Shown here: piece by piece, positions 1 to 64,000 of the stretch | How positions within the stretch are numbered: the first letter of the stretch is position 1 | Layout of the letters: the number at the start of each line of letters is the position of its first letter | Assembly (NCBI RefSeq): GCF_900105685.1 | Contig: NZ_LT629781.1 | Location: 1,674,001 to 1,738,000, forward strand | Length of the DNA stretch: 64,000 bases | Direction of reading: 5' to 3' | Origin: Verrucomicrobium sp. GAS474 | GTDB taxonomy: Bacteria > Verrucomicrobiota > Verrucomicrobiia > Methylacidiphilales > GAS474 | Program-made: the position numbers and the translations under genes | The notes under the pieces: generated by a model | The model's input: only the letters and a program-made list of their open reading frames with translations | The model's database searches: none | What the model was told of the DNA's origin: nothing

Positions 1-1439
1 TAGGTCCCCTTCACGTAGATGCGGGAATCGCTCCCGATCTTGTCGGGGAGGCGGTAGGCGAGCTCGACCTCGGGGCGGAGCTCGATGGTCTCGAAGAGGG
101 TCCGCTCGAAGGTGTAGTCGGTGAGGGCGACCTGGGGGATGAGGTACCAGTTCCCGCCGAGGAAGACCTCGGGGATGAACTGGACGGCGCTGGAGGTGTA
201 GTTGTTGTCCTTGTCGAGCTCGTTCGCCTGGAAGAGGCGGTCGTACTTCAGGGTGAGGCGGAGGCGGGGGCTCCAGTCGAAGCTGGTGTGGCCGCTCATC
301 CGCCAGCCGGAGAGGGCGTGGCGATTGGGATTGCCGTCGCTGGCGGTGAAGCTCATCGCGTCCCAGCCGAAGAGGACTTCGGTGAAGAGCCGGGGATCGG
401 GCTTGCCGCGCCAGCCGAAGCCGTTGATCAGCTCATTGTAGGCGGAGCCGCGGGAAACCTCGGTCTGGCGGAGATTGTTCCAGACGAAGACGTCGACGTT
501 CGGCAGGACGCGGGTCCCGGCCTGGGTCATGTAGTTCCAGGTGTCGGCGTCGATGTAGGGGGTGAAGTCCCCGGTGAGCTCGTTGAGGACGCCGTTCTGG
601 GGATGCTTCATGTGGGTCCAGGAGAAGTCCTGGCTGACGAAGCTCTGGGAGGTGACCTGGTAGTCCCCGTGGATGCCGGGCGCGAGGATCTGGCGCTTCA
701 CGCGGCCGATGCGCTCGTTGTCCCGGTCCTCGAAGCCGGTGCTGGTGAAGTCCTCCATCGTGAGGTAGGGCCGCCAGATCGCCGAGCCGCGCCCGATGCG
801 GCCGTCGAGGTTCAGCTGGTTGTTCAGCGCGTTGAAGCGGTCCTGGGTATCGAAGACGTCGGCGGTGAAGAGGTAGTGGCCGTGGAGGCCGAGGATGGTG
901 TCGTACCGCTCGGTGTAGACGGAGTCCGGGGTGCCGACCTGGAAGTCGGCCCCGGCGGAGAGGGTGGTGAAGTAGTCGCCGATGTGGTTGTCGGGCGAGA
1001 GGTTGATGTTCGACTCGTAGGTGTGGGTCACGCCCGCGTAGGGGGTGATGGTGAAGAGGCCCTGCTTCGCCGGGGTCGGCTGGAGGCCGAAGGCGGGGAC
1101 GGAGCTGATGACGTCCCGGTAGAGGTAGGGATAGTAGCCGGGATCGTAGGCGAGGGGGAGCCCCTCGAGGTTGATGTGACGCTCCGGGCGGAGGACGCCG
1201 GGATTGTAGAGGGGGCGGTCGGTGAAGAGGCCCTGCTGGACGACCTCGGGGGCGGCGAAGTCGATCTCGGGCTCGGGCGGGACGGCGCGGGTGCGGGAGA
1301 GGCCGGGGATGACGGCGTCGGCGGTCTGGGGCTGGGGCGAGATCTCCTCGGTCCCCGGCGTCAGGGCGCGGGCGGAAGTGAAGAGGAGGAGCAAGGCCGC
1401 GCCCGCATGGCGGGTTGCCTTGGCAGTCCCGATCCTCAC
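1..1439 (-). CDS. Outer-membrane beta-barrel protein of a polysaccharide locus, 3' end beyond window
   Basis: The gene reads leftwards off the window, so only about 479 N-terminal residues are visible. Translation starts at a GTG at 1439-1437 that overlaps the TGA of the upstream receiver gene (GTGA), giving translational coupling. The N-terminus has a basic start and a short hydrophobic stretch ending in Ala-Arg-Ala, consistent with a Sec signal peptide. A Pro-rich segment follows, then alternating Tyr/Phe/Trp-rich strands typical of a membrane barrel (for example YGHYLF-like and WRPYLTMEDF-type strands). Such barrels (BBP2-like) are common in exopolysaccharide clusters and may form the export pore or a surface anchor. 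The family is inferred from composition and from the neighbouring sugar transferase. No specific substrate can be read from the sequence. Confidence 0.65.
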   Translation of the reverse strand, partial: MRIGTAKATRHAGAALLLLFTSARALTPGTEEISPQPQTADAVIPGLSRTRAVPPEPEIDFAAPEVVQQGLFTDRPLYNPGVLRPERHINLEGLPLAYDPGYYPYLYRDVISSVPAFGLQPTPAKQGLFTITPYAGVTHTYESNINLSPDNHIGDYFTTLSAGADFQVGTPDSVYTERYDTILGLHGHYLFTADVFDTQDRFNALNNQLNLDGRIGRGSAIWRPYLTMEDFTSTGFEDRDNERIGRVKRQILAPGIHGDYQVTSQSFVSQDFSWTHMKHPQNGVLNELTGDFTPYIDADTWNYMTQAGTRVLPNVDVFVWNNLRQTEVSRGSAYNELINGFGWRGKPDPRLFTEVLFGWDAMSFTASDGNPNRHALSGWRMSGHTSFDWSPRLRLTLKYDRLFQANELDKDNNYTSSAVQFIPEVFLGGNWYLIPQVALTDYTFERTLFETIELRPEVELAYRLPDKIGSDSRIYVKGT

Positions 1440-1837
1440 GCGCCGCCGCCTCCCAGGCCCGGCTGCTGCTGCTGGAGGATCGTCTTCTTCGCGAGGCTGA
1501 TGGTGCTCCGCAGCTCGGAGATGCTCAGCGGCTTGCCCAGGATCTTGAGGATGTTGAGACGCTCGGCGCGGGGCATGTCGATCGCGCCGGTGTCGCCGGA
1601 GAAGAGGATGATCGGGAGTTTATCGTAGCCCGCGTTTCGCAGTTCCTCGACGGCGTCGAGGCCGAGGCGGTCCGGCATGAAGTAATCGATGAGGAGGACG
1701 TCGACTTTCTCGTCCCGGACGAGTTCGACAATGCCTTGGGAGTCAGGACGATAAAGGGACTGCCAGCCGCCTTGCGCCACGATCTGCGCAATAATCATCC
1801 CCACGGCCTCCAGATCATCGACAACAAGAAGTTTCAT
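1436..1837 (-). CDS. Single-domain response regulator (receiver)
   Basis: The 133-residue protein is a stand-alone CheY-like receiver. Acidic residues D7 and D8, the phospho-acceptor D51 in LLIDYFMP, the Ser/Thr region near ILFSGD (about 77-82) and K102 in GKPLS are all present, so phosphorylation should be possible. There is no output domain. After the receiver the chain ends in a Gln-rich run and a Gly-rich tail. The stop codon overlaps the GTG start of the following outer-membrane barrel gene, so the two are made together. The polysaccharide genes upstream on the same strand suggest that it tunes polymer export or synthesis. The partner kinase is not adjacent. The hybrid kinase at 7454-9805 is one possible candidate, without direct evidence. 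Confidence 0.85.
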   Translation of the reverse strand: MKLLVVDDLEAVGMIIAQIVAQGGWQSLYRPDSQGIVELVRDEKVDVLLIDYFMPDRLGLDAVEELRNAGYDKLPIILFSGDTGAIDMPRAERLNILKILGKPLSISELRSTISLAKKTILQQQQPGLGGGGA

Positions 1838-1937
1838 AAAACGTTCGTAGTGGAGTACCAGCTTGGCGGGACGGCAACAATAAGGAAGATTTTCCGTCGC
1901 AATTTACCGCTCAACCGGTCTCCGCCGGGACCGCTCC

Positions 1938-3329
1938 CTAATAGGCGTTTTTCGGGGGGAAAAGGGTCATCAGGATGATCTTGAAATCCCGCATGAGGCT
2001 CCAGTTTTCGAGGTAATAAATGTCGTAGGTCAACCGGTCTTCCAGGGAGGTGTTCCCCCGGAGGCCGTTGACGGCGGCCCAGCCGGTGAGGCCGGGGCGG
2101 CAGGTGTGGCGGAGATTGTAGTGGGGGATGGTTTCCCGGAAGTTGGCGGTGAACTCGGGCCGCTCCGGGCGGGGGCCGACGAGGCTCATCTCCCCCTTCA
2201 GGACGTTCCAGAACTGGGGGACCTCGTCGAGGTTCGATTTCCGCAGGAAGGTCCCGATCTTCAGGCGGCGCGGGTCGTTCTCGACGGCCCACTTCGCGCC
2301 GGAGGCCGACTCGGCGTCGAGGCGCATGCTGCGGAGCTTGATGATGCGGAACGGCTTTTCCTTCAGGCCGAGGCGGACCTGCCGGTAGAAGATCGGGCCG
2401 GGCGATTCCCGGTAGATCAGGAAGCCGGCGACGGCGATGACCGGGGCGAAGAGGATGAGGCCGACGAGGGCGCCGACGATGTCGACGGCCCGCTTGAAGA
2501 TGCGGTTGTGGTAGTGGTCGAAGTTCAGCCCGTGGATGCCGACGACGGGGACCCCGGCGACGACGCGGACCGTCGCCTTCGTGCTGAGGACGTCGAAGCC
2601 GGAGGGGATGATCTTGAAGTTGACGAGGTGGCGGGAGCAGATCTCGACGATCCGCCCGGCGTCGCCCGCCTCGAGGCCCCGCTCGTCGATGATGATGAGG
2701 GTGATCTCCTCCTTCTCGATCATCGTCTCGACCATCTCGATGGTGCCGAGGCAGCGGTAGCCGGCCGCGGCGGCCTCCGCCTGGATCGCCGGGTCCTTCC
2801 CGGCGAAGAAGCCGACGAGGATGTGGAAGGTCCCCATCTCGTCCCGGTAGGCCTCGACGACCTTCTTCAGCGAGGGGCTCCAGCCGGCGAAGGCGATCCG
2901 CTCCACCACGATGAGCTTCATCACGTCCATGACGACCCAGCGGAAGACCTGCCGGAGGATGCCGAGGACCGCGCTGGAGAAGAGGATCAGCCATTCGAGC
3001 GTGAGGGCGACCTCCCGGTCGGCGCCCCGGAAGAAGAAGAGGCGGATGCCCGCGACGGTGGCGGCGGCGAGGATGAAGGCGCGGCCGAGGCCGAAGAGGG
3101 CCCCCTTCCGCCCCGTGAAGGCGTCCCAGGTATAGAGGGGGGTGCTCCGCAGCATCCAGGCCGAGACGATGCCGAAGAGGATCGAGGCGCGGAAGCTGAG
3201 GGGCTCTCCCGAAAGGAGCTGTTCCCGCTGGAGGACATGGACCAGCCCCAGGGAGACGATCAGGGAGAAGGCGTCGCAGCAGCCGAGCCCGAAGGCCCAG
3301 TCGAACTTATTCTTTTTGCCGAAGTACAT
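1938..3329 (-). CDS. Undecaprenyl-phosphate sugar-1-phosphate transferase (WcaJ/WbaP-like)
   Basis: This 463-residue membrane enzyme should start surface polysaccharide repeat units by moving a hexose-1-phosphate from a UDP sugar onto undecaprenyl phosphate. The N-terminal part has several hydrophobic helices, followed by a CoA-binding-like central region (about 130-260). The C-terminal catalytic domain starts near residue 278 with FKRAVDIVGA. It contains the family hallmarks FRIIKLRSM, DEVPQFWNVLKGEMSLVGPR (about 370-388) and CRPGLTGWAAVNG. The full-length layout matches the PNPT-type polyisoprenyl glycosylphosphotransferases. It lies 100 bp upstream of the receiver and barrel genes on the same strand and diverges from the polymerase-like gene at 3502. 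Which sugar it carries cannot be told from sequence. Confidence 0.92.
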   Translation of the reverse strand: MYFGKKNKFDWAFGLGCCDAFSLIVSLGLVHVLQREQLLSGEPLSFRASILFGIVSAWMLRSTPLYTWDAFTGRKGALFGLGRAFILAAATVAGIRLFFFRGADREVALTLEWLILFSSAVLGILRQVFRWVVMDVMKLIVVERIAFAGWSPSLKKVVEAYRDEMGTFHILVGFFAGKDPAIQAEAAAAGYRCLGTIEMVETMIEKEEITLIIIDERGLEAGDAGRIVEICSRHLVNFKIIPSGFDVLSTKATVRVVAGVPVVGIHGLNFDHYHNRIFKRAVDIVGALVGLILFAPVIAVAGFLIYRESPGPIFYRQVRLGLKEKPFRIIKLRSMRLDAESASGAKWAVENDPRRLKIGTFLRKSNLDEVPQFWNVLKGEMSLVGPRPERPEFTANFRETIPHYNLRHTCRPGLTGWAAVNGLRGNTSLEDRLTYDIYYLENWSLMRDFKIILMTLFPPKNAY

Positions 3330-3501
3330 TTGGTTCTGACGGTGCGGATCCTAAAATCCAATGATAAGACAGCTAGTCTCATTCCACCCCCATCCGGTGT
3401 TTTCCTCTCCCCCCGGAATGAACGGCATCAGCTTCTTGCGCTTTGTCGAATAGGCAAGCAAACATTTGAGTTTCACGATTTTTTAGCCATTCTTCGGGCA
3501 C

Positions 3502-5049
3502 GTGGCCTCGAAACGCACTTCCAACGCCGGTTCCTCCCGTTTCCCCGGCAGCCCCCATCCGGAGCGCCCCCGGTCGGGCTTCGTCCTCCGCTTCCGCCAC
3601 GCCGCGATCATCGCCGCGATCGTCACGGCGATCGCCGTCGCCATCGGCTACTGGTCGGGCTGGTACGATCCGGGGCTCTTCCGGCGTTTCACCGTGCCGT
3701 GGCCCGATCCGCAGATGGAGGCGCTCTGCATCACCGTCGGCTCGGCCCTCGTCCTCGGCCCCCTGATCTGGATCTTCTGGAACGGGTCGATCGACTTCCT
3801 CGCGCTGGTCCTCCCGCTGGAGGCCCTGAACCTCTTCGCCTACTTCGCCATCAGCACGACCGCGAACAAGATCCCGAAGGAGGCCATCGGCATCCTCCAG
3901 ATGGCGGGGCTGCTGCTGATGCTCAACGCGCTCGGCTTCTGCGTCCTCCTCATCTCCCTCTTCGTCTTCTACCGGATGATGGTCCTCTTCAAGGGCCGCC
4001 TCGCCGTCCTCCCCCGCCCGCAGGAGCTCCTCGACGAGCGGATGCGGAAGTTCATGCGGGTGGCCGCCTGCTTTTGCGCCCTCTTCATCTTCGCCCCGAT
4101 CGTCTACACCGGGGTGATCCCCCTCTTCGCGGGCAAGGAAAGCCGCATGGGCCTCCTCGTCTCCGATCCCCTGCGGGCGACCTACAACTTCGCCGAGACC
4201 TTCTTCCCGATCCTGATGGGGAGCTTCTTCGTCCTGATCTACCGGAAGCCGCGCCGCCTCTTCGGCCTCGACGGCCTCGTCTTCGGCTCCCTCATCATCC
4301 TCCAGATCCTGACGACCGACCGCTCCTCGCTCCTCTTCGGCATGATGGCGGCCGTCGTCCTCCTCTCGATGGAGCGGCGGTGGCCGCGCTGGCTCCTGGT
4401 GTCGGCCTTCGTCGGCTACCTCAGCGTCTTCACCTTCCTCGCCGGGTTCAGCTCCCTCCTCCGGACCGATCCGGCCAAGCTCGCGGGCGCGGGCGCCCTG
4501 ACGAGCAGCATCGAGGAGACCTTCTACGGCGACAACGTCATCGACCTCCACGACGGCGCGTGGGTCCTGAGCCATTGGAATTTCGAGCCCCTCATGGGGA
4601 CGAGCTACATGGGCGGCATGGTCTCGATGATGCCGAGCGGCATCTTCCCGATGAAGAAGGAGTGGCACATCGGCCTCATCGCGCTCCGCATCGTCGGCTG
4701 GTCCGAGGCCGAGATCGAGAACCACTTCGGCCTCCGCATCTCCTTCTTCGGGGAATCGTTCCTGAACTTCGGCATCGCGGGGGTCTTCACCCTCGCCATC
4801 CTCCTCGGCCTCCTCTTCGCCTTCATCCTCCGCCTCACCCACCTCGCCGCCGATGCCGAGCAGCCGTGCCTGTGGCGGAACGTCCTCCTCCTCCTCTCCG
4901 TCCAGATCATCAAGCCGCTCTCGAACAGCGCCGACGCCTTCTATTCGTGGAGCCTTATCGGCTTGGTCTTCATGATCTGGGTCTTCGTCGTCCTTCCGGC
5001 CCCGCCCCGCCCGAAGCATGTCCGGCCCGGCGCGCTCCAGCGGCGGTAG
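3502..5049 (+). CDS. Polytopic membrane protein, probable polysaccharide repeat-unit polymerase (Wzy-like)
   Basis: The 515-residue protein has a basic Ser/Arg-rich N-terminus of about 30 residues, then roughly ten to twelve hydrophobic segments and a large non-membrane loop around residues 315-400 (includes SSIEETFYGDNVIDLH and a Met/Gly-rich stretch). This layout, with one long periplasmic loop and short flanking helices, is typical of O-antigen or oligosaccharide repeat-unit polymerases. Those are too diverged for a motif-based call. The start is a GTG at 3502 with no clear ribosome-binding site, so the exact N-terminus is uncertain. It diverges from the sugar transferase and converges on a GT9 glycosyltransferase with only 17 bp between stops. 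Function is inferred mainly from topology and context. Confidence 0.6.
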   Translation: MASKRTSNAGSSRFPGSPHPERPRSGFVLRFRHAAIIAAIVTAIAVAIGYWSGWYDPGLFRRFTVPWPDPQMEALCITVGSALVLGPLIWIFWNGSIDFLALVLPLEALNLFAYFAISTTANKIPKEAIGILQMAGLLLMLNALGFCVLLISLFVFYRMMVLFKGRLAVLPRPQELLDERMRKFMRVAACFCALFIFAPIVYTGVIPLFAGKESRMGLLVSDPLRATYNFAETFFPILMGSFFVLIYRKPRRLFGLDGLVFGSLIILQILTTDRSSLLFGMMAAVVLLSMERRWPRWLLVSAFVGYLSVFTFLAGFSSLLRTDPAKLAGAGALTSSIEETFYGDNVIDLHDGAWVLSHWNFEPLMGTSYMGGMVSMMPSGIFPMKKEWHIGLIALRIVGWSEAEIENHFGLRISFFGESFLNFGIAGVFTLAILLGLLFAFILRLTHLAADAEQPCLWRNVLLLLSVQIIKPLSNSADAFYSWSLIGLVFMIWVFVVLPAPPRPKHVRPGALQRR

Positions 5050-5066
5050 GAGCGAATGGCGTCGTC

Positions 5067-6284
5067 CTAAACGACGGCGCGCGTGAAGCGCAAGGCCGCG
5101 GCGGCCCGTTCCTCTTCCTCCCCCTCTTCGACCGGCGCGAAGAAGAGGGGGAGATCGGCTCCCTGGACGGGGAACGATCCGTAGTGGCTGAATCCGGCCC
5201 GCATCAGGACGAGCGTCGGGCGGCGGAAGGAGAGGGAGAGATGGGCGCCGAGGGAATCGATGCAGATCGTCCCCGCCGCCGCCTGGGCCAGATGGAAGAG
5301 GTCGTCGAAGCTCGTCTGCCCGGCGACGGAGAGGGCGGGAATTCCGGCGGCGGCGAGGGCGGCGAGGACCGCCTCGCCGGTCGGCCCCGCCGTCTTCCCG
5401 ACGAGGACGAAGCGCCGCCCGCCGCCCTGCGGGGCGACGCGGGTGAGGATCTCGGTCCAGACCGCGGCGGAGACTTCCCGCGACGCCTCCCGGCTCTCCA
5501 TGTGGAGGACGAAGTAGCCTCCCGGCGCCAGGCCGAAGCGGGCGGCGACCCCCGCCGATTCGGCCTTCGGGAAGCCGGGGAGTACCGGCCCGCGATAGAT
5601 CTCGGCCCCCGGTTCGGGCGGGACGCCGAAGAGGGGAAGCGCGTTCAGCAGGAGCTGCCCCATCGGGACGACGCCGTCGTAGGGGATCTCCCGGTCGAGG
5701 AGCTTCGCCAATCCCCGCGTGCCGAAGCCGACCCGGTAGGCCGCCTTCGCGAGGCCGCCGAGGAAGATGGCGTTCGGCGTATAGGGACGGAGCTCGACGA
5801 AGGTCGACGGCTCCCGCTTCCGCAGGAGGGGGCGGAGCCGCCGGACGTCGGCCAGGCAGGTGCGGAGCCGGGCGAGGCCGCCGCCGCCGTTGAGGAGGGG
5901 GAGGTCGAGGTATTCGACCTCGTCGCAGAGGCCGATCCGCTTCAGGAGCTCGGCGCAGCCCCGGTTCCAGCGGCCGACGATCAGGAGGATCGAGACGCCG
6001 GGATGGCCCCGCTTCAGCCCCGCCAGGAACGGCGTCGCCATGAGGAGGTCGCCGATGTGGTCGACCTTCGCCACCGTGATCCGGTCGAGCGGCAGGGGGC
6101 GGGCGGGATCGTGGGCCCGCCGATGGGGCCACAGGAGTTCGGCGACGGCGTCGATCGTCCGGTAGACGGCGGCGTGGAGGAGGGTGAAGCGCCGCCCGGC
6201 GATGTAACGGCGGCCGAGGAGCGTCCGCCAGGCGGTATCGTTTCCGATCTCGTTCAGGGAAGTGCTGGAGGGGGTCTCCTTCAT
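5067..6284 (-). CDS. Glycosyltransferase family 9 (heptosyltransferase-like)
   Basis: The protein of about 405 residues has the two Rossmann-like halves of ADP-heptose-type (GT9) transferases. The N-terminal half opens with VAKVDHIGDLLMATPFLAGLK, matching the D-x-x-GD-x-x-x-x-P signature for acceptor binding. The C-terminal half contains the donor-site region FVLVGKTAGPTGEA and the Asp-Ser-(Leu)-Gly-x-H segment CIDSLGAHLSLS near residue 350. I chose the ATG at 6284 because an AAGGAT ribosome-binding site precedes it. A longer frame upstream would run through the start of the divergent phosphoesterase gene. The role is probably to add a sugar to lipopolysaccharide core or to the polymer made by the neighbouring genes. 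Substrate is unknown. Confidence 0.85.
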   Translation of the reverse strand: MKETPSSTSLNEIGNDTAWRTLLGRRYIAGRRFTLLHAAVYRTIDAVAELLWPHRRAHDPARPLPLDRITVAKVDHIGDLLMATPFLAGLKRGHPGVSILLIVGRWNRGCAELLKRIGLCDEVEYLDLPLLNGGGGLARLRTCLADVRRLRPLLRKREPSTFVELRPYTPNAIFLGGLAKAAYRVGFGTRGLAKLLDREIPYDGVVPMGQLLLNALPLFGVPPEPGAEIYRGPVLPGFPKAESAGVAARFGLAPGGYFVLHMESREASREVSAAVWTEILTRVAPQGGGRRFVLVGKTAGPTGEAVLAALAAAGIPALSVAGQTSFDDLFHLAQAAAGTICIDSLGAHLSLSFRRPTLVLMRAGFSHYGSFPVQGADLPLFFAPVEEGEEEERAAAALRFTRAVV

Positions 6285-6354
6285 CGGCGGGGTATCCTTA
6301 ACCGATCGGGCCGGGGATTGCAAAGACGTTCTGGGAGCGATAGCTTCGGGCTCC

Positions 6355-7140
6355 ATGAACCGGCGCAAATTCCTTTCGACTGTCGGCCTCGGCGCAGCCG
6401 CCGTCGGCGGCTTCTACGCCGAGCAGCGTTTCATCTCCCCGATCCACGGGGCGCTGGAAGTCACCGAATACACCTTCCCCGGACCGGCCTCCCTCATCGG
6501 GAAGAAGATCGTGATGATCTCCGACCTCCACTACGGCTTCTACTTCGGGGAGCGCGAGACGCGGGTCGTCCTCGACCGCGTCGCCGAGCTGAATCCCGAC
6601 ATCGTGATGCTCCCGGGCGACCTCACCGACAAGGCCGAGTACGACATGAGCGATTTCCTCTTCCTCTACGGCGAGCCGAAGTGGAAGACCTATTTCTCCC
6701 CCGGCAACCACGACAAGGTGAAGGCCGACGACGACCGGATCGAGCGCCAGGTGAAGGACGCGGGCTGGATCGCCCTCTGCAACGACAAGGTCGAGTTCGA
6801 CGACTACGCCATCATCGGGATGCAGTCGGGCCTCATGGGGCCGATCGATTACGACCTGATCAAGACGCCGAAATACAAGATCGTCCTCGGCCACGAGCCC
6901 GATTACTGGAGCCGCTACACCGCCCCCGATCTCCTCCACCTCGCCGGCCACACCCACGGCGGCCAGATCCTCTTCTTCGGCGAGCCGATCATGCTCCCGA
7001 CCGACGGCAAGGTCTACGTGAAGGGCTACTACAAGCGGGCGAACAACAACCACCTGATCGTGGGCCGCGGCATCGGCTGCAAGTTCGTCAACATGCGGGT
7101 CGGGGCTCCGCCTGAGATTATTTCGATCACGTTCACGTAG
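6355..7140 (+). CDS. Tat-exported calcineurin-like metallophosphoesterase
   Basis: The 261-residue protein starts with MNRRKFLSTVGLGAAAVGG, a twin-arginine signal, so it is folded in the cytoplasm with its metals and exported. The dinuclear-metal phosphoesterase motifs are complete: D57 and H59 in SDLHYG, GDLTD at 88-92, GNHD at 117-120 and GHTHGGQ near residue 198. This arrangement matches the YkuE/LpxH-like calcineurin superfamily. Starting at the ATG at 6355 places the RRKFLS motif at the extreme N-terminus. An upstream in-frame ATG at 6262 would bury it and overlap the divergent glycosyltransferase. Substrate might be a phosphodiester or lipid-linked phosphate in the periplasm. The polysaccharide neighbours make lipid-carrier recycling possible but unproven. 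Confidence 0.9.
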   Translation: MNRRKFLSTVGLGAAAVGGFYAEQRFISPIHGALEVTEYTFPGPASLIGKKIVMISDLHYGFYFGERETRVVLDRVAELNPDIVMLPGDLTDKAEYDMSDFLFLYGEPKWKTYFSPGNHDKVKADDDRIERQVKDAGWIALCNDKVEFDDYAIIGMQSGLMGPIDYDLIKTPKYKIVLGHEPDYWSRYTAPDLLHLAGHTHGGQILFFGEPIMLPTDGKVYVKGYYKRANNNHLIVGRGIGCKFVNMRVGAPPEIISITFT

Positions 7141-7453
7141 GGCCGCCCGCTTCCCCAGCCTACGGACGCGTCGTTCCTCCCAAGCGGACAGGGGAACTAG
7201 CGGACTCTTTCTACCCTAAGTGGATGGCCTAATGCGGTGCGGCTAGAACAGTTCAGGCCTATCAGACGGGGAGGTCCAGGAGGGGCAGAATGCCGTCGCG
7301 TTAGCGACACTCGTTTCTCAGGGGAGACTAACTGGCATGGCCGGGAGGCAAGCCCCTCTTGCGTCGTCTAACACGTGCGGGTTACATCCACCTGTACGGG
7401 ATCTGTACCCAGTCCCGAAGGGCATCCACCGCTCCCTTCGCGCCCCCTTTCCC
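7141..7453 (+). repeat. Interspersed repeat, copy 0 (diverged), with a structured loop insertion
   Basis: This intergenic stretch between two converging genes holds the most diverged member of the 245-bp repeat family. Recognisable blocks are GTTCAGGCC at about 7250, GGAGGTCCAGGAGGGGC at 7270-7286, AGCCCCTCTTG at 7351 and GGTTACATCCACCTGTAC at 7380, in the same order and orientation as the copy at 55626. The left third (7141-7245) is barely alignable by eye. Between GGGGC and GCCCC, where other copies have a 3-nt loop, about 65 nt are inserted (7287-7350). The insert can form its own arm: ATGCC 7290-7294 with GGCAT 7334-7338, enclosing GTCGC-GTTA-GCGAC at 7295-7308. Confidence 0.7.
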
Positions 7454-9805
7454 CTACGCCGCCGCCACGCTCGGCTTCTTGTCCAGGCAGTCGCGCACCA
7501 TCCTCAGCAGGCTGTGGGGCGGATAGGGCTTCGGGAGGAAGTTGATGCTTGAATCGAGGGCGAGGTTCTCCCCGATCACCTCGGCGCTGTAGCCGCTGGT
7601 GAGGATCACCGGGAGGCCCGGCTTTTCCGAGGCGAGTTTTTCCCCCAGGTCGATCCCGGTGATGAGGCCGGGCATGATGACGTCGGAGAGGACGAGGTCG
7701 ATCTTCTCGATGTTCTTCTCCCAGACGCCGATGGCGTCGAGGCCGCTCTTCGCCTCGAGGATGCCGTAGCCGGCGGTCTTCAGGATGGCGACGACGAGCT
7801 GGCGGACGTGGGTCTCGTCCTCGACGACGAGGATCGTCTCGCTCCCGCCCAGCGGCTTCACGGCCTTCGCGCCGGGGACGACGTCGCTGACCTTGCCGGA
7901 GAGGGGGAGGTAGATGTGGAAGGTGGTGCCGCTGCCGAGGACGCTGTCGACCTCGATCCAGCCCTCGTGCTGCTTCACGACGCCGTAGACCGTGGCGAGG
8001 CCGAGGCCGGTCCCCTTCCCCATTTCCTTCGTGGTGAAGAAGGGCTCGAAGATCCGGGTGAGGGTCCGCTCGTCCATGCCGGTGCCGGTGTCCTTCGCCG
8101 TCAGGAGGGCGAAGCGGCCGGGCCGGGCCTCGGGCCGCCCGGCGACGTCCTCGGGGGCGAGGGTGACGATTTCCGAGGAGAGCCAGATGGTGCCGCCGAC
8201 GGGCATGGCGTCCCGCGCGTTGGCGACGAGGTTCAGGACGATCTGCTCCACCATGCTCCGGTCGGCCTCGACGGGGATCGCGCCGGTGGCGGGGAGGATC
8301 TTCAGCTCGATCTGCTCGCCGACGAGGCGGGAGAGCATCTTCGCCATGTCGCGGACGATGAGGGAGACGTCGAGGATCGTCGGCTTCATCACCTGGCGGC
8401 GGCTGAACATGAGGAGCTGCCGGGTGAGGTCCTGCGCCCGCTCGGCCGAGACCGAGATCTGGGTGAGCTGGTCGACGACGGCGGCGTCCTGCTCCTCGCG
8501 GGCGAGGAGGAGCTCGGTGAAGCCCTGGATGACGGTGAGGATGTTGTTGAAGTCGTGGGCGATGCCGCCCGCGAGCTGGCCGATCGACTTCAGCTTCTCC
8601 GACTGGTGGAGCTGCCGCTCGAGGCGGAGCTTGTCGGTGATCTCCCCGGCGTAGCAATGGACGGCGCGCTCCCCCGGGACGGGGAAGAAGGACCAGCTGA
8701 CGGTCCGCTCCCCGTGGGTCGTTTCGTGGCGGAGGATCGGCTCGCGCTTTTCGAGGCAGCGGGCGACGAGCTCGTCGGTCTCCGGCGGGAGGATCTCCGA
8801 GGCGGCCTCGTGGCCGAGGGATTGGGCGAGCTTCAGCGCGGCGCTGTTCGAGTAGGTGGCGTGGCCGCCGGGGGTGAGCTCGTAGACGGGGTTCGGATTG
8901 AAGCGGGAGAAGTTCGCCATCCGCTCCAGCTCGATCTCGGTGTTCTTGTCGGCGGTGATGTCGTCGGCGATGCCGTCGAGGTGGGCGGGCTTCCCGGTCC
9001 GGTTGCGGATCGTCCGGCCCCGGTTGCGGAGCCAGCGGATGTCGCCCTCGGGGCGGACGATCCGGTAGTCGATCTCGAAGGCGTCCTCGTTCCGGGCGAC
9101 GACCCCGGTGAGGAGGTCCCGGACCCGGTCGCGGTCCTCGGGGTGGATCGAGGAGAACCAGAGGGAGGCGTCGTGGTAGAAGTCCTCGACGGGGCGGCCG
9201 AAGACCTTCTCGGTCGAGGGGCTCAGGTAGATGAAGCGGTCGAAGTCGAGGGAGGTCGACCAGACGACGTCGCTCAGCGAATTCAGGATGCCGTTGAGCC
9301 GCATCTGGCTTTCGAGGAGCGATTGCTCGGTCAGCTTCCGCTCCGAGATGTCCCGGACGACGAAGACCCAATGGGGCGAGGTCCCGGCGTCGACGGGGAC
9401 GATCTGGAGCTCGATCCAGACCGGGCGGCCGTCCTTGCGCGGCAGGAGGATGTCCCGGACATAGGCTTCCCGGCGGCGGAGGGTCTCGCGGATGCTCTGG
9501 CGCTGGAGGGCGGCGATCTCCGGCTGGAAGAGGAGCGTGGTGGAGCGGCCCTGAAGCTCGTCCGCCGTGTAGCCGGTGAGGCGGGTGAAGGCGGGATTGA
9601 TGAAGGTGACGCGGCCCGATTCGGGATCGTGATCGTCCCCGGTATCGGGGGTGATGATCAGATAGGCTTCCTGGGTCAGGCCGAGCGCCGTGAGGATGAG
9701 GGAGAGGGGAGAGTCCGATGCCGGCACGGGGGAAGACGTTGAGGGGGAGTGGACGGTGTGGGCGGTCCGAAAAGTAAGAGGAAAGAGCGAACGAGGTTGC
9801 GCCAT
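7454..9805 (-). CDS. Hybrid sensor histidine kinase with multiple PAS domains and C-terminal receiver
   Basis: The 783-residue soluble protein has no membrane segment. Three PAS-like domains occupy about 35-165, 170-300 and 300-395; the second is followed by a PAC-like segment (GIADDITADKNTEIELE). A HisKA dimerisation helix carries the phospho-acceptor His in GGIAHDFNNILTVIQG (about 418). The HATPase domain has the N box LNLVANARDAM, G1 KDTGTGMD and GKGTGLGLATVYGVVKQH. A receiver follows with VVEDETHVR and the acceptor Asp in LVLSDVIMPG (about 708). This is a cytoplasmic hybrid kinase likely sensing a redox or small-molecule signal and passing phosphate through its own receiver to an unlinked Hpt or regulator. 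It sits alone between a repeat-containing gap and the long nrdA leader. Confidence 0.93.
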   Translation of the reverse strand: MAQPRSLFPLTFRTAHTVHSPSTSSPVPASDSPLSLILTALGLTQEAYLIITPDTGDDHDPESGRVTFINPAFTRLTGYTADELQGRSTTLLFQPEIAALQRQSIRETLRRREAYVRDILLPRKDGRPVWIELQIVPVDAGTSPHWVFVVRDISERKLTEQSLLESQMRLNGILNSLSDVVWSTSLDFDRFIYLSPSTEKVFGRPVEDFYHDASLWFSSIHPEDRDRVRDLLTGVVARNEDAFEIDYRIVRPEGDIRWLRNRGRTIRNRTGKPAHLDGIADDITADKNTEIELERMANFSRFNPNPVYELTPGGHATYSNSAALKLAQSLGHEAASEILPPETDELVARCLEKREPILRHETTHGERTVSWSFFPVPGERAVHCYAGEITDKLRLERQLHQSEKLKSIGQLAGGIAHDFNNILTVIQGFTELLLAREEQDAAVVDQLTQISVSAERAQDLTRQLLMFSRRQVMKPTILDVSLIVRDMAKMLSRLVGEQIELKILPATGAIPVEADRSMVEQIVLNLVANARDAMPVGGTIWLSSEIVTLAPEDVAGRPEARPGRFALLTAKDTGTGMDERTLTRIFEPFFTTKEMGKGTGLGLATVYGVVKQHEGWIEVDSVLGSGTTFHIYLPLSGKVSDVVPGAKAVKPLGGSETILVVEDETHVRQLVVAILKTAGYGILEAKSGLDAIGVWEKNIEKIDLVLSDVIMPGLITGIDLGEKLASEKPGLPVILTSGYSAEVIGENLALDSSINFLPKPYPPHSLLRMVRDCLDKKPSVAAA

Positions 9806-10106
9806 GGGGGAGGGGATGAGGGGTAGGAGCTGCCGCCGGGGTCTTCCTTTCAGAGAGGAATGGCCCGAAGGGTCGCACTTATTTGCTTAAATGTCAAAGT
9901 TATAGTCTATAACGAAATGCTCCTGTCGGGGCCCTTATCTATTGCTGAAAGGCTCCCGCCACCTCCTTCGGGAACCCTTTCTCCAACGATTTTCCTCTCC
10001 CTCTTCGGGCTGGCTTTAAAAATGCTTCCTTCGATTCCTTGATAGAGAGCGAGTTTCTGGATTAATTATCAATTAATCTTAAAAAGCAAGCTCACTAAAA
10101 TACCGT

Positions 10107-10116
10107 CTATTAGTAG
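10107..10116. promoter_or_regulatory. Candidate operator box 1 upstream of nrdA
   Basis: The sequence CTATTAGTAG lies in the AT-rich gap before nrdA and recurs exactly at 10238-10247, about 131 bp downstream. NrdR boxes found before ribonucleotide reductase genes are also short AT-rich palindromes, but their usual consensus (ACAC-WATATW-GTGT type) and 31-32-bp spacing are not matched. Assignment as a regulator site is therefore inference from repetition and position. Confidence 0.35.
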
Positions 10117-10234
10117 GCCAGGACGGTTCTCCTCCCCCACCACAGCATGTGGTTTGACAAAAAAAGTGGGCCTCTGAGAGGGCGTTTTTTTCTAAAAAAA
10201 TCTTGCTAGCCCTCCTTTCTCTGTGCAAATATAC

Positions 10235-10247
10235 CTACTATTAGTAG
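10235..10247. promoter_or_regulatory. Candidate operator box 2 upstream of nrdA (palindrome)
   Basis: CTACTATTAGTAG is an imperfect dyad (CTACTA-T-TAGTAG is a perfect inverted repeat around one central base) and shares the core CTATTAGTAG with the box at 10107. It lies within a locally AT-rich segment 550 bp before the nrdA start. A dimeric regulator site is plausible. The protein that would bind is unknown. Confidence 0.4.
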
Positions 10248-10795
10248 TGCGCTCTTTGTTTTCGATGCACCACCTAGAGGGTTGTTTTTCTTAAAAAAGC
10301 GGAAAAACTCCTCTCGTCAAGCCAGGCACAGCCCAGGCGAGGAAGGGATTGAAGGCAGAGAGCAGGAGTCGAATCAGCAGTGGCAGTCGTAGTGAGTAGT
10401 AGCGGAATAGTAGCAGAATCAACGCAGTCCATATTTACAACGCCTTAAAAAGAGAAGACTAGGGGTCATTTCAATTTCTCGGGGATCGTCGCTTTGACGA
10501 AAGACGGGGGGGAGCGGATCAAGGTCCGACGGGGTTTCTCAAAGTTCTTTTTAAGGAAATATTCAAAAACAAGAGCGTCCATCGCGCCTTCGTCTTCGAT
10601 ACGGGAAGAAGGGCGCGGGACCTCGCGCGGTGAAGGAAAAGGCGGCGAGGGCTGCAAAGGAAGTAACGGTGTCCGGCTCGAACGGGATTCGGGTCGGACG
10701 GGGTTGGTGCTCCCGGGAAGGGGCGTCCGCAGTGCGGGCGGCCTCCGGAGGCGAAGTCGGAACAAAGAATAGTCAACGAGGAACGGAGTTCGTTT

Positions 10796-13768
10796 ATGTC
10801 GATGAGTGATGCGCCTAAAGGTCAGATGAATTTGACGGGGATCGATCCCCTCCAGGAGCGGGAATTTACGATCCGCAAGCGGAGCGGCCGCGTGGAGACG
10901 TTCAACGAGGAGCGGATCTTCCTCGCCGTCGAAGCCGCCTTCAAGGCGGAGCGCGAGGTCGCCGGGGCGAATCCGCTCACCGAGGCCGATCACCTCGCCG
11001 TCCGCCAGGTCACCGACCGCGTCGTCGAGCAGGCCCTCGCCTTCGCCGTCCAGGGGGAGCAGCTCGAGATCGAGCGGATCCAGGACCTCGTCGAGCTCCA
11101 GCTCATGAAGGGCGGCCACCTCGGCATCGCCCGCCGCTACATCATCTACCGCGAGGAGCGCCGCCTCGCCCGCGCCCTCCGCGGGGACAAGGACCTCTCC
11201 GGCCAGCCGCAGGCCAGCGTCATGGTCACCCGTTCCAACGGCCAGCAGGAACCCCTCGACACGCAGCGCGTCCGCCGCGAGCTGATGCAGGCCTGCCGCG
11301 GCCTCGAGGACCGCTGCTCCTGGCGCGAGATGGCCGACGAGGCCCTCGTCACCCTCTATGACGGCGTCCGCACCTCCGAGGTCGCCCAGTCGATGGTCAT
11401 GACGGCGAAGTCCCGCATCGAGCGGGAGCCCGCCTACACCTACGTCGCCGCCCGCCTCCTCCTGAACAAGGTCTACCGCGAGGTCCTCCCCGCCGAGTCG
11501 CTCCGCGAATACGGCGTCGACATCGCCGCGATCCACACGGCCCACTTCGCCGACTACGTGAAGCACGGCGTCGAGGTCGGCCGCCTCCATGCCGATCTCC
11601 TCGGCTTCGACCTCCCCCGGATCGCCGCCGCGCTCCGCATCGAGCGGGACGAGAAGTTCACCTACATGGGGATCCAGACGGTCTACGACCGCTACCTCCT
11701 CCACGACCACGGCCGCCGGATCGAGTCCCCCCAGTACTTCTGGATGCGCGTCTCGATGGGCCTCGCCATGCGCGAGGGCGACCGGAAGGACGAGCGGGCG
11801 ATCGAGTTCTACGAGGTCCTCTCCTCGTTCCTCCTCACCTCGTCGACGCCGACGCTCTTCAACGCCGGCACCCTCCATCCCCAGCTCAGCTCCTGCTACC
11901 TCTCGACGGTGATGGACGACCTCGACCACATCTTCAAGGTCGTCGCCGACGACGCGAAGCTCTCCAAGTGGGCGGGCGGCCTCGGCAACGACTGGTCGAA
12001 CATCCGCGCCACCGGCTCCGTCATCAAGGGGACGAACGGCACCAGCCAGGGCGTCATCCCGTTCCTCAAGGTCGCGAACGACACCGCCGTCGCCGTCAAC
12101 CAGGGCGGCAAGCGGAAGGGCGCGATGTGCGCCTACCTCGAGACGTGGCACCTCGACGTCGAGGACTTCCTCGAGCTCCGCAAGAACACCGGCGACGAGC
12201 GCCGCCGCACGCACGACATGAACACGGCGAACTGGATTCCCGACCTCTTCATGAAGCGCGTCGCCTCCGGCGGCACCTGGACCCTCTTCAGCCCGAGCGA
12301 CGTCAAGGACCTCCACGACCTCTACGGCGCCGCCTTCGAGGCCCGCTACACCGAGTACGAGGGCCGTGCCGACCGCGGCGAGATCAAGCTCTTCAAGCGG
12401 ATCGACGCGATGCAGCTCTGGCGCAAGATGCTGACGATGCTCTTCGAGACGGGCCACCCCTGGATCACCTTCAAGGATCCCTCGAACGTCCGCTCCCCCC
12501 AGGACCACGCCGGCGTCGTCCACAGCTCGAACCTCTGCACCGAGATCCTGCTGAACACCTCGGAAGCCGAGACCGCCGTCTGCAACCTCGCCTCGGTCAA
12601 CCTGCCGAACCACATCGTCGACGGGCGCTTCGACGAGGAGCTCGTCGCCAAGACGATCAAGACCGGCATGCGGATGCTCGATAACGTCATCGACATCAAT
12701 TACTATCCGACCCCCGAGGCGAAGGCCTCGAACCTGAAGCACCGCCCCGTCGGCCTCGGCCTCATGGGCTTCCAGGACGCGCTCTACAAGCTGCGGATCT
12801 CCTACGCCAGCCAGGCGGCGGTCGAGTTCGCCGACAAGAGCATGGAGGTCATCTCCTACTACGCCATCCTCGCCTCCTCGGAGCTGGCGGCGGAGCGCGG
12901 CACCTACGAGAGCTACAAGGGCTCGAAGTGGGATCGCGGCCTCCTCCCCATCGACACCATCGACCTCCTCGAGCGCGAGCGCGGCGGCGAGGTCGATGTC
13001 GACCGCTCCTCCACGATGGATTGGGCCGTCGTCCGCGAGTCGCTGAAGAAGCACGGGATGCGGAACAGCAACACGATGGCGATCGCCCCGACGGCGACGA
13101 TCTCGAACATCACCGGCGTCTCCCAGTCGATCGAGCCGACCTACAAGAACCTCTACGCGAAGTCGAACCTCTCGGGCGAGTTCACCACCGTGAACACCTA
13201 CCTCATCGAGGACCTCCGCGCCCTCGGGATCTGGGACTCGGAGATGCTCGACGACCTGAAGTACTTCGACGGCTCCCTCCTCGAGATCGAGCGGGTGCCC
13301 GACGCGATCAAGGAAGTCTACCGGACCTCCTTCGAGATCGACCCCGTCTGGATCGTCGAGGCGGCCAGCCGCCGCCAGAAGTGGATCGACATGGGCCAGT
13401 CCCTCAACCTCTACATCGCCGCCCCGAGCGGCAAGAAGCTCAACGACATGTATTTCCTGTCGTGGCGCAAGGGGTTGAAGACGACCTACTACCTCCGCTC
13501 CGTCGCGGCGACCTCGGTCGAGAAATCGACCCTCGACGTCAACCGGCGCGGCCTCCAGCCCCGCTGGATGAAGAACAAGAGCGCCTCGTCGAACATCAAG
13601 GTCGACCGGGCCGAGGAAGCCGCCGAGGTCCCCGCGGCCACGGTTCCCCAAGCCTCGCCGATGCCCGCCGTCGCCAAGGTTTCCGAGGACGACATCACGG
13701 CCGGGCCGGGCGTCGAGGCCCCGAAGGCCTGCTCGCTCGACAACCCCGACTGCGAATCGTGCCAGTAA
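10796..13768 (+). CDS. nrdA: Ribonucleoside-diphosphate reductase, large (alpha) subunit, class I
   Basis: The 990-residue enzyme reduces ribonucleotides to deoxyribonucleotides with the small subunit encoded next. Two ATP-cone regulatory domains precede the barrel: about 22-115 ([13 protein letters not shown] ... [12 protein letters not shown]) and 140-230 ([14 protein letters not shown] ...). Catalytic-site elements are all present: the first redox Cys in LSSCYLSTV, the N-x-C-x-E triad in [11 protein letters not shown], the second redox Cys in [12 protein letters not shown] and the shuttle Cys pair in the C-terminal CESCQ. The double ATP cone implies elaborate dATP inhibition. A GGAG ribosome-binding site precedes the ATG at 10796. 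The 47-bp gap to nrdB points to an operon. The radical-generating partner is class Ic, so this alpha subunit should depend on a Mn/Fe cofactor protein. Confidence 0.97.
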
Positions 13769-13815
13769 GCGCCGTTCCCCAGTTGATCCAAACCTGAAAA
13801 GAAGAAAACGAATCT

Positions 13816-14883
13816 ATGTCTTGCTGCAATGTCGGTGATGAACGGCCCGCCCCCCACGACCTGAACAAACGGGTCAACGTCGAGGACAAGCGCCTCATCA
13901 ACTGCAACACGGTCGACGTGAACCAGCTCATGCCCTTGAAGTACAAGTGGGCGTGGGAACACTACCTCAACGGCTGCTCCAACAACTGGATGCCGTCCGA
14001 GGTCCCGATGCAGCGCGACATCGAGCTCTGGAAGTCGAACCGCCTCACCCCGGACGAGCGGCAGGTCATCCTCCGCAACCTCGGCTTCTTCAGCACCGCC
14101 GAGAGCCTCGTCGGGAACAACATCGTCCTCGCGATCTTCAAGCACGTGACGAACCCCGAGGCCCGGCAGTACCTCCTCCGCCAGGCCTTCGAGGAAGCCG
14201 TCCACACCCACACCTTCCACTACATCGTGGAGTCCCTCGCCCTCGACGAGCGCGAGATCTTCAACATGTACCACGAGGTGAACTCGATCCACGACAAGGA
14301 CGCCTTCGAGATGGAGCTGACGAAGGGGATCATGCGCGAGGACTTCAACACCTCGACCACCGCCGGGGTCCAGCAGTTCCTCAAGAACCTCATCGGCTTC
14401 TACATCATCATGGAGGGGATCTTCTTCTACTCCGGCTTCGTGATGATCCTCTCCTTCAAGCGCCAGAACAAGATGGCGGGCATCGGGGAGCAGTTCGAGT
14501 ACATCCTCCGCGACGAGACGACCCACCTCAACTTCGGCATCGACCTGATCAACGGGATCAAGGAAGAGAACCCCGAGGCGTGGACCCCCGAGTTCCAGAA
14601 GGAAATCGAATCGCTCATCGACCAGGCCGTCGAGCTCGAGGTCGCCTACGCGCAGGACTGCCTCCCGCGCGGCATCCTGGGACTCAACGCGGGCCTCTTC
14701 CGCGAATACGTCCAGTATATCGCCGACCGCCGCTTCGAGCGCATCGGCCTCAAGGCCAAGTTCGGCTCGAAGAACCCGTTCCCCTGGATGAGCGAGACGA
14801 TGGACCTTGGCAAGGAGAAGAACTTCTTCGAGACCCGCGTCACCGAGTACCAGCACGGCAGCTCGCTGAACTCGACCTGGTAA
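13816..14883 (+). CDS. nrdB: Ribonucleotide reductase small subunit, class Ic (Phe at the radical Tyr position)
   Basis: The 355-residue beta subunit has the ferritin-like metal site of class I R2 proteins: E96 in [11 protein letters not shown]127 and H130 in [10 protein letters not shown]200 in [11 protein letters not shown], and E234 and H237 in [10 protein letters not shown]. The residue four places after H130, which is the radical Tyr in class Ia enzymes, is F134, and the first ligand is Glu rather than Asp. Both are the known hallmarks of the Chlamydia trachomatis class Ic subunit, which uses a Mn(IV)/Fe(III) cofactor instead of a tyrosyl radical. Overall the sequence is recalled as strongly Chlamydia-like along its length. 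It follows nrdA in an operon and is closed by a terminator hairpin at 14905. Confidence 0.97.
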
Positions 14884-14904
14884 GGCCTCCGCCCCGCGCA
14901 CTCC

Positions 14905-14937
14905 AAAGGCGGTCCTTCGGGACCGCCTTTTTGTTTT
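14905..14937 (+). terminator. Rho-independent terminator of nrdAB
   Basis: A perfect 11-bp stem (AAAGGCGGTCC, TTCG loop, GGACCGCCTTT) is followed directly by a T-rich tract, 22 bp after the nrdB stop. Confidence 0.93.
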
Positions 14938-14953
14938 CACCCCTCTTACTCCC

Positions 14954-15583
14954 ATGGAAAAGCAGCCGATCAACGTCACCGAAGTCTGGGTCAACGGATG
15001 GAGGGAGCGAGACTCCCTCTTCGTCTACGAGCAGCGCCTCGATTTCCGGCCTCCCTCGGGCGGGCTCAAGATTCCGCCCTCGCTCGATCTCCCGTTCGGC
15101 CTCGTCGTCGGCTTCAATCCGCCGCCCTTCCCCGTCGACCAATGGGAAGAGGGAAGCGGGAGCTGGCAGCTCTGCCCCGCGAAGTGGACCCATCGCCGGA
15201 TGCCCTCGTTTCTCAGCCAGATCCGGCAGGCGTTCAAGGGACAGGCGAAGCCGAATGTCGTGAAGACCCTCTCGATCGTCAACCTCCACGCCGTGTGCGG
15301 CGAGTTCGAGGCGAGCCTGCCGCAGTTGAATGCGGTGAGTGCGGCGAAGCTCGGCGAGGTCACGGCCCGCTTGTCGCGGAACCTGCCCTCGAAGAAGCCG
15401 AGCTGGATCTGGTGCGCGTGGTCGGGGCGGAGCGATGCCGCCCTCCGCGACGGCGCGCTGGCGATCCTGAAGAAGAAATATCCCGACGCGTTCAATTTCG
15501 GCTTCGATCAGGACGTCTGGACCCGGGAGGCCTTCCAGATTCCCCGGGGCGACCGTTCCGTCTGGAACGATCGGCTCTGGTAA
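14954..15583 (+). CDS. Conserved-looking hypothetical protein
   Basis: The 209-residue protein is soluble, Trp- and Pro-rich, with no signal peptide. It has a hydrophobic strand ending in Asn-Pro (LVVGFNPPP, about 52-60), an IVNLHA segment near residue 110, a WIWCAWSGRSD segment near 155-165 and then an Asp/Phe-rich end. The order of a strand ending in N-P, an N-L-x-A strand and an aromatic A-W strand is loosely reminiscent of the DUF1643 fold, but this is only a visual resemblance. The ATG at 14954 lies 17 bp after the nrdB terminator tract, so it needs its own promoter or read-through. Base composition equals that of its neighbours, which supports it being real. Function is unknown. Confidence 0.6.
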   Translation: MEKQPINVTEVWVNGWRERDSLFVYEQRLDFRPPSGGLKIPPSLDLPFGLVVGFNPPPFPVDQWEEGSGSWQLCPAKWTHRRMPSFLSQIRQAFKGQAKPNVVKTLSIVNLHAVCGEFEASLPQLNAVSAAKLGEVTARLSRNLPSKKPSWIWCAWSGRSDAALRDGALAILKKKYPDAFNFGFDQDVWTREAFQIPRGDRSVWNDRLW

Positions 15584-15685
15584 GGGATTGGCAGCCAGGG
15601 GATTGCGCGGGATCGCAAGCGGGAGCAAAACGAGGACAACCCCCGGAAAGCGGGAACGGGGCGGATGCGATAGAGTGGTTCCACT

Positions 15686-15841
15686 ATGGCAGCTTTCCAT
15701 CTCAAAGGGTTCGAGCGGTTTATGGCGTTGAAGGAAGCGGGGAAGGCTTCCCGTCCCTCGGCCGAAGCGAAGGCGAAGCCCGCCTCCTCCTCCCGCGCCC
15801 TCGCCCGTTCGGGCAGCCGCCGCCGCGCCCTCGCGAAGTAA
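15686..15841 (+). CDS. Possible small basic protein (51 residues)
   Basis: An ATG at 15686 opens a 51-codon frame encoding an Ala/Ser/Arg/Lys-rich peptide (starts MAAFHLKGFERFMALKEAGK, ends RSGSRRRALAK). The first 20 residues could form an amphipathic helix and the rest a disordered basic tail, as in small nucleic-acid-binding or ribosome-associated proteins. There is no strong ribosome-binding site. It sits between a hypothetical gene and ferritin with 66 bp to the latter. High-GC DNA makes chance frames common, so this remains a candidate only. Confidence 0.35.
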   Translation: MAAFHLKGFERFMALKEAGKASRPSAEAKAKPASSSRALARSGSRRRALAK

Positions 15842-15907
15842 GGCGTCAACGTGGGGCCCGCGTTTGCGGGATCGACGTTTCGGCGGGGAGAGGCTTTAAT
15901 CGCCCCC

Positions 15908-16414
15908 ATGTCCCTCATTTCCAAAAAAATCGCCGACGCCATCAACCAGCAGATCGGCATGGAGTTCGGCGCGTCGCTCCAGTACGACGCCATCGCGGCC
16001 TACTTCGACACCGAGGCGCTCCCGAACCTGGCGAAGCATTTCTACCAGCAGGCGAATGAGGAGCGGATGCACGCCCACAAGTTCATGAAGTTCGTCATCG
16101 ACGCCGGGGCCATCGTCGAGATCCCGACGATCAAGGCGCCGCAGTCCCGCTTCAAGTGGGCCGGCGCGGCGGTGAAGCTCGCCTACGACAACGAGATCGT
16201 CGTGACGAACTCGATCAACTCGATCGCGGTCCTCGCCTCGAAGGAGGCGAATTTCACCACGCTCAACTTCCTCCAGTGGTTCATCGAGGAGCAGGTCGAA
16301 GAAGTCTCCTCCGCCGACCAGCTCCTGAAGATCGTCGAGCGGGCCGGAGAGGGCGGCGTCCTCTTCGTCGACGATTACCTCGCCCGCGCCAAGGGCGGCG
16401 AGGGGAAGAAGTAG
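15908..16414 (+). CDS. Ferritin-like iron-storage protein
   Basis: The 168-residue protein is a four-helix ferritin. The ferroxidase centre residues typical of bacterial FtnA can be seen: E19 in GMEFGASLQY, Y26, E52 and H55 in NEERMHAH, then a later Glu in YDNEIV and E/Q in WFIEEQVEE. It would oxidise Fe(II) and store iron in a 24-mer shell. The ATG at 15908 is chosen because it starts the helix cleanly and is preceded by GGGGAGAGG. An in-frame ATG 57 bp earlier adds a non-helical extension. A Gly/Lys-rich tail ends the protein. The gene is followed by the triple repeat cluster. Proximity to the Mn/Fe-dependent nrdB may be chance. Confidence 0.9.
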   Translation: MSLISKKIADAINQQIGMEFGASLQYDAIAAYFDTEALPNLAKHFYQQANEERMHAHKFMKFVIDAGAIVEIPTIKAPQSRFKWAGAAVKLAYDNEIVVTNSINSIAVLASKEANFTTLNFLQWFIEEQVEEVSSADQLLKIVERAGEGGVLFVDDYLARAKGGEGKK

Positions 16415-16429
16415 TCTTTCAGTTCCGCA

Positions 16430-16670
16430 TCGGAATAGGAGTCTGGGCGTATTGGCCCTGTCTCTCCCTATAGCTCGTACCCTCGGGCGCTCCGGGAAGC
16501 AGCCGATTTTAAAACAGTTCGGAGACGAGGCGCCGCCAAAGCGCGTCCGCCTAGCTAAGGCTCTCCGAAGGGGAGGTTCGAGGAGGGGCGAAGCCCCTCT
16601 TGGGCTATAAAGCGGATCGCCTCCAGCTGTACAGGGTCGACCGCGCAAGTCCCGAAGGGCGGTTCCCGTT
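16430..16670 (+). repeat. Interspersed repeat, copy A
   Basis: The copy runs from CGGAATAGGAGTC to the CCCGAAGGGC block, in the same orientation as copies 0 and F. Conserved landmarks are GGCGTATTGGCC, CGTACCCTCG, GCAGCCGATTTTAAAA, the GAGGGGC-GAA-GCCCCTC hairpin near 16582-16600, GGGCTATAAAGCGG and CCAGCTGTACAGGGTCGACC. It begins 15 bp after the ferritin stop. One mismatch (TCG opposite CCA) is present in the flank of the central hairpin. Confidence 0.88.
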
Positions 16671-16685
16671 CCGCGATCCCTTTCC

Positions 16686-16890
16686 CCGTGCGCCTTGTCT
16701 TCCAAGCGTCTTTCTCCCATGCGCTTGGCAGACGAAACGCTTGAGAAATAGGGCGTATGAGAAACGAAGCGCATGGGAGAGGGACGCTTGGGAGATAAGG
16801 CGTATGGGATACGGAGCGCATGCGAGAGGAACGCTTGAAAGATGAAGCGTATGGGCCGAGCGCCTAGGAGACCCACGCTGGGTAGCACCA
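16686..16890 (+). repeat. Degenerate tandem array, 47-bp period built from three 15-16-bp units
   Basis: From 16738 the sequence repeats with a period of exactly 47 bp (unit starts CGCTTG at 16738, 16785 and 16832), then 44 bp to CGCTGG at 16876. Each 47-bp block contains three related sub-units beginning CGCTTGGGAGATAAG, GCGTATGGGATACGG and GCGCATGGGAGAGGGA. Upstream, 16686-16724 carries nearly one block in the reverse orientation (TCTTCCAAGCGTC, TTTCTCCCATGCGC), so the array is an inverted arrangement around about 16730. The same sub-units follow the tails of repeat copies B, D, E and H. Confidence 0.85.
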
Positions 16891-16891
16891 C

Positions 16892-17136
16892 GGAGCGGAG
16901 CAGCCCTTCGGGACCTGCGCGGTCAACCCTGTACAGCTGGATGTAACACGCTTTAACGCCACAGAGGGGCTCCGCCCCTCCGTGACCTCCTGTTCTGAGG
17001 GCCTCAACTAGGCGGACGCGTTTCCCCCTGCGCCTCGTCTCCTAACTGTTTTAAAATCGGCTGCTTCCTGGAGCGCCCGAGGGTACGAGCCATAGGGAGA
17101 GACGGGGCCAATACGCCCAGACTCCTATTGGGAGAG
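16892..17136 (-). repeat. Interspersed repeat, copy B
   Basis: A 245-bp copy inverted relative to copy A, from GGAGCGGAGCAGCCC to ACTCCTATTGGGAGAGG. It belongs to the subfamily with CAC/GTG flanks around the central GAGGGGC hairpin (ACGCCACAGAGGGGC ... GCCCCTCCGTGACC). It is preceded by GGAGACCCACGCTGGGTAGC, which also precedes copy C, so B and C are a tandem duplication with a period of about 307 bp. Confidence 0.9.
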
Positions 17137-17201
17137 GTACGCTTGGGAGATAAGGCGTATGGGATACGGAGCCCTAGGAGACCCACGCTGGGTAGCACCA
17201 C

Positions 17202-17445
17202 CGAGCGGGGCAGCCCTTTGGGACCTGCGCGGTCAACCCTGTACAGCTGGAGGCGACCCGCTTTAACGCCACAGAGGGGCTTCGCCCCTCCGTGACCTCC
17301 TGTTCTGAGGGCCTGAACTAGGCGGACGCGCTTCCCCTGCGCCTCGTCTCCTAACTGTTTTAAAATCGGCTGCTTCCCGGAGCGCCCGAGGGTACGAGCA
17401 ATAGGGAGAGACGGGGCCCATACGCCCAGACTCCTATCGGAAGAG
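17202..17445 (-). repeat. Interspersed repeat, copy C
   Basis: A 244-bp copy nearly identical to copy B, in the same orientation and with the same CAC/GTG central hairpin flank. It ends in CTCCTATCGGAAGAG, which abuts the stop codon of the efflux outer-membrane gene at 17446. The space between B and C (17137-17201) holds array sub-units (GTACGCTTGGGAGATAAG, GCGTATGGGATACGG) and the duplicated GGAGACCCACGCTGGGTAGC leader. Confidence 0.9.
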
Positions 17446-18945
17446 CTACTGTGAGGGCAGCGTTCCCTCGGCCTGGGACTCGGCTTCCTTCTTCCCGCCT
17501 TCCTGCCAGCCGCCGCCGAGGACGCGGTAGAGCGTGACGAGGTTCTGCAAGCGGGCGAGGCGGAGGTTGATGGCAGTTTGCTGCGCTGCGAGGAAGGTGC
17601 GCTGGCGGGTGAGGGTGTTGAGGAGGGTGTCGATGCCGTTATGGAAGCGGAGCAGGGAGAGGTTGTACGATTCCTCGGCGTCTTTGGCTTCCTGCTCGGT
17701 GGCGCGGAGCTGGTCTTCGTAGGTGGCGCGGGCGGCGAGGGCGTCGGCGGTCTCGCGGAAGGCGGTCTGGATGGTCTGCTTGTATTGGGTGAGGGCGATG
17801 TCCCGGTCGATCTTGGAGACCTTGAGGTTGGCCGCGTTGACGCCGCCGTCGAAGATGGGGAGGCGGATCTCGGGGGCGAACTGCCAGAGGCCGGAACCCT
17901 TCGCGAAGAGGCCCGACATGCCGTTGGCCCCGGTGCCGACGGCGGCGGTGAGGGTGACGCTGGGGAAGAAGGCGGCGCGGGCGGCGCCGATGTTCGCGTT
18001 GTAGGCCTGGAGGGTCTGCTCGGCGGCGCGGAGGTCGGGGCGGCGGGTGAGGAGGTCGGAGGGGAGTCCGGGCGGGAGCTGGGGAAGGGAGACGGAGGAG
18101 GTGGCGAGGCCGCCGCCCTGGGTGAGGAAGACCTCGACCTCGGGGGTGAGGGGCTCGCCGAGGAGCTGTTCCAGGGCGTTGCGGCTTTGGGCGACCTGGC
18201 GGGTGGCCTGGGCGACGTCGGCCTCGGAGGAATGGAGGAGGGCCTCGGCGTCGCGGAGGGAGAGCTCGGAGATGACGCCCTGCTTGCGGCTTTGCCGGAG
18301 GGCGTCGACGCTTTGGCGCTGGGTGGCGAGGCTCTCCGTGTTGAAGCGGAGGAGGTCGCGGTCGGCGAGCCAGGTGAACCACGCCCCGGCGACTTCGGAG
18401 ACGAGGGTGATCTGGACGGAGGTCTGGGTCTCCTGGAGGGCGAGGTAGGCGTGGAGGGCCTGGTCCTTGAGGCTGCGGACGCGGCCGAAGAGGTCGAGCT
18501 CGTAGGAGGTGGTGCCGAGGCTCAGGGAATAGGCGTGGCTGGTGACGGGGGAGCCGGTCTGGGAGAGGGTCTTCGGCGTCTTCTCGATGTCGGCGGAGGC
18601 GACGCCGTCGACGGTGGGGAAGAGGAGGCTGTCGGAGATCTGGTATTGGGCGCGGGCGCGGGCGACGTTGAGGACGGCGACGCGGAGGTCGCCGTTGTTC
18701 GCGAGGGAGCGTTCGATCAGGCGCTGGAGGCGGGGATCGGTGTAGAAATCGCGCCAGCCGATGAGGTCGGCGGTCGGCTTCCCGGCGGTGTCGGTCGAGA
18801 CCGGCTTCACGGTTCCCGACTTCGGCCACGCGGGTTCGACGATGCCGTCGGCGGCGGGGCGCTGGTAATCGGGCGCCATGGTGCACCCGGCCAGGAGGAC
18901 GGGGAGGAGGAGGGCGAGGCGGCGGCGATTCGCGGGCACGTTCAT
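17446..18945 (-). CDS. RND efflux outer-membrane lipoprotein (OprM/NodT family)
   Basis: The 499-residue protein is the outer-membrane channel of a tripartite pump. A lipoprotein signal with lipobox LLAGC places the acylated Cys at residue 21, followed by MAPDYQRP, typical of OprM-like factors. Two tandem repeats rich in long helices (for example [30 protein letters not shown] and the parallel second half) match the TolC-fold barrel-tunnel proteins. Its ATG overlaps the stop of the permease gene (18942-18945), so it is the last gene of the operon. A Lys/Glu-rich tail ends the protein right at repeat copy C. The transported compounds cannot be deduced from sequence. Confidence 0.93.
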
Positions 18946-21900
18946 TTGGCCTCCCCGGTGGAGGGATCGGACTGGTGGCCCTTACCGTGATCGTGGCCGT
19001 GGCCCTGTTCCGCCGGGGCGGGTTGATGGTCGGGGTGATCGTCGGGATGGGGCTCGCCCTTCGTCGGCTTCACCTTGAAGAGGCGGAGGATGCCGACGAA
19101 GAAGAGGGGGATGAAGAAGATGGCGAGGATGGTGGCGGTGAGCATGCCGCCGACGACGCCGGTGCCGATCGCGTTCTGGCCGCCGGAGCCCGCGCCGCTG
19201 GCGATGGCCAAAGGAAGGACGCCGAGGATGAAGGCGAGGGAGGTCATGAGGATCGGGCGGAGCCGCTGCTGGGCGGCGTGGAGGGTTGCCTCAAGCAGGG
19301 GGGTCCCCTGGTCGTAGCCTTCCTTCGCGAACTCGATGATCAGGATCGCGTTCTTCGCGGAGAGGCCGATCGTCGTGAGGAGGCCGACCTGGAAGAAGAC
19401 GTCGTTGGCGAGGCCGCGGAAGTAGGTCGCCATGACGGCGCCGAGGACGCCGAGGGGGACGGTGAGCATGACGGCGAAGGGGACGGCCCAGCTCTCGTAG
19501 AGCGCCGCGAGGCAGAGGAAGACGACGAGGAGGGAGATGCTGTAGAGGACGATGGTCTGGCTCCCGGCGCGCTTTTCCTCGAAGGAGAGGCCGGTCCAGT
19601 CATACCCGATCCCGGGGGGGAGCTTGGCGACGAGGTTCTGGACCTCGGTCATCGCGTCGCCGGAGCTCTTCCCGGGGACGGGCATGCCGAGGATCTCGAC
19701 GGACGAGGTGCCGTTGTAGCGTTCGAGCTTCGGGGAGCCGATGCCCCAACTCCCGGTGGCAAAGGCGGAGAAGGGGACCATGCTGCCGCTCTGGTTGCGG
19801 ACGAACCAGTTCTCGAAGTCCTGCGGCTGCATGCGGGAGGTGGCCTCGCCCTGGATGAAGACGCGCTTGATGCGGCCGCGGTCGACGAAGTCGTTCACGT
19901 AGGCGGAGCCCCAGCCCTCGGTGAGGGTGTCGTGGACGTCGGCGAGGGAGAGGCCGAGGGCGGTGGCGCGGTCGCGGTCGATCTGGATCTTGTATTGGGG
20001 CTCGTCGTTGAGGCCGTTCGGGCGGACGCCGACGAGGAGGGGGCTCTTCGAGGCCATGCCGAGGAACTGGTTCCGCGCGTTCATGAGGGCCTCGTGGCCC
20101 GCGCCCCCGAGGTCGAGGAGCTGGAGGTCGAAGCCGGTGGCGTTGCCGAGCTCGAGGGCGGCGGGGGGCGCGAAGGCGAAGGCCATGGCGTCCTTGTATT
20201 GGGCGAAGTGCTTCGAGGCGCGGGCGGCGATGGCCTGGACGCGGTTCTTCGCGCCGGGGCGGTCTTCCCACGGGTTGAGCTTAATGAAGCCGAGGCCCGA
20301 GCTCTGCCCGCGGCCGCCGAAGCTGAATCCGGCGACGGTGTAGACGGAGTAGACGGCTTCCTTTTCCTCGGTCAGGAAGTAGTCGCGGATCTGGGAGAGG
20401 ATCGCCGAGGTCCGGTCGAGGGTCGCCCCGGGAGGGGTGGTGACCTGGACGAAGAGGACGCCCTGATCCTCGTCGGGGAGGAAGGAGGTGGGGATGCGGG
20501 GGAAGAGGAAGATGAGGCCGCCGATGAGGACGGCGTAGACGATGACGAAGCGGAAGGTGCGGGAGAGGGTGTAGTTGACCCCCTTGCCGTAGCTATTCCG
20601 GGTCCAGTTGAATCCCTTGTTGAAGTAGCCGAAGAAGCCCTTGTCCTTTTCCTTGTGCCCCTTCTCGACGGGGGAGAGGAGGGTGGCGCAGAGGACGGGG
20701 GTGAAGATGAGGGCGATGAGGACGGAGAGGACCATCGCCGAGGCCATGGTGATCGAGAACTGCCGGTAGACGACGCCGGTGGAACCGCCGAAGAAGGCCA
20801 TCGGGATGAAGACGGCGGTGAGGACGAGGGCGATGCCGACGAGGGCACCGGTGATCTGGGTCATCGACTTCTTCACGGCGGCCTTCGGGTCGAGGCCCTC
20901 CTCGGACATGACACGCTCGACGTTCTCGACGACGACGATGGCGTCATCGACGAGGAGGCCGATGGCGAGGACCATCGCGAAGAGGGTGAGGACGTTGATC
21001 GAGAATCCGGCGGCGGAGAGGACGGCGAAGGTGCCGAGGAGGACGACGGGGACGGCGATCGTCGGGATGAGGGTGGCGCGGAAGTTCTGCAGGAAGAGGA
21101 GCATGACGCAGAAGACGAGGAAGATCGCCTCGATGAGAGTCTTCACGACCTCATGGATGGAGAGCTTCACGAAGGGCGTCGTGTCGTAGGGGTAGACGAC
21201 CTCGTAGCCGGACGGGAAGAGGGGCTTCAGTTTCGCGATGGCGGTGCGGACGGCGTCGGCGGTCTCGAGGGCGTTCGACCCGGCGGCGAGCTTCACGGCG
21301 AGGGCGGCGGAGGGGTAACCGTTGAACTGGGTGGTGCGGGTGAAGCTCTCGGCATCGAGCTCGATCCGGGCGACATCGCGGAGGCGGATCTGGGAGCCGT
21401 CGGCGGCGGTCTTCACGAGGATCGCGCCGAACTCGGCCGGGGTCTTCAGCCGGGATGGGCCGACGATGGTGGCGTTGAGCTGCTGGCCCTTCACGATGGG
21501 GAGGCCGCCGAGTTCGCCCGAGGGGATCTGGACGTTCTGGGCCTGGATGGCGGTCTTGAGGTCGGCGGGGGTGAGGGAGAAGTTGCGGAGCTTCGCCGGA
21601 TCGACCCAGATGCGCATGGCGTACTGGGAGCCGAAGAGGAGGAAGTCCCCGACGCCCGGCGTGCGGCTGACGGGGTCCTGGACGACCGAGGCGATGAAGT
21701 CGGAGATGTCGGCGGTGGTCTGGGTCTTGTCGCGGGAGTAGAAGCCGGCGACGAGGAGGAAGTTCCGGGTCGACTTCGCGACGCGGAGGCCCTGCTGCTG
21801 CACCTCCAGCGGGAGGGAGGGCGTGGCGAGCTGGAGCTTGTTCTGCACCTGCACCTGGGCGATGTCGGCGTTGGTCCCCTGGTTGAAGTAGAGGTTGATC

Positions 21901-22166
21901 GAGAGACTCCCGTCCTTGTCGCTTTCGGAGGTGAAGTAGAGGAGGTTGTCGATGCCGCTCAGCTGCTGCTCGATGACCTGGACGACGGTGCTCTGCACGG
22001 TCTCCGAGGAGGCGCCGGGGTAGGTGCCGCTGATCGCGATGGAGGGCGGGGCGATGCTCGGGTACTGGGCGATCGGCAGCTCCTTGATGGCGAGGCCGCC
22101 CGCCAGCATGATGAGGATGGCGATGACCCACGCGAAGACGGGACGGTCGATGAAGAAATTGACCAT
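18942..22166 (-). CDS. RND efflux inner-membrane permease (AcrB/HAE1 family)
   Basis: The 1074-residue transporter has the twelve membrane helices and two large periplasmic loops of hydrophobe/amphiphile pumps. Family marks include [20 protein letters not shown] at the N-terminus, [15 protein letters not shown] in the porter domain, the proton-relay Asp pair in [17 protein letters not shown] and [16 protein letters not shown] in the second half. It would use proton influx to extrude drugs or amphiphiles. It carries an unusual His/Asp-rich cytoplasmic tail of about 40 residues ([20 protein letters not shown]) that could bind divalent metals. It lies 27 bp downstream of the adaptor gene and overlaps the channel gene by 4 bp. 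Confidence 0.97.
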
Positions 22167-22193
22167 GGGGGAAGGGGAGGAGGCGGCCTGGCC

Positions 22194-23429
22194 CTAGCCT
22201 TGGGGCGCGGCCGGATTGGCGGTGGAGGAGGCCGGCGCCGATCCGGCGGGAGGGGCGGGGGTGAACTCGGTGGCGTGGACGGCCGCCCCGGGGGCGACTT
22301 TCTGGATCCCTTCGACGATGACCCGTTCCCGGGCCTGGAGGCCCTGGCCGGTCTGGGGGTCGACGCCGTTCGGGACGAGCCAGGCGTCGCCGACGGTGCG
22401 GTCGGGCTTGAGGATGCGGAGGGCGACCTTGTCGTCGGGGCCGACGACGAGGGTGGTGGCCTGGCCCTTGGCGTTGTAGGTCACGGCGCGCTGGGGGACG
22501 AGGAGGGAGTTCTGCGCGACCCCTTCCTGGACGCGGGCGTGGACGTACATGCCGGGGAGGAGGAGGCGCTGGGGGTTCGGGAAGAGGGCGCGGAGGGTGA
22601 GGGAGCCGGTCCCCTCGTCGACGGTGACCTCGGCGAACTGGAGCTTCCCGGGGAGGGGATAGGCGCTGCCGTCCTCGAGGAGGAGCTTCGTCTCGGCCTG
22701 CATCTTGTCCTTGTCGTCGCTCTTGATCGCCCCGGAGGCGAGGGCGTAGCGGAGGCGGAGGAGCTGGGCGGAGGGCTGGACGATGTCGACATAGATCGGG
22801 TCGAGCTGCTGGACGATGACGAGGGAGGTGGTCTGGTTCGCGGTGACGAGGGCCCCCTCGGTGACGGCGGAGCGGCCCGTCCGCCCGGCGATGGGGGAGG
22901 TGATCTTCGTGTAGCCGAGGTTGATCTGGGCGGTCGCGACGTTGGCCTTCGCGCTGGCGATGTCGGCCTCGGCCTGTTTCTGGGCGGAGACGGCGTCGTC
23001 GTATTCCTGCTGGCTGACGGCCCCGGCCTTCACGAGGGGGGCGTTGCGCTGGGCGAGGAAGCGGGCGGAGGTGAGGGTCGCCTCGGCGCGGGCCTGGGCG
23101 GCCGCCGCGCTGGCGAGGGCGGCCTCGTAGGGGGCGGGATCGATCTGGTAGAGGGGCTGGCCGACGGTGACCTCGGCCCCTTCCTCGAAGAGGCGCTTCT
23201 GGATGACGCCGTTGACCTGCGGGCGGACCTCGGCGATCCGGTAGGGGGAGGTGCGGCCGGGGAGGTCGCTGCTGAGGGGGACGGGAACGGTGGCGAGGGT
23301 GACGACGGAGACCTCGGCCGGAGGGGGAGAGGAGGCCTGCGGCGGCGCGTCGTGGCCGCAGCCCGCCAGGAGGAGGGCCGTGGCGAGGCCCAGGCCCAAC
23401 GAGGAAAGTGAAAGGGGGAGGGGGCGCAT
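22194..23429 (-). CDS. RND efflux periplasmic adaptor (AcrA/MexA-like lipoprotein)
   Basis: The 411-residue adaptor bridges permease and outer-membrane channel. The signal peptide ends in LLLAGCGHD with the lipidated Cys at residue 24. A barrel-sandwich or lipoyl half starts at PQVNGVIQKRLFEEGAEVTVGQPLYQID, followed by a coiled-coil hairpin (about 90-160, Ala/Gln/Glu-rich), the second lipoyl half at LGYTKITSPIAGRTGRSAV and the beta-barrel and membrane-proximal domains. It is the first gene of the pump operon. An AAGGAT ribosome-binding site sits just before the ATG. The 125-bp gap to the TetR gene on the same strand holds the likely promoter and operator. Confidence 0.95.
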   Translation of the reverse strand: MRPLPLSLSSLGLGLATALLLAGCGHDAPPQASSPPPAEVSVVTLATVPVPLSSDLPGRTSPYRIAEVRPQVNGVIQKRLFEEGAEVTVGQPLYQIDPAPYEAALASAAAAQARAEATLTSARFLAQRNAPLVKAGAVSQQEYDDAVSAQKQAEADIASAKANVATAQINLGYTKITSPIAGRTGRSAVTEGALVTANQTTSLVIVQQLDPIYVDIVQPSAQLLRLRYALASGAIKSDDKDKMQAETKLLLEDGSAYPLPGKLQFAEVTVDEGTGSLTLRALFPNPQRLLLPGMYVHARVQEGVAQNSLLVPQRAVTYNAKGQATTLVVGPDDKVALRILKPDRTVGDAWLVPNGVDPQTGQGLQARERVIVEGIQKVAPGAAVHATEFTPAPPAGSAPASSTANPAAPQG

Positions 23430-23463
23430 GAAATCCTTAAAAATCCTTAATGAGGTGTATGAT

Positions 23464-23515
23464 GTACGGCGTACTACAATTCCGGAAGACGGTTTGAAAG
23501 TGAAAAGGTTTCAGT
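23464..23515. promoter_or_regulatory. Candidate TetR operator of the efflux operon
   Basis: The gap between the TetR-type gene and the adaptor gene contains GTAC-GGC-GTAC (23464-23474), a compact dyad, and about 20 bp away TGAAA ... TTTCA (around 23495-23511), another inverted repeat. Either could be the site of the adjacent regulator. No clear -35/-10 pair could be fixed by eye on the minus strand. Confidence 0.35.
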
Positions 23516-23554
23516 TTCGTTACTTCATCAAATACGTAAAAAGCTGGCAAGGCG

Positions 23555-24160
23555 TTAAGTCAGGGCCTTTTCGAGGAGGCGGAGCTGGGCGCGGATCCGC
23601 TCTTCGATGCCCCGGTCCTCGAGGTCCTGGAAGAGGAGGGGGTGGGTGATCCAGGCGAAGGAGTCGAGAAGGACGCGGGCGGTGTCGAGGGGGTCGGCGG
23701 GGCGGAATTCCTTCCTGCGGACCCCTTCCTCGACGATATCGGTGATCAGCTTCAGGAGGAACTCGCGGAAATAGCGGATGCAGGCCCATTTCTCCTGGTG
23801 GGCGGCGATGATGAGGCTGAACATGTTCTTGTCGCTCTTAAACCGTTCGACATGAATCTGATGGGTCGTTTTCAGAACGGCCTCCAGGCGGTCGATGGAG
23901 CGTGCCTTCTGGCGGGAGGCGTGGAGGATCCGTTCCTTTTTCTCGATGAGCCGCTGGTCGGCGCAGGCCTCGATGATCGATTGCTTCGAGGAAAAGAATT
24001 TATAGACGTAGGCCGGGGAGATGCCGATCTCCGAGGCGATGTCGGCGACGGTCATCTTGCCGTAGCCCAGGGTCCGGCAGAGGGCGTCGGCGGTGGTCAT
24101 GATGCGAAGGCGCATTTCTTCCTTCGTCGAGCGGCGGGGAGGAATGGACTGGGTCGGCAT
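23555..24160 (-). CDS. TetR/AcrR-family transcriptional regulator
   Basis: The 201-residue protein has the N-terminal TetR DNA-binding fold: a helix-turn-helix around residues 30-57 (MTVADIASEIGISPAYVYKFFSSKQSIIEAC). The helical C-terminal ligand-binding and dimerisation domain is not similar to a specific subfamily. It lies upstream of, and on the same strand as, the RND pump genes, so it is probably their repressor, derepressed when a toxic compound binds. The order regulator-adaptor-permease-channel differs from the usual divergent acrR-acrAB layout. Read-through from its own promoter could also feed the pump. Divergent on the other side is the PilT-like gene, with a 162-bp shared promoter region. 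Confidence 0.92.
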   Translation of the reverse strand: MPTQSIPPRRSTKEEMRLRIMTTADALCRTLGYGKMTVADIASEIGISPAYVYKFFSSKQSIIEACADQRLIEKKERILHASRQKARSIDRLEAVLKTTHQIHVERFKSDKNMFSLIIAAHQEKWACIRYFREFLLKLITDIVEEGVRRKEFRPADPLDTARVLLDSFAWITHPLLFQDLEDRGIEERIRAQLRLLEKALT

Positions 24161-24322
24161 GATCGGGGTGATGAAATTGGCAAATCGTCACCAATCTGTC
24201 AATTTCAAAAGGCAAAGGTACAGGCGGTGAAGGAAGGCGGGGACGGTGCCATTGCGAGCAGAATCGACACTTGCGCCCCAGAAGGGCCGATGGCACGATA
24301 GCCCTTCCGTTTTTTTGTTAAC

Positions 24323-25693
24323 ATGGCCGCCGAATATAACGAATACGTCCTCGATACCGCCGTCACCTACGGCGTCATCACCCCGGAGCAGAAGCAGTCG
24401 GTCTCCTCGATGCTGGCCACGATGCCCGGCCTCTCCGCAGTGGAGGTGCTCTACGAGCAGCAGATCATCGACGAGCCCCACCGGAAGTGGTTCTACCAGG
24501 AGGTCCTCCACCAGCCCGTCCCCGGCCTCCATTCCCACGCCGGGGCCGATGCGGAACCCTCCCTCAGCCACGATCCGGCCCAGGGCCACGGGGCTACGGC
24601 TTCCAATGTAGATTCCGAAGCGGGAAAACAGCTCCTCGCCTTCCTCGCCGAGGCCCAGGCCATCGGCGCCTCCGACATCCACCTCGGCCCCGACTTCGCC
24701 CCGACGATGCGGTACCGCGGCGCCCTCGTCCCGCTCCGCGCCGGGGCCCCCGCCCTCACCCCCCGGGAGACCGAGGCGATGGGCCGCGCCTTCCTCACGC
24801 CGAAGCAGGCCCACGAGGTCGAGGGGCACGGCTCGGTCGAGTTCTGCTACGAGGCGGCGGGGATCTCCCGGTTTCGCACCAGCGTCGTCCGGCAGCGGCG
24901 CGGCTGGGAGCTGATCTTCCGCCTCATCAACTCGAAGGTCCCGACCCTCGATTCCCTCGGCATGCCCGAGGCGCTCCGCAGCCTCACGAAGTTCCACAAC
25001 GGCCTCATCCTCGTCACCGGCCCCGTCGGCAGCGGCAAGTCGACGACCCTCGCCGCGATGATCGACGAGATCAACCGGACCCGGCACGACCACATCCTCA
25101 CCCTCGAGGACCCGATCGAGTACGTCTTCGAGCCCCAGGGCTGCCAGGTCTCCCAGCGGGAGGTCCACACGAACACCGATTCCTTCGGCACCGCCCTCCG
25201 CGCCGCCCTCCGCGAGGATCCCGACGTCATCATGATCGGGGAAATGCGCGACCTGGAGACGATCCAGCTCGCCATCACCGCGTCGGAGACGGGCCACCTC
25301 GTCCTCGGTACCCTCCATACCGGGAGCGCCGCCCGCACCCTCGACCGCCTCCTCGACGTCTTCCCGATCGAGCAGCAGTCCCAGATCCGCACCATGGTCA
25401 GCGAGTCGATCCGGGGCATCGTCTGCCAGCAGCTCATCCCGAAGGCCGACGGCACGGGCCGCGTCGCCGCCCTCGAGATCATGCTGAACAATCCCGCCGT
25501 CGGGAACCTGATCCGCGAGTCGAAGACCTTCATGCTCCCCGGCGTCATCCAGACCGGGGTGAAGCAGGGGATGCAGCTGATGGACGACGTCCTGCTGAAG
25601 CTCCTCGACAAGGGGGACATCACCGCCGAGGAAGCCTACAACCGGGCCGACAACAAGAAGGCCTTCGCCCAGGAGCTGGCCCGCCGCCAGTAG
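24323..25693 (+). CDS. PilT/PilU-family type IV pilus ATPase with N-terminal extension
   Basis: The 456-residue ATPase has a PilT core: SDIHLGPDF near residue 110, Walker A GPVGSGKSTTLAAMIDE near 230, the Asp box HILTLEDPIEYVFEPQGC, Walker B DVIMIGEMRDLETIQLAI and the His box TLHTGSAARTLDR. Before the core are about 105 extra residues: a helical module resembling the N-terminal domain of secretion or pilus-extension ATPases (VLDTAVTYGVITPEQKQSV, PHRKWFY) and a His/Ala-rich linker. It probably works as an accessory retraction motor (PilU-like) with the PilT encoded next, 47 bp downstream. The ATG at 24323 has no strong ribosome-binding site but begins the helical module. Confidence 0.9.
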   Translation: MAAEYNEYVLDTAVTYGVITPEQKQSVSSMLATMPGLSAVEVLYEQQIIDEPHRKWFYQEVLHQPVPGLHSHAGADAEPSLSHDPAQGHGATASNVDSEAGKQLLAFLAEAQAIGASDIHLGPDFAPTMRYRGALVPLRAGAPALTPRETEAMGRAFLTPKQAHEVEGHGSVEFCYEAAGISRFRTSVVRQRRGWELIFRLINSKVPTLDSLGMPEALRSLTKFHNGLILVTGPVGSGKSTTLAAMIDEINRTRHDHILTLEDPIEYVFEPQGCQVSQREVHTNTDSFGTALRAALREDPDVIMIGEMRDLETIQLAITASETGHLVLGTLHTGSAARTLDRLLDVFPIEQQSQIRTMVSESIRGIVCQQLIPKADGTGRVAALEIMLNNPAVGNLIRESKTFMLPGVIQTGVKQGMQLMDDVLLKLLDKGDITAEEAYNRADNKKAFAQELARRQ

Positions 25694-25740
25694 AAGCGAA
25701 GCGGGATCGAACCCATTCACCGACGACCGAACCCACTGCG

Positions 25741-26811
25741 ATGAGCCATCCCATCCACGCCTTTTTCGAGGAACTGATCCGCGACGGCGGTTCCGACCTC
25801 CACCTCCTCGAGGGCCAGCCGCCGAAGATCCGCCGCCACGGCGAGATCCGGGCGATCCGCGAGGGCGTCCTCGACCACGCGGAGATGACCTCCCTCCTCC
25901 AGCCGATCGCGAAGCCCGCCTCGTGGCAGAAGTTCACGAAGCACGGCGACCTCGACTTCGCCTACGAGATGGGCGTCGACGCCCGCTTCCGCTGCAACTA
26001 CTACAAGCAGCTCCACGGCTACGGCGCGGTCTTCCGCATCATCCCGACGAAGATCAAGACCATCGCCGACCTCGGCGTCCCCGAGATCATCCAGTCCTTC
26101 GGCGACCTCAAGAGCGGCCTCGTCCTCGTCACGGGGCCGACCGGCTCGGGCAAGTCGACGACCCTCGCCGCCGTCATCGACTACATCAACTCGACCTACA
26201 CGAAGCACATCGTGACGATCGAGGAGCCGATCGAGTTCGTCCACCCGAACAAGACGAGCATCATCACCCAGCGCGAGGTCCCCTCGGAGACTCCCTCCTT
26301 CTCCACCGGCCTGAAGGCCGCCCTCCGCGAGGACGCCGACGTCATCCTCGTCGGCGAAATGCGCGACCTGGAGACGATCTCCCTCGCCCTCACGGCGGCG
26401 GAGACCGGCCTCCTCGTCTTCGGCACGCTCCACACGAACAACGCCCGCAAGACGATCGACCGTATCATCGACGCCTTCCCCTCCGACCAGCAGTCCCAGA
26501 TCCGGACGATGCTCTCGAACTCCCTCCGCGGCGTCTGCGCCCAGCTCCTCTTCAAGAGGAAGGACGGCAAGGGGCGGCTGGCGCTGAACGAGATCCTGGT
26601 GGCGACCCCCGCCGTCGGCGCGATCATCCGCGAGGGCGCGACGGTGAAGCTCACCGACGTCATCAAGACCGGCGGCCTCGACGGCATGCAGCTGATGGAC
26701 GACGCGATCTTCAACGCCATGAAGGACGGCCTCATCTCCGGCGAGGAGGCCTACATGAAGGGCATCGAGAAGAGCCGCTTCGAGGAATACCGCGACGACA
26801 AGGGGGCGTGA
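25741..26811 (+). CDS. pilT: Type IV pilus retraction ATPase PilT
   Basis: The 356-residue hexameric ATPase powers pilus retraction and twitching. It has the canonical elements: GGSDLHLLEGQPPKIRRHGE at the N-terminus, Walker A GPTGSGKSTTLAAVIDYI (about 128-145), the Asp box HIVTIEEPIEFVH, Walker B DVILVGEMRDLETISLAL and the His box FGTLHTNNARKTIDRIIDAFP. The PilT-specific C-terminal AIREG-like motif appears as AIIREGATVKLTD. It follows the longer paralogue in an operon and ends 4 bp before the trpD start, so the three are likely co-transcribed. The retraction motors sit apart from any pilin or assembly gene in this window. Confidence 0.95.
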   Translation: MSHPIHAFFEELIRDGGSDLHLLEGQPPKIRRHGEIRAIREGVLDHAEMTSLLQPIAKPASWQKFTKHGDLDFAYEMGVDARFRCNYYKQLHGYGAVFRIIPTKIKTIADLGVPEIIQSFGDLKSGLVLVTGPTGSGKSTTLAAVIDYINSTYTKHIVTIEEPIEFVHPNKTSIITQREVPSETPSFSTGLKAALREDADVILVGEMRDLETISLALTAAETGLLVFGTLHTNNARKTIDRIIDAFPSDQQSQIRTMLSNSLRGVCAQLLFKRKDGKGRLALNEILVATPAVGAIIREGATVKLTDVIKTGGLDGMQLMDDAIFNAMKDGLISGEEAYMKGIEKSRFEEYRDDKGA

Positions 26812-26815
26812 GGGG

Positions 26816-27916
26816 ATGAGTGCAGGCTTTTCCCGGGAGCCGCTCCTCTCCGACCTGGCGACGGCCCTCCGCGCCGGGCGCGAACTGACGGGGCCCGAGG
26901 TCGCCGCCGCCGCCGAGGCCCTCCTCTCCCCGCCCGTCGAGGGAGGGGACGAGGCGAAGAAGGCCTTCCTCCGCGCCCTCACCGACAAGGGCGAGACCCC
27001 CGCCGAGCTCGCCGCCTTCGCCGCCGCCCTCCTTCCCCGCGCCCTCCCGCTCCCCGCGTTCCGGGAGACCGCCGCCCTCCTCGATTGCTGCGGCACCGGC
27101 GGGGGCGGGTTGCCCCTCTTCAACGTCTCGACGGCGGCCCTCTTCGTCCTCGCCGCCGCCGGGGTCCCGGTGGTGAAGCATGGGAATCGCGGAGTGACGA
27201 AGCCGTCGGGCAGCTCCGACGTCATCGACGCCCTCGGTCTCGGGCGGCTCCTCGAACTCTCCCCGGACGAGGTCGGAACCTCGCTCGAGCGGCTCGGCTT
27301 CGCCTACCTCCACGCGCCGCGCTACCACTCGACCTTCGCCGTCCTCGGCGCGGTGCGGAAGGAGCTGGCGCTCGAGGGGCGTCGGACGATCTTCAATCTC
27401 CTTGGCCCCCTCCTGAACCCGGCCCGGCCCGGCTGCCGCCTCGTCGGCGTCTTCCGCGAGGAACACGTCCCGCTCTATGCGGAGGCCCTCCGTCTCGCCG
27501 GCTGCGCCCGGTACGCCGTCGTCCGCGGCTGCGTCGGCGGGACGCCGATCGGCGAGGCGAGCCCGACGGGGGAGAACCTCATCGGGATGAGCGAGGGCGT
27601 CGTCCCCGGCGTCGTCCGCGATTTCTTCCTCCAGTTCGCCTCCGCGCCGACCGCCGAGGCGCTGAAGCCGTTCTTCATCGCCAGCGCGCGGGAGAGCGCC
27701 GCCTGGATCGAGGCGCTCCTGACGCCGATCCCGCAGCGGCCCGCCGCCGAGGTCGAGAAAAGCGTCCTCGCCCGCTCGCTGATCGTCGCCAACGCGGGCC
27801 TCGCCCTCGTCGTGGCGGGACGGGCGAAGAACGCCGGGGAAGGGCAGGCGATCGCGCGGAAGACGATCGACGACGGCGGGGCGCTGGCGAAGCTGGCGGC
27901 GGCGCGGGCGTTCTGA
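26816..27916 (+). CDS. trpD: Anthranilate phosphoribosyltransferase
   Basis: The 366-residue enzyme catalyses the second step of tryptophan synthesis, joining anthranilate and PRPP. Diagnostic motifs are the PRPP-binding CGTGGGGLPLFNVST (about 91-105), KHGNRGVTKPSGSSDVIDALG (about 122-142), the helix with YHSTFAVLGAVRKEL and NLLGPLLNP. The usual second loop glycine GTGGD reads GTGGGG here, so the metal-binding Asp after the glycines is replaced, while GSSDVI is intact. The ATG at 26816 lies 4 bp after pilT, with GGGG as ribosome-binding site. No other trp gene is nearby. A TrpD paralogue with a different role cannot be excluded. Confidence 0.85.
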   Translation: MSAGFSREPLLSDLATALRAGRELTGPEVAAAAEALLSPPVEGGDEAKKAFLRALTDKGETPAELAAFAAALLPRALPLPAFRETAALLDCCGTGGGGLPLFNVSTAALFVLAAAGVPVVKHGNRGVTKPSGSSDVIDALGLGRLLELSPDEVGTSLERLGFAYLHAPRYHSTFAVLGAVRKELALEGRRTIFNLLGPLLNPARPGCRLVGVFREEHVPLYAEALRLAGCARYAVVRGCVGGTPIGEASPTGENLIGMSEGVVPGVVRDFFLQFASAPTAEALKPFFIASARESAAWIEALLTPIPQRPAAEVEKSVLARSLIVANAGLALVVAGRAKNAGEGQAIARKTIDDGGALAKLAAARAF

Positions 27917-28044
27917 GGCCGCGCGTCCTCTTCGCTCGCCCCCCTGTATATTCCTCGACGGTCTCCTGCTTGGGCTGCTAGTACGGCAACACCGTCTTTG
28001 CCACAGCAACAGTCGCAGCGGTAACGATCCAGGCGCGCTTCATC

Positions 28045-30543
28045 GTGGGTTCTTTTTCCGACACGCTCCGTCTCTTCGGCACCCCTCGGGAGGCTACCCC
28101 CACCTCGCGCCTCGCCTTCCTGTTCCGTTTCCGGTTCCTGCCCGCCGTCCTCGTCTACCTCGCCTTCGCCGGTTCGGAACAGTTCCTCTACCAGGCCCCC
28201 CTCGCCCCGTGCGGGTGGGCCGCCTACGGCGTCGCGCTCGCCTTCTTCCTGCTCGACGGCTGGGCCGCCCTGCCGGGCCTCTTCGTCGGCGTCGTCCTCG
28301 GGCTGTGGAACAACCCCCATCCCATCCCCGTCCCGGTCGATCCGCGCCTGGTGCAGGCCTTCCTCGCCCTCCTCACGCTCGGCCTGCCGGGCCTCTCCGC
28401 CGTCGCCCTCCGCCGCCGCCTCGATCCGATCCAATTCTTCCTCACCCGCATCGGCGATCTCGTTCCGATCCTCCTCCACAGCTTCCTCGTCGCCGGGGCC
28501 GGTTCCTTCCTCTGGCTCCTCTTCCTTCTCGGCTGCGGCTGGCACATGCCCCCGGCCGACCTCGATACCGTCCGTCTCTTCGTCCTCTGGTTCAGCCAGC
28601 AGTCGGTCGGGGTCATCCTGCTCACCCCCGTCCTCCTCCGCCATTTCTCCCATCCCTCGCCCCTCGGCGGCCTCCTCCGCCATGCCCGCCGCCGCCCCTT
28701 CCTCCTCCTCGAGGAAATCGCCATCTACGCGGGGGTCCCGATGGTCTCCCTCGTCACCCTCTTCAATCCGTGGGGGAGCCATCTTCTCGCCTCCTTCTAC
28801 ACCTTCACCCTCTTCGCCTTCCTCGTCTGGGGCGCGGTCCGCTTCGGTTTCCGGGGGGCCTCGTTCTTCTGCCTCATCCGGGCTGTCTTCACCCTCGTCG
28901 CCGCGCGCGAGGGCCACTTCCTCTTCAACGGCCAGATCCTCGACCAGGGGATCTCGACCACCGCCTACGTCTCGATCATCACGGCGATCTCCCTCTGCAT
29001 CGGGATGATCTTCGAGGAGCGGCGGAACCTCATCGTCCGCCTCACCGAGAGCGAGGCCCGGCTCCAGTCCCTCCTCCGCCATTCCCCGCTCCCGATCACG
29101 ATCAAGGACCTCCAGGGCCGCTACCTCCTCGTCAATCCGGCGGCGGAGCTTTCCTTCGGCCACCGCGTGAAGAGCCTCATCGGACGGACCGACCGGGAGA
29201 TCTTCCACTCCGGCGAGCCCCGGCCCGAGGCCGCCGAGGGCGACGTGGCGGGGATCGACGCCCTCGTCCTCTCGACGCGGCGGCCCCTCACGGTCGCCGA
29301 GACCTTCACGACCCGGACCGGCATCCTCCACTATTCGACGACGAAGTTCCCCCTCCTCGACCCCCACGGCGTCCCCCATGCGGTCTGCAGCATGTCGATC
29401 GACGTCACCGAGCAGCAGCGGGCCGAGCGCGAGCGCGACCGGTTCTTCACCCTCGTCCCCGACCTCTTCTGCGTCCTCCGCTTCGACGGGCGGATCGTCC
29501 GGGCGAATCCCTCGTTCCTCCGCTACAACAACCTCACGGGCGAGGAGGCGACGCGCTCCTCGATCCACGACCTCGCCGACCCTTCCGACCTTCCCCTCAG
29601 CCGAAGCCACTTCCATCCGGCCGCCGACAGCCGCATCGCCGAGATCCGGTGGCGGCAGCTTCCCGGCGTGCCCGGGGGGGGCGAGATCGAGCGCGTCCTC
29701 TCGTGGACCGTCGTCGCCGACCTCCACTCGGAACTCCTCTTCGCCAGCGGCCGCGACGTCAGCGAGCGGAAGCGCGACGAGCGGACCCTCCTCGAGGCGA
29801 TCGAGACCGCCGACCGGATGGCGCGCGAGGCCGAGACGGCGAACCGCTCGAAGACGTCGTTCCTCGCCGTCATGACCCACGAGCTGCGGACGCCGCTCAA
29901 CGGCATCCTGGGCGCGGCGAACCTCCTGGAGACGACCGAGATCGACGCGGAGCAGACCGATTACGTCCGGATCATGACGAACTGCGGGGAGTCCCTCCAG
30001 CGCCTCGTGACCGACATCCTCGACTTCGCCAAGAGCCAGGCGGGCCGCATCTCGATGGCCGAGGAACCGTTCGACGTCCGGGCCTCCCTCGAGGAGGTCG
30101 TCTCGACCCTCTCCCCGACGGCGGCGAAGAAGAACATCGCGCTCTTCCTCGTCTGCCCCGCGCTGCCGTCGCCCCTGCTCGGGGACGCTCTCCGCCTGCG
30201 GCAGGTGCTGCTGAACCTCGCGGGGAACGGGCTGAAGTTCTCCGACCGGGGCCGCGTGATCATCCGCGCCATGGTCGAGAACGAGGAGGCCGACCGGGTC
30301 CGTCTCCGCTTCGAGGTGGAGGACTCCGGCCCCGGCATCGCGAAGGAGGCCTTCCCGCTGCTCTTCAAGCCGTTCTCCCAGGCCGACGATTCGCCGACCC
30401 GCTCCCACGGCGGCGCGGGGCTCGGCCTGGCGATCTCGAAGAACCTCGTCGAGCTGATGGAGGGGGAGATCGGGGTGAGGAGCGAGCCCGGAAAGGGATC
30501 GCTCTTCTCCTTCACCGCGCGGTTCCGGAAGGACCTGGAGTAG
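28045..30543 (+). CDS. Membrane histidine kinase with MASE1-like sensor and two PAS domains
   Basis: The 832-residue kinase begins with about eight hydrophobic helices (residues 25-330) in the style of MASE1 sensor regions. Two PAS domains follow (about 350-465 and 470-590; ITIKDLQGRYLLVNPAAE and LFCVLRFDGRIVRANPSFLRY). The HisKA box is SKTSFLAVMTHELRTPLNGIL with the acceptor His near 612. The HATPase has LNLAGNGLKFS, EDSGPGI and GGAGLGLAISKNLVELMEG. There is no receiver, so it should act on a separate regulator. The start is a GTG at 28045 with a weak ribosome-binding site. It converges on the cyclic-nucleotide-binding gene with 18 bp between stops. The signal is unknown. Confidence 0.92.
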   Translation: MGSFSDTLRLFGTPREATPTSRLAFLFRFRFLPAVLVYLAFAGSEQFLYQAPLAPCGWAAYGVALAFFLLDGWAALPGLFVGVVLGLWNNPHPIPVPVDPRLVQAFLALLTLGLPGLSAVALRRRLDPIQFFLTRIGDLVPILLHSFLVAGAGSFLWLLFLLGCGWHMPPADLDTVRLFVLWFSQQSVGVILLTPVLLRHFSHPSPLGGLLRHARRRPFLLLEEIAIYAGVPMVSLVTLFNPWGSHLLASFYTFTLFAFLVWGAVRFGFRGASFFCLIRAVFTLVAAREGHFLFNGQILDQGISTTAYVSIITAISLCIGMIFEERRNLIVRLTESEARLQSLLRHSPLPITIKDLQGRYLLVNPAAELSFGHRVKSLIGRTDREIFHSGEPRPEAAEGDVAGIDALVLSTRRPLTVAETFTTRTGILHYSTTKFPLLDPHGVPHAVCSMSIDVTEQQRAERERDRFFTLVPDLFCVLRFDGRIVRANPSFLRYNNLTGEEATRSSIHDLADPSDLPLSRSHFHPAADSRIAEIRWRQLPGVPGGGEIERVLSWTVVADLHSELLFASGRDVSERKRDERTLLEAIETADRMAREAETANRSKTSFLAVMTHELRTPLNGILGAANLLETTEIDAEQTDYVRIMTNCGESLQRLVTDILDFAKSQAGRISMAEEPFDVRASLEEVVSTLSPTAAKKNIALFLVCPALPSPLLGDALRLRQVLLNLAGNGLKFSDRGRVIIRAMVENEEADRVRLRFEVEDSGPGIAKEAFPLLFKPFSQADDSPTRSHGGAGLGLAISKNLVELMEGEIGVRSEPGKGSLFSFTARFRKDLE

Positions 30544-30561
30544 GGGAGGGAAGCTCCCCCC

Positions 30562-31077
30562 TCAGCGTTGGTACTTCGCCAGCTTCAGCCGGAGCTCGAA
30601 GTTCTCCTCGCGGACGGCGGCCAGCTCGTTGCTGGTGGCGCGGAGGCGGTTGGCGACGATCTCGGCGAAGAGCTTGTAGACCACGGCGTAGATCGTGTCC
30701 CGGTCATGGGGGAGGAGGGTGTCGAGGAAGGCGGCGTCGATGGCGAGGCACGAGGTCAGCGTCATGGCGACGACGCTGGCGGAGCGGGGCTCGTAGTTGA
30801 TGATGGCGAGCTCGCCGAAGATGTCGCCGGTGGTGTGGAGGCGGCTGATGGAGGCGCCGTTTTTCCGCACCTCGACTTCACCGGTGAGGAGGATGTAGAC
30901 GAAGCTGTCGTAGACCCCCTCGGGGATGACGACCTCGCCCCGCTCGAACTGGCGGAGGCGGCTCATCTTGAAGATTTCGACGATATGGCGGTCTTCCAGA
31001 TGGCTGAAGAAGGAGACCTGCCGGAGGGTGGCGACCATGGTCGCTTCCTGATCGGGTTGAAAGGGGGCGTCCTTCAT
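30562..31077 (-). CDS. Cyclic-nucleotide-binding-domain protein without DNA-binding domain
   Basis: The 171-residue protein is one CRP-type cNMP-binding beta-barrel. The phosphate-binding cassette region is GDIFGELAIINYEPRSASVVA (about 84-104), with the conserved Gly-Glu-Leu-Ala and Arg-Ser. A C-terminal helix (about 125-170, ending in a coiled-coil-like ELAAVREENFELRLKL) takes the place of a helix-turn-helix, so it is not a transcription factor by itself. It probably senses a cyclic nucleotide and acts through protein contacts. It is transcribed alone, away from the ribosomal-protein cluster and converging on the kinase gene. Confidence 0.88.
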   Translation of the reverse strand: MKDAPFQPDQEATMVATLRQVSFFSHLEDRHIVEIFKMSRLRQFERGEVVIPEGVYDSFVYILLTGEVEVRKNGASISRLHTTGDIFGELAIINYEPRSASVVAMTLTSCLAIDAAFLDTLLPHDRDTIYAVVYKLFAEIVANRLRATSNELAAVREENFELRLKLAKYQR

Positions 31078-31182
31078 CTGGGTAACTGAGGACTAAATCT
31101 TTCCCAAAGCCTTGCAAGCCAATTCCCTCGGGAGAGGGGGGACTAAGTAAAATTAGGAAACATCGGGCTATAAACGAAAAAC

Positions 31183-31216
31183 AAAAACCCCGTTCCGGCG
31201 AACCGGAACGGGGCTT
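31183..31216 (-). terminator. Terminator of the small-protein/rpmB/rpsR cluster
   Basis: CCCCGTTCCGG, CGAA loop, CCGGAACGGGG forms a perfect 11-bp stem. On the minus strand it is followed by a run of T (the AAAAA at 31183-31187 on the plus strand), 31 bp after the last stop codon. Confidence 0.93.
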
Positions 31217-31246
31217 TGAAAGAGGCTCGGAAGCGAAAGCCGAAGC

Positions 31247-31459
31247 TTAGGCGGCCTTCGCCTTCTTCTTGAGGATCGGGAGGCCGGTGCGCTCGTTCTC
31301 GCTCACCATGTAGCCTTCGGGGAGGGCGTCGATGGCGCCTTCCTTGGCTTCGGAACCGAAGTAATAGAGCTTCACCTTGGTGCCGCCGCGGAGGGTCTGC
31401 TCGCGGGCGTGGAGGAAGAAGGTCTTGCCGCTTTTCTTGCTTTTGACGCTGTAGGACAT
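31247..31459 (-). CDS. Small basic conserved protein next to L28 (candidate PVC-type small protein)
   Basis: The 70-residue protein is Lys-rich, starts MSYSVKSKKSGKTFFLHARE and ends KKKAKAA. A central KLYYFG strand and a DALPEGYMVSENERTGLPIL segment suggest a small compact beta domain with basic tails, as in ribosome- or nucleic-acid-associated proteins. It lacks the features of L33 or other ribosomal proteins. It is last in a minus-strand cluster after S18 and L28, with 42 bp to rpmB and a strong terminator beyond. A small protein limited to the PVC superphylum has been described in the literature. The size, charge and ribosomal context fit that idea, but identity is inference here. Confidence 0.75.
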   Translation of the reverse strand: MSYSVKSKKSGKTFFLHAREQTLRGGTKVKLYYFGSEAKEGAIDALPEGYMVSENERTGLPILKKKAKAA

Positions 31460-31501
31460 GATAGGGATTCCTTGTTTGGTGGAGTTGGATTATCGAACCG
31501 C

Positions 31502-31765
31502 TTAGATCAGGCCGGCCGCCTTGAGGGTCTGGTAGGGGCCGTTCTTCGTGAGGGTCTTCAGGGCGCGGGCCGAGAGCTTCACGGAGACGTAGCGGTTGAT
31601 TTCGGGGACGAAGACACGCTTTTCGCGGAGGTTCGGCGTGAAGATGCGGGGGGTATTCGCGGTGACGTGGGTACCGATACCGCCCTTTTTCTTCGCCTTA
31701 CCGCTGCGGAGGATGTGGTGACCCTTGGTGGGGCCCACTCCGGTGATGGAGCAACGACGGGACAT
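31502..31765 (-). CDS. rpmB: 50S ribosomal protein L28
   Basis: The 87-residue protein has the L28 pattern: MSRRCSITGVGPTKGHHI at the N-terminus, TPRIFTPNLREKRVF in the middle and VSVKLSARALKTLTKNG at the C-terminal side. A Cys at position 5 starts the region that in zinc-binding L28 forms carries two CxxC pairs. Only this one Cys is present, so it is a zinc-independent form. The gene lies between S18 and the small basic protein, 26 bp after rpsR, and is likely in the same transcript. Confidence 0.95.
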   Translation of the reverse strand: MSRRCSITGVGPTKGHHILRSGKAKKKGGIGTHVTANTPRIFTPNLREKRVFVPEINRYVSVKLSARALKTLTKNGPYQTLKAAGLI

Positions 31766-31791
31766 AATATTTTCCTGTGGTGGGGTTGGAT

Positions 31792-32037
31792 TTACCGTGC
31801 CAGGAGAACGTTCCGGGCGCGCTTGATCTCGCCGGTCAGTTTCCGGTGGAGCTTCGCGGGCATGCCGGTGACGCGGCGCGGGAGGATGCGGCCGTTCTCG
31901 GTGACGAATTTCTTCAGGGTCTCGGTGTTGGTGAAGCCGATGGCTTCCTTGTTCACGTCGATCCGCTTCTTGTGGACTTTCTTCGGGGGACGACGGCGGC
32001 GTTTACCGTCTTTACCGGTATCTTTGGTCTGGCTCAT
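31792..32037 (-). CDS. rpsR: 30S ribosomal protein S18
   Basis: The 81-residue protein contains the S18 core: a basic N-terminal tail, KRIDVNKEAIGFTNTETLKKFVTENGRILPRRVTG and LHRKLTGEIKRARNVLLAR. The I-L-P-R-R-x-T-G signature, which contacts 16S rRNA and S6, is intact. Its usual partner gene rpsF is not adjacent. Instead it is followed by rpmB, a rearranged small-subunit/large-subunit pair. It is 24 bp downstream of the DksA-like gene on the same strand. Confidence 0.96.
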   Translation of the reverse strand: MSQTKDTGKDGKRRRRPPKKVHKKRIDVNKEAIGFTNTETLKKFVTENGRILPRRVTGMPAKLHRKLTGEIKRARNVLLAR

Positions 32038-32061
32038 GTGGAGTCTCTGTTCTCTGGATGT

Positions 32062-33021
32062 TTAATCTTTTTCCTTGCGGCGGTCGTCCTCTTCGGAGGC
32101 GTCGTCCTCTTCATCGGCCAGCGTTTCGGCTGAGTCCATGAACTGAGGGATGGTGTCCCAACGGCGACGGCCCTTGTTCTCGCGCTCCAGCTGCGCCTGG
32201 CACTCGACGGTGAACCGGGCGTGGGGGATCGCCTCGAGGCGGACCTTGGGGATGACCTTGTTCGACATCTCGCAGATGCCGTAGTTGGTCCCCTCGATCC
32301 GCTTCAGGGCCTCCTCAATTTCGTAGAGGGCGTCCTGCTCCTGGGAAAGGAGGCTGAGCGCGAAATCTTTGTCGTAGGCGTCGGAGCCCGCGTCGGCCTG
32401 GTGCATGCCGAAGGCGGAGGCCTCGCTCCCCTCGGCGCGGACGCGGAGGGTGTCCTGGGCCACGCCCTGCATCTGGTTCAGCAGGTGGTCGCGGAGGTCG
32501 ACGAGGCGCTGCTTCTGCAGGACGAGGAACTCGGCCGTGAGGTGCTTCCGGGAGGTTTCCTCGGGGAGCTTCGCGGGGGCGGGCCGGAGGGAATTGTTGC
32601 TGCTGGGCGCAGGGGGGAACTTCGGGGCGGGGGCGGTGCGGGCCGCCGGGGCCGGAGCGGGAACGCTCTTGGCGGGCTTGGCGGCAGGCTTGGCCGGGGC
32701 CTTCGCCTTTTCGGCGGGGGCTTTGGCGGGGGTCTTGGAAATCTTGGTGGGCTTGGGCACGGTCTTCGTAATCTTCTTTGCGGGCTTCGGTGCCTTGGCG
32801 GGTGCCTTCGTCGGCTTGGCCGCCTTGGCCGCTCCCTTTTTCACTGAAATCTTGGCGGCAGGCTTGGCCTTGGCCGATTTCCCGGGCTTCGACGCGACCT
32901 TGGAGGCTGCTTTGGGCGCGGCTTTCGGGCCCTTGGGGGCCTTGGTGCTCTTCGCTTTGGGAGCGGGGGCAGGCTTGGCGGCCTTCTTGGGCGCCTGCTT
33001 TTTCCGGTCGGGTTTAGCCAT
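32062..33021 (-). CDS. DksA/TraR-family protein with long Lys/Ala/Pro extension and incomplete zinc finger
   Basis: The 319-residue protein has about 170 residues of Lys/Ala/Pro-rich low-complexity sequence, resembling histone H1 tails, followed by a DksA-like coiled coil (LTAEFLVLQKQRLVDLRDHLL ... DEEQDALYEIEEAL-like) and a zinc-finger-like region near residues 245-285. There the usual C-x2-C ... C-x2-C is reduced to YGICEMSNKVI and FTVECQAQLE, leaving two Cys. DksA proteins bind the RNA polymerase secondary channel. The basic tail could add DNA or RNA binding. I start at the ATG at 33021, which opens the MAKPDRKKQ tail. The longer frame upstream overlaps the divergent uppP promoter. The C-terminus is acidic. 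It leads the rpsR-rpmB cluster. Confidence 0.85.
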   Translation of the reverse strand: MAKPDRKKQAPKKAAKPAPAPKAKSTKAPKGPKAAPKAASKVASKPGKSAKAKPAAKISVKKGAAKAAKPTKAPAKAPKPAKKITKTVPKPTKISKTPAKAPAEKAKAPAKPAAKPAKSVPAPAPAARTAPAPKFPPAPSSNNSLRPAPAKLPEETSRKHLTAEFLVLQKQRLVDLRDHLLNQMQGVAQDTLRVRAEGSEASAFGMHQADAGSDAYDKDFALSLLSQEQDALYEIEEALKRIEGTNYGICEMSNKVIPKVRLEAIPHARFTVECQAQLERENKGRRRWDTIPQFMDSAETLADEEDDASEEDDRRKEKD

Positions 33022-33134
33022 AGGGGGTTCGTTTCTATGAGGGGGGCTCTCTTTTGCCAAGCAAAAAGTACAGGGACGGAAACCATCGCTCGGCGGCGGT
33101 TGCTTTTTCCCGACGCCCCTGATAGGCAAGGGCG

Positions 33135-34013
33135 ATGTATCCGACCTGGCTTCAAATCGCGTTCCTCGGCCTCATCCAGGGAGCGGCGGAACTCCTTCCC
33201 GTCTCCAGCTCCGCCCACGTGATCGTGGCCGAGAAGCTGATGGGCCTCGATCCCTCGACCCCGGCGATGACCTTCCTCCTGGTGATGCTCCACACGGGGA
33301 CGATGGCGGCGGTGATCCTCTATTTCTGGAAGGCCTGGAAGGAGAGCTACTTCTCCAGCGCGGCCCGCTTCAAGGAGGTGGTGATCCTCGTCGTCGTCGC
33401 CTCGGTGGCGACGGCGCTGGTCGGCGGCGTCCTGAAGGTGGTGATCGAAAAGATCCTCGTCGCGACCACGGGGGGGGCGAAGAGCGAGCTGGAGCACCTC
33501 TTCTCCAGCCTCCCCCTGATCGCCGGGGCGCTGACGGCGGCGGGGATCGTGATCCTTGTCTCCGGCTACCGGACGCGGGGCCAGGGGGAGGAGGCGGGAG
33601 GCGAGGTGACCCTCCCCTCGGCCGGATGGATCGGGGCGATGCAGGGGATCTGCCTCCCGTTCCGGGGCTTCTCCCGTTCGGGGGCGACGATCTCGGCCGG
33701 CCTCCTCCTCGGGATCACCCGGCGCCGGGCGGAGGAATTCAGCTTCGCCCTCGCGGTGGCGCTGACGCCGCCGGTGCTGGCGAAGGAGCTCCATCGCTTC
33801 CTCAAGGCGGAGAGGGAGGCGGGCGCGGGCCTGGCCGACCTCCCGAACCTCCTCCTTCCCGGCCTTGCCGGGATGATCTTCAGCTTCCTGGCCGGTCTCC
33901 TGGCCCTGAAGTTCCTCTCCCGCCTGCTGGAGGGGGGGAAGTGGCATTACTTTGGCTGGTACTGCCTTGGCGCGGCGGCGGTGGTGGCGGCGCTGGCGGC
34001 CTGCGGCTGGTAG
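33135..34013 (+). CDS. uppP: Undecaprenyl-diphosphatase
   Basis: The 292-residue integral membrane enzyme dephosphorylates undecaprenyl pyrophosphate, recycling the lipid carrier for peptidoglycan and surface polymers; it also confers bacitracin resistance. The two active-site motifs are clear: LIQGAAELLPVSSSAH (about 13-28, normally G-x-T-E-F-L-P-x-S-S-x-G-H) and GAMQGICLPFRGFSRSGATISAGLLLGI (about 168-195, the P-G-x-S-R-S-G-x-T region). In the second motif the usual Pro-Gly before S-R-S-G is Arg-Gly-Phe. Eight hydrophobic helices are visible. It diverges from the DksA-like gene and stands alone before cheW. Confidence 0.92.
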   Translation: MYPTWLQIAFLGLIQGAAELLPVSSSAHVIVAEKLMGLDPSTPAMTFLLVMLHTGTMAAVILYFWKAWKESYFSSAARFKEVVILVVVASVATALVGGVLKVVIEKILVATTGGAKSELEHLFSSLPLIAGALTAAGIVILVSGYRTRGQGEEAGGEVTLPSAGWIGAMQGICLPFRGFSRSGATISAGLLLGITRRRAEEFSFALAVALTPPVLAKELHRFLKAEREAGAGLADLPNLLLPGLAGMIFSFLAGLLALKFLSRLLEGGKWHYFGWYCLGAAAVVAALAACGW

Positions 34014-34128
34014 GTTTGGCGGCGGTGGGGGGAGTAAATATTCCTATTGTGGGAATCGCACCGTCTATTGTAGCCTCCCAACAGGCGGGTAACCTTTCAC
34101 AGAACGTTTCTAACCGAAATTGCAATCC

Positions 34129-34659
34129 ATGAGCGAAGCCCTTCTAGAACATGCCGAGGCGACGGGAAAGTCGTCCAAAATCAACGCCTCCCTGGCCGGG
34201 AAGTACCTCACGTTCTGCCTCGGGCAGGAATACTACGGCATCGCCGTCCTGAAGATCCGGGAGATCATCCGTCTCCTCGAGATCACCCCGGTCCCCCAGA
34301 TGCCCGACTTCATCCGCGGCGTCATCAATCTCCGCGGCAAGATCATCCCGGTGATCGACCTCCGCATGCGCTTCCACCTCGCGAAGGCCGACACGAATGA
34401 GCGGACCTGCATCGTCGTCGTCCAGGTCGAGCTCCCGAACGGGGACAAGACCCAGATGGGCATGGTGGTCGACGCCGTCGAGGAAGTGATCAACATCGCC
34501 CTCACCGACATGGAAGAGACGCCGAACTTCGGCGCGAAGCTCCAGTCCCACTACATCCTCGGCATGGCGAAGATCAAGGGGAAGGTGAAGACCCTTCTCG
34601 ACATCGACAAGGTCGTCGGCGCCGACGCCCTGGCCGAAGTCGCCGCCGCGACGGCCTAG
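34129..34659 (+). CDS. cheW: Chemotaxis coupling protein CheW
   Basis: The 176-residue protein is a single CheW domain after a short polar N-terminus. It has YLTFCLGQEYYGIAVLKIREIIRL, PDFIRGVINLRGKIIPVIDLRMRF, VVQVELPNGDKTQMGMVVDAVEEVINI and the C-terminal ILGMAKIKGKVKTLLDIDKVV, all typical of scaffolds that link chemoreceptors to CheA. I prefer the ATG at 34129 to a TTG three codons earlier. It would serve the soluble receptor encoded at 62086 or others outside the window. A good terminator follows. No cheA, cheB or cheR is adjacent. Confidence 0.95.
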   Translation: MSEALLEHAEATGKSSKINASLAGKYLTFCLGQEYYGIAVLKIREIIRLLEITPVPQMPDFIRGVINLRGKIIPVIDLRMRFHLAKADTNERTCIVVVQVELPNGDKTQMGMVVDAVEEVINIALTDMEETPNFGAKLQSHYILGMAKIKGKVKTLLDIDKVVGADALAEVAAATA

Positions 34660-34675
34660 GCTTCCTTCCGTTTTG

Positions 34676-34711
34676 AGAAAGGGCCCCTCGATCCGAGGGG
34701 CTCTTTTTTTT
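34676..34711 (+). terminator. Rho-independent terminator after cheW
   Basis: GGGCCCCTCG-ATC-CGAGGGGCTC forms a 9-10-bp stem, followed by eight T residues, about 20 bp after the cheW stop and before the tRNA gene. Confidence 0.92.
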
Positions 34712-34760
34712 GTGGCAGTCGGTCCGAAGTTTCTTATAGAGTCCCTCTTCCCGTAGTCCT

Positions 34761-34833
34761 GGGCCGTTAGCTCAATGGTTAGAGCAGGTGCCTTTTAAGC
34801 ACTTGGTTCTCGGTTCGAGTCCGAGACGGCCCA
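34761..34833 (+). tRNA. tRNA-Lys (anticodon UUU)
   Basis: A 73-nt cloverleaf is complete: acceptor GGGCCGT pairs with ACGGCCC, the D arm is GCTC-AATGGTTA-GAGC, the anticodon arm GGTGC-CTTTTAA-GCACT has anticodon TTT, and the T arm is CTCGG-TTCGAGT-CCGAG. The discriminator base is A and CCA is not encoded. It lies just after the cheW terminator. Confidence 0.97.
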
Positions 34834-34864
34834 CTTTTCCTCCCCCCCCCCCTTCCCGCCGGCC

Positions 34865-35605
34865 TCAGATGCCGTAGGTCCACCGCGTCACCCCGAAGAA
34901 GAGGACGATCGTGCCGAGGATCAGGAAGGGGCGCGGTTCGGAGCGGTCCTGGTGGGCCGGGGTCTTCGCGAAGAGGAGGATGAGGATGAAGCTGATCACC
35001 CACCACGCGACGTAATTCCGCCAATGGGGGAGGCCGTCGCCGCCCCAGATCCAGTAGACCTTGATCTTCGAGGCGAGGGGCTCCATGAACCAGTCGAGCG
35101 CGGTGACGAGGCCCGCGACGATCGCCGCCTCGATCACGGGGATGAAACCCGCGAGGAAGCTGCGCCAGAGGATCAGCGCGTTCGAGATCAGGACGTACCA
35201 CGCCAGCGGGATCGTGACGGGGACGAGGCCGAGGAACGGGAGGAAGTCGAGGCGCGGGCCGAGGTTCTCCGTGTAGGCGTAGCGGCCGAAGGGGAAGCCG
35301 GTGACGACGCCGATCACCTCGAGGCCGAAGGGGATGACGAGGAGGGCGACGAGCCAGCGCCGCGCGGCCCGGCGGCCCCAGATATTGTTCACGATCCGGC
35401 GCGTGTTCTCCGCCGCCAGCAGGAGGAGGAGGGGGTCGCCCCAGGCGATGCAGAAGCCGACGAAGGCCCGGACCCAGCCCGGCAGGAAGAGCCATTGCCC
35501 CGGCGTCGCCTCGGTGACGTGGAACGGGGCGGCGGCGAGGCCGACGGCGATCCACGCGAGGTAGAGGAGGAAAAAGAAGCGGTCGGAGGGATGCCAGGGT
35601 CTCAT
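34865..35605 (-). CDS. Carotenoid biosynthesis membrane protein (CruF-like)
   Basis: The 246-residue protein has seven hydrophobic helices and resembles the CruF/bisanhydrobacterioruberin-hydratase group, which hydrates the end of acyclic C40 or C50 carotenoids. Recognisable polar residues inside membrane segments are FGLEVIGVVTGFPFGRYAYTENLG, VPVTIPLAWYVLISNA and TALDWFMEPLASKIKVYWIWGGDGLP-type loops (E, D and W conserved in this family by recollection). It lies 13 bp downstream of the phytoene-desaturase-like gene on the same strand, so the two form a carotenoid operon. The exact pigment cannot be derived. No phytoene synthase is in the window. Confidence 0.82.
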   Translation of the reverse strand: MRPWHPSDRFFFLLYLAWIAVGLAAAPFHVTEATPGQWLFLPGWVRAFVGFCIAWGDPLLLLLAAENTRRIVNNIWGRRAARRWLVALLVIPFGLEVIGVVTGFPFGRYAYTENLGPRLDFLPFLGLVPVTIPLAWYVLISNALILWRSFLAGFIPVIEAAIVAGLVTALDWFMEPLASKIKVYWIWGGDGLPHWRNYVAWWVISFILILLFAKTPAHQDRSEPRPFLILGTIVLFFGVTRWTYGI

Positions 35606-35618
35606 GAGGGGGGACGAC

Positions 35619-37100
35619 TCAAAAATCGACCCTCTCCGCTACCATGTTTGCGGAGAGTAACACAAGCGGGATTCCTCCCCCCGGGTGGGTCGTCCCGCCG
35701 ACGAAGTGGAGCCTCGCGACGCCGCGCCGGGAGATCGGGGGCCGGAGGAAGGCCGTGCGGAGGGAGTGCGAGGCCCATCCGTAGAGCGCGCCGCCGCGCG
35801 AGCCGTCCCGCCGGGCGAAGTCGGCGGGGGTGAAAATCTGCCGGGTTCCGGGGATGGCCTCGCGCCACAAATCGGGAAGGGCGAGGCGGGGGAACCGTCC
35901 CGGCAGGGCGGCGCAGACCCGCGCGACATAGGCCTCGGTCTCGGCGGGGGAGAGGGCGGAGGCGGCGGGCGCGTTGACGAGGAGGAAGACGTTCTCCCCG
36001 CCCGGGGGCGCGTCGGCGGGATCGGTCCGGCAGGTCGAGGCGAGGTAGACCGTCGGCTCCTCCGGGAGCGTCTTCCGGTCGAAGAGCGCGGCGAACTCGG
36101 CGGCGTAATCGGAGGAGAAGAAGATCGAGTGGTGGCCGATGTGGGGAAGCCGCCGCGCCAGGCCGAGGGTGACGACGAGGGCCGAGGTGGAGAGGGCGGG
36201 CCGGAGGAGCGCCGCCTTCTCCCTTTCGGCGAACGCCGCGCGGAGCCATCCCTGCGACGCCTGGAGGACGTCCTGGTTGCAGATCACCGCGTCGAAGCGG
36301 GAGGCCGTCCCCGCGCCGTCCTCCACGAGGTGCTCCCCGCCCTCCTTCCTCCACGACCGGGCCTCGGTGCCGAAGCGGAAGCGGACGCCCCGGGCCTCGG
36401 CGAGCCGGTGGACGGCCGCGCCGATCGCCGCCATGCCGCCGCGCACATACCACGCGCCGTAACGGGCCTCGATGTAGGGGATGATCGAGAACGTCGCCGG
36501 GGTCCGCGCCGGGTGGGAGCCGTTGTAGGTCGCGAAGCGGGCGAAGAGCTGGCGGACCTTCGGGTCGGCGATGTGGCGGGCGATCTCCTCCTCCAGGGTG
36601 CGGCAGTTCATCACCTTCGGCAGATGGCGGAGGTGGGCGAGGTTCCGCCACGTGAAGGCGCGCCAGAACTCGGCGGGCGGGTAGTGGAGGAAGGCCTCGC
36701 CCGAGAGGGCGTCGATCCCCTCCGCATGGGCGAGGAAGCGGGCGACGTCGGGACGCGCCCAAAACGGGGCGTCCTCGTCGAGCGTCGTCCCGTCCCCCCA
36801 GAAATAGCGGCAGGCCGAAGGGAGCCGCTCCAGCGTCAGCCAATCCTCGCGCTTTTCCCCCGCCGTCGCGAAGAGGGCGTCGAGGACGTGGGGCATCGTC
36901 AGGAGCGAGGGGCCGAGGTCCCAGCGGAAGCCCGCCTCACGCCGTTCCTGCAGTTTCCCGCCCGGCGCGGCGTTCTTTTCCCAGACCTCGACGCGGTGGC
37001 CCGCGCAGGCGAGGCGGAGCGCCGCCGCCATCCCGCCGAGGCCCGCGCCGACGACCACGACGGCTTTCTTCCCCTGGTTGGAGCGGTTCGGCTTGAACAT
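35619..37100 (-). CDS. Carotenoid desaturase/dehydrogenase (CrtI-type FAD oxidoreductase)
   Basis: The 493-residue protein starts with a Rossmann FAD motif, AVVVVGAGLGGMAAALRLACAGHRVEVWEKN, followed by APGGKLQERREAGFRWDLGPSLLTMP, the hallmark of CrtI-like phytoene desaturases and related carotenoid isomerase/desaturases. The C-terminal FAD-binding segment LHFVGGTTHPGGGIPLVLLSANMVAER is intact. The ATG at 37100 is selected because GAGAGAGG precedes it and the Rossmann motif follows directly. A much longer frame upstream runs antisense through the divergent hydrolase gene. It may make lycopene or act later (CrtD-like). The CruF-like gene downstream supports acyclic carotenoid synthesis. Confidence 0.9.
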   Translation of the reverse strand: MFKPNRSNQGKKAVVVVGAGLGGMAAALRLACAGHRVEVWEKNAAPGGKLQERREAGFRWDLGPSLLTMPHVLDALFATAGEKREDWLTLERLPSACRYFWGDGTTLDEDAPFWARPDVARFLAHAEGIDALSGEAFLHYPPAEFWRAFTWRNLAHLRHLPKVMNCRTLEEEIARHIADPKVRQLFARFATYNGSHPARTPATFSIIPYIEARYGAWYVRGGMAAIGAAVHRLAEARGVRFRFGTEARSWRKEGGEHLVEDGAGTASRFDAVICNQDVLQASQGWLRAAFAEREKAALLRPALSTSALVVTLGLARRLPHIGHHSIFFSSDYAAEFAALFDRKTLPEEPTVYLASTCRTDPADAPPGGENVFLLVNAPAASALSPAETEAYVARVCAALPGRFPRLALPDLWREAIPGTRQIFTPADFARRDGSRGGALYGWASHSLRTAFLRPPISRRGVARLHFVGGTTHPGGGIPLVLLSANMVAERVDF

Positions 37101-37127
37101 TGCCTCTCTCGATAGCAAAAACGGGCC

Positions 37128-38198
37128 ATGCTCGGCCATCTCCATCGCACGATCCTCCGCCCGGCCTGGCGTTTGGCCCATCGGGCCGGGGCGCGATTGG
37201 TCGACGAGGCGAGCTTCGGCGCGATCAACGCCCTCCACCTCCGGCACGATGGCGGTCCCGGCCTGGCCGCCCGCCTCGGGGAATACATCGCCGGTTGGAG
37301 CGGGGCCTCTCATGATGCTTACTACGCGCTTGAGGGGGAGGGAGTGGCCCGCTCCCGGGAGGCGCTTTCGCGCATCACCCTCGGCACAGGGCCTGCCCGC
37401 CTTGTCTTTCCAAGTCCGCTTGCGTCGGTCGTCGGTCTCCACGAGGAAAACGATAGCGCCGTCTACGATCTCTTCCCTTGCGCGGCGGGTTGGGTCGGAG
37501 CGCCAACCCTTCTCATGGGCCACGGCCTCATGTCGGTCAGCGATAGCGGCTATCGGCGTGAGGCGGCTCGGCTCAACGCCCTCGGCTGGAACGTCGTCTT
37601 CTGCCACCTTCCCTACCACTACGCGCGGAAGCCCCGGCGCGGCTGGATCACCTCGGGGGAGCTGGCCGTCACCGCCGATCTGGTCCGCACCGTCGAGGGG
37701 GTCCGGCAATCGGTCATCGAGACGCGGCTCCTTGTCGAGTGGCTGGCGGGGAAGGGCGCGCCGTTCTTCGTTGGCTGGGGGATGAGCTACGGCGCGTGGA
37801 TCATGGCCCTCCTCGGCTGCGTCGAGGAGCGGATGGGCCGCCTGATTTTGGTCGAGCCGATCCTCGACGTCCAAAGCGCCATCTGGGATTCGCCGACCTG
37901 CATCGCGATGCGCTGGCACCTGGGCCGCCAGGGCGTGACCCGCGCGGGTACCGCCCCCCACATGCGCCTCTGCTGCCCCTACCACGTCCCCCCCCGGCTC
38001 GACCCCCGCCACGTGCTGATGTTGGCGGGAAGCTACGACCGCATCGCCCCGCCCGAGACGATCCGGGCGTTGCATCGGAAGTGGGCGGGATCGCACTATC
38101 ATGAGTTCCCGCAGGGGCATGTCGGGTATCGCCTTCTGCCGGAGAGCTTCCGTCTGGCCGATGCGCTGTGGGGGGGGGAATTGCCGCCGTTGGTGTAG
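37128..38198 (+). CDS. Alpha/beta-hydrolase family protein
   Basis: The 356-residue protein contains an alpha/beta-hydrolase core: an oxyanion strand TLLMGHGLMSVSDSGY near residue 130, the nucleophile elbow VGWGMSYGAW (Ser near residue 210), a charge-relay Asp in LAGSYDRIAPPE and His in FPQGHVGYRLL near 330. An N-terminal region of about 110 residues (includes AYYALEGEGVARSREAL) precedes the core, similar in layout to the Abhydrolase_18 group. It diverges from the carotenoid desaturase with only 27 bp between starts, so expression is probably linked. An esterase or acyl-transfer role in carotenoid or lipid modification is possible but not shown. Repeat copy D follows. Confidence 0.8.
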   Translation: MLGHLHRTILRPAWRLAHRAGARLVDEASFGAINALHLRHDGGPGLAARLGEYIAGWSGASHDAYYALEGEGVARSREALSRITLGTGPARLVFPSPLASVVGLHEENDSAVYDLFPCAAGWVGAPTLLMGHGLMSVSDSGYRREAARLNALGWNVVFCHLPYHYARKPRRGWITSGELAVTADLVRTVEGVRQSVIETRLLVEWLAGKGAPFFVGWGMSYGAWIMALLGCVEERMGRLILVEPILDVQSAIWDSPTCIAMRWHLGRQGVTRAGTAPHMRLCCPYHVPPRLDPRHVLMLAGSYDRIAPPETIRALHRKWAGSHYHEFPQGHVGYRLLPESFRLADALWGGELPPLV

Positions 38199-38233
38199 GG
38201 GCGCTGGAGAGAAGGGCGCGTCCTTTGCGCCGC

Positions 38234-38478
38234 GGAGCGGGGCGGCCCTTCGGGGCTGGCGGGGTCGACCCTGTACAGCTGGAGGCGACCCGCTTTATAG
38301 CCCAAGAGGGGCTTCGCCCCTCCTGGAACCTCCTGTTCTGAGGGCCTGAACTAGGCGGACGCACTTTGGCGGCGCCTTGTCTCCGAACTGGATTAAAATC
38401 GGATGGTTCCTGGAGCGCCCGAGGGTACGGACGATAGGGAGAGACGGGGCCAATACGCCTAGACTCCTATTGGGAGAC
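38234..38478 (-). repeat. Interspersed repeat, copy D, with array units after its tail
   Basis: A 245-bp copy in the orientation of B and C, from GGAGCGGGGCGGCCC to ACTCCTATTGGGAGACGG, of the CCA/TGG subfamily. Its tail runs into two more array sub-units (CTCTATGGGAGAGAT, GCGCTTGGGAGAAAT) up to about 38510. Together with flanks it fills the 408-bp gap between the hydrolase stop and the FIST gene. Nothing else is visible there. Confidence 0.9.
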
Positions 38479-38606
38479 GGCTCTATGGGAGAGATGCGCT
38501 TGGGAGAAATTATTCCTCTCTGTGTGGCTGGAGTTGAAAACTCCCGCTAACCCGGCAACCCCTCCGATGTTTGACAAGGCTGCCCCCCGTTCGCCAATCT
38601 GGGGGG

Positions 38607-39902
38607 GTGAGTTCTTCCGTCTCTTCGGCCTCCTCCCGCCTCGGCACCGGGCCTTATGACGAAGCCAACGTCCGCCGCCTCGCCCGGGAAGCCCGGGAGG
38701 AACTCGGCGGCGAGCCGACCCTCGGCATCGTCTTCGTCACCCCCGATTACATTCCCGACATCGCCGACTTCCTCGAGGTCGTCCGCCTCCATGCCCATAT
38801 CCCCCTCCTCGTCGGCGGGAGCGGCCACAGCCTCCTCGGCGTCGGCGAGGAGATGGAGGGGGGCTCTGGCTTCAGCCTCCTCCTCCTCCGCCTGCCGCAG
38901 ACCCCGGTCCACGCCTATCACCTCCCCTCGTCGCTGATGCGCGATCCCGAGATCGGGGAGCAGGACCACGAGGGCGACCTCCGCGCCTGGCAGCGCCTCG
39001 TCGGCAAGGACGGGGCCGCCGCGAAGGCGTGGATGGCCCTCATCGATCCCTTCGATTTCCCCGTCGAGCGGTGGCTCGCCCAGTGGGACGAGGCCTTCCC
39101 CGGCATCCCCGTCTTCGGCGGCCTCTCCAGCGGGCCGAAGATGCCGGGCGCCAATCCCGGCTCGGGCTCCGATTCGGGCTCAGGCCTTGGCTCGGCCAAC
39201 GAGGCGTGGGTCTTCCTCGACGGGAAGGTCGTCGACGGCGCGGTGCTCGTCGGCTTCGGCGGCGAGGTCGCGATCCGCACCCTCGTTTCCCAAGGCTGCA
39301 AGCCGATCGGGGAGCCCTCGATCATCACCGGGGCCGACCAGAACATCCTCTACACCCTCGGCTCCCAGCCCGCCTACAAGATCCTCGACGGGGCCTTCCA
39401 GTCCCTCACCGACGACGAGAAGGAAAAGGCCCGGGGCCACCTCTTCGCGGGCCTCGCGATGAGCGAGTACGTCGACGAATTCAAGCGGGGCGATTTCCTC
39501 GTCCGCAGCATCCTCGGGGCCGACCCGAACACCGGGGCCGTCGCCATCGCCGCCCATCCCCGGATCGGGCAGACTCTCCAATACCAGCTGCGCGACGCCG
39601 AGGCCGCCTCCGACGACCTCCACGAGGCCCTCGAGCGGACTGTCGATGACCCCGCCGTGAAGCGGAAGCCGCCCGTTGCCGCCCTCGTCTTCACCTGCAC
39701 CGGGCGCGGGCAGAGCCTCTTCGCCCAGCCAGGGCACGACGCGAAGGCGTTGAACCGGGCCTTCCCCGGCCTCCCCGTCGCCGGGTTCTTCGCCAACGGG
39801 GAGATCGGCCCCGTCGGCTCCCACAGCTACATCCACGGATACAGCGCCTCGATCGCCTTCTTCGGGACCCCGCCCGAGGCCGTCGCCCCCGCCGCGATCT
39901 GA
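38607..39902 (+). CDS. FIST-domain sensor protein
   Basis: The protein of about 431 residues has the FIST N and FIST C halves. The first half runs to about 230 with LGIVFVTPDYIPDIADFLEVV, PLLVGGSGHSLLG and FGGLSSG. The second half includes ILDGAFQSLTDDEKEKARGHLF, GDFLVRSILGADPNTGAVAI and LVFTCTGRGQSLF ... GFFANGEIGPVG. FIST domains bind small ligands such as amino acids and usually feed signalling proteins; this one stands alone. A Gly/Ser spacer (ANPGSGSDSGSGLGSANE) is inserted near residue 195. The GTG at 38607, after a G-run, is the likelier start; an in-frame TTG lies 36 bp upstream. It precedes miaB by 41 bp. Confidence 0.88.
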   Translation: MSSSVSSASSRLGTGPYDEANVRRLAREAREELGGEPTLGIVFVTPDYIPDIADFLEVVRLHAHIPLLVGGSGHSLLGVGEEMEGGSGFSLLLLRLPQTPVHAYHLPSSLMRDPEIGEQDHEGDLRAWQRLVGKDGAAAKAWMALIDPFDFPVERWLAQWDEAFPGIPVFGGLSSGPKMPGANPGSGSDSGSGLGSANEAWVFLDGKVVDGAVLVGFGGEVAIRTLVSQGCKPIGEPSIITGADQNILYTLGSQPAYKILDGAFQSLTDDEKEKARGHLFAGLAMSEYVDEFKRGDFLVRSILGADPNTGAVAIAAHPRIGQTLQYQLRDAEAASDDLHEALERTVDDPAVKRKPPVAALVFTCTGRGQSLFAQPGHDAKALNRAFPGLPVAGFFANGEIGPVGSHSYIHGYSASIAFFGTPPEAVAPAAI

Positions 39903-39943
39903 GCCCGAGTAACGGGGGATACCGCCTCGCCCGCCCTGCCACG

Positions 39944-41326
39944 ATGCCTTCCGTTTTCGTCAAGACCTACGGCTGCCAGATGAACGTCCGGGACTCGGAG
40001 CAGGTCGTCCGCGACCTCGCCACCCGGGGATACAGCGTCGCCGCCTCGGAGGAGGAGGCCGACGTCATCCTGCTGAACACCTGCTCCGTCCGCGACATGG
40101 CGGAGCAGAAGGCGATCGAGAAGATCGGCCAGTTCCGCCACCTCAAGAAGAAGCGGCCCCACCTCGTCCTCGGCCTCATGGGCTGCATGGCGCAGAGCCG
40201 GGGCGCCTCGCTCTTCGACGGCCTCCCCGACCTCGACCTCGTCGTCGGGACGCAGAAGTTCCACGAGGTCGCCGCCCATGTCGACCGGCTGCGCGACGGC
40301 GACCCGGCGGCGCGGTCGCCGGTCGTCGACACCGGGGCCGAGGCCGGTTCCCAGAACGCGATCCGCGATCACGTGCTGGAGCCGGGGCAGCGGAGCGCCT
40401 TCGTCTCGATCATGCAGGGGTGCAACATGCACTGCACCTTCTGCATCGTCCCCTCGACGCGCGGGCCGGAGCGGAGCCGCCCGATCGCCGAGATCGTCCG
40501 CGAGGTCGAGGGCCTCGTCGCGGGCGGCGTCCGGGAGGTGACCCTCCTCGGCCAGATCGTCAATCTCTACGGGCGGCACGAATTTGAAAAAAAGGACGGG
40601 CAATCGCCCTTCGTCCAGCTCCTCCGCGCCGTCGCCGCCGTGCCGGGGATCGACCGGGTCCGCTTCACCTCGCCCCATCCCGTCGGCTTCCGCGACGATC
40701 TGATCGAGGCGATCCGCGACGTGCCGCAGATCTGCGAGTCGGTCCACATGCCGCTCCAGTCGGGGAGCGACGCGATCCTGAAGGCGATGCACCGCGGCTA
40801 CACGGCGGAGAAATACCTCGGCCTCGTCGCGAAGCTCCGCGCGGCGATCCCCGACGTCTCGATCTCGACCGACATCATCGTCGGCTTCCCCGGCGAGACC
40901 GAGGCCGACTTCGAGGCGACGAAGGCCGTCGCCCTCGCCGCCGGGTTCGACGCCGCCTATGTCTTCCGCTACTCGCCGCGGACGAATACCCCCGCCGCGG
41001 CGCTCCCCGACCCGGTCTCCGAGGAGGTGAAGGCGGCGCGGAACCACGACCTCCTCATGGCGATCGACGGCCCGCTGAAGGCGAAGAGCCGCGCCCGCAT
41101 CGGCACTGTCGTCGAGATCCTCGTCGAGGGGGAGAGCAAGACCAACCCGACCCGCTTCCAGGGCCGGACGAGGGGAAACCACCTCGTCATCGTCGAGCGG
41201 AACGAGCGGTGGCGGGGGCAGCTCCTCCCCGTCCGCATCGTCGAGACGACGGGGTACACCTCCTACGCCGAACCGGCATTGCTTGAAAGCGACACGGTTT
41301 CAGCCCAGACTGTCGCCTTTTCATGA
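39944..41326 (+). CDS. miaB: tRNA-2-methylthio-N6-dimethylallyladenosine synthase
   Basis: The 460-residue radical-SAM enzyme adds the 2-methylthio group at A37 of tRNAs. The N-terminal UPF0004 domain carries the auxiliary-cluster Cys residues in KTYGCQMN, LLNTCSVRD and LMGCMAQ. The radical-SAM C-x3-C-x2-C is GCNMHCTFCIVPSTRG near residue 160. A C-terminal TRAM domain (about 375-450: GTVVEILVEGESK ... LVIVERNERWRGQLLPVRI) binds tRNA. All catalytic Cys are present and the length is usual. It overlaps the next membrane-protein gene by 4 bp (ATGA) and probably shares a transcript with the FIST gene. Confidence 0.97.
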   Translation: MPSVFVKTYGCQMNVRDSEQVVRDLATRGYSVAASEEEADVILLNTCSVRDMAEQKAIEKIGQFRHLKKKRPHLVLGLMGCMAQSRGASLFDGLPDLDLVVGTQKFHEVAAHVDRLRDGDPAARSPVVDTGAEAGSQNAIRDHVLEPGQRSAFVSIMQGCNMHCTFCIVPSTRGPERSRPIAEIVREVEGLVAGGVREVTLLGQIVNLYGRHEFEKKDGQSPFVQLLRAVAAVPGIDRVRFTSPHPVGFRDDLIEAIRDVPQICESVHMPLQSGSDAILKAMHRGYTAEKYLGLVAKLRAAIPDVSISTDIIVGFPGETEADFEATKAVALAAGFDAAYVFRYSPRTNTPAAALPDPVSEEVKAARNHDLLMAIDGPLKAKSRARIGTVVEILVEGESKTNPTRFQGRTRGNHLVIVERNERWRGQLLPVRIVETTGYTSYAEPALLESDTVSAQTVAFS

Positions 41327-41874
41327 TTTACTCCTTCAGCCTCCAGGCCGTCGCCATCGTCATCGGCCTCGCCTATCTCCTCGGCCACCTGCCCGGCATC
41401 GTCCGTCCGGTCGCGACCGCGGAATGGCTGCGGACGGTGCCGCGCAGCGTCCCCCTCGGCTTCCTTCTCTTCGGCGCGGCCTATGTCTGGACGCTCTTCC
41501 TCGTGGCGACGATCGACCTCGGGGAGTTCTCCTCCTACCGCAGCGGGATCTTCATCTTCTTCCTCGCCCTCGGCCTCGGCGTCCTGCTCTGGGCGCGGGA
41601 TTACCTCGCCGTCCGCGGCTTCGCCTGCCTGCTGTGCCTCGCGGCCGACGTCGTCCTCGACGCCGCCTTCCTTCACAACGAACCGGCGAAGCTCCTCTAC
41701 GTCACCGTCGCCTATGTGTGGGTGGTCGTCGGGGTCGTCCTCTTCTTCTCCCCCTACCGCCTCCGGGATGCGATCGCGTGGGCGACCGCGACGCCGCTGC
41801 GGCTGAAGGCGCTCTCCCTCGGCGGCTCGGCCTTCGGCCTGGTCCTCCTGCTCGTCGCGTGGGTCGCGCTTTAG
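41323..41874 (+). CDS. Hypothetical six-helix membrane protein
   Basis: The 183-residue protein consists almost wholly of hydrophobic segments (about 5-27, 44-65, 75-92, 95-115, 122-145 and 158-182), separated by short charged loops. No cofactor or transport motif is evident; polar in-membrane residues include ADVVLDAAF and AYVWTLF. It begins inside the miaB stop codon (ATGA), so it is translationally coupled to miaB. Its function is unknown. Confidence 0.75.
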   Translation: MIYSFSLQAVAIVIGLAYLLGHLPGIVRPVATAEWLRTVPRSVPLGFLLFGAAYVWTLFLVATIDLGEFSSYRSGIFIFFLALGLGVLLWARDYLAVRGFACLLCLAADVVLDAAFLHNEPAKLLYVTVAYVWVVVGVVLFFSPYRLRDAIAWATATPLRLKALSLGGSAFGLVLLLVAWVAL

Positions 41875-42144
41875 CGCGGGCCGTTCAGGTCATCACCGTA
41901 CTTTTCGCCGAACGAATTCCCTTCGCTTCGGGTCATTCACGGTCCCGCAGGGACCATGGAAGGGCTTATCGGCGTCGCTGTAAAAACCGCGCATTTCCCT
42001 GGTGAACTACCCTCTTTAAGGGGGCTTGGTACAGGAAAAGTGGCTTTTTATAGGTATAAACGCTTAATGCAAGTAAGGGATTTTATCTGCTTATCGTGTT
42101 TTTAATTGTAATCACCCTTTCCGAGGGTTATTTCTCCAATCGCT

Positions 42145-43086
42145 ATGAAAACGATTTTGGGAAACTTCACCTTCACCTTCGCCCTTCCGGCGCTCACCCT
42201 TTCCGCGCTGTTGCTGGCCGCCCCGGCCCAGGCGCAGACGACCTCGACGCAGCCCCCCGCGAATGACCCCCTCGGCGCGGTGAAGACCTCCCCCGAAGGG
42301 ATCAACAGCTACCCCGGTTTCACCCCCCCTCCCTTCAAGACCAGCGCCGAGCCCCGGACGATGAAGACCGGCTCCGAAGTCGCCGTCTTCGGCGGCATCG
42401 ATTTCATGCAGACCGGCGATTTCAAGGAAACCTACACGAGCGGCTCCGCCCGCGCCTCGTGGTGGAACACGACCCGCACCCACATGGGGACCGTCTTCGG
42501 CGCGAAGGCCGGTTACACCTGGCCCGGCCTCGGCAAGGGCGCGGGCTTCGGCAGCGAAGGCCCCGCCGAGATCGACGAGGACTCGAAGCTCGTCCTGCTC
42601 CCCTCCTTCGAGGCCGAGTTCTTCTACAGCAGCCACACCTACGAGGGCAAAGGCCCCGTCTACGGCACCGGCGGCACGGGCGTCCGGGCGGTCAACGAGA
42701 CCGACATCCGCGCCAGCATGGAGGAATATGTCCTCACGGTGAATCCCGTCCTCCGCGCGCAGGTCTGGCGCTTCCGGCCCTACGTCGGCGCGGGCGTCGG
42801 CGCAGCGCTGGTCCAGCTGAAGAACTCGTCGGTGGCCAGCAGCTATCCCCAGACCGGCTCCTACGTCAACCTGAACAACCGCCCGGCCGACCAGACCTCG
42901 ATCTGCCCGGTCGCCCAGGTCGAGGTCGGCACCGACTTCTTCATCACGAAGAGCGTCTCGATCTTCGGCGAGTATAAATTCCTCGCGCTGATCAATCCTC
43001 AGTTCCAGGGTCTCGGCGGCTTCGACTACCGTGGCGACTACGAGGGCGAGAGCATCGCGACCGCCGGTATCCGCTACCACTTCTAG
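42145..43086 (+). CDS. Outer-membrane beta-barrel protein with signal peptide
   Basis: The 313-residue protein begins with a Sec signal (MKTILGNFTFTFALPALTLSA, cleavage probably after AQA-Q near residue 31). A Pro/Gly linker of about 50 residues is followed by an eight- to ten-stranded barrel with alternating aromatic strands (SEVAVFGGIDFMQTG, LVLLPSFEAEFFYSSHTY, RFRPYVGAGVGAALVQL) and the typical C-terminal aromatic residue in GIRYHF. It resembles OmpA-transmembrane/OmpW-like barrels. The 270-bp AT-rich gap before it holds its promoter and a small hairpin (GGTCCC-GCA-GGGACC near 41950). A bidirectional terminator separates it from ppc. Confidence 0.85.
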   Translation: MKTILGNFTFTFALPALTLSALLLAAPAQAQTTSTQPPANDPLGAVKTSPEGINSYPGFTPPPFKTSAEPRTMKTGSEVAVFGGIDFMQTGDFKETYTSGSARASWWNTTRTHMGTVFGAKAGYTWPGLGKGAGFGSEGPAEIDEDSKLVLLPSFEAEFFYSSHTYEGKGPVYGTGGTGVRAVNETDIRASMEEYVLTVNPVLRAQVWRFRPYVGAGVGAALVQLKNSSVASSYPQTGSYVNLNNRPADQTSICPVAQVEVGTDFFITKSVSIFGEYKFLALINPQFQGLGGFDYRGDYEGESIATAGIRYHF

Positions 43087-43103
43087 GTTTCCGCGACGTC
43101 AGC

Positions 43104-43139
43104 AAAAAAGCCGCCGCCCTTTTCGGGCGGCGGCTTTTT
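43104..43139. terminator. Bidirectional terminator between outer-membrane protein gene and ppc
   Basis: GCCGCCGCCC-TTTTC-GGGCGGCGGC is a perfect 10-bp stem at 43110-43134, with an A-run on the left and a T-run on the right, so it can stop transcription from both converging genes. Confidence 0.93.
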
Positions 43140-43165
43140 GTTTGGCCCGTGCCGGCGTTTCCGGC

Positions 43166-46033
43166 TCAACCGGTGGTGCGGAGGCCGGAGGCGATGGCGT
43201 TGATCGAGAGCAGCAGCGAGGGGCGGAGCGCCTCGGCGGCCTCGGTGTCGCCCTTCGCCCGCAGCGCGCGCCATTCCTCGAGCAGGGTGAGCTGCTGGCG
43301 GTGGAGGACGAGGAGGGGATCGTGGCGGACCTGAAGAGTCTTCAGCATGCGGGGACGGCGCTCGGCGAAGGAGCCGCGGAAGATCTCCTCGAAGAGGACC
43401 CGCGTCCGGGTGTACTCCTTCAGGATGATCCCGACGAACTTGTCGCGGATCTTCTTGTCGGTCACCAGGGCCGAGTAGCGTTTCATGAGGTCCTCGTCGG
43501 CGCTGGCGAGGTTGGTCTCGACGTTGTTGAAGACGTAGGCGAGGAAGGGCCACGACTTCGCGTGGTCGCCGAGGGTGGCGAAGCTTGCCGGGTCTTCCTT
43601 CTTCAGCCGCTCCAGCGCGCTGCCGACGCCGTACCAGCCCGGCAGGTAGAAGCGGGACTGGGTCCAGCTGAAGACCCACGGGATCGCGCGGAGGTCGGCG
43701 AGGCTTCGCTGGCCGGTCCGCCGCGAGGGGCGGGAGCCGATGCCGCTGACCTCGAGGGCGTCGATCGGCGTCGCCTGCCCGTAGAAGGTCATGAAGTCGG
43801 GGAGCTTGAGGAAGGCCTGGTAGTTCAGGCGGCTCCATTCGGAGAGGGAGTCGAGGAGCGCGCCCGGGCGGGTCGGCTTCTTCTTCATCTTGCGCTGGCT
43901 GAGGGTGACGCCCGCCGTGCCCGCGACGAGGAGCTCGAGGTTGTACGTCGCGGTGCCCCGGTTGGCGTATTTCTGTGCGATGGTCTCCCCCTGCTCGGTG
44001 AGGCGGAGGTCGTTCTCGAGGGTCCCCTCGGGGAGGGCGGTGAGGAAGCGGTGGGTGGGGCCGGCACCGCGGCTGATGGTGCCGCCGCGGCCGTGGAAGA
44101 AGCGGATGTGGGCGTTGTTCTTCTTGCCGACCTCGACGAGGGCTTCCTGCGCCCGGTAGAGGTTCCACTGGCTCGAGAGGATGCCGCTGTCCTTGTTGCT
44201 GTCGCTGTAGCCGATCATCGCCTGCTGGGTGAGGAGCGGTTCCTTCTCCTTCTTCCCCTTCGTGGGCTTTTCGTCCTTTTCCTTCTCCGTCTTGGTCCCC
44301 TTCTGGATCAGGGCATAGGCGGTGCCGTCCTGCTGCGCCCGGAGGCTGCGGCGGGTGACGGGGTGCTGGAGGAAGTCGCCGAGGATCTGGGGGCTCCCCT
44401 TGAGGTCCTCGATGGTCTCGAAGAGGGGGACGACGGGGAGGAGGCAGACGAGGCCCTCGTCCGAGGTCCGCGCGAGGCCGACCTCGCGGGCGAGGAGATA
44501 GACGATGAGGAGGTCGGAGACGGAGCGGGTCATGCTGACGATGAGCGCGCCGATGCCGTCGGGGCCGTATTGGGCGATGTGCTTCGTGAGGACGGTGTAG
44601 CAGGCCAGCACCGCCTCGGCTTCGGGGCCGGTCGGCGCGTCGACGGGGGAGAAGGGCCGGGGGGAGGCGAGTTCCTGGTTCAGGAAGGCGAGGCGGCCCG
44701 CCTCGTCGAGCTTCAGGAAGGCGTCGCCGTCGAGGCCCGCCGCGTTCATGAGCTGGCTGAGGGCGAGCTCGTGGAAGCGGCTGTTCTGCCGGATGTCGAG
44801 GTAGGCGAGGTGGAAGCCGAAGACTTCGAGGGAACGGAGGACGGGATCGACGTCGGCGGCGGCGAGGGCCCCGGCCTCGATCTCGACGAGCGACTCGCGC
44901 AACAGGCGGAGGTCGGCGAGGAGCTGCGAGGCGTGGGTATAGCGGCCCTTCGCCTCGCTGATGCGGAGGGAGTGGTCTTCCGTCGTGTCGAGGGGGAGCT
45001 TCGCGATGACGAGGGAGACGAACTGCCGCCACGGCTCGATGGCGTTCTTCTTCAGGATCGCCTCGGAGGTCTCGTCGTCGAGGTCGGAGGCGAGCTTCTC
45101 GATCCGCCGCGCGAGGGCGGCCGGGGTCTCCTGGTGGTGGCGGGAGAGGGAGAGGGAGTGGTTCAGCTCCTCGAGCTGGCCCCGGAGGGAGACGAGCGCG
45201 CCGAGGCGCATGTCGAGGAGGGTCTCCTGCGTGACCGAGGAGGTGACGAAGGGGTGGCCGTCCCGGTCGCCGCCGACCCAGCTGCCGAAGCGGATCTGGG
45301 GGAGGGCGGTCGTCTTCTCGATCAGCTTCGGGTCGAATCCGAAGTGTTCCCACGCCGTGCGGAGGCGGAGGTCGAGCTGGGGGAGGACGTCGGGGAAGAC
45401 TTCCTTCAGATAGTGCATCATCGAGGCCCGTTCCGTCGCCACGTCGGGCTTCGTGATATAGACCTCGCCGGTCCGCCAGAGGCGTTCGAGGACGACTTCG
45501 ATCTTCTTCTCGATGTCGGCCTGCTCCGTCGCCGTCCACATCTGGTTCTCGCGCTGGAGGAGGAGGAGGTAGAGCTCGCGATGCTGCTCGAGGACGGTGG
45601 TCCGCTTCGCCTCGGTCGGGTGGGCGGTGAGGACGGGCTCGACGCGGACCTCGGGGAGGGTGGCGGCGATCTCCTCGGGCGAGAGCTTGAGCTTCTTCAG
45701 CTGGCCGAGCCACTCGCCCCACAGGCCCGATTCGGCGACGAAGCCGTACTTCGTCTCCCGCGCGCGGCGGGCCTGGGCCGAGGCGTTTTCCTCGACGATG
45801 TTCAGGAGCTGGAAGCTGATCGAGTAGGCCTGGCCGATGCTGTCGGAGAATTTCCCGATGGGGAGCTTCTTCCCCTGCCAGGGAAGGTTGTCGGCGATCT
45901 CGCCATGGCCGAGGCGCCGGAGGACGACGGCCAGGTGGTCGATGAGGAAGTAGAGGTCGCGGTCAATCTTGGAGAGACCGGCAGAGAGGACAGGATTTTT
46001 ATTCACGCCGGGTTTGTTTGTTATCTTCTTCAT
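43166..46033 (-). CDS. ppc: Phosphoenolpyruvate carboxylase
   Basis: The enzyme of about 955 residues makes oxaloacetate from PEP and bicarbonate, refilling the TCA cycle. Hallmarks are the catalytic His in VLTAHPTEAKRTT (about 140), GSWVGGDRDGHPFV, the second signature GYSDSNKDSG and the Arg/Gly-rich loop FFHGRGGTISRGAGPTHRF. The C-terminus ends INAIASGLRTTG, matching the usual x-N-T-G end with Thr for Asn. An insertion rich in Lys and Glu (KGTKTEKEKDEKPTKGKKEKE, about 595-615) precedes the GYSDSNKD loop and is unusual. Start at the ATG at 46033 gives a normal N-terminus (LSKIDRDLYFLIDHLAVVLR). In-frame ATGs at 46057 and 46135 are less likely. Confidence 0.95.
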   Translation of the reverse strand: MKKITNKPGVNKNPVLSAGLSKIDRDLYFLIDHLAVVLRRLGHGEIADNLPWQGKKLPIGKFSDSIGQAYSISFQLLNIVEENASAQARRARETKYGFVAESGLWGEWLGQLKKLKLSPEEIAATLPEVRVEPVLTAHPTEAKRTTVLEQHRELYLLLLQRENQMWTATEQADIEKKIEVVLERLWRTGEVYITKPDVATERASMMHYLKEVFPDVLPQLDLRLRTAWEHFGFDPKLIEKTTALPQIRFGSWVGGDRDGHPFVTSSVTQETLLDMRLGALVSLRGQLEELNHSLSLSRHHQETPAALARRIEKLASDLDDETSEAILKKNAIEPWRQFVSLVIAKLPLDTTEDHSLRISEAKGRYTHASQLLADLRLLRESLVEIEAGALAAADVDPVLRSLEVFGFHLAYLDIRQNSRFHELALSQLMNAAGLDGDAFLKLDEAGRLAFLNQELASPRPFSPVDAPTGPEAEAVLACYTVLTKHIAQYGPDGIGALIVSMTRSVSDLLIVYLLAREVGLARTSDEGLVCLLPVVPLFETIEDLKGSPQILGDFLQHPVTRRSLRAQQDGTAYALIQKGTKTEKEKDEKPTKGKKEKEPLLTQQAMIGYSDSNKDSGILSSQWNLYRAQEALVEVGKKNNAHIRFFHGRGGTISRGAGPTHRFLTALPEGTLENDLRLTEQGETIAQKYANRGTATYNLELLVAGTAGVTLSQRKMKKKPTRPGALLDSLSEWSRLNYQAFLKLPDFMTFYGQATPIDALEVSGIGSRPSRRTGQRSLADLRAIPWVFSWTQSRFYLPGWYGVGSALERLKKEDPASFATLGDHAKSWPFLAYVFNNVETNLASADEDLMKRYSALVTDKKIRDKFVGIILKEYTRTRVLFEEIFRGSFAERRPRMLKTLQVRHDPLLVLHRQQLTLLEEWRALRAKGDTEAAEALRPSLLLSINAIASGLRTTG

Positions 46034-46123
46034 CAGGGTTGGAAAGACAAAAGCCATCTTTGTGCCAAAATGGGTCGGCGAGGCCACATTCGGAGAGATT
46101 CGTCCCCGCGCGTCGGTCGGCCG

Positions 46124-46133
46124 GTCTATAGAC
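46124..46133. promoter_or_regulatory. Candidate operator in the ppc / PAS-receiver divergent region
   Basis: The perfect 10-bp palindrome GTCTATAGAC lies midway in the 247-bp gap between ppc and the divergent PAS-receiver gene. Its position suits a regulator site or promoter element; there is no further support. Confidence 0.25.
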
Positions 46134-46280
46134 ATTCCTCTAGTCGCTATTTTATCGCGGGGTGGATTGGGGCCTTGTCATCCCGATGGCTTTCCGCTAC
46201 GTCACTGTGAGGCGGGACGGTTATGGGTTCCCCGGGGTCGATTTTTTTCTGTCGCATACTGGAAAGATATTAGAAACGTC

Positions 46281-47033
46281 ATGTCCTCCGATTCATCGGC
46301 AGCCTTGGTGCAATCCCTCTCGGGAAGCGCGACTCCCTATTTCGTGTTGAACCACGACATGGCGATCCTCTTCGCCAATCCCGCCGCCGGGGCGCTCCTC
46401 GGCTTCGACGCCGCCGCGCTCACCGGGCAGGCGTTGAACATTCCCTTCGCCGTCGGCGTGCCGAGCGAGCTCGATATCCTCGGCGCGGGTGGCGTCGCCC
46501 TGAAAGTCCGCGTCGATGCCGAGCTCGTCTCATGGGACGGGACGCCGGTGACCCAGCTGGCGCTGACCCCCTACGCGCAGCCCGCCCCTCCCGTGCCCGC
46601 TCCGGCCCCGGCTCCCGCCCCGCAGGCGGCTCCCCGCCCTTCGGCGGGCGGCCAGGGCAACGGCGAGCGGATCCTCGTCCTGGAAGACGACCTTTCGATC
46701 GGCGACATCCAGGGCCGTATGCTCAAGTCCCTCGGCTACAACACCGAGTGGGCGAAGACCGGCGAGGAAGCCATCGAGATGTGCAAGAAGGCCCTCGGCG
46801 AGCAGAAGCCTTTTTCGGCCGGCCTCTTCGACTTGACGATCCAGGGCGGCATGGGCGGCCAGGACGCGATGAAGGCGATCCGCCAGATCGCTCCCAATCT
46901 CCGTGCCATCGCCTGCAGCGGCTATTCCGATGACGATTTCAACGCGAAGCTGCTCGCCGAAGGCTTCCACGATATTCTCCCGAAGCCGTTTCGTGCGGCG
47001 GAGTTGGGGAAGGTGTTGAAGCGGAATTTGTAG
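46281..47033 (+). CDS. PAS-like domain fused to a C-terminal receiver domain
   Basis: The 250-residue protein has an N-terminal PAS-like domain (about 15-95: ATPYFVLNHDMAILFANPAAGALLGFDAAALTG), an extended Pro/Ala-rich linker (about 96-120) and a C-terminal receiver (ERILVLEDDLSIGDIQG ... FDLTIQGGMGGQDAM ... CSGYSDDDF ... ILPKPFR). In the receiver, the acidic pair, the FDL Asp acceptor and the Lys of PKPFR are present. The receiver is last and no kinase or output domain exists, an unusual order suggesting a sensory phospho-relay or sink. It is followed directly by repeat copy E and then flagellin. Upstream it diverges from ppc. Confidence 0.85.
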   Translation: MSSDSSAALVQSLSGSATPYFVLNHDMAILFANPAAGALLGFDAAALTGQALNIPFAVGVPSELDILGAGGVALKVRVDAELVSWDGTPVTQLALTPYAQPAPPVPAPAPAPAPQAAPRPSAGGQGNGERILVLEDDLSIGDIQGRMLKSLGYNTEWAKTGEEAIEMCKKALGEQKPFSAGLFDLTIQGGMGGQDAMKAIRQIAPNLRAIACSGYSDDDFNAKLLAEGFHDILPKPFRAAELGKVLKRNL

Positions 47034-47040
47034 GGGGGTG

Positions 47041-47280
47041 CGGAGCGCCCTTCGGGGCTGGCGGGGTCAACCCTGTACAGCTGGAGGCGACCCGCTTTAT
47101 AGCCCAAGAGGGGCTTTGCCCCTCCTGGAACCTCCTGTTCTGAGGGCCTTAACTAGGCGGACGCGTTTCCCCCTGCGCCTTATCTCCTCACTGGATTAAA
47201 ATCGGATGGTTTCGGTACGCCCGAGGGTACGTACTGAAGGGGGAGCAGTACTCATGCGCCCTGACTCCTATTGGGAGAGG
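47041..47280 (-). repeat. Interspersed repeat, copy E
   Basis: A 240-bp copy in the orientation of B-D, from CGGAGCGCCCTTCGG to CTCCTATTGGGAGAGG, of the CCA/TGG subfamily (AGCCCAAGAGGGGCTTTGCCCCTCCTGGAACC). The region around 47227-47252 differs from most copies and can form GTACT ... AGTAC. It begins 7 bp after the PAS-receiver stop. Confidence 0.9.
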
Positions 47281-47568
47281 GGCGCTTGGGAGAAATTGTC
47301 TGTTCTTGTGCTGGCGCAGGGGAAGCGCATGGCCTCTCTCTCCGGCAATCCCTGTACTCTTCGACCGTTTTTCGGTTCTCTATAGCGGAATCGTCTGAAA
47401 TCGGCTTTTCGGCACAAAATACCGGTCTTGTACAGGAAAAATTTTCCTCAGAAAGATGCCGTACCTTTCTCCTTTTTTGCCTCCCGGAACTTTTTGCCGA
47501 TGCTTCGGTCGGAAAAATAAATTTATAACTCGTTTATTGTAATATACTTACAAAATATTTTAAAACTT

Positions 47569-47584
47569 TGGCATGGCCGGTGCT
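47569..47584 (+). promoter_or_regulatory. Candidate sigma-54 promoter of flagellin
   Basis: TGGCATGGCCGGTGCT matches the sigma-54 consensus TGGCACG-N4-TTGCW at 14 of 16 places, with exact spacing between the invariant GG (-24) and GC (-12). It predicts a transcript start near 47596 and a leader of about 75 nt. It is the only such match I noticed in a gene-upstream region, and flagellar genes are frequent sigma-54 targets. Confidence 0.65.
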
Positions 47585-47670
47585 GAATGGGTATCGCTGT
47601 CGAAGTTCCCAAGGCTGGGTAACGGAGACGGAAAAAGAAACATCGGAACACCAACCAACAAGGAGTAGTT

Positions 47671-48480
47671 ATGGCAGTTATTGGAACAAACATCGCCGCC
47701 CTCTCGGCGTCGAACTATCTTACGTCGAACCAAGCGGCGTTAACCAAATCGATTCAGCGCCTTTCCTCGGGCTCTCGTCTCGCCGATCCCTCGGATGACG
47801 CCGCCGGCGTCGCCGTTTCCGGCGATTTGTCCGCCCGGGTTCGTCGCTTGCAGGCCGCCGCGAACGGCGCGGGAGACATCGTTTCCTTCGCCCAGACGAC
47901 CGACGGCTTCCTCTCGACGATCCAGAACATGCTGACCCGCATGAGCGAACTGGCCCAGGAGGCGACCAACGGCGCCTTCGGCTCGTCGGATCGCGCGAAC
48001 TACCAGACCGAGTTCGCGAACCTCGTCGCCACGATGAACAACATCGCGAGCAACGCGTCGTTCAACGGAAGCCCGCTCTTCGTCACCAGCTCGATCGTCA
48101 TCGCGATCAATGCCGACGGTAACACCGACAGCATGCAGCTGACGACGATCGCCAACGCGACCAGCCTCGGCATCGACACGACCTCGATCAACACGACGAC
48201 GGCGGCGCTCAGCGCGCTCACGCTGCTCAACGCGGCGATCTCCTGCGTCACCAATCGCCGTGCGACCGTCAACGCCGACATCTCGAAATTCAACTTCTAC
48301 ATCGCCAACATCAACACGGAGCGGACGAACGTGACCTCGGCCAACAGCCGTATCGCCGACCTCGACGTGGCCGACGAAAGCGCGAACCTGGCCAAGCAGA
48401 ACATCCTGGTCCAGGCCAGCACCTCGATGCTCGCCCAGGCGAACACGAGCCAGCAGTCCGTGCTGAAGCTCCTGCAGTAA
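47671..48480 (+). CDS. Flagellin (short form)
   Basis: The 269-residue protein has the two conserved ends of flagellin: N-terminal D0/D1 helices (NIAALSASNYLTSNQAALTKSIQRLSSGSRL, then DDAAGVAVSGDLSARVRRLQ) and C-terminal D1/D0 (KFNFYIANINTERTNVTSANSRIADLDVADESANLAKQNILVQASTSMLAQANTSQQSVLKLLQ, in segments). The central domain is short, so the surface-exposed D2/D3 part is nearly absent. A Cys in LNAAISCVTNRR is unusual for a secreted filament protein. A strong AAGGAG ribosome-binding site precedes the ATG and a terminator follows. No other flagellar gene lies in the window. A sigma-54-type promoter is proposed upstream. Confidence 0.96.
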   Translation: MAVIGTNIAALSASNYLTSNQAALTKSIQRLSSGSRLADPSDDAAGVAVSGDLSARVRRLQAAANGAGDIVSFAQTTDGFLSTIQNMLTRMSELAQEATNGAFGSSDRANYQTEFANLVATMNNIASNASFNGSPLFVTSSIVIAINADGNTDSMQLTTIANATSLGIDTTSINTTTAALSALTLLNAAISCVTNRRATVNADISKFNFYIANINTERTNVTSANSRIADLDVADESANLAKQNILVQASTSMLAQANTSQQSVLKLLQ

Positions 48481-48538
48481 GCTCTTAAGAGTCTTATTGC
48501 CGGTCGTTTCGATCGTTTCTTTAGGTCTCAAAGCCGAG

Positions 48539-48586
48539 AGGCGGCATCGCTCCCATGACGGGACGCGGTGCCGCCTTTTTATTTTT
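48539..48586 (+). terminator. Terminator of flagellin
   Basis: AGGCGGCA pairs with TGCCGCCT across a loop of about 22 nt that can pair further (GTCCCGTCATGGG-type), followed by a T-rich tract, 59 bp after the flagellin stop. Confidence 0.88.
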
Positions 48587-48643
48587 CTGGCACTGGGACG
48601 CTTGGCAGAATCACGCGCCCCCTCGAGGGCAACGCCAACGCGG

Positions 48644-50026
48644 CTAAACCCCGATGGCGGCTTTCACCGGCGCGAGGATCTTCTCCGCCAACGGTGCGAG
48701 CAGCGCCTCGTCTTTCGCCTCGATCAGCAGTCGGATCTTCGGCTCGGTGCCGGAGTAGCGCAGCAGCAGCCGTCCGGCGGTGCCGAGGGTTTTCTCCGCT
48801 TCGGCGATGGCGCTTTCCAGGCCGGGGATCTCGGCGAAGGGCGTCCGGACGCGCACTTTCAAATTCACAAGAGTCTGCGGGTATTTCTTCAGCACCCGCC
48901 GCAGCTCGCTCAACGGCTTTCGGCTTTCGACGACGACGCGGAGGAGGGCGAGGGCGCTCAGGAGGCCGTCTCCGGTCGTCGCGTGTTCCTTCAGGATGAC
49001 GTGGCCCGATTGCTCGCCGCCGAAGGCGAGGCCCTCGGCGAGCATCGTTTCCAGCACGGCGCGGTCGCCGACGGCGCACCGGGCGATGCGGCCTCCCTCG
49101 GAGGCGAAGAGCTCGTCGAGGGCGAGGTTGCTCATGACGGTGGCGACCATCGCCTTGCCGGGGAGCCTCCCGGAGCGGAGGAGGTCGAGGCCGACGATGG
49201 CGAGGAGCTCGTCGCCGTCGAGGGCGCTCCCGGTCTCGTCGCAGCAGATGACGCGGTCGGCGTCGCCGTCGTGGGAGATGCCGACGCGGGCGCGGCTCTG
49301 TTTCACGAGGGCCTCGACGACCTCGGGATGGGTGCTGCCGCACCCTTCGTTGATGTTGACGCCGTCGGGCGCGTCGTGCGCGACGATCACCTCGGCGCCG
49401 AGGGCGCGGAGGACGGCGGGGGAGGTCTGGTAGGAGGCCCCGTTCGCCGCGTCGAGGGCGATCTTCAGGCCCTTCAGCGGGAGGGCGGCGGGATCGTGGG
49501 GCCAGGAGGCGACGATCGCCCGTTCGTAGAGGGACGTCGCCGTTTCCCCGGCGCGGAGGGGAAGGAGGCGGCCGAGGCCGTTGCCTTCGGGACGGGGGAG
49601 GGGACGGCCGTCGAGGAGGCCCGCCTCGATCTCGGCTTCGAGGGCGTCATCGCACTTGTAGCCGGTGCCCTGGAAGATTTTGAGGCCGTTGTCGGCGAAG
49701 GGATTGTGGGAGGCGCTGATGACGACGGCGGCGGCGGCGCCGAATTGCCGGACGAGGAGGGCGACGCCGGGGGTGGGGAGGACGCCGAGGAGGGTGGCGT
49801 CGGCCCCGTGGGAGAGGAGGCCGGAGAGGAGGGCGGCCTCGAGCATCGGGCCGGAGAGGCGGGTGTCCCGCCCGATGAGGACGCGGGGGCGGGCTCCGGG
49901 CGCGAGGTTCCGCCCGAAGACCGTGGCCATGAGGCCGCCGAGGCGGAAGGCGACTTCGGGGGTGATGGGATCGACGTTGGCGACGCCGCGGATGCCGTCG
50001 GTGCCGAAGAGTTTCTGCTGGGTCAT
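48644..50026 (-). CDS. glmM: Phosphoglucosamine mutase
   Basis: The 460-residue enzyme interconverts glucosamine-6-phosphate and glucosamine-1-phosphate, on the route to UDP-GlcNAc. It has KLFGTDGIRGVAN at the N-terminus, the active Ser in VVISASHNPFADNGLKIF (S106), the metal-binding DGDADR loop (about 240), the sugar-specificity GGEQSGHVI and the phosphate-binding RYSGTEPKIRLLIEA. The ATG at 50026 is the natural start, MTQQKLFGTDG. It is the last gene of folP-cdaA-stub-glmM. The cdaA-glmM link is widely conserved because GlmM can bind and inhibit CdaA. The region beyond its stop converges on flagellin. Confidence 0.97.
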   Translation of the reverse strand: MTQQKLFGTDGIRGVANVDPITPEVAFRLGGLMATVFGRNLAPGARPRVLIGRDTRLSGPMLEAALLSGLLSHGADATLLGVLPTPGVALLVRQFGAAAAVVISASHNPFADNGLKIFQGTGYKCDDALEAEIEAGLLDGRPLPRPEGNGLGRLLPLRAGETATSLYERAIVASWPHDPAALPLKGLKIALDAANGASYQTSPAVLRALGAEVIVAHDAPDGVNINEGCGSTHPEVVEALVKQSRARVGISHDGDADRVICCDETGSALDGDELLAIVGLDLLRSGRLPGKAMVATVMSNLALDELFASEGGRIARCAVGDRAVLETMLAEGLAFGGEQSGHVILKEHATTGDGLLSALALLRVVVESRKPLSELRRVLKKYPQTLVNLKVRVRTPFAEIPGLESAIAEAEKTLGTAGRLLLRYSGTEPKIRLLIEAKDEALLAPLAEKILAPVKAAIGV

Positions 50027-50037
50027 GGAATCAGGAA

Positions 50038-50202
50038 TCAGGGAAGGGGAAGCGGGGGGACGGCGGGGAGGCCGGTGGCGTCGAGCCAGGCGCGGTGGAT
50101 GGCCCCGGGCTCGATCTGCTCCTTGAGGATGATCCAGATGGCGACGGCGAGGAGGAGGCAGACTCCCTTTTGACGCCAGTTCACGAAGAAAAAGTTTCTC
50201 AT
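50038..50202 (-). CDS. Single-helix membrane peptide between cdaA and glmM (possible truncated CdaR)
   Basis: A 54-codon frame starts at the ATG at 50202, 18 bp after cdaA, and stops 11 bp before glmM. It encodes MRNFFFVNWRQKGVCLLLAV, continuing AIWIILKEQ, then a Pro-rich tail (GLPAVPPLPLP). A short polar head with Asn-Trp followed by one hydrophobic helix is just how CdaR (YbbR) proteins begin, and CdaR normally lies between cdaA and glmM as the membrane regulator of the diadenylate cyclase. All YbbR repeats are missing. It may be a minimal regulator or a remnant. Operon position and tight spacing argue for a real gene. Confidence 0.65.
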   Translation of the reverse strand: MRNFFFVNWRQKGVCLLLAVAIWIILKEQIEPGAIHRAWLDATGLPAVPPLPLP

Positions 50203-50220
50203 GGGATTGGGGGAGCGGGA

Positions 50221-50961
50221 TTAGAGAAGGATTTCGCTCAGGCGGGTGCGGAGGCCGTCGGGATCGAGGGGGCGGATGAGCTCGCCTTGGTAGGCGACGG
50301 CGATGGTGCCGGTCTCCTCGGAGAGGACGACGATGACGGCGTCGGTCTCCTCGGAGAGGCCGAGGGAGGCGCGGTGGCGGAGGCCGAGGGCGCGGTCGAG
50401 CTGCTCCCGGTGGGTGAGGGGGAAGATGGCGGCGGCGGCGGCGATCTTGTTCCCGCGGATGATGGCCCCGCCGTCGTGGAGGGGGGTCTTCGGGTAGAAG
50501 ATGGTGGCGAGGAGGTCGGCGCTGACTTCGGCGTTGAGCTGGGTGCCGGTGTCGCGGCCCGGGTTGAAGATGTCTTCCTGCTCGACGGCGATGAGCGCGC
50601 CGTAGCGTTCCCGCTGGAGGATCTCGACGGCGTTGACGATGTGCTCGATCACCTCGCTCTGCTGGTGGCTGCTGCGGAGGATCGGCTTGCTGCCGAGCTC
50701 GGAGAGCATCTGCCGGAGCTCGGGCTGGAAGAGGATGACGACGCCGATGAGGAGGGAGGGGTAGAACTGCTCCACGATGGCGCTGACGACGGAGAGGTTC
50801 AGGAAATGGGAGATGATGGAGAGGGTGACGAGGACGATCACCAGCCCCGTGAGCACGCGCGCGCCGCGGGTGCCGTGGAAGAGCTTCCAGATCGAGTAGA
50901 GGCCGACGGCGATGAGGAGGATCTCGATCGCCCAGGGCCAGGGAATGCGGGACAAATCCAT
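50221..50961 (-). CDS. cdaA: Membrane diadenylate cyclase CdaA
   Basis: The 246-residue protein makes c-di-AMP from two ATP. Three N-terminal hydrophobic helices (about 8-80) precede the DAC domain. Catalytic motifs are DGGAIIRGNKIAAAAAIFPLTH (the D-G-A region, reading DGGA here) and LGLRHRASLGLSEETDAVIVVLSEETG (the R-H-R motif). TLHDGG-type and GALIAVE elements complete the fold. It lies between folP and a CdaR-like stub, upstream of glmM, in an operon known in many bacteria for cell-wall and osmotic control. A 39-bp gap follows folP. Confidence 0.95.
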   Translation of the reverse strand: MDLSRIPWPWAIEILLIAVGLYSIWKLFHGTRGARVLTGLVIVLVTLSIISHFLNLSVVSAIVEQFYPSLLIGVVILFQPELRQMLSELGSKPILRSSHQQSEVIEHIVNAVEILQRERYGALIAVEQEDIFNPGRDTGTQLNAEVSADLLATIFYPKTPLHDGGAIIRGNKIAAAAAIFPLTHREQLDRALGLRHRASLGLSEETDAVIVVLSEETGTIAVAYQGELIRPLDPDGLRTRLSEILL

Positions 50962-51000
50962 GATGGGAAAAGAAGTTGGGAAAGGAGTTCTGACGGGGTT

Positions 51001-51855
51001 CTAGGATCGGGAATCCGGGGGGACGCCCAGGCCTTCCAGAAGCTGGCTGGCAGCCCGGGCGGAGGCGACGTCGTGCGTGCGCCAGATCCGGGCTCCCTGT
51101 GTGGCGGCGAAGGTTTCGGCCACCCTTGTGCTTACCTCCAAGGCGGCTTCCCCGGCAACCCTTTTCAAAAACGATTTCCGCGAGAGGCCGATGAGGAGGG
51201 GATAGGGGAGGGCGGCGACGGTGCGGAGGCGGGCGAGGAGGGCGAGGTTCTCCTCGGTCGTCTTCGCGAAGCCGAAGCCGGGATCGAGGACGATCCGCTC
51301 CCGCGCGATGCCGAGGCCCTCGGCGGCGGCGGCGGCGGCGGCGAGGTCCCGCGCGACCTCCCCGGCGACGTCGCCACCCGCGTACCCGGTCAGGGTCTGC
51401 ATCGTCTCCGGGGTCCCCCGGGAGTGGGTGAGGACGTAGCCGAGGCCGCGCCGGGCGACGACGGGCTGGAGCTCGGGATCGAAGCGGCCCCCGGAGATGT
51501 CGTTCACGATCGCGGCCCCCCGCTCCCACGCGCCCTCGGCGATGGCGGCCTTCGTGGTGTCGACGGAGAGGGGGATCTTCAGTTTCCCCCGGAGCGCCTC
51601 GAGGACGGGGAAAAGGCGGCGGCCCTCCTCCTCCGCCGGGACGGGAGCGGCCCCGGGGCGGGTCGATTCGGCGCCGAAATCGAGGAGATCAGCCCCGGCG
51701 GCCTCCATCTCGAGGGCGCGGGTGACGGCGAAGGGGAGGGAGGAGTAGCGCCCCCCGTCGGAGAACGAATCGGGGGTGAGGTTCACGATCCCCATCACCA
51801 GCGGGCGGGCCGGGAGGGGGAGGGAAAGAGTTGCCGTTTGCCAGGAGAAAGGCAT
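51001..51855 (-). CDS. folP: Dihydropteroate synthase
   Basis: The 284-residue enzyme joins pABA and hydroxymethyl-dihydropterin pyrophosphate in folate synthesis. The two signatures are intact: VMGIVNLTPDSFSDGGRY (about 19-36) and DLLDFGAESTRPGAAPVP (about 57-74). Further motifs are IPLSVDTTKAAIAEGA, IVNDISGG, LDPGFGFAKTTEENLALL and LIGLSRKSFLKR, with the TRVAET helix near the end. It heads the cdaA-glmM operon, a linkage seen in several bacteria. Start at the ATG at 51855; a 115-bp divergent promoter region separates it from the cupin gene. Confidence 0.96.
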   Translation of the reverse strand: MPFSWQTATLSLPLPARPLVMGIVNLTPDSFSDGGRYSSLPFAVTRALEMEAAGADLLDFGAESTRPGAAPVPAEEEGRRLFPVLEALRGKLKIPLSVDTTKAAIAEGAWERGAAIVNDISGGRFDPELQPVVARRGLGYVLTHSRGTPETMQTLTGYAGGDVAGEVARDLAAAAAAAEGLGIARERIVLDPGFGFAKTTEENLALLARLRTVAALPYPLLIGLSRKSFLKRVAGEAALEVSTRVAETFAATQGARIWRTHDVASARAASQLLEGLGVPPDSRS

Positions 51856-51970
51856 CCTTCTCTATGCCTTGCTTCACTCCGTGGAGCAAGGGAGGAAAGT
51901 TTTTCCGCCGGACGGATTCGGCCTCACGTTTTCGGTTTTTATGCCGAATACGGAATAACCGAGGAATCCG

Positions 51971-52519
51971 ATGCCGCCGTCCGCCCAGCCCACTCCATTT
52001 CCGCTCGCCTTTCCTCCCGTGGAGGGAGCGCTCTTCGCGCTCGACGAGGCGACGTTGCTCCGGGGCATCGAGGGGTCCCGCCACTCCCCCCGGAAGCGGA
52101 TCATTCTTCCCCTGCACCGGACCCAGGACGCCGCCGTCCAGCGGATGCTCAATTTCCTCCAGCCGGGGACCTACGCTGCCCCCCACATGCATCCCCAGCC
52201 CGGGGCGGTCGAGAACGTCATCGTCCTCCGGGGCGCGATCGATTTCTTCCGCTTCGACGCGGGCGGGAAGGTCCTCGACCGGATTCCGCTGAAGGAAGGG
52301 GGCGCGGGGATGATCGATATGGAGCCGGGCGTCTGGCACACCTTCACGGCGGTCGTTCCCGACACGGTGATCCTCGAGGTGAAGCGGGGGCCGTACCGCG
52401 CCGATCTCGACAAGGTTTTCGCCCCCTGGGCTCCCCTGGAGGGGGCGCCGGAGGCCGGGGCGTGGATGGCCGACCTGCTGCGGACGCCGCCGGTGCGGGA
52501 GTCCTCTGTTGGCGTTTAA
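51971..52519 (+). CDS. WbuC-type cupin protein
   Basis: The 182-residue protein is a single small cupin. The metal-site motif PGTYAAPHMHPQPGAVENVIVLRGAIDFFRFD (about 70-100) supplies His-x-His and Glu, and GVWHTFTAVVPDTVILEVKRGPYR near 118-140 supplies the second-motif His. This set, including the ending E-V-K-x-G-P-Y, matches the WbuC group found in O-antigen and other polysaccharide loci, whose reaction is not settled. It precedes the sigma-factor gene by 16 bp and probably shares its transcript. Confidence 0.85.
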   Translation: MPPSAQPTPFPLAFPPVEGALFALDEATLLRGIEGSRHSPRKRIILPLHRTQDAAVQRMLNFLQPGTYAAPHMHPQPGAVENVIVLRGAIDFFRFDAGGKVLDRIPLKEGGAGMIDMEPGVWHTFTAVVPDTVILEVKRGPYRADLDKVFAPWAPLEGAPEAGAWMADLLRTPPVRESSVGV

Positions 52520-52535
52520 GGGAAAAGGGGATACC

Positions 52536-53204
52536 ATGTCAGAAGGTTCACAGGGTGCGCTGGGCGGGGGGAAGGCGGGCGGGGCGGCGTTGCTGCTTCC
52601 GCCGCTTCCCAAGATCGCTCCGATCTCGGCCCCGTCTCCGGCGCTGTCGGGAACGTCGGGAAAGTCTGCTGCGAATGCGATGAAATCCAGGGATTCCTTC
52701 AAAGCCTCCTCCCCCGCCTCCGGCGGGGCCGGAACCCCGTCGCAGTCCCCTTCGCCCAAGGAGGCGGCCCTCGTCCGCGCCGCCCTCCTGGCCCTCACCG
52801 AAAAGCACGGCGCGATCGTCCTCCGCTACGCGACCCGCCTGGCGGGCGATCCGAAGCGGGGCGGCGAGGCGGTGAAGCGGGCCTTCGTCCTCCTCGCGGG
52901 GCTCCCCGATTTCCCTTCCCTGGCCGCCGAGAAGCAGGTGGAGAAGCTCTACCGCGCCGCCCGCGAGGCGGCCCTCGCCCAGCTCAAGGGCGAGGCGCGG
53001 CGTCCCCGGACGGCTACCGCCTCCCCCGTCGATCCGGTCCGCCTCGGGCTGAATCAGGTGCAGGAGGAGATGCTCCGGCTGAAGTTCGAGTGCGGCCTCG
53101 GGTATCCCGCGATCGGGGCGGTCCTCGACGTCGCGCCCGCCCACGTCGCCCGCCTCGTCCATGCGGCCCTCGCGCAGGTGAGGGGGAAGGAAGGAGCCGC
53201 GTGA
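52536..53204 (+). CDS. ECF-type sigma-70 family protein with disordered N-terminal extension
   Basis: The 222-residue protein has about 75 N-terminal Gly/Ser/Pro/Ala-rich residues, then a sigma-2-like helical region (ALTEKHGAIVLRYATRLAGDPKRGGEAVKRAFVLLAGLP, about 85-125) and a sigma-4-like helix-turn-helix (VQEEMLRLKFECGLGYPAIGAVLDVAPAHVARLVHAALAQVRG, about 173-215), both in the pattern of ECF sigma factors though diverged. Start at the ATG at 52536 is supported by an AAGGGG ribosome-binding site. Its stop overlaps the GTG of a membrane VWA protein (GTGA), the arrangement of a sigma/anti-sigma pair. Region 2 lacks some of the usual acidic and aromatic residues, so promoter melting is uncertain. 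Confidence 0.75.
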   Translation: MSEGSQGALGGGKAGGAALLLPPLPKIAPISAPSPALSGTSGKSAANAMKSRDSFKASSPASGGAGTPSQSPSPKEAALVRAALLALTEKHGAIVLRYATRLAGDPKRGGEAVKRAFVLLAGLPDFPSLAAEKQVEKLYRAAREAALAQLKGEARRPRTATASPVDPVRLGLNQVQEEMLRLKFECGLGYPAIGAVLDVAPAHVARLVHAALAQVRGKEGAA

Positions 53205-55576
53205 GCCCCGGTGCCTTTGCCCCGAACGATCCCGCCTGGACGGCCTATGCCCTGGGCGAGGTCTCGCCCAAGGAAAAGGAGGGGATGGATGCGGCGCTCC
53301 GCTTTTCGAGCGACGCTGGGGCCGAGGTCGAGCAGGTCCGCCTCGCCGCGCAAAACCTCCGCGAGGCGTGGGTGGCGGAGAAGGTCGAGGTCATCCCGCT
53401 GGAGCCCGCGGCCTTCGTCGACGGCGTGATGGGGGAGGCCGGGATCGGAGGGGCCGGGGGGGCGAACCCGGCGCTCTTCCGCATCGGTTCCCTCTCCCTG
53501 CCCGTCTCGCCGAAGTACGTCGTCCTCGGCTTCGCCGTGATCGTCGCGGCGGCGGGGGGCGGGCTGACGTGGGAGATGGAACAGCAGCCCCGGCCCGCGA
53601 TGCTCCGATGGATCCCCGCGCTGGGAAGCCAGCCCGAGACGGAGGCCCTCACCCCGGTCCAGCCGCCCGGCGAGGTCACGACGACGATGGAGGCGGTGCC
53701 GCCCACGCCCGTCACGCCGCCTCCCGCGCTCGGCGACAACGCCTTCGACGTCCGCCAGCCCGATGCGGCGTCGGCTCCGGCCCCGGCTCCTGCGCCCGCC
53801 CCGGCGACGGCGCAGCAGACCGCCCCGACTCCCGCTCCCGCCGCTCCGGCCCTGACTCCCGCCTCGCCCCCGCCGGCGGCCGCTCCCGCCGCGGCCTCGG
53901 TCGCGGCAAGTTCGGCTGCGGCTGCGGCTGCCGCCGAGGCCGATGCGGCCCGCGCGGCGCGGAAGGAACGGATCGACCGGCTCCGGGACCAGCTCGCCGC
54001 CGAGGCTCCCCCGGCGACTCCGGCGGCGCCCTCCTCCTCGGCCCCCTCGGCCTTTCCCGACACGATCTCCTCGGTCCCGATCCAGACCGAGACCGAGATC
54101 CCCCTCGCCTCGACCCAGCCGGGCGGGATCGCCTTCGTCCCCGGGCCGCTCCGGGTGGTGCGGCAGCCGATCCAGACCGGCTTCGCCCTCGCCGAGATCG
54201 TCCCCGTCCTCCCGGTGGCGCTGCTGCCCCGGGAGCGGGCCGCCGACGGTTCCTACCTGGAGGAGGGAAACGGCATCCGCCTCGTCGATTACGGTGCCGA
54301 CAACGACGCCCAGACGGTTCCCGCGCAGCTTCCTTTCGTGATGATGGCGCGGCTCTTCCCGTCGCCGTGGGCGGAGGGGCGGCAGCTCCTCGTCGTCGGG
54401 CTCCGGGCGACGACCCCGGCCCAGGTGGCGCGGCCTCCCGCGAATCTCGTCTTCCTCGTCGACAACTCCCTCTCGATGGGCGCGCCCGACCGCCTCGGCG
54501 CCTTCAAGAAGGCCGTCCTGCCGTTCCTGGAACGGCTCCATCCCGGGGACCGCGTCGGGATCGTGACCTATGCGGGAAGCTCGGCGATCCCGCTTCCGCT
54601 GACCGAGATTCCGAAGAAGAGGGACGAGGCCAAGACCGGCGCGGCGGCGGCCTCGCTGGTCTCGGCCCCCGGTGCCGACGCCGCCGCCTCGGCCTCCGAG
54701 GACGAGGCGCGGGCGACGATCCGCTCCGCCTTCAGCCGCCTCGCCGTCGCCACGGCCGACCGTCCGGGGGCGAGTCTCCGCGCCGCCTTCGACATGGCGA
54801 AGAAGGGGTTCGTCCCCGACGGATTCAATCGCGTGATCGTCGTCACCGACAACGACCTCGATTCCCTCGCCTACGGGCAGAAGGGGGAGGGCGGGATGAC
54901 GGGCGAGATCACCCGGCAGGCGCGGGAGGGGGTGACGCTGAGCGTGATGTTCCTCGGCAAGGAGGCGGCCGACGGGCCGATGCTGCGGAAGGTCGTCGCC
55001 GCCGGGCGCGGGCGCGGATCGGTCCTGCGGACGGCGGGCGGGGTCGAGACGGTCCTCGAACGGGAAGTCGCCTCGCCCCGCCCGGCCTCGGTGAAGGATG
55101 TGCGGCTCCAACTCGCCCTCGCCCCGGAGTCGGTCGGCGCGTGGCGGTTGATCGGCTACGAGAACCGGCTCCCCGTGACGGGAAACGGGATCGCGCCGAA
55201 GGAGGGGGACGGGCTGCTCGCGTTCTATGAATTGCAGCGCCCCGTGGCGGCGGCCCCGGTCGACCTCACCGCCCGCTTCCGCCGCGACGGGAGCGAAGGG
55301 GGTGGAAAGGAAATCCTCCACCTCGCGGGCCTCGCTCCCGCCACTGCCTCGCAGGAAGTCTCCCCCCAGTTGCTCCGCGAGTTCGACCGCTCCGCCGCCG
55401 AAGTCCGGGACCGCCTCGCCGCCCTCTCCCCCGACACCCGGGCGGGAGGGGTGAAGAGTCCGAGCGCCGAGACCGTCCCCAACAGCGTCCCGAGCGCAGG
55501 CAGCGACAGCGCCGAAGCGTACAAGAACTTCCGGCAAAACACCGAAGAGTGGCTCGACGCCGGAAAGAAAAATTAA
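53201..55576 (+). CDS. Membrane-anchored von Willebrand factor A-domain protein with anti-sigma-like N-terminus
   Basis: The 791-residue protein starts with a helical cytosolic module of about 75 residues (DPAWTAYALGEVSPKEKEGMDAAL), as in anti-sigma or YfbK-type proteins. One membrane helix (about 105-123, YVVLGFAVIVAAAGGGLTW) is followed by a long Pro/Ala/Thr-rich linker and an Ala/Glu coiled segment. A VWA domain then begins near 410 with the MIDAS start LVFLVDNSLSMGAPDRL, and a C-terminal region resembles the DUF3520-type end of YfbK homologues. An ideal AAGGAG precedes the GTG start, which overlaps the sigma gene. It probably restrains the sigma factor and senses periplasmic or surface ligands. 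The C-terminal tail is polar. Confidence 0.85.
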   Translation: MSPGAFAPNDPAWTAYALGEVSPKEKEGMDAALRFSSDAGAEVEQVRLAAQNLREAWVAEKVEVIPLEPAAFVDGVMGEAGIGGAGGANPALFRIGSLSLPVSPKYVVLGFAVIVAAAGGGLTWEMEQQPRPAMLRWIPALGSQPETEALTPVQPPGEVTTTMEAVPPTPVTPPPALGDNAFDVRQPDAASAPAPAPAPAPATAQQTAPTPAPAAPALTPASPPPAAAPAAASVAASSAAAAAAAEADAARAARKERIDRLRDQLAAEAPPATPAAPSSSAPSAFPDTISSVPIQTETEIPLASTQPGGIAFVPGPLRVVRQPIQTGFALAEIVPVLPVALLPRERAADGSYLEEGNGIRLVDYGADNDAQTVPAQLPFVMMARLFPSPWAEGRQLLVVGLRATTPAQVARPPANLVFLVDNSLSMGAPDRLGAFKKAVLPFLERLHPGDRVGIVTYAGSSAIPLPLTEIPKKRDEAKTGAAAASLVSAPGADAAASASEDEARATIRSAFSRLAVATADRPGASLRAAFDMAKKGFVPDGFNRVIVVTDNDLDSLAYGQKGEGGMTGEITRQAREGVTLSVMFLGKEAADGPMLRKVVAAGRGRGSVLRTAGGVETVLEREVASPRPASVKDVRLQLALAPESVGAWRLIGYENRLPVTGNGIAPKEGDGLLAFYELQRPVAAAPVDLTARFRRDGSEGGGKEILHLAGLAPATASQEVSPQLLREFDRSAAEVRDRLAALSPDTRAGGVKSPSAETVPNSVPSAGSDSAEAYKNFRQNTEEWLDAGKKN

Positions 55577-55625
55577 GCCGCTTCGGTTCCGCCAGCCTGC
55601 GGACGCATGATTCCCCCATCCGCTT

Positions 55626-55868
55626 CTCTCCCGATAGGAGTCTAGGCGTATTGGCCCCGCTACCCCTTCAGTCCGTACCCTCGGACGCTCCGGAAGCAGC
55701 CGATTTTAATCCAGTTCGGAGACAAGGCGCCGCCCAAGCGCGTCCGCCTAGCTAAGGCCCTCCGAACAGGAGGTTCCAGGAGGGGCAAAGCCCCTCTTGG
55801 GCTATAAAGCGGGTTACATCCAGCTGTACCGGGTCGACCGCGCAAGCCCCGAAGGGCTGCCCCGCTCC
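55626..55868 (+). repeat. Interspersed repeat, copy F
   Basis: A 243-bp copy in the orientation of A, from CTCTCCCGATAGGAGTC to CGAAGGGCTGCCCCGCTCC, of the CCA/TGG subfamily, lying in the 322-bp gap between the converging VWA and khpB/jag genes. It has GGGTTACATCCAGCTGTACC where most copies have GGGTCGCCTCCAGCTGTAC, a variant shared with copies 0 and B. Nothing else is visible in the gap. Confidence 0.9.
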
Positions 55869-55898
55869 CATGGCGTCCAAGGAAGACGCACTCGCCCC

Positions 55899-56387
55899 CT
55901 ACCTCACCTGCAACACCACCGTCTTCAACTTCCCATTCCCCCCCTCGACCGCGACGCTCTTCGTCGTGACCTCGGGGTCCTCCTGGAAGGCCTGGTGGAT
56001 CATCCACCGCTCGTAGGCGTTCATCGGCGGGAGGGTCTCGGGCTTGCCGGTCTCGCGGACGCGGTCGGCCTTCTGGCGGATGGTGGCGAGGAAGTCGTCC
56101 TGTTCCTTGCGGCGGTAGCCCTCGACGTCGACGATGATGCGCGGGGTCTGGTGGACGTCGCCTTCCTCGTCGCGGTCGATGAGGCGGTTCAGGAGGTACT
56201 CGACCTCGTCGAGGGTCCGCCCGTCGCGGCCGATGAGGCGGCCGGGATCGCGGGTGCGGATGTTGAGCCGGAGCCGCTCGCCCCGGTCGGCGGGCTCGTG
56301 GCTTTCCTCGACTTCAAAGACGAAGCCAAGGTGGCCGAGGAGCAGCTCGAGCAACTCCTTAGGGCTTTGTCCTTCGTGCGACGACAT
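55899..56387 (-). CDS. KH/R3H RNA-binding protein (KhpB/Jag family)
   Basis: The protein of about 162 residues has a KH domain with the G-x-x-G loop in GRLIGRDGRTLDEVEYLLNRL (about 50-70) and a C-terminal R3H domain (IRQKADRVRETGKPETLPPMNAYERWMIHQAFQE, with R ... H spaced normally). The Jag-N domain found in Gram-positive homologues is absent. Such proteins bind RNA and influence cell-wall growth, and lie next to yidC in the rpmH-rnpA-yidC cluster as here. Start could be the ATG at 56387 or 56399; the former gives MSSHEGQSPKEL. It lies 44 bp downstream of yidC. Confidence 0.9.
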   Translation of the reverse strand: MSSHEGQSPKELLELLLGHLGFVFEVEESHEPADRGERLRLNIRTRDPGRLIGRDGRTLDEVEYLLNRLIDRDEEGDVHQTPRIIVDVEGYRRKEQDDFLATIRQKADRVRETGKPETLPPMNAYERWMIHQAFQEDPEVTTKSVAVEGGNGKLKTVVLQVR

Positions 56388-56431
56388 GGCCCGTATCATG
56401 CCGCATGCCGATTTTTTTGGCTAGGCCGAAT

Positions 56432-58258
56432 CTATCGCTTGAAGCTGATGCCGTTCCCCGGCGCGGCTTTCTTCACCCGCTGAAGGACCGGAAGGGGCTT
56501 CTTGAGGTTCCGGTAGGTCTGGAACATCGAGATGAAGTTGTTCACCGTCCAGTAGAGGGCGAGGGCCGAGGCGAAGTTGTAGAAGAAGATCAGCATGATG
56601 AAGGGCATGAACTGGAGGATCTTCATCTGCGCGGCGTCCCCGGTCTGCGGGGTGATCCGCATGAGGGCCCACTGGGAGAGGGTCATGATGATCGGGAGCG
56701 GGTTGATCGGAAGGTTCACGCCGGGGAGGACGGCGATGGTGTCGGGCTGGACGAGGTCCTTGATCCAGAACCAGGTCTCGTGCCGGAATTCGACGGCGCT
56801 CTGGAGCATGGTGTAGAAGCCGATGAAGATCGGGATCTGGATGAGCATCGGGAGGCAGCCGCCGAGGGGGTTCACGCCGTACTCGCGGTAGAGCTTCATG
56901 ACTTCCTGCTGCATCTTCGCGGGATCGTCCTTGTACTTCGCCGAGATCTCCTTCTGCTTCGGGGCGACGGCCTGCATGAGCTTCATGCTGTGGTTGGCCT
57001 TCGACTGAAGGGGCCAGAAGATCCCCTTGAGGCAGGCGGTGAGGAGGATGATCGACCAGCCGTAGCTGGGGATGACGGTGTGGATCCACTTCATCGCCTT
57101 GAGGAGGGGGAGGGCCGCCCAGGCGAAGAAGCCGAAGTCCATGAGGGCCTTCTGGCCCTGGCCGAGGGTGGCGAGCTCGTCGTATTCCTTCGGACCGGCG
57201 TAGAGGGAGTAGTCCTCGGTGCGGGTCTCGTTCGGGTTCAGGGTGAAGGGGGCGAAGGTGGCCGAGGCGGAGACGGCGGGGAGGATTGTCCCGGCGGGGC
57301 TGGGGGCCTGGGGATGGCCGGGGCGGTAGATGAGGGAGGTGACGCGGCGGATGGGGTCGCCCTCCGGCGCGGTCAGGACGACGGTGAAGAAGCGGTTCCG
57401 CACGGCGGCCCAGCCGATCTTCTCCTCGGGTCCGGCGATGCCGTCGCGGGCGGGATGGGGGCTGATGAAGTTGAAGCTGCCGCTCGCCTCGAACTCGGGC
57501 GCGGTGATGTGGCCGGTCGCCTTGTTGCTGCCGGCCTGGGACCAGGTGGCGCCGATCGTGGGGGGGCCGTCATTGTGGTAGAGGGGGCCGACGAGGCCGA
57601 TCTGGGCCTGACGCTCGGGGAGGGAGAGGGCCTGGCCGGTGGTGTTCGTGAGCCGTTCCTCGAGCTTCACGCCGTAGGAGCCGTCGAGGGTGTAGAGGCG
57701 CTCGATGCGGAGGCCGTTCGGGAGGGTGCGGGCGAAGGCGACGTGGGTCTCGTCGGCGCCGGGCTCCAGCTGGTAGTCGATGGCCGACTCGGTCTCGGCG
57801 GTGTTCCAGCCGGTGAGGTTGAAGATGGGGAGGGCGACGTGGTCGACGGCGGCGAGGCCGGGGCCGTTCAGGAGGACGGGGTCGCCGCCCTTGATCTCGG
57901 CGTGCTGCTTCAGGACGATCGTGGCGGGGCCGCCGCCGTGGCTGGTGAAGGTGACGCGGATGGCGCTGTTTTCCAGGACGGGACGCGCTTCGGGGAAGGA
58001 GACGGCGGGAGCCGGGGCGGGCTTGGCCTTCGCCTTTTCCTTCTCGCCGGGGAGGGCGCTGAGGGTCGGCGTGGAGGCCGGTTCGGCCGCGGTCGCGGGG
58101 GTGGCGATCTTCGCGACGTCGGCGGGATTCGGGCGCGGGGGGGTCTTCGGCGAGGGCCAGCGGGCGGTGGAGTAGAAGGTCCAGCCGACGAGGGCGGCGA
58201 CGCAGAGGCCGACGGCGAGCCAATCCGATTTGCCGAGGCGGGGGGAGGGTTCGTTCAT
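56432..58258 (-). CDS. yidC: Membrane protein insertase YidC
   Basis: The 608-residue insertase has one N-terminal membrane helix (about 10-28), an Ala/Pro-rich stretch, a large periplasmic beta domain (about 80-370) and the conserved C-terminal five-helix core: IPSYGWSIILLTACLKGIFWPLQSKANHSMKLMQ with the functional Arg-equivalent position, KYKDDPAKMQQEVMKLYREYGVNPLGGCLPMLIQIPIFIGFYTML, and a last basic tail. The Gram-negative-type periplasmic domain supports a diderm cell. It inserts respiratory and other membrane proteins with or without SecYEG. It follows yidD by 39 bp in the rpmH-rnpA-yidD-yidC-khpB run. Confidence 0.97.
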   Translation of the reverse strand: MNEPSPRLGKSDWLAVGLCVAALVGWTFYSTARWPSPKTPPRPNPADVAKIATPATAAEPASTPTLSALPGEKEKAKAKPAPAPAVSFPEARPVLENSAIRVTFTSHGGGPATIVLKQHAEIKGGDPVLLNGPGLAAVDHVALPIFNLTGWNTAETESAIDYQLEPGADETHVAFARTLPNGLRIERLYTLDGSYGVKLEERLTNTTGQALSLPERQAQIGLVGPLYHNDGPPTIGATWSQAGSNKATGHITAPEFEASGSFNFISPHPARDGIAGPEEKIGWAAVRNRFFTVVLTAPEGDPIRRVTSLIYRPGHPQAPSPAGTILPAVSASATFAPFTLNPNETRTEDYSLYAGPKEYDELATLGQGQKALMDFGFFAWAALPLLKAMKWIHTVIPSYGWSIILLTACLKGIFWPLQSKANHSMKLMQAVAPKQKEISAKYKDDPAKMQQEVMKLYREYGVNPLGGCLPMLIQIPIFIGFYTMLQSAVEFRHETWFWIKDLVQPDTIAVLPGVNLPINPLPIIMTLSQWALMRITPQTGDAAQMKILQFMPFIMLIFFYNFASALALYWTVNNFISMFQTYRNLKKPLPVLQRVKKAAPGNGISFKR

Positions 58259-58297
58259 GGGATGAAGGGGGTTGGGGAAAGGGAGGTGGAGGGGGCT

Positions 58298-58612
58298 TTA
58301 AGAGGGAGGGAGTTTAACGCAGTAGGGGCCGGAGTCACCCGATTTCGGAGCGGTGGGGAAACCTTTTTTCGTATTCAGGGGAACGGGATCGGGGCCGTGG
58401 CCGCCCCAGGGATGGCAGCGGCAGATCCGCCGCGCGGCGAGAAGGGAGCCCCGGGCGGGACCCCATTCGCGGAGGGCTTCCTCGGCGTAGCGGGAGCAGG
58501 TGGGGGTGTAGCGGCACCAGCCTTGGAGACCGAAGAAGATTTTGACCGGGCCGAAGAGGAGCCGGTAGAGGGCGATGAGGCGACAGAGGAGGGCGGTCGT
58601 GAAATCACGCAT
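58298..58612 (-). CDS. yidD: Membrane protein insertion efficiency factor YidD
   Basis: The 104-residue protein matches YidD: RLIALYRLLFGPVKIFFGLQ-type amphipathic start, CRYTPTCSRYAEEALREWG with its paired Cys, and RICRCHPWGGHGPDPVP. It is a small peripheral membrane protein that helps YidC insertion. The gene overlaps the end of rnpA by 8 bp, so translation is coupled. The C-terminal 20 residues are a variable tail with one more Cys. Confidence 0.94.
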   Translation of the reverse strand: MRDFTTALLCRLIALYRLLFGPVKIFFGLQGWCRYTPTCSRYAEEALREWGPARGSLLAARRICRCHPWGGHGPDPVPLNTKKGFPTAPKSGDSGPYCVKLPPS

Positions 58613-59003
58613 CGGGCGGCTTCACCTTGGCCAGGGCCGTGGCGTAGAGGGCCTCCATCTGGGAGACGAGTTCGGGAAAGGGGAGGGCGCCGCTCGACGA
58701 CTTCGCCATCCAGAGGAGGCGGAAGGAAGGCGGGGAGGCGGCGAATTGCGGCGCGATATGCCGCCGGTGGACTTCGCGGAGGCGGCGGCGAAGGCGGTTG
58801 CGGACGTTGGCGTCGCCGAGGCGCTTCGGGGTGAGGAAGGCGACTTCGTCGGGCGAGGTGTCGCCCGGCTTACGGGGAAGGGCGAGGAGGGTGAGGGCGC
58901 GTCCGTGGAAACGTAGGGCGCCGCTGGCACCCTCCCCGGAGAAGGCGGCATCGAAGTGATGCCGCCGACGCACGATGCGTCGCCGTGGCAAACGCTCGCG
59001 CAT
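58605..59003 (-). CDS. rnpA: Ribonuclease P protein component
   Basis: The 132-residue protein subunit helps the RNase P RNA cut tRNA 5' leaders. The N-terminal RRRIVRRRHHFDAAFSGEG replaces the common L-x-x-x-x-F-x-x-x-F-x-x-G. The RNR signature is clear as LGDANVRNRLRRRLREVHRR (about 63-82). A GALRFHGRALTLLALP strand and a variable C-terminus complete the fold. The start lies 21 bp after rpmH, and yidD overlaps its end. Confidence 0.92.
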   Translation of the reverse strand: MRERLPRRRIVRRRHHFDAAFSGEGASGALRFHGRALTLLALPRKPGDTSPDEVAFLTPKRLGDANVRNRLRRRLREVHRRHIAPQFAASPPSFRLLWMAKSSSGALPFPELVSQMEALYATALAKVKPPDA

Positions 59004-59024
59004 GGGGAGGAACGAACCCCGGGA

Positions 59025-59198
59025 CTAGGCCTGGGTGTGGCGGGCGAACTTGACGTCCGCGCCGACGGGAACGAGCCGGACCCGGCCCTTGCGGCGGCGG
59101 CGGCTGAGGATGGCGCGGCCCGACTTGGTGCGGGTGCGGGCGAGGAAGCCGTGCTGGCGCACGCGGCGCTTCTTGGAGGGCTGGTAAGTCCGTTTCAT
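59025..59198 (-). CDS. rpmH: 50S ribosomal protein L34
   Basis: A 57-residue frame from the ATG at 59198 encodes [20 protein letters not shown] followed by [19 protein letters not shown], the universal L34 signature. It has a C-terminal extension ([18 protein letters not shown]) about 13 residues longer than in Escherichia coli. It heads the rnpA-yidD-yidC-khpB run. dnaA, its frequent neighbour, is not in the window; repeat copy G lies upstream instead. Confidence 0.97.
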
Positions 59199-59300
59199 AA
59201 CGATGGTTCTCTAAAATTGCTAGGGCCGGTTAGACTGAACGTACCGTTTTGGCAATGCAAGCGGTTTTTTACCCTCTTTTGTGTACATAGTCTAGGAGGG

Positions 59301-59545
59301 GGGGCGGGGCGGCCCTTCGGGACCTGCGCGGTCAACCCGGTACAGCTGGAGGCGATCCGCTTTATAGCCCAAGAGGGGCTTTGCCCCTCCTGGAACCTCC
59401 TGTTCTGAAGGCCTTAGCTAGCCGGACGCGCTTGGGCGGCGCCTCGTCTCCTAACTGGATTAAAATCCGCTGCTTCCCTGAGCGTCCGAGGGTACGAGTG
59501 ATAGGGAGAGACGGGGCCAATACGCCCAGACTCGTATTGGGAGAA
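59301..59545 (-). repeat. Interspersed repeat, copy G
   Basis: A 245-bp copy in the orientation of B-E, from GGGGCGGGGCGGCCC to ACTCGTATTGGGAGAAGG, of the CCA/TGG subfamily, filling most of the 361-bp gap between rpmH and sufS. It is the most base-changed of the good copies (CTTAGCTAGCCGG, CCGCTGCTTCCCTGAGCGTCC). The remaining 100 bp next to rpmH (59199-59300) hold its AT-rich promoter region. Confidence 0.9.
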
Positions 59546-59559
59546 GGATGCGTCCGGGC

Positions 59560-60807
59560 CTATGCCTGGAAGAATGTGACGGCTCCGGCGACGGCTTGGA
59601 CTAGCCGCTCGACCTCTTCCTCGGTGTTATAAAGGTAGAAGCTCGCCCGGGTCGTCGCGGGGACGCCGAGGCGGTGCATCAGGGGCTGGGCGCAGTGGTG
59701 GCCGGCGCGGAGGGCGACGCCTTTTCCGTTGGTGTAGTAGGCCATGTCGTGCGCGTGGACGGTCTCGGAGACGAAGGAGACGATGCCGGTCTGCCGCCCC
59801 CCGGCCTCCGGCCCGATGACGCGGATGCCGGGGATCTTCCGCAGCCCGGCGGCGGCGAGTTCGGCGAGGTGGACGGAGTGGTCCTCGATCGCCTTCAGGC
59901 CGACGCCGTCGAGGAAGTCGAGCGCGGCGCCGAGGCCGACGGCCTCGACGATGGGAGGGGTCCCGGCCTCGAAGCGGGCGGGCGGGGGACGGTAGGTGAT
60001 CGCGTCGAAGCGGACCTTCTCGACCATGCTGCCGCCGTGCTGCCACGGGGGGAGGTTCTCCATGAGGGCGAGGGTGCCGACGAGGAGGCCGACGCCGGTG
60101 GGGCCGCAGGCCTTGTGGGCGGAGCAGGCGAAGAAGTCGCAGCCGAGGGCCTCGATGTCGACGGGGAGGTGGCCGAAGCTCTGCGCGCCGTCGACGAAGG
60201 TGGTGACGCCGTGGCTCCGGGCGAGGGCGCAGAGCTCGGCGGCGGGGGTGAGGAAGCCGAGGACGTTCGAGGCGTGGGCGAAGGCGAAGAGCTTCGGCTT
60301 CTTCGCCAGCAGCGCCTGCGCGGCGGCGAGGTCGAGGGCGGCGCCGTTGTCGGTGACGGGGACGTATTCGACCTTGGCCCCCTTGCGCTCGGCGAGGGCG
60401 CGCCATGGCAGCATGTTGCTGTGGTGTTCCATCTCGGTGAGGAGGATCGTGTCCCCCGCCGCGAGATGGACCTCGCCCCACGACCAGGCGACGAGGTTGA
60501 CGGCCTCGGTCGTCCCCCGGGTGAAGATGGCGACGCGGCCGCCCCCGGCGCGGAGGAAGGCGGCGGCCCGTTCCCGCGCCCCCTCGTAGGCGACGGTGGC
60601 CGCCTCGCTCAGATCGTAGACGCCGCGATGGACGTTCGCGTACTCGTGGAGGGCGAAGGCGTGCATCCGGTCATAGACGGCGCGCGGCTTCTGCGCGCTG
60701 GCGGCGCTGTCGAGGAAGGCGAGGGGACGGTCGTCCTTGCCCTTGTTGGCGAGGTAGGGGAAGGCGCTGCGCCACCGGGGGCTGTCGGGAAAGGGGCTCG
60801 GGCTCAT
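59560..60807 (-). CDS. sufS: Cysteine desulfurase, SufS type
   Basis: The 415-residue PLP enzyme takes sulfur from cysteine for Fe-S cluster building. The PLP lysine lies in FFACSAHKACGPTGVGLL (about 225), the substrate-binding His in EMEHHSNMLPWR and the catalytic Cys in GHHCAQPLMHRLG (about 366). The ANVHRGVYDLSEAAT start region and short RAGHHCAQ loop define the group II (SufS/CsdA) type. The ATG at 60807 overlaps the stop of the Mpv17-like gene by 4 bp, so it is translationally coupled. It is last in an operon with an A-type carrier, but no SufBCD genes are in view. Confidence 0.95.
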   Translation of the reverse strand: MSPSPFPDSPRWRSAFPYLANKGKDDRPLAFLDSAASAQKPRAVYDRMHAFALHEYANVHRGVYDLSEAATVAYEGARERAAAFLRAGGGRVAIFTRGTTEAVNLVAWSWGEVHLAAGDTILLTEMEHHSNMLPWRALAERKGAKVEYVPVTDNGAALDLAAAQALLAKKPKLFAFAHASNVLGFLTPAAELCALARSHGVTTFVDGAQSFGHLPVDIEALGCDFFACSAHKACGPTGVGLLVGTLALMENLPPWQHGGSMVEKVRFDAITYRPPPARFEAGTPPIVEAVGLGAALDFLDGVGLKAIEDHSVHLAELAAAGLRKIPGIRVIGPEAGGRQTGIVSFVSETVHAHDMAYYTNGKGVALRAGHHCAQPLMHRLGVPATTRASFYLYNTEEEVERLVQAVAGAVTFFQA

Positions 60808-61550
60808 ATGGGGAGGACGGTTTCCTCGGCGGGGAGGACGGGCAGTTTGCCATCGTTGCCCCGCCGCGTCGAGATCGAGACGAGGAGGAGGCCCCAGATC
60901 GTGACGGCGAGGAGGAAGAGGGGAAGCTGGAGGAGGACGGGGAGGGAATAGATCAGGACCGTCGTGGGGATCCAGAAGCAGAAGTTGGAGAGGGTGAGGG
61001 GGACCACCTGTTCCCCGATGAAGGCGGGACGGAAGAGGTCGCCGAGGGCGGCGAGGCGGTAGCCGGAGTGCTTCCAGTGGTAGCCGAGCGTCAGGAAGGG
61101 GCAGGCCAGGAAGGCCGAGTAGACGAATTGGTCGATGGCGACTTTCTCCGCGACGATCAGCGGGCTCGGCGCATTGCCGAGGAGGGCGCCGAGGCCGAGG
61201 TAGAGGAAATCGGAGCCGATCCCGCAGAAGCCGAGGAGGAAGAAGCGGAAGACCATCTCCTCCAGGTTGGCCTTGGCGAAGCGCCCCCGCTGGAGGAAGA
61301 GGACGCGGCACGCCTCGCCCAGGACCCCGGCGAAGAGCCCCGTGGCGACGAAGCTGAAGAGATGGCCGTAACGGACCTTGAGGTCGGCGAGGGTCGTGAG
61401 GAGCGCCGTCGTCGGCCAGCCCCGGTAATAGCCGACGACGATCAGGAGCGTGATCGCCTGGATGACGAGGCCGGGGACGAGGTTTTCCCGGCCGGCCCGG
61501 AGGCCGACGGAGATCCCGCGCCCGAAGAGGGCGCGCAGGGAGGCGGTCAT
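60804..61550 (-). CDS. Mpv17/PMP22-like membrane protein
   Basis: The 248-residue protein has five to six hydrophobic helices. Its C-terminal half follows the Mpv17/PMP22 pattern: GIGSDFLYLGLGALLG, EKVAIDQFVYSAFLACPFLTLGYHW, DLFRPAFIGEQVVPLTLSNFCFWIPTTVLIYSLPVLLQL and VTIWGLLLVSIS, with the conserved D-Q, N-F-x-x-x-P and W positions by recollection. Eukaryotic relatives form organelle-membrane channels of unclear function; bacterial members are uncommon. It lies between the A-type Fe-S carrier (4 bp) and sufS (4-bp overlap), which suggests a joint function with Fe-S assembly. The family call rests on pattern, not alignment. Confidence 0.55.
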   Translation of the reverse strand: MTASLRALFGRGISVGLRAGRENLVPGLVIQAITLLIVVGYYRGWPTTALLTTLADLKVRYGHLFSFVATGLFAGVLGEACRVLFLQRGRFAKANLEEMVFRFFLLGFCGIGSDFLYLGLGALLGNAPSPLIVAEKVAIDQFVYSAFLACPFLTLGYHWKHSGYRLAALGDLFRPAFIGEQVVPLTLSNFCFWIPTTVLIYSLPVLLQLPLFLLAVTIWGLLLVSISTRRGNDGKLPVLPAEETVLPI

Positions 61551-61554
61551 CGGT

Positions 61555-61905
61555 CTAGGCCTCGAACGAAGTCCCGCAGCCGCAGGTGGCCTTCGCGTTG
61601 GGATTGCGGATGCGGAATCCGGCGGCGGTGAGGCCGTCCTCGAAGTCGATGGTCGATCCGCCGAGGAAGAGGAGGCTCTTCTCGTCGACGAAGAGTTTCA
61701 CCCCGAACTGGTCGTAGGCGACGTCGCCGGGTTCCCCCCCCGCCAGCTTCATCTCGTACTGGAAGCCGGAGCAGCCCCCCGCCGAGACGAAGAGGCGGAG
61801 CCCCTTCGTCGCCACCTCGCCGCCCACGCGGGCGCGGATCGCCGCCGCGGCCTTTTCGGTCAATTGGACGGAGGGGGCGGACGTGGCGGCGGGGGCATCG
61901 GACAT
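61555..61905 (-). CDS. A-type iron-sulfur carrier (IscA/SufA/ErpA family)
   Basis: The 116-residue protein has a flexible N-terminus of about 12 residues, then the A-type fold with the three cluster Cys: GGCSGFQYEM (C45) and ATCGCGTSFEA near the C-terminus (C-G-C). It would carry Fe-S clusters from scaffold to client enzymes. It is the first gene of a tight operon with an Mpv17-like protein and the SufS-type desulfurase, so it is probably the SufA-like partner. The 180-bp gap to the chemoreceptor gene holds divergent promoters. Confidence 0.95.
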   Translation of the reverse strand: MSDAPAATSAPSVQLTEKAAAAIRARVGGEVATKGLRLFVSAGGCSGFQYEMKLAGGEPGDVAYDQFGVKLFVDEKSLLFLGGSTIDFEDGLTAAGFRIRNPNAKATCGCGTSFEA

Positions 61906-62085
61906 AGGAAATAAGGGTAACTCTCAGAGGACACGGCGTCAATCGGAGGCGGGAGAAGGGCAAAAACGGGGTCCTTTAGGATCAGGATGAAGCCCCTCGG
62001 GTAAGTCATGCATTTCGTGGTGTACCCTTGCTCTCCTTGTTCACTTGGTATACAGGTTGCTTAAAATTCAGGTAAAATTACTTAT

Positions 62086-63426
62086 ATGTTAAACTTTTTA
62101 AAGAAGCAATCGAGACTGGGTGATCATCCTTCCTCCACTCAGGACCTTCAAGGCCAGGTCGAGGCGATCCGTCGCTCCCAGGCTGTGATCGAGTTTAACC
62201 TCGACGGGACGATCCTCTGGGCCAACGACCACTTCCTCTCCGCGATGGGCTACGAGCTGGAGGAGATCCGGGGCCAGCACCACCGGATCTTCGTCGACGA
62301 GTCGACCGACCAGGAGGCCTACCGCCTCTTCTGGCAGAAGCTGGGCCGGGGCGAGTACGATTCGGGCAAGTACAAGCGGATCGCCCGGGACGGCCGCGAA
62401 GTCTGGATCCAGGCCTCCTACAACCCGATCTTCGACCGCTTCGGGCGGCCGGTGAAAGTGATCAAGTACGCGACCGACATCACCGCCGAAGTCCTCCGCA
62501 ACGCCGACGTCGCGGGCCAGCTCGACGCCATCAGCCGCGTCCAGGCCGTGATCGAGTTCGACCTCGACGGGACGATCCTGACGGCGAACGAGAACTTCCT
62601 CGCGACCACCGGCTACACCCTCCGCGAGGTCCAGGGCCAGCATCACCGGATGTTCGTGAATCCCGCCGAGGCGAACAGCCAGGGCTACCGCGAGTTCTGG
62701 CAGCGCCTCGGCTCCGGCCAGTTCGACGCCGGGCAATACCGCCGCGTCGGCAAGCACGGCCAGGGCATCTGGCTCCAGGCCTCCTACAACCCGATCTTCG
62801 ACGCCGACGGGCGGCCCTTCAAGGTCGTCAAGTACGCCACCGACGTCACCGCCCAGATCGAGGCGACGCAGACCCTCCAGGACGCCCTCTCCCAGCTCTC
62901 CGCCGTGATCCAGCAGAACGCCTCGAACGCGAAGGACGCCGATCAGGCCGCCGCGACGGCCTCGGCCATCACCGTGAAGGGCCAGGTCGTCGTCTCCGAC
63001 GCCGTGGCGAACATGACCGCCATCGCCGACAGCTCGAAGAAGATCGGCAAGATCGTCGGGATGATCAACGAGATCGCCTTCCAGACGAACATCCTCGCCC
63101 TGAACGCCGCCGTCGAGGCCGCCCGGGCCGGGGACTCCGGCGCGGGCTTCGCCGTCGTCGCCGAGGAAGTCCGCTCCCTCGCGCAACGGAGCGCAGTCTC
63201 GGCAAGCGACATCGGCGAGCTGATCGGCGACGCCCTGAAGCGGATCGAGAGCGGCCGCATCCGCGTCGAATCGATGGGGACGACGATGGAAAACATCTCC
63301 TCCTCCATCAAGCAGGTCGGCGGAACGATGTCGGAGATTCTGGGCGCGTCGGAGAACCAGGCGGCAGGGATGGAGAAGCTGAACCGCGCGATCGCACAGC
63401 TGAGCCACACGACGATCTTGAAGTAG
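62086..63426 (+). CDS. Soluble chemoreceptor with two PAS domains (BdlA/Aer-like)
   Basis: The 446-residue receptor has no membrane helix or periplasmic domain. Two PAS-PAC modules (about 25-140 and 150-265) are near copies of each other ([24 protein letters not shown] and [24 protein letters not shown], each with a QASYNPIFD core and [10 protein letters not shown]-type ending). The signalling domain includes the CheA/CheW-contacting tip [41 protein letters not shown] (about 325-365). Tandem PAS with a methyl-accepting tip and cytosolic location is the architecture of BdlA and similar redox/energy sensors. Pairing with the cheW at 34129 is possible. An AT-rich gap upstream holds its promoter. 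Confidence 0.95.
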
Positions 63427-63467
63427 GCGGGGGGCGTTCCAAGCGTATCGCTTCCCTGGATGCCGCG

Positions 63468-63710
63468 GGAGCGGGGCAGCCCTTCGGGGCTGGCGCGGTC
63501 AACCCTGTACAGCTGGAGGCGACCCGCTTTATAGCCACAGAGGGGCTTCGCCCCTCCGTGACCTCCCCTTCGGAGGGCCTGAACTAGGCGGACGCGCTTT
63601 GGCGGCGCCTCGTCTCCGAACTGGATTAAAATCGGCTGCTTCCTGGAACGCCCGAGGGTACGAACTGAAGGGGTGGCGGTACCAATACGCCTAGACTCCT
63701 ATCGGAAGAG
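63468..63710 (-). repeat. Interspersed repeat, copy H
   Basis: A 243-bp copy in the orientation of B-G, from GGAGCGGGGCAGCCC to ACTCCTATCGGAAGAG, of the CAC/GTG subfamily (AGCCACAGAGGGGC ... GCCCCTCCGTGACC) but with TTATAGCC as in the other group. The next hairpin reads CCTCCCCTTCGGAGGG instead of CCTCCTGTTCTGAGGG. Array sub-units follow (GCGTATGGGAGAGGGA at 63713, GCGCTTACGG). It fills most of the gap between converging genes. Confidence 0.9.
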
Positions 63711-63745
63711 AAGCGTATGGGAGAGGGAGCGCTTACGGAAGTCCC

Positions 63746-64000
63746 CTACCGCGCCATCTCCGCAATCTGCTCCACCCCATGCGACAAAGCCTTCCGGGCC
63801 GGGTTCAGGTGCGAGACGAAGCGGACGAAGGGGACGATGTCCCAGGGCCGCGCGAAGAGCGCCGCCAGGAGCCGGAGCGGGGTGGGCTGCTGCCGCACCA
63901 GGTCGAACGAGGCGTCGAGGATCTCCTGCGGGAGGACGTCGTCGAGGCCGTCGGAGACGACGCGGAGGGGGAGGAAGGGGACGCCGAAACGCTCGGCCTC
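63746..64000 (-). CDS. Nucleoside-phosphorylase-like protein, 5' end beyond window
   Basis: The last 84 codons of a gene enter the window from the right on the minus strand and stop with TAG at 63746-63748. The visible part starts EAERFGVPFLPLRVVSDGLDDVLP, which matches the end of purine/uridine phosphorylase and nucleosidase folds (E ... GVPFL-x-x-R-V-x-S-D-x-x-D), where the Asp contacts the base. A helical tail of about 55 residues follows. Members include hopanoid-associated phosphorylases and MTA/SAH nucleosidase-like proteins; the visible part does not decide which. Confidence 0.65.
   Translation of the reverse strand, partial: EAERFGVPFLPLRVVSDGLDDVLPQEILDASFDLVRQQPTPLRLLAALFARPWDIVPFVRFVSHLNPARKALSHGVEQIAEMAR

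Follow-up and report, generated by a model that had tools for sequence, protein, structure and literature searches.

Dispersed non-coding palindromes of several kinds occur between bacterial genes. The MITE-like intergenic palindromes (ERIC/RU, Correia/NEMIS and RPE) are 100-250 nt long, non-coding and dispersed, and each is limited to a single lineage. The BIMEs of Escherichia coli bind gyrase and nucleoid proteins, and IS1397 enters the loops of REPs. The subfamilies of published REPs are defined by alternative complementary residues of the stem, their GTAG ends supply TAG stop codons, and they are placed between convergent and unidirectional genes (PMC3733652). Transcription of REPs and an effect on mRNA are assumed for other bacteria (PMC3733652), and a mismatch in the REP stem is needed by the transposase (PMC8266576). 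Certain insertion sequences have REPs as their targets (PMC1525189).

The repeat of Verrucomicrobium sp. GAS474 analysed here is a composite palindromic element of ~245 nt with several hairpins. It is similar to REPs and BIMEs in its high copy number, its intergenic position downstream of genes and between convergent genes, the TAG stops at its ends, the conserved mismatch in a hairpin, subfamilies with complementary stems, and the composite head/tail pairs. However, the unit of REPs is 20-40 bp long, their hairpin is beside the TAG end, whereas the central hairpin of the GAS474 repeat is ~100 nt from it, and no RAYT gene was found in the GAS474 genome. Intergenic placement in convergent and unidirectional contexts is present, as is a hairpin irregularity combined with complementary changes of the stem. 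Nevertheless, the repeat is not filed as a REP, even though it works like a REP or BIME, because both the short unit and the RAYT gene are missing. The repeat shares its non-coding, dispersed, intergenic and lineage-restricted nature with the MITE-like palindromes. In contrast to MITEs, single GAS474 units lack terminal inverted repeats, which only the inverted pairs of ~520 nt have, and the whole unit does not fold into one long hairpin. The insertion sequences that target REPs have a counterpart in a ~62-nt element found in the loop of the central hairpin, H2, or in the next hairpin (21 copies), but this nested element is tiny and non-coding.

Copies of the repeat in the window and the genome

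The window is a 64-kb stretch, positions 1,674,001-1,738,000 of the 3,763,444-bp single-contig GAS474 genome. Eight of its copies, A to H, were aligned, and in them an A and a C remain unpaired between the 7-bp core of H2 and three outer pairs. The copies and associated features are as follows.

7280-7435 (ends approximate), minus strand: diverged type IIa copy with a ~62-nt mini-element nested in its H2 loop
7280-7352 (approximate), minus strand: nested mini-element in the H2 loop of the type IIa copy
~16420-16690, minus strand: copy A, type I; core 16583-16599; outer stem CCA/TCG, in which C.C breaks the middle pair
16727-16864, no strand assigned: array with a ~47-nt period (three 15-16-nt repeats each) between A and B, a divergent pair of copies
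16870-17150, plus strand: copy B, type I
16960-16984, plus strand: hairpin H2 of copy B; outer arms CAC at 16960-16962 and GTG at 16982-16984
16964-16980, plus strand: H2 core of copy B, GAGGGGC-TCC-GCCCCTC; unpaired A at 16963 and unpaired C at 16981
17129-17172, no strand assigned: further unit of the ~47-nt array between copies B and C
17180-17447, plus strand: copy C, type I, CAC/GTG; core 17274-17290; tandem duplicate of B
38225-38490, plus strand: copy D, CCA/TGG; core 38306-38322
47020-47300, plus strand: copy E, CCA/TGG, loop TTT; core 47108-47124
55605-55885, minus strand: copy F, CCA/TGG, loop TTT; core 55780-55796
59290-59560, plus strand: copy G, CCA/TGG, loop TTT; core 59373-59389
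63455-63727, plus strand: copy H, CAC/GTG; core 63540-63556

The alignment bears out the earlier note on this DNA in that D, E, F and G have CCA...TGG, and B, C and H have CAC...GTG, around the 7-bp stem GAGGGGC/GCCCCTC. The note had read these letters correctly in B to H but left out copy A and the diverged type IIa copy, and the interval that it discussed, 16892-17136, covers copy B only. The loop, which it had described as an invariant TTC, varies: it is TTC in A, C, D and H, TCC in B, and TTT in E, F and G. Copies B and C are 94-95% identical and are not independent, since they result from a local tandem duplication; copy C extends to the stop codon of a minus-strand efflux gene (17446-18945). 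The window contains ten core-like palindromes with up to two mismatches, compared to 2.3 expected, and none of 100 shuffled sequences reaches ten. The gaps between repeat copies are occupied by 15-16-nt repeats of the type TTGGGAGA..A.GCG, three per 47-nt period, which in many copies throughout the genome also continue past the right end.

The exact sequence GAGGGGCTTCGCCCCTC occurs at 77 sites in the GAS474 genome, and its reversed control at none. Pattern and DNA searches together with a profile scan of the GAS474 stretches around the copies provided 176 matches, corresponding to 131 loci (at least 130 sites). The genome-wide set includes 101 full-length type I copies, nine type I copies with a 61-nt insert, and copies of types IIa (20) and IIb (11), which have only the left module in common with type I. 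Inverted half-copies and full copies form the pairs of ~520 nt. The repeat is dense in most of the chromosome and nearly absent from ~2.4 to 3.3 Mb. No match at all was found in a congener (G001), and no related copies were found in the phages, plasmids and viral contigs searched.

Selection by the right-hand module alone, and thus blind to the hairpin, yielded 112 copies, nearly all of which have an intact H2 core; the exceptions, counted from the sequences, are the copies at 57138, 336724, 579497, 3534134 and 2829201. The A.C mismatch is a feature of every type I copy whose core is exact (99) and of all copies of types IIa (20) and IIb (11).

Linkage within type I and pairing across subfamilies

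Type I copies whose core is exact (99) fall into three versions: CAC/GTG (37), CCA/TGG (30) and CCA/TCG (32), the last with a broken middle outer pair. The two arms are perfectly coupled, and the intermediates CAC/TGG and CCA/GTG are absent. All 37 CAC copies have GTG together with the same 1-nt deletion just 3' of it, and this haplotype often carries two substitutions in unpaired neighbouring positions. A G-test of every variable column places the two hairpin pairs second and ninth. Column pairs 71-92 and 71-72 tie with the hairpin pair 72-92, column pair 72-93 ties with the hairpin pair 71-93, and the non-pairing combinations 71-92, 92-95 and 72-95 score equal or nearly equal to the two hairpin pairs. 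The association with the hairpin state is 1.0 within the block, 0.69 at a distance of four to six bases to its left, and mostly 0.1-0.4 farther out, where columns 132-139 form a second linked block; the coupling around the hairpin fades over ~40 nt. On a tree of the copies, the hairpin state has to change 32 times. Many forks of this tree have weak support, which is what shuffled blocks would produce, and the tree was therefore not relied on for counting independent origins.

Since unpaired neighbours are coupled as tightly as the pairs and the coupling decays with distance, one ancestral double change is sufficient within type I. Judged from the alignment, the difference between CAC/GTG and CCA/TGG looks like a single haplotype difference that was spread by copying and gene conversion, and the covariation within type I does not prove selection on pairing. 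The exchange of two neighbouring pairs had been put forward as a sign that pairing is kept, with one ancestral double change named as the outcome that would speak against it, and within type I this is the situation that was found.

The claim that pairing rather than sequence is kept does stand across subfamilies and species. The sister species is represented by the MAG of uncultured Verrucomicrobium I3b_bin-317, which has the same genus code. Its type-I-like copies have CAA...TTG, with flanks otherwise nearly identical to those of GAS474 type I, and those copies that retain both arms also carry the A.C mismatch. The outer stem of type IIb is TGCA...TGCA, and GCA...TGG of type IIa is its mismatched relative. 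Outer stems with maintained pairing thus include CCA/TGG, CAC/GTG, CAA/TTG and GCA/TGC. The hairpin of a further subfamily, IIc, is CGGAGGGG-CACG-CCCCTCCG in GAS474 and TGGAGGGCG-TGC-CGCCCTCCA in the sister MAG; of its nine pairs, three (1, 2 and 9 from the loop) differ in both arms, and no pair differs in one arm only. In nine hairpin versions, 87 of 99 pairs are Watson-Crick, compared to 74 expected from permutation of the right arms relative to the left arms (p = 7e-5), and the two pairs highlighted by the earlier note are paired in 15 of 18 cases compared to 8 expected (p = 3e-4), p-values that are indicative only because the nine versions are related. The central hairpin is real and conserved by pairing rather than by sequence, with the A.C mismatch kept inside it, because related subfamilies and the sister species keep the pairing while the letters change.

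Gene context, folding and nested elements

Gene calls were made using a simple hexamer model and are not a curated annotation. On this basis, the 131 loci are in convergent (57), tandem (54), divergent (8) and undecided (12) gene contexts, and a called gene is overlapped by only one of them. The background gene pairs of the window are 8 convergent, 28 tandem and 8 divergent, so that convergent placement is enriched (57 of 119 loci vs 8 of 44 pairs, p = 6e-4). The left ends usually begin at the stop codon of a gene, which is TAG in 45 of 64 abutting ends vs 34 of 83 elsewhere (p = 5e-4) and is typically followed by GGGG. A G precedes TAG in 31 of 45 left ends vs 36 of 82 elsewhere, a comparison confounded with codon usage, and a GTAG end of the repeat is therefore suggested but not established. 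The gene 5' of the module reads into it in 90 of 127 cases. Genes at the right end run into the repeat in 66 cases and away from it in 28, about as frequently as at the left end. There is no orientation bias in tandem gene contexts (19 vs 14, p = 0.49), and this test does not support a strand-specific RNA function.

When folded on their own, the outer hairpins have z-scores of -2.1 to -5.7, whereas the whole 261-nt repeat folds no better than shuffled sequences (z -0.4 to -1.1). RNAalifold analysis of both strands identified almost no covariation in other helices of the 245-nt unit. Read in the minus strand, the A.C mismatch is a G.U or G.T wobble, and the loop sequence is GAA, AAA, GGA or GCA. 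The fully paired versions are predicted to form a continuous 11-bp RNA stem with energies of -22 to -24 kcal/mol in this strand. Predicted energies favor the minus strand as both RNA and DNA and do not discriminate between RNA and single-stranded DNA. The GAA-loop form of the minus strand contains GCGAAGC, which we take to be an unusually stable DNA mini-hairpin. A scan of 16350-17500 contains no terminator-like site with a U tract, and the only Rfam match in the window is a tRNA, leaving the repeat unmatched.

A search for Y1/RAYT transposases (PF01797) provided no match in the GAS474 genome, although control genomes were matched, and two matches in the sister MAG, where the flanking palindrome is another one, AGCCGGTGGTT.... 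These two IS200-like/RAYT genes (loci L175 and L176 of the sister MAG, G002) encode 148-151 aa and are accompanied by the palindrome AGCCGGTGGTTGAGG...CCACCGGTTT; the transposases and their flanking palindrome are probably a separate REP-transposase pair. A Y1 transposase was therefore rejected as the mobilizer of the repeat: GAS474 has none, and those of the sister belong to another palindrome.

The nested mini-element of ~62 nt, TTGCCTCCCGGCC...AGTTAGTTTCCCC...GGCAGTC, is present at 21 places in the GAS474 stretches, a set enriched for repeats. Eight of these insertions occupy precisely the H2 loop, and the other 13 occupy the next hairpin; the host copies belong to several subfamilies, and the sister MAG contains two occurrences. 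The mini-element has a terminal hairpin of its own, of which there are two compensated versions (GTCGC/GCGAC and TGCGC/GCGCA).

Explanations for the conserved hairpin

The reading that is somewhat favored is that the repeat is a REP/BIME-like, non-autonomous and probably once-mobile intergenic element that docks at stop codons, with H2 kept as a folded strand. H2 would consist of a 7-bp G+C stem with a three-base loop, the conserved A.C mismatch and two to four weaker outer pairs, and would be kept because it was recognized as a folded single strand during copying or movement of the element. CCA/TGG, CCA/TCG and CAC/GTG may represent three old haplotypes of the hairpin block, each with one origin, which were shuffled among copies by recombination. 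In this account we infer that the element was mobile, that H2 was recognized as single-stranded DNA, and that gene conversion spread the versions. The compensations across subfamilies and species, the intact core, the haplotype linkage, the placement at gene ends and the traits in common with REPs speak for it. The length of the unit, the failure to find a Y1/RAYT gene in GAS474, the different palindrome around those of the sister MAG and the confounded GTAG end speak against it.

It is also possible, if rather unlikely, that the selection is at the level of RNA, and that H2 and its neighbors are 3'-UTR hairpins that stabilize or process the transcripts of the adjoining genes or terminate them. 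The location of the elements directly 3' of stop codons, the frequent reading of the 5'-side gene into the module, the continuous minus-strand stem enabled by the G.U pair, and the mRNA-level action proposed for REPs elsewhere are consistent with such a role, but the unbiased orientation in tandem contexts, the similarly common entry of genes from the right end, the lack of a U tract or terminator in the scanned region and of an Rfam match, and the outer pair broken in one third of type I copies all argue against it. The placement between convergent genes without strand preference would also fit a cruciform or a binding site of gyrase or nucleoid proteins that serves chromosome topology; this appears very improbable, because the sharp drop of copy density beyond 2.4 Mb and the complete absence of the repeat from the congener are not expected of a needed chromosome function.

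Pairing might not be selected at all, if one ancestral double change, or a templated quasi-palindrome mutation, was multiplied by copying. The shared deletion of the CAC copies and their lack of intermediates, the equal coupling of non-pairing columns, and the 32 state changes on weak forks of the tree are what this explanation predicts within type I. Nevertheless, it is improbable for the repeat as a whole, because it leaves unexplained CAA/TTG and GCA/TGC, the three IIc pairs that differ on both sides between species, and the core that is intact in nearly all copies selected blind to the hairpin. Furthermore, the A.C mismatch is retained in both versions, although a templated correction that started at the core and moved outward would be expected to have removed it. 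The positions of the mini-element allow a more specific, speculative proposal that we consider doubtful: the repeat may belong to a RAYT-independent family of large palindromic elements docked at stop codons, in which the hairpin is a structure-specific landing site for the ~62-nt element. In this case, insertion exactly into the H2 loop and the next hairpin would mean that cells contain the hairpin in the form of folded single-stranded DNA.

The repeat of GAS474 illustrates that covariation within one genome may be pure haplotype linkage. As a REP/BIME-like element, it represents a hairpin-conserving repeat population in a little-studied lineage of Verrucomicrobiota, in a genome without a detectable RAYT. 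The loop-specific nested insertions would offer a natural assay for the extrusion of the hairpin as single-stranded DNA.
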